Source of the DNA: Myxococcales bacterium
GTDB lineage: Bacteria > Myxococcota > Polyangia > Polyangiales > Polyangiaceae
DNA: 8,213 nucleotides
Reading direction: 5' to 3'
Assembly (NCBI GenBank): GCA_020430865.1
Contig: JAGQIY010000974.1
Span: 1 to 8,213 of the forward strand
Shown: positions 1 to 8,213 of the stretch, piece by piece
Layout of the letters: every line of letters begins with the position of its first letter
Position numbering within the stretch: position 1 is the stretch's first letter
Translations under genes and position numbers: made by a program
The notes under the pieces: model-generated
Seen by the model: only the letters and a program-made list of their open reading frames with translations
What the model was told of the DNA's origin: nothing
Databases searched by the model: none

Positions 1-86
1 AGCGTCACCCCGCCGCCCGCGGCGGTCTCGGCGATCAGTCCGCGGGCGGCCGCGCAGATGCGGCAGTAGGGTGCGACGCGGCTCAT
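1..86 (-). CDS. N-terminal fragment of a small CXXC protein, cut by window edge
   Basis: Reading the minus strand from an ATG at 86-84 gives an open frame to the window edge. It covers 28 codons beginning MSRVAPYCRICAAARGLIAE, with a Cys-X-X-Cys pair at residues 8 and 11 directly after a Pro-Tyr. There is no signal peptide, so the product is probably cytoplasmic. The CXXC could be a redox-active pair of a thioredoxin-like or DCC-type protein, or half of a metal site, but too little is visible to choose. No Shine-Dalgarno sequence precedes the ATG; a TATGCT hexamer lies six bases upstream, so the mRNA may be leaderless. The gene is divergent from the lipoprotein gene at 175. That a coding start lies here is moderately likely; the family is unknown. 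Confidence 0.45.
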   Translation of the reverse strand, partial: MSRVAPYCRICAAARGLIAETAAGGGVT

Positions 87-92
87 GGGCCC

Positions 93-98
93 AGCATA
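93..98 (-). promoter_or_regulatory. Candidate -10 hexamer TATGCT for the leftmost gene
   Basis: On the minus strand TATGCT is followed by six bases (GGGCCC) and then the ATG at 86. It differs from the sigma-70 consensus TATAAT at two positions. Transcription would begin at or next to the A of the ATG, giving a leaderless message, which fits the absence of a ribosome binding site. No convincing -35 hexamer is visible at 16-18 bases upstream, so the call is tentative. Confidence 0.25.
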
Positions 99-174
99 CG
101 GGATCCCGCGCCGAATGGACTGGGGCGGACCTGCTGGTTTGCGCGGGGAGCGCGCATCGGCTAGCCAGGAACTC

Positions 175-714
175 GTGCTTCAGCGTTCCGGCCCGTGGCT
201 GCTCTGCGTCTTCGCGCTGTGTCAATGCAAAGAAGGCGCAGAGCCGGCTCCCACCGCGAGCGCCGCCAGCAGCGTCGCTGCGAGCGCGACCAGCGCGTCA
301 CTTGCGCCGCTCGGCTCGGTCGATTGGGGTCGCGCGAGTGGGGACCCATTGGATCTCGCCGCGCTTGGCCGAGAGATAGGCGCGAAGCGTTGCGTCGACG
401 AGGTCATCTCCGGGGGCGAGCACGGGGGTGAGGCGCTCCAGGTGCTGCCTTACGCCCCCGACGCGGAAGCGCAGCTGGGACCGCTCTGCGAGTCGCTCTC
501 GCGAGCCTCCGCGGAGCAGCGGAGCGCGCGCTTGGCCAGCATCGCGAGCGCCCTGGCACAGCCTGGGTCGGGGCGAGAGGTGCTGGATGTTTCGGGCCTT
601 CGACGCTGCGCGGCTGTCCTCAGAGCGGCGCAGCCTGGCGCCGCAGGTCGTGACCGCGACCACATCGACTCGGCCCTCGAGCAGCTCGGAGCGCGACGAG
701 TGGAGACGCGCTGA
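175..714 (+). CDS. Hypothetical secreted or lipoprotein-like protein
   Basis: The product is 179 residues and I do not recognise the family. I chose the GTG at 175 because AGGA (167-170) sits four bases upstream and because it puts a short signal-like segment at the N terminus: an Arg at residue 4, a hydrophobic run at about 7-16 and then LCQCK. Cys16 or Cys18 could be lipidated, although neither matches a standard lipobox well. A low-complexity Ala/Ser/Pro/Thr linker at about residues 20-45 follows, as is common after the anchor of deltaproteobacterial lipoproteins. The rest (about 50-179) looks like a mainly helical globular domain with three Cys residues, the first at 73. The same frame is open back to an ATG at 85, but that start would bury the hydrophobic segment. 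A hairpin/T-run terminator candidate follows at 719-760, so the gene is probably transcribed alone. Confidence 0.6.
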   Translation: MLQRSGPWLLCVFALCQCKEGAEPAPTASAASSVAASATSASLAPLGSVDWGRASGDPLDLAALGREIGAKRCVDEVISGGEHGGEALQVLPYAPDAEAQLGPLCESLSRASAEQRSARLASIASALAQPGSGREVLDVSGLRRCAAVLRAAQPGAAGRDRDHIDSALEQLGARRVETR

Positions 715-718
715 GCCG

Positions 719-760
719 GCGTTTCCTCGCACGAATGCGACCGCCGAAACGCGGGTTTTT
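719..760 (+). terminator. Candidate intrinsic terminator (nested hairpin plus T-run)
   Basis: GCGTTTC at 719-725 pairs perfectly with GAAACGC at 746-752. Inside the loop TCGCA (727-731) pairs with TGCGA (736-740) around a CGAA tetraloop. The outer stem is followed by GGG and five T (756-760). The element begins five bases after the stop codon of the hypothetical lipoprotein gene, as expected of its terminator. It ends only 14 bases before the GTG of the PilT-like gene, so it could also act as a leader structure if transcription reads through. Confidence 0.5.
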
Positions 761-762
761 GC

Positions 763-768
763 TATCGT
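763..768 (+). promoter_or_regulatory. Candidate -10 hexamer TATCGT for the PilT-like gene
   Basis: TATCGT follows the T-run and is separated from the GTG at 775 by exactly six bases (GGGGCG). This is the same geometry as the TATGCT element of the divergent gene at the left edge. Transcription would start at or near the GTG, giving a leaderless message. That would explain how the gene is transcribed despite a terminator-like hairpin ending 14 bases upstream. No clear -35 hexamer is visible, and TATCGT matches TATAAT at only four of six positions. Confidence 0.25.
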
Positions 769-774
769 GGGGCG

Positions 775-1854
775 GTGGTCAGCCTGCCCCCCAACTCCTC
801 CCGGAACCCCTATGCATCGGAGGAGTTCTTCCAGCAGCTCCTGCGCAAGGCAGTGGCCGCGGGCGCACGTGACGTTCACATCAAGGTGGGACAGCCGCCT
901 GCCGCGCGTGTGCGCGACGACCTGGTTTATTTCCGCGTAGATAAAATCAAGCCAGCCGACACCGAGGCCGTCGCGCATCACGTGATCCGTGAGCAGCGCA
1001 TCCTGGACCAACTGGGCACCCTGCTCGAGCACGACTGCTCCTACGCCGTACAAGGCGTTGGACGGTTTCGCGTGAACGTCTACCGTCAGCGCGGGACCCT
1101 CGCCGTCGTCATGCGAGCCATTCCCCACAACATTCCCACGCTGGACCAGCTCGGCGCTCCCGCCGCGTGCTCGGATCTGGCACGCAAGGACCGCGGCCTG
1201 GTGCTGTGCGTTGGCGCCGCTGGCAACGGAAAGAGCAGCACCCTGGCGGCGATGATCGGGCTGATGAATCGCAACATGGCGCGGCACATCGTCACCATCG
1301 AGGATCCCATCGAGTTCCTGCACCAGGATGAGCGTTGCAGCGTGAGCCAGCGCGAGATCGGTATGGACACTCACAGCTTTGCCGATGCCCTGCGCGCTTC
1401 CTTGCGGCAAGACCCGGACGTGATCCAGGTCGGTGAGATCCGCGATGGCGAGACGATGGAGATCGCGCTCAAGGCGGCGGAGACCGGGCACTTGGTGCTG
1501 TCGACGCTGCACACCCCCGACGTCCAGCGCACGATGAACCGCGTCTTCGCGCTGGCAGACGGAGACCCCGAGGAGCTGCGCATGCGTCTGGCGGACTCCC
1601 TGCAGGGTATCATCGCCCAGCGCCTGCTTCCGCGTGCCGATGGGCAGGGCATGGTGCTCGCGGCGGAGGTGCTGGTCGCCACGGGCTCGGTGCGAGAGAG
1701 CATCCGGCGCCCCGTGGGGAACCCGCCGCTCAAGGAGTTGATGGAGAGCGGAGAGCATCCGTATGGGATGCAGACGTTTCCCATGGCCATCAAGCGCCTG
1801 GTTCAAGCGGGACTGCTCGATCGGGAGCTCGCCCGGCAACACATGGGCTTCTGA
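775..1854 (+). CDS. PilT/PilU-family type IV pilus ATPase
   Basis: The product is 359 residues, the usual length for the PilT branch of the secretion/pilus ATPases (GspE/PilT superfamily). These are cytoplasmic hexamers that hydrolyse ATP to depolymerise type IV pili and drive twitching. An N-terminal PAS-like domain (about 16-115) includes the RFRVN segment at 97-101. It is followed by the RecA-like core: Walker A GAAGNGKSS at 147-155 with Lys153, the Asp box TIEDPIEF at 174-181, Walker B region DPDVIQVGEIRD at 213-224 with Glu221, and the His box GHLVLSTLHT at 238-247. The C-terminal GMQTF and AGLLDRELA segments match PilT-type endings. Walker A is Ala-Ala-Gly-Asn where family members usually have Pro-Thr-Gly-Ser, and the usual AIRNLIRE motif is reduced to a divergent SVRESIRRP. 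It is therefore probably a paralogue, not the main retraction motor. The GTG start lacks a good ribosome binding site. No other pilus genes are present. Confidence 0.92.
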   Translation: MVSLPPNSSRNPYASEEFFQQLLRKAVAAGARDVHIKVGQPPAARVRDDLVYFRVDKIKPADTEAVAHHVIREQRILDQLGTLLEHDCSYAVQGVGRFRVNVYRQRGTLAVVMRAIPHNIPTLDQLGAPAACSDLARKDRGLVLCVGAAGNGKSSTLAAMIGLMNRNMARHIVTIEDPIEFLHQDERCSVSQREIGMDTHSFADALRASLRQDPDVIQVGEIRDGETMEIALKAAETGHLVLSTLHTPDVQRTMNRVFALADGDPEELRMRLADSLQGIIAQRLLPRADGQGMVLAAEVLVATGSVRESIRRPVGNPPLKELMESGEHPYGMQTFPMAIKRLVQAGLLDRELARQHMGF

Positions 1855-2002
1855 ACGGCGCTCCTCTCCCCCAAAACAGCCTGGATCGCGCTTCCATGAG
1901 CCATCGAGCGCGGCCCTGGTGCAGGGCCAGGTCGAGTAACCGGGGCTGCCACTTCGGCCATCGGGCTCGACTCGGCTGGCACCTCGGAGTAGACGAGCGG
2001 CC
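1855..2002. other. Intergenic region with GC hairpin upstream of bioB
   Basis: This 148-bp gap lies between the PilT-like gene and bioB. GGCCCTG (1912-1918) and CAGGGCC (1922-1928) form a perfect seven-base stem with a GTG loop. GTCGAG (1931-1936) can also pair with CTCGAC (1966-1971) across a 29-base loop. No T-run follows either one, so they are not typical intrinsic terminators; Rho-dependent termination or a bioB leader structure are alternatives. I see no BirA-type operator and no strong sigma-70 promoter. Short open frames here look like chance in GC-rich DNA. Confidence 0.35.
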
Positions 2003-2983
2003 ATGGCTGAGTCGACGAAGACGCCGCAAACCCCGTTGCGATACGACTGGCAGCAGTCAGAGGTGCGAGTCATCCACGACTTGCCGCTGTTCGAGTTGAT
2101 GGATCGCGCCCGGACCGTGCACCTCCGGGAGCAGCCCGAGAGCGAGGTTCAGCTCTGCACCCTGCTCAGCGTCAAGACCGGTGGTTGCCCGGAGAACTGC
2201 GCGTACTGCCCCCAGTCGTCCCACTACGAGACGCCGGTGAAGGGCGAGGCCATGCTTCAGGTCGACGAGGTACTGGAGGCTGCGGAGCGCGCGAAGGCCG
2301 CGGGGTCGACTCGCTTCTGCATGGGCGCCGCATGGCGCTCGGTGAAGGATGGGCCTGCATTCGATCGAGTCGTCGATATGGTGAAGGGGGTCAAGGCTCT
2401 CGGGCTCGAGGCGTGCGTTACCCTGGGGATGCTCGAGGAGCATCAGGCTCAGCGACTCAAGGAAGCCGGGCTCGACGCCTACAACCACAACCTCGACACC
2501 AGTCCGGGCTTCTACAAGTCTATCATTTCCACGCGGACATATGATGATCGCTTGGTCACGCTGCGTAACGTGCGCAAGGCGGGGATCACGGTGTGTAGCG
2601 GCGGGATCATCGGCATGGGGGAGAGCGTCGACGATCGCGTCGCGATGTTGGTGCAGCTCGCGAGCCTCGAACCCCACCCCGAGAGCGTGCCGATCAACGC
2701 GCTCGTACGCGTGGCGGGGACCCCGCTCGAGGCGCTGCCTCCCGTCGATCCCACGGAGCTGGTGCGCATGATCGCCACTGCTCGCATCCTGATGCCGCGG
2801 TCCAAGGTGCGTCTGAGCGCTGGACGCACCGAGCTCAGTCGCGAGGCCCAGCTGATGTGCCTGTACGTCGGCGCGAACAGCATTTTTTACGGAGATCAGC
2901 TGCTCACGACGCCGAACCCGGAAAAGAATGCGGATCAGGAGCTGATCCACAGCGCGGGTCTGACCGCGCAGGCGCCGAGCTGA
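2003..2983 (+). CDS. bioB: Biotin synthase BioB
   Basis: The product is 326 residues, normal for BioB, a radical-SAM enzyme that inserts sulfur into dethiobiotin in the last step of biotin synthesis. The SAM-binding [4Fe-4S] cluster ligands are Cys62, Cys66 and Cys69 in [13 protein letters not shown]. The sacrificial [2Fe-2S] cluster ligands of the family are all present: Cys106 (RFCMGAAWR), Cys138 (EACVTLGM), Cys198 ([12 protein letters not shown]) and Arg270 (VRLSAGR). The YNHNLDTSP segment at 160-168 and the late [12 protein letters not shown] block are also characteristic. The protein is therefore predicted to be active. The ATG at 2003 agrees with family N termini; upstream only a distant GGAG (1986-1989) is seen. 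No other bio genes or a birA are in the window, so bioB appears detached from a biotin operon here. Confidence 0.97.
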
Positions 2984-3222
2984 GCCCCGCGCCGGTGCCA
3001 CGGTCGCTCGGTCGGCGACCAGGCTGACACGCAGCCCGCGAGGGACGTGGCTCGCGCGTGTTCCGCGCGGTGTCACGGCGCGGCGTCGATTGGGGGGATT
3101 GAGTGGCCTGGGCTTGACGGGCACGCGCTGGAATCGCAGGTTTCACACACTCTTCGATCCGCGGTCAGCGATCCAAGCAGGGTCCGCTGCCAACTTCGCT
3201 TCTCGTCCCCACGGAGTCCCCC
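2984..3222. other. Gene-free region between bioB and the DUF4266/DUF3570 cassette
   Basis: This stretch of about 240 bp has no credible gene. Just after bioB it holds several small GC-rich inverted repeats: GGTCGC 3002-3007 with GCGACC 3015-3020, CGCGAG 3037-3042 with CTCGCG 3051-3056, and TGACAC 3025-3030 with GTGTCA 3070-3075. None has a T-run, so a termination role is only possible. The promoter of the downstream cassette should lie here. TTGACG at 3114-3119 could be a -35 element, but no good -10 stands 16-18 bases on. GGAG at 3213-3216 is the ribosome binding site of the DUF4266 gene. Confidence 0.4.
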
Positions 3223-3474
3223 ATGCGCCCCACGTCTGCTCGACCGAGCCGTCCCCGGCTCGTCGTATCGCTGCCCTGGTTCGTGAGCCTGTGTGCGCTG
3301 GCGTCGTTCGCTGCCGCGTGTGCCCCGGTCGCACCCTACCAGCGTGCTCGCCTCGCCGACCCCAGCATGGCTCCGGGCTTCGCCGAGAGCGCGGCGAACG
3401 AGCACGTGCAGGCGGTCCAGGAGGGAGCGGTCGGTGGAAAGGTCGGCGTGGGGAGCGGCTGCGGATGCAACTAG
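3223..3474 (+). CDS. DUF4266 small lipoprotein ending in Cys-Gly-Cys-Asn
   Basis: The product is 83 residues. After an Arg-rich start comes a hydrophobic stretch (about 13-32) and a lipobox AAAC with Cys33, so the mature protein is a lipid-anchored peptide of only 51 residues. The mature part matches the DUF4266 pattern as I know it: a Tyr-Gln-Arg-Ala-Arg-Leu-Ala-Asp-Pro block with Met49, an acidic helix around 55-67, then a Gly-rich tail GGKVGVGSGCGCN with Cys80 and Cys82. The family's function is unknown; the invariant CGC tail suggests metal binding, a disulfide or a modification site. GGAG at 3213-3216 is six bases before the ATG. The next gene encodes a DUF3570 barrel, the usual partner of this family; in other genomes an ApbE flavin transferase and a thioredoxin are often close by, but neither is present in this window. 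Confidence 0.87.
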   Translation: MRPTSARPSRPRLVVSLPWFVSLCALASFAAACAPVAPYQRARLADPSMAPGFAESAANEHVQAVQEGAVGGKVGVGSGCGCN

Positions 3475-3527
3475 GCGCTGCCGCGGGGAAACAGTTTCCG
3501 GACCCCGTTGGGTCGCGTCGCAGCGCG

Positions 3528-4691
3528 ATGCGCCGTCTGTGGCTCGGGGCCCTCGGCGCTGGTGTGTTGGTCGCGTCGTCCGCTGGGGGGGAACCCCTCA
3601 AGTACACGCTGGGGGGTGAGGTCGCCGGCTACGCGGACACGGACAACGTCTACGTGCTCACTCCGTCATTGAGCCTCGGCGCGAGCCAGCCCACCGGCGC
3701 CTGGAAGGCCAACGCCTCCTATCTGGTGGACATCGTGACCGCGGCTTCCGTCGACATCGTCTCCACCGCGAGCCCTCGCTGGACCGAGGTGCGCAACGCG
3801 GGCGCGCTCAACGTGGACTATCAGCCCCAGAATTTCGGCGTGAATCTGGGGGGGAGCGTGTCGCGTGAACCGGACTACCTCTCCTGGTACGTCGGGGGAT
3901 CTTTCCGTGTGGAGATGTACGACAAGCGCTTCACGCCGCTCCTGGGTTACTCTTATTCCCAGGACACGGCGGGCCGCAAGGATACCCCGTTCTCCGTCTA
4001 CTCGCTCGAGCTCGAGCGGAACACCATCCAGGTGGGCGCCGAGATCGTGCTCAACCCTTCCAGTCGGTTGACGCTCTCCACGGAGGCGGTGCTGGAGGAC
4101 GGTCGCCAGGAGAAGCCATATCGCTACTTGCCCTTGTTCAGCGCCGAGATCGCGCCGACGGTGCCTCGCGGCGCGTCGGTCGATTTGGTGAACAGCCTTA
4201 GGTTATCCGGGGAGATGGGGGAGCGCCTGCCGGATACTCGGCGACGCTACTCGGTCTCCGGTGAGTTCGCGACGCGGGATGGCGATCACACCCTGCGGGT
4301 CTCCGAGCGGCTGTATGGGGACACCTGGGGCGTGCTCGCGACCACCACCGACGCGATCTACGTGCTTGGCATCGGTGGTGGCTTTCGCGCCTGGCCGCAC
4401 CTGCGCCTGCACCTGCAGGACGGCGCGAGCTTCTGGCAGCGCGCGTATGTCGCCGAGCCGGCCAGCGGGCAGATCAGCTACCCGAGCCTTCGTACGGGCG
4501 ATCGGGAGCTGAGCCCGCTGCTCACGGCGACAGCGGGGGGCGGGATCGAGTACGCGACCTCCACCATCCCCAACACCGGCTGGCGGTTCACCGGGCTCGT
4601 GGATGTCGGCCGCACCAGCTACTTCGACGCGCTCTACATCGACTCCCGTACCAGCTTCCTGGTCAGCCTGATGGCGGGGCACACGCTATGA
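3528..4691 (+). CDS. DUF3570 predicted outer-membrane beta-barrel protein
   Basis: From the ATG at 3528 the product is 387 residues. A signal peptide (MRRLWLGALGAGVLVASSAGG) is followed by a chain of alternating hydrophobic/polar stretches with Tyr, Trp and Arg at strand ends, typical of an outer-membrane barrel. Family-like landmarks are YADTDNVYVLTPSLS near the start, SYLVDIVTAASVDIVSTASP, SREPDYLSWYVGG, TPFSVYSLELER and the late TGDRELSPL and YIDSRTSF blocks. The chain ends in His-Thr-Leu, not the terminal Phe or Trp usual for barrel proteins. The frame is open far upstream. An in-frame ATG at 3465, with GGGAG at 3451-3455, overlaps the DUF4266 gene and would add 21 residues before the signal peptide, so I prefer 3528 although its own ribosome binding site is weak. 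It overlaps the next gene by ATGA. The substrate or partner is unknown. Confidence 0.87.
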   Translation: MRRLWLGALGAGVLVASSAGGEPLKYTLGGEVAGYADTDNVYVLTPSLSLGASQPTGAWKANASYLVDIVTAASVDIVSTASPRWTEVRNAGALNVDYQPQNFGVNLGGSVSREPDYLSWYVGGSFRVEMYDKRFTPLLGYSYSQDTAGRKDTPFSVYSLELERNTIQVGAEIVLNPSSRLTLSTEAVLEDGRQEKPYRYLPLFSAEIAPTVPRGASVDLVNSLRLSGEMGERLPDTRRRYSVSGEFATRDGDHTLRVSERLYGDTWGVLATTTDAIYVLGIGGGFRAWPHLRLHLQDGASFWQRAYVAEPASGQISYPSLRTGDRELSPLLTATAGGGIEYATSTIPNTGWRFTGLVDVGRTSYFDALYIDSRTSFLVSLMAGHTL

Positions 4692-5203
4692 ACCGACTTG
4701 CGCGAACGCTGCCGCTGCTGCTGGCCTTGGCTTCCAGCGCGTGTACTGACCCCACGATCGCCAAAGAAGAGGACGAGCTGGGGCCCGAGGTCGCAGGGGT
4801 CCCGCGTGGCCCGACGCATCGCGCCGGTCAGCCCTGCGTGCACTGCCATCAGTCGGGCGGCCCTGGCAGCCCCAGCTTCAGCATTGGCGGCACGATCTAC
4901 CAGGACGCGCAGCGTGAGCTTCCAATCGAGGGCGCGCGGGTGACCCTGGTGGACTCCAACGGGGACTCCTGGAGTCTCCTGACCAACTGCGCGGGTAACT
5001 TCTACATCACCGAGAGCGACTGGCAGCCCCAGTTCCCGGTCTGGGCCAGCGTTCACTGGTCCGATATTCATGTGGAAATGGAGTCCCCGATCTATCGGGA
5101 CGGGGCCTGCGCTGGCTGTCACACCTCGCCCGCAGGACCGGCTAGTCCAGGTCACGTCTACGTTTCAGAGACTCCCATCGCCGCCCGTGGAGGTTGCCGG
5201 TGA
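4688..5203 (+). CDS. Lipoprotein with two CXXCH heme motifs
   Basis: The product is 171 residues. A signal peptide ends in a lipobox SSAC with Cys19, so it should be an envelope lipoprotein. Two c-type heme attachment motifs are present: CVHCH at 50-54 and CAGCH at 141-145. Between them residues of about 66-125 (GGTIYQDAQRELPIEGARVTL, then TNCAGNFYI) read like a carboxypeptidase-regulatory-like or transthyretin-type beta-sandwich. The hemes would thus bracket a beta domain, unlike a simple tandem cytochrome c fold. Cys101 and Cys170 are extra cysteines that might pair. His44, His52, His123, His128 and His156 could supply distal ligands. The ATG overlaps the DUF3570 stop in ATGA, which implies translational coupling. 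The alternative is that the motifs bind another metal; heme is inferred from the motif plus export. Confidence 0.82.
   Translation: MNRLARTLPLLLALASSACTDPTIAKEEDELGPEVAGVPRGPTHRAGQPCVHCHQSGGPGSPSFSIGGTIYQDAQRELPIEGARVTLVDSNGDSWSLLTNCAGNFYITESDWQPQFPVWASVHWSDIHVEMESPIYRDGACAGCHTSPAGPASPGHVYVSETPIAARGGCR
5189..5193 (+). promoter_or_regulatory. GGAGG ribosome binding site deciding a GTG start
   Basis: GGAGG lies inside the end of the diheme lipoprotein gene and six bases before the GTG at 5200. It favours that GTG over the in-frame TTG at 5194, which would be immediately adjacent to the GGAGG. Confidence 0.7.
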
Positions 5204-5739
5204 CGCGGTGGCTGCCAGTGCCGCGGTCGTTGCCGACCTCGAGGCTGCTTCTGGTGTGCGCGCTATCGCTGGGGTCTCTCGCGTTGACGCTGCCTGGCTG
5301 CGGTCCGGACAGCGTCGTGGAGACCTCCAAGATGCCCGATGAGGCAGACTTCGCTGCGGTCTCCGAGGCGCTGGGTGTGCGTTGCGGGTCGCTCGATTGT
5401 CACGGCATGGCGGAGCGCAACTTCCGTCTCTACGGACGCTATGGCCTGCGCTGGAGTGACACCGACGTCCCTGGTGGCAGCGAGACCAGTGGGGACGAAC
5501 ACCACGAGAACTACCTCAGCCTGATCAGCCTCGAGCCGGAGGCGCTGGCGCAAGTGACCGAGGGAGCACCCGTCACCAGACTCACCCTGGTACGCAAGGC
5601 GCGGGGGGCAGAGGTCCACAAGGGTGGTTCACCGTTTCCTAAAGGAACTGCTGGAGACTCGTGTCTGGTCTCATGGCTGGAGGGACAGGTCGACCACGCC
5701 AGCTGCAGTCAAGCCGCCCAGTTGCTCCAGCGTCCATGA
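5200..5739 (+). CDS. Lipoprotein with CX4CH putative heme motif
   Basis: The product is 179 residues. I chose the GTG at 5200 because GTGA overlaps the upstream stop by four bases and a GGAGG is correctly spaced. A long signal peptide ends in lipobox LPGC with Cys34. The core motif CGSLDCH at 62-68 is Cys-X4-Cys-His, an unusual but documented form of the c-type heme attachment site. It is followed by Gly and a RNFRLYGRYGLR block that I associate with a recurring deltaproteobacterial family. Near the end Cys155 (GDSCLVSWLEG) and Cys169 form a second pair. HEHH-like residues occur in DEHHENYLSL. Translational coupling to the diheme lipoprotein gene suggests both act together as electron carriers in the envelope. 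The final 22 codons overlap the opposite-strand glycosyltransferase gene. Its molecular role is unknown. Confidence 0.8.
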   Translation: MTRWLPVPRSLPTSRLLLVCALSLGSLALTLPGCGPDSVVETSKMPDEADFAAVSEALGVRCGSLDCHGMAERNFRLYGRYGLRWSDTDVPGGSETSGDEHHENYLSLISLEPEALAQVTEGAPVTRLTLVRKARGAEVHKGGSPFPKGTAGDSCLVSWLEGQVDHASCSQAAQLLQRP

Positions 5740-7386
5740 ACGTCCTCTTGGCGGTCGAGGCGTTTCCTTGCCAGGCGCCTCGACCGAGCCCACGTCCACG
5801 TTGCGCTCGAGCAAGGTCACCTCGATGCGGCGCACGGGCACGTGGCCGCGCAGGATCGTCGTGCGCCTGCGACTCACCACCCGGCGATCGGGGAACTCTG
5901 CGAGCAGCTGCTGGGTGTCGATCTCGAAGCGGTCGTCGGTGACGTAGAGGATGCGTGGCGCGTTCCACCACTGTGACTCCGGGTACCAGCCGCCGAAATC
6001 ATCACCACTGGGGGTCCGACAGCCAATCGGCGCCCGGCGCTGGAGTCCCGCGTGGAGCTGCGCACAGATCACCCAATGCGGCGCGACGACCGGAGGCGTC
6101 GTTGTTCCGCGATAGCGGAGCTCCGTCTCGGTGATGGTCTGCTTGACCAGACGCACGCCGGGTTCCCAGGCGTGCATGTCGTTGGCGAGGTCGTAACGAG
6201 GCTCGTAGGCCTTCCCCAGGAGTCTCGGTGGCAGGTCCGTGCCTACCCAGACTGCGCCGAGCAGGATCGCCGCGACACCAATGGTCGCGCAGGTCGCTCG
6301 AAGCTTGGTCCCGGTGGCTTCGGGGAGGCGACTTGCCGCGAGGCAGAGCGCGAGGTAGGTCGGGCCCAACCAGTGTGGCTCCGCTACCTTCGACCACAGG
6401 CAGAGCAGGGCCAGGGGGAGGGCGGGGATCCAGGTGGCGTGGAACAGCAGCGCCCCATCCAGGTCTCCCCTCGAGAGCCTCCTGAGCAGGAAATAGCCGG
6501 CGATCAGGAACGGCGGTGTGACGTACAACAACTGGCCGCCGAGCAGCGCGCCCAAATTCCTTAGGGAAAACCCCGACGCGCCCTGGGTAGCCACCATGCG
6601 ATGCTTCCACATCGGATAGCCGTGCTGGACCTCGTAGGATACGAAGGGCCAGATCAGGATCAGCATCACCAGGAGCGCCCCCCAGGGGGCGATCGTGCGC
6701 AGATGCGCGCGGGCTTCGGGACGTCGCAGGACCACCGCCAGTGCAGGCAAGAGCAACAGCATGCTGATCTTGCTCAAGACCCCCAGGCCGAGGCAGACAC
6801 CAGTGAGCAGCGCGAAGCCCAGCGCGCGCGTCGAACCCGCGTCCGCCTTGACGAAGCCAGCAAAGCTCCCGAGGGCAAGTAGCCACAGCGGCGCGAGCAG
6901 CAAGTCGGGCGTGAAGCCGAAGAGGCCGATCGCGATCTCCGGCATCAGCAAGAGGGCGAACGCCGTCAGGTGCAGGTGCCGCTTGTCGCTCCCGAGCTGC
7001 CAAGCCGCCCAAACGCCGAGCCAAGGCACCGCGCTGCTCAAGAACGCGGAGATCAAATGGCAGGCGAGGGGCGGAGGGGCGTGGCCGTCACCAAGCCAGC
7101 CAGCCACGAAGCCAATCAGGCCCGGATGGTCGAGGTAGGCGGGCTGGGGGTGCAGCGCGTAGCAGGCGTAGAGGGCCTCGGAGTCACCGAAGCCTACCTC
7201 GGAAGCCATCCAGAGCTTCAGGGCGAGCAGCGCGAAGCTGAACGCCAGGGCAAACTTGATACCGCGAGGAAGCTCGATCGGCGCGCGTCGGGCGCGGCTG
7301 CGCGCCGAAAGCGACGGCGCGCGGCTCGCGTCGGGGTTGCCTGCGCCGGTGCGCTTCGATTTGCCGGGCTTCGGCTTGGTGGTCAC
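5671..7386 (-). CDS. GT-C (PMT/ArnT-like) membrane glycosyltransferase
   Basis: The product is 571 residues. A Lys/Arg-rich tail of about 40 residues precedes roughly ten membrane segments, the first at 43-61 and the rest spread to about residue 385, and then a soluble C-terminal domain of about 190 residues. The first external loop has GFGDSEALY at 65-73 and AYLDHPGLIG at 83-92. These match the Asp-Glu and Tyr-x-Asp-His-Pro signatures of the dolichyl-phosphate-mannose mannosyltransferase-like (PMT_2, GT39/GT83-type) family, which uses polyprenyl-phosphate sugars on the periplasmic side of the inner membrane. Here the acidic pair is Asp68 and Glu70, with a Ser between them. The GTG start overlaps the lpxB stop in GTGA, with GGAG eight bases upstream (7395-7398). 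That neighbour suggests, but does not prove, lipid A or another lipid as acceptor. Its 3' end overlaps the convergent lipoprotein gene by 69 bp. Confidence 0.85.
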   Translation of the reverse strand: MTTKPKPGKSKRTGAGNPDASRAPSLSARSRARRAPIELPRGIKFALAFSFALLALKLWMASEVGFGDSEALYACYALHPQPAYLDHPGLIGFVAGWLGDGHAPPPLACHLISAFLSSAVPWLGVWAAWQLGSDKRHLHLTAFALLLMPEIAIGLFGFTPDLLLAPLWLLALGSFAGFVKADAGSTRALGFALLTGVCLGLGVLSKISMLLLLPALAVVLRRPEARAHLRTIAPWGALLVMLILIWPFVSYEVQHGYPMWKHRMVATQGASGFSLRNLGALLGGQLLYVTPPFLIAGYFLLRRLSRGDLDGALLFHATWIPALPLALLCLWSKVAEPHWLGPTYLALCLAASRLPEATGTKLRATCATIGVAAILLGAVWVGTDLPPRLLGKAYEPRYDLANDMHAWEPGVRLVKQTITETELRYRGTTTPPVVAPHWVICAQLHAGLQRRAPIGCRTPSGDDFGGWYPESQWWNAPRILYVTDDRFEIDTQQLLAEFPDRRVVSRRRTTILRGHVPVRRIEVTLLERNVDVGSVEAPGKETPRPPRGRSWTLEQLGGLTAAGVVDLSLQP

Positions 7387-8213
7387 AGTCGCCGCTCCAC
7401 GAGCCGCGCGACGCTTCGGCTCGGCGTCTCGTTCAGCCGTGCCCCGAGGCGCTGGGCGAGCTCCACGCAGCTGGCGCGGTGTCTGGGCAGCTGGGCTTCC
7501 AGGTCCCTTGCGGCGGAGGCGATGTGAATCGGCTGCACCGCTTGGCCCACTAGCTCGGGAAAGGCCCGTCGATCCAGCACCAGGTTCGGCAATCCCACGT
7601 GGGGCACGCTCACCAGACGCCGAAGCACGGCTTCCGCGAGGGGCGCGAGGGGATACACGACGAGCGGCGGGCAGCCGCTGAGCGCGCTCTGGAGCGTGGC
7701 GGTTCCGCTACAGCACAGGGAGAGCTCGGCTCGTGCGAGCACTGCTCGGGCGTCCTGAGAGACGCCGATGTCCGCCCTGACGGCCGAGCGAGCCACGCGA
7801 ACTCGCAGGGCCGCGGGCAGACCAGGGCTCAGGCCAGCCTCGAAGCTCCAGTCGGGGCGCAGGCGTCTCAGCAGGTCCGCCGTCTGCAGCATCAGCGGCC
7901 ACAAGCGCTCCACCTCGCTCGGGCGAGAGCCTGGCAGCAGCGCGATGCGCCCCGTGAGACGGCGGATCTCCGGCAGTGTCCAGGTCACGGCTGGGTGCCC
8001 GACGTAGTGGGCGTCTGCACCCATTTCGCGCCACAGGCCCTCTTCGAAAGGCAGCACCACGGCGAAGCTGTCCGCGCTCCCCACGAGTCGCGGACCGCGT
8101 CGCCGGCGCCAGGCCCAGACCTGAGGCGGCGCGTACCACACGACGTGGATGCCTTGGGCACGGAGCCACCGCCCGAGCCGAGCGTTGAACTCGCTGAAGC
8201 CAACCAGCAACGC
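7383..8213 (-). CDS. lpxB: Lipid-A-disaccharide synthase LpxB, N terminus outside window
   Basis: The visible part is 276 residues with no start inside the window; the frame runs through the right edge. LpxB is usually about 380 residues, so roughly the first 100 are missing. The enzyme is a GT-B (family GT19) transferase at the inner membrane that joins UDP-diacylglucosamine and lipid X into the lipid A disaccharide. Recognisable blocks are FSEFNARLGRWLR, PPQVWAWRRRR, VVLPFEEGLWREMG, YVGHPAV, IALLPGSRPSEVERL, CCSGTATLQSALSGCPPLVVY and HVGLPNLVLDRRAFPEL, in the family order. One oddity is Gln (codon at 7689-7691) in SGTATLQ, where family members normally have Glu. A specialised paralogue is possible, though the overall match is good. 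The stop overlaps the downstream glycosyltransferase start in GTGA, so the two genes form an operon. Confidence 0.9.
   Translation of the reverse strand, partial: ALLVGFSEFNARLGRWLRAQGIHVVWYAPPQVWAWRRRRGPRLVGSADSFAVVLPFEEGLWREMGADAHYVGHPAVTWTLPEIRRLTGRIALLPGSRPSEVERLWPLMLQTADLLRRLRPDWSFEAGLSPGLPAALRVRVARSAVRADIGVSQDARAVLARAELSLCCSGTATLQSALSGCPPLVVYPLAPLAEAVLRRLVSVPHVGLPNLVLDRRAFPELVGQAVQPIHIASAARDLEAQLPRHRASCVELAQRLGARLNETPSRSVARLVERRL

What the first reader, a model, noticed from the sequence alone, without database searches (positions are those of the whole stretch)
3223..5739. Four-gene envelope cassette: DUF4266, DUF3570 and two putative heme lipoproteins
Seen: four consecutive plus-strand genes, the last three joined by ATGA and GTGA overlaps. 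All products carry export signals: one barrel-like protein and three lipoproteins, with CXXCH x2 and CX4CH motifs. Known: DUF4266 and DUF3570 are functionally uncharacterised families that recur together, often near an ApbE flavin transferase and a thioredoxin. Inference: here the flavin/thiol partners are absent from the window and heme-motif lipoproteins occupy that position. This suggests a variant outer-membrane redox system in which the barrel, the Cys-tailed peptide and the cytochromes act as one electron-transfer or metal-handling complex.
Basis: partly seen in the sequence, partly recalled or inferred. Interest (0 to 1): 0.75.

Follow-up and report, generated by a model that had tools for sequence, protein, structure and literature searches.

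The report
Heme-partnered relative of a flavin barrel
In one group of soil bacteria, an outer-membrane barrel that elsewhere is fitted with flavins by a neighbouring enzyme has altered flavin sites, lacks that enzyme next door, and usually sits beside two small membrane-anchored proteins with heme-binding motifs, which suggests that one redox cofactor has taken over from, or joined, another.

Summary
Four plus-strand genes (DUF4266, DUF3570, and two lipoproteins with 2x CXXCH and 1x CX4CH) lie head to tail with ATGA and GTGA overlaps. It is not peculiar to this genome: in 240 genomes of the class, 81 of 84 DUF3570 genes of this subfamily (41 genomes) have the CXXCH lipoprotein within 4 kb, and 87 of 92 strong homologues of it lie within 4 kb of a DUF3570. 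New here: DUF3570 is a proven ApbE flavinylation substrate through two [ST]GA[ST] motifs (PMC8238504). In 21 comparison loci ApbE is present in 21 and a motif in 21, lipoA/lipoB in none; in the window's subfamily ApbE in 0 of 76, motif in 0 of 76 (TAAS and STAS here), lipoA in 73, lipoB in 72. The Asp and acceptor Ser/Thr stay conserved, so flavinylation of a variant motif by an ApbE encoded elsewhere is not excluded. DUF3570 models as a 16-strand outer-membrane barrel. Best reading: a cytochrome-partnered variant of the DUF3570/DUF4266 electron-transfer system. Heme binding, complex formation and substrate are inferred, not shown.

The parts
3223..3474 (+). DUF4266 lipoprotein, 83 aa
   Evidence: Pfam PF14086 54.4 bits over cut-off 27; near DUF3570 in 54 of 76 subfamily loci
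3460..3468 (+). C-terminal CGC (CXC) of DUF4266
   Evidence: read in sequence; CXC named as conserved in DUF4266 by PMC8238504
3528..4691 (+). DUF3570 outer-membrane beta-barrel, 387 aa (in-frame alternative start ATG 3465)
   Evidence: Pfam PF12094 73.9 bits; 16-strand AlphaFold model pLDDT 87.9 pTM 0.82; porin matches
3729..3749 (+). altered flavinylation site 1: DIVTAAS (Gly to Ala)
   Evidence: aligned with SGA[ST] of ApbE-linked DUF3570; 0 of 76 subfamily loci have [ST]GA[ST]; Asp and acceptor Ser 76 of 76
3753..3773 (+). altered flavinylation site 2: DIVSTAS (Gly to Thr)
   Evidence: Gly position holds T, S, E, A, M, H or Y across the 76 subfamily loci
4688..5203 (+). lipoprotein A (lipoA), 171 aa, two CXXCH around a carboxypeptidase-regulatory-like region (sub-threshold)
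   Evidence: within 3.6 kb in 73 of 76 subfamily loci, either strand
4835..4849 (+). CXXCH 1 (CVHCH) of lipoprotein A
   Evidence: invariant C50, C53, H54 in A2
5108..5122 (+). CXXCH 2 (CAGCH) of lipoprotein A
   Evidence: invariant C141, C144, H145 in A2
5200..5739 (+). lipoprotein B (lipoB), 179 aa, one CX4CH; no family in Pfam or NCBIfam
   Evidence: within 3.6 kb in 72 of 76 subfamily loci, either strand
5383..5403 (+). CX4CH (CGSLDCH) of lipoprotein B
   Evidence: invariant C62, C67, H68 in A3; CX4CH in 82 of 83 hits
5617..5619 (+). invariant His140 of lipoprotein B, candidate second axial ligand
   Evidence: invariant in A3; role inferred

Best explanation
A cytochrome-partnered variant of the DUF3570/DUF4266 outer-membrane redox system. 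In the known form DUF3570 carries FMN put on at two motifs by ApbE, and electrons are proposed to come from DsbD and a thioredoxin-like protein. Here both attachment motifs of the barrel are altered at their glycine, and the ApbE/thiol genes beside it are replaced by two lipoproteins with c-type heme motifs. Most likely path (inferred): periplasmic electrons reach diheme lipoprotein A and monoheme lipoprotein B at the outer membrane and pass to or from the barrel's conserved face and an unknown acceptor or donor, possibly iron. Shown: gene order, its conservation, loss of the motif glycine, absence of a nearby ApbE, barrel model. Inferred: heme attachment, lipidation, physical complex, direction of electron flow, substrate.
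For: (1) Conserved linkage: 81 of 84 subfamily DUF3570 in 41 genomes have lipoA within 4 kb; 87 of 92 strong lipoA hits lie within 4 kb of a listed DUF3570. (2) Contrast: ApbE 0 of 76 against 21 of 21; [ST]GA[ST] 0 of 76 against 21 of 21 (two motifs in 18 of 21); lipoA 73 and lipoB 72 of 76 against 0 of 21 for both. The ApbE model refinds the 30 sequences it was built from and, independently, all 21 comparison loci. (3) [WF]CxxC motif scan within 4 kb: 15 of 21 comparison loci against 9 of 76 (by eye some hits are spurious). (4) The altered loop is the best-conserved loop of ten or more residues (mean 0.91 identity against 0.60 in strands), and loops on its face average 0.73 against 0.46 on the other. 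(5) Cytochrom_C_asm in 14 of 14 subfamily genomes tested, so c-type heme could be attached. (6) Tree of 98 rows without the motif columns: lipoA rows need 3 changes against a shuffled mean of 30.3; 38 of 40 rows of one starred clade (99) carry lipoA. (7) Precedent: flavin/cytochrome swaps in related respiratory systems (PMC8238504, section read).
Against: No heme or electron-transfer measurement exists. LipoA reaches cytochrome and CarboxypepD_reg profiles only below cut-off and lipoB matches none; lipoB's model (pLDDT 77.7) has no useful structural match. Asp and acceptor Ser/Thr of both motifs stay in 76 of 76, 18 of 119 nearest homologues compared keep SGAS at site 1, a Gly-to-Ala change left about 50% flavinylation in another ApbE substrate (review PMC12052999), and 193 of 240 genomes of the class have an ApbE somewhere: flavin at site 1 may persist. 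12 of 76 subfamily loci have a nearby DUF2271 with an intact motif. Polyangial DUF3570 loci outside the subfamily and middle group also mostly lack a nearby ApbE (1 of 74) without having lipoA (0 of 74), so losing the ApbE linkage is wider than gaining lipoA.
Confidence: 0.55

Rival explanations
1. Mixed flavin/heme system: the barrel is still flavinylated, mainly at site 1, by an ApbE encoded elsewhere that accepts D-x-x-[ST]-[AG]-A-S, and the heme lipoproteins are added partners, not replacements.
For: Asp and acceptor conserved in 76 of 76 at both sites; site 1 holds A 69, T 6, N 1 at the Gly place; SGAS in 18 of 119 near homologues; Gly-to-Ala keeps about 50% modification in a K. pneumoniae substrate as told by the review PMC12052999; ApbE present in 193 of 240 genomes; nearby DUF2271 with intact motif in 12 of 76.
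Against: Site 2 carries T, S, E, A, M, H or Y at the Gly position; ApbE lies near the barrel in 0 of 76 loci against 21 of 21 comparison loci; ApbE may be kept for other substrates.
Confidence: 0.3
2. Not redox: the Cys/His motifs bind a metal or form disulfides, and the cassette serves metal handling or outer-membrane assembly.
For: LipoB matches no Pfam or NCBIfam family and its CX4CH is unproven; DUF4266 ends in CGC; PMC8238504 reports 25 DUF3570-type gene clusters with a VIT1 iron transporter.
Against: Canonical CXXCH twice in lipoA in 81 of 89 hits, heme-attachment machinery in 14 of 14 genomes tested, and the partner barrel family includes a proven flavoprotein.
Confidence: 0.13
3. Chance neighbours without functional link.
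For: None beyond the lack of experiments.
Against: Linkage in 81 of 84 places in 41 genomes, and overlapping genes in the window.
Confidence: 0.01

Closest known systems
ApbE/DUF3570/DUF4266/thioredoxin-like/DsbD flavinylation cluster (Meheust et al. 2021, PMC8238504)
   Same: DUF3570 and DUF4266 side by side, exported; presumed electron transfer
   Different: no ApbE, thioredoxin or DsbD in the window; both [ST]GA[ST] motifs altered; two heme-motif lipoproteins instead
Flavin/cytochrome-interchangeable respiratory modules (fumarate reductases, alcohol oxidase clusters; PMC8238504, section read)
   Same: one redox carrier replaced by another in an otherwise related system
   Different: those swaps are domain or gene swaps around a catalytic enzyme; here the flavin sites of the barrel itself are altered
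Porin-cytochrome electron conduits (MtrCAB, Cyc2; recalled)
   Same: outer-membrane barrel plus c-type heme motifs
   Different: only one- and two-heme-motif lipoproteins, no multiheme cytochrome; sequences were not compared here
DUF2271 flavoproteins (PMC8238504)
   Same: ApbE substrate family found near DUF3570 in 19 of 76 subfamily loci
   Different: not seen in the window

Membership tests
DUF3570 (PF12094) | Pfam score over cut-off | tested here: met
   73.9 bits, cut-off 25
DUF4266 (PF14086) | Pfam score over cut-off and C-terminal CXC | tested here: met
   54.4 bits, cut-off 27; ends GSGCGCN
ApbE-flavinylated DUF3570 system | two [ST]GA[ST] motifs in DUF3570 | tested here: not met
   TAAS and STAS at the aligned places
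ApbE-flavinylated DUF3570 system | ApbE gene in the cluster | tested here: not met
   no ApbE profile hit in the window; 0 of 76 subfamily loci. The window's own genome is not held
ApbE-flavinylated DUF3570 system | thioredoxin-like and/or DsbD gene nearby | tested here: not met
   none among the nine window proteins scanned against Pfam; no [WF]CxxC hit listed for the window
ApbE-flavinylated DUF3570 system | covalent FMN on the barrel | not testable with these tools
   needs an experiment
c-type cytochrome (lipoprotein A) | conserved CXXCH | tested here: met
   both invariant in A2; 2 motifs in 81 of 89 hits
c-type cytochrome (lipoprotein A) | known cytochrome profile over cut-off | tested here: not met
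   Cytochrome_CBB3 18.4 bits, cut-off 27; Cytochrom_C 18.2, cut-off 21.3
c-type cytochrome (lipoprotein B) | heme attachment motif | tested here: inconclusive
   CX4CH in 82 of 83 hits; the pattern occurs in cytochrome c3 (PMC10454114), but no profile or useful fold match here
c-type cytochrome (A and B) | covalently bound heme | not testable with these tools
   needs an experiment
Porin-cytochrome conduit | outer-membrane barrel | tested here: met
   16-strand model; porin matches
Porin-cytochrome conduit | multiheme cytochrome spanning the barrel | tested here: not met
   only 2 + 1 heme motifs in the cassette

The most novel reading that the evidence does not exclude
A flavoprotein barrel family changed cofactor within one bacterial lineage: its flavin-attachment loop was re-used as a conserved docking or electron-relay face, and two lineage-specific lipoproteins, one of a so far unnamed CX4CH cytochrome family, became its heme carriers, giving a further type of outer-membrane electron conduit.
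Probability: 0.27. Interest if true: 0.82.

Novelty: new variant of a known kind. Interest (0 to 1): 0.6.

Why it matters
The role of DUF3570 is called uncertain even in its known, flavinylated form (PMC8238504). A large natural set in which the flavin motif is altered while heme-motif partners are nearly fixed gives a direct way to test what the barrel does and whether flavin and heme are interchangeable carriers at the outer membrane. It also points to a CX4CH lipoprotein family that matches no Pfam or NCBIfam model. In print I found one paper for either DUF and, for Polyangia with cytochrome and extracellular electron transfer, one paper with a single mention each of Polyangia and cytochrome; only this open-access library was searched.

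Tried and rejected
Chance adjacency: rejected by the survey. Known cytochrome or other family for lipoprotein B: none in Pfam, NCBIfam or PDB sequences; PDB fold searches gave no useful match, which shows neither a new fold nor lack of heme. LipoA against PDB sequences: three weak matches, best E 0.077, the two alignments seen lying around CXXCH motifs. Viral contigs: no relative. Rfam: no match. Promoter and terminator scan 2900-6000: no promoter-like site; two minus-strand terminator-like sites against 0.9 expected, uninformative. A stricter text pattern for DUF4266 undercounted (21 of 76); the profile count (54 of 76) is used. The simple claim that flavinylation is lost was rejected as too strong: see rival 1. 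LipoB-like hits within 3.6 kb in the other polyangial loci (30 of 74) are weaker; of the hits in those loci that reach E 1e-5, 23 of 23 carry CX4CH.

Limits. Loci were picked by profile score from capped lists, so the 74 other polyangial loci are not an even sample. Not all 84 subfamily places were fetched as loci (some places of closely related genomes were left out), but one search counts all 84. Flanks were up to 7 kb and shorter where contigs end, so absence of a neighbour can be a contig end. Of the three detailed subfamily loci without lipoA, L132 and L146 stop at the contig end, and L076 has a lipoA hit about 16 kb away on its contig. The comparison loci are 20 of the 23 best-scoring places (three from one genome, 18 genomes; two G places and a second G386 place were left out), chosen by Pfam score and not by ApbE; their class was not told; the 21st is a Vibrio plasmid. 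The DUF3570 of L001 is split by a frame shift; its longer piece was used as it stands. One listed region (10 bases, L263) was a filler and was not used. Trees are FastTree trees of subsamples (98 and 165 rows), the second with warnings of long branches meeting; its script stopped with an error after the tree results were printed.
Full report
Observation. Pfam confirms the two DUFs over cut-off; lipoprotein A has only sub-threshold cytochrome and carboxypeptidase-regulatory hits and lipoprotein B none. An in-frame ATG at 3465 overlaps the DUF4266 stop, as in relative L001, so the whole set may be translationally coupled. Flanks are a PilT-family ATPase, bioB, and on the minus strand a PMT_2-type protein and an LpxB-type protein. 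L001 (Polyangia bacterium Co_bin.42) has the same four genes, its DUF3570 split by a frame shift, between flanks that look the same by eye.

Survey. The window's own genome is not held, so relatives were used. A profile of 28 sequences (A1, window included) searched in 240 genomes of the class gave a clear gap: the subfamily scores 346 bits and over, the next rows 263 and below. Of the 84 subfamily places in 41 genomes, 81 have lipoA within 4 kb; of the 3 misses, two are at contig ends. Conversely 87 of 92 strong lipoA hits (122 bits or more, 46 genomes) lie within 4 kb of a listed DUF3570, while of the 58 weaker ones listed 6 do. For 162 loci held in detail (window, L001, L002 and 159 fetched), lipoA and lipoB within 3.6 kb on either strand: subfamily 73 and 72 of 76, middle group 11 and 12 of 12, others 0 and 30 of 74. 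DUF4266 on either strand: 54 of 76, 10 of 12, 72 of 74, so the heme-motif lipoproteins are the tighter partners.

What DUF3570 is known for. One paper in the library names either DUF: Meheust et al. 2021 (PMC8238504), of which I saw the abstract, passages and one section. It shows that ApbE flavinylates the Chlorobium luteolum DUF3570, that both [ST]GA[ST] serines had to be replaced to abolish it, and describes clusters of ApbE, DUF3570, a thioredoxin-like protein and DUF4266, some with DsbD. A later paper of flavinylation structures (PMC11334425, passages and one section) does not name DUF3570 or DUF4266 in its main text.

The contrast. Twenty of the 23 best-scoring DUF3570 places of the phylum search, chosen by Pfam score, and one Vibrio plasmid locus have ApbE beside DUF3570 (21 of 21), at least one motif (21 of 21, two in 18), DUF4266 (21 of 21), and no lipoA or lipoB hit. 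A [WF]CxxC pattern occurs within 4 kb in 15 of 21, against 9 of 76, 4 of 12 and 13 of 74 in the polyangial groups, some of these spurious by eye. In polyangial loci the ApbE profile, which refinds its own 30 seeds and all 21 comparison loci, hits 1 of 162 (L244). A motif is present in 0 of 76, 0 of 12 and 21 of 74 (never two). In alignment, the two motifs of the comparison set face DIVTAAS-V-DIVSTAS of the window, the loop between them lost.

Not simple decay. In the subfamily the Asp and the acceptor residue of both motifs are kept in 76 of 76; the glycine position holds A 69, T 6, N 1 at site 1 and T 55, S 9, E 4, A 3, M 3, H 1, Y 1 at site 2. On the model, the motif loop is the best-conserved loop of ten or more residues (0.91), and loops on its face average 0.73 against 0.46 opposite; with the usual porin topology (recalled, not tested) that face is the outer one. 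Among 119 of the 120 listed nearest homologues (P0005, a fragment, left out), site 1 is SGAS in 18 and site 2 never has Gly. A review reports that Gly-to-Ala lowered flavinylation to about 50% in a K. pneumoniae protein (PMC12052999, passages; the original was not read). ApbE occurs in 193 of 240 genomes of the class. So site 1 may still be modified in trans; site 2 is less likely. DUF2271, another ApbE substrate family, lies near DUF3570 in 19 of 76 subfamily loci, 12 with an intact motif and 7 without (counted; L084 has one intact and one altered copy), and in 0 of 21 comparison loci.

Heme side. LipoA hits have two CXXCH in 81 of 89; lipoB hits have CX4CH in 82 of 83. All 14 subfamily genomes tested carry three Cytochrom_C_asm matches each. 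CX4CH occurs in cytochrome c3 (PMC10454114, passage) and is counted as a heme motif in a genome survey (PMC10734462, passages). LipoB's model is helical, of moderate confidence, without useful fold match.

History. On a tree without motif columns, lipoA rows need 3 changes against 30.3 shuffled, and 38 of 40 rows of one starred clade carry it; one of the other two is lipoB-like and one has neither. One main origin fits. The program does not infer the root, so gain against loss is inference.

Mechanism and verdict. Most likely the set is an outer-membrane electron-transfer unit in which heme lipoproteins replaced, or supplement, the flavin/thiol partners of DUF3570. Heme, complex, direction and substrate are inferred. 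It is a new variant of a known kind.

Noticed in passing
L136:7001-9181 (minus) and other subfamily loci: In 32 subfamily loci the open frame of DUF3570 extends more than 250 residues upstream of the domain; in the one scanned (L136) the extension has TPR-like repeats below cut-off.
   Followed up: partly
L092:5291-5953 and 18 other subfamily loci: A DUF2271 protein, in 12 of the 19 loci with an intact flavinylation motif, lies near the heme lipoproteins or DUF3570 while the DUF3570 motifs are altered.
   Followed up: partly
L163:5853-6944: A CXXCH-bearing stretch, by eye like a choice-of-anchor protein, runs in frame without a stop into DUF4266; its sequence cluster spans 27 loci.
   Followed up: no
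L244: The single polyangial locus with an ApbE hit (1.5 kb downstream) has DUF3570 motifs TSAS/TAAT, a WCAPC thioredoxin-like protein and a DUF2271-like protein with TSAS.
   Followed up: partly
L104:4127-4693 (minus) and 16 other loci: An AhpC-TSA/redoxin-like protein is encoded upstream of the cassette, mostly on the opposite strand.
   Followed up: no
L163, L165, L168 and others, near DUF3570: More distant polyangial DUF3570 loci have weaker lipoB-like CX4CH proteins (30 of 74), so CX4CH partners are wider than the lipoA cassette.
   Followed up: partly
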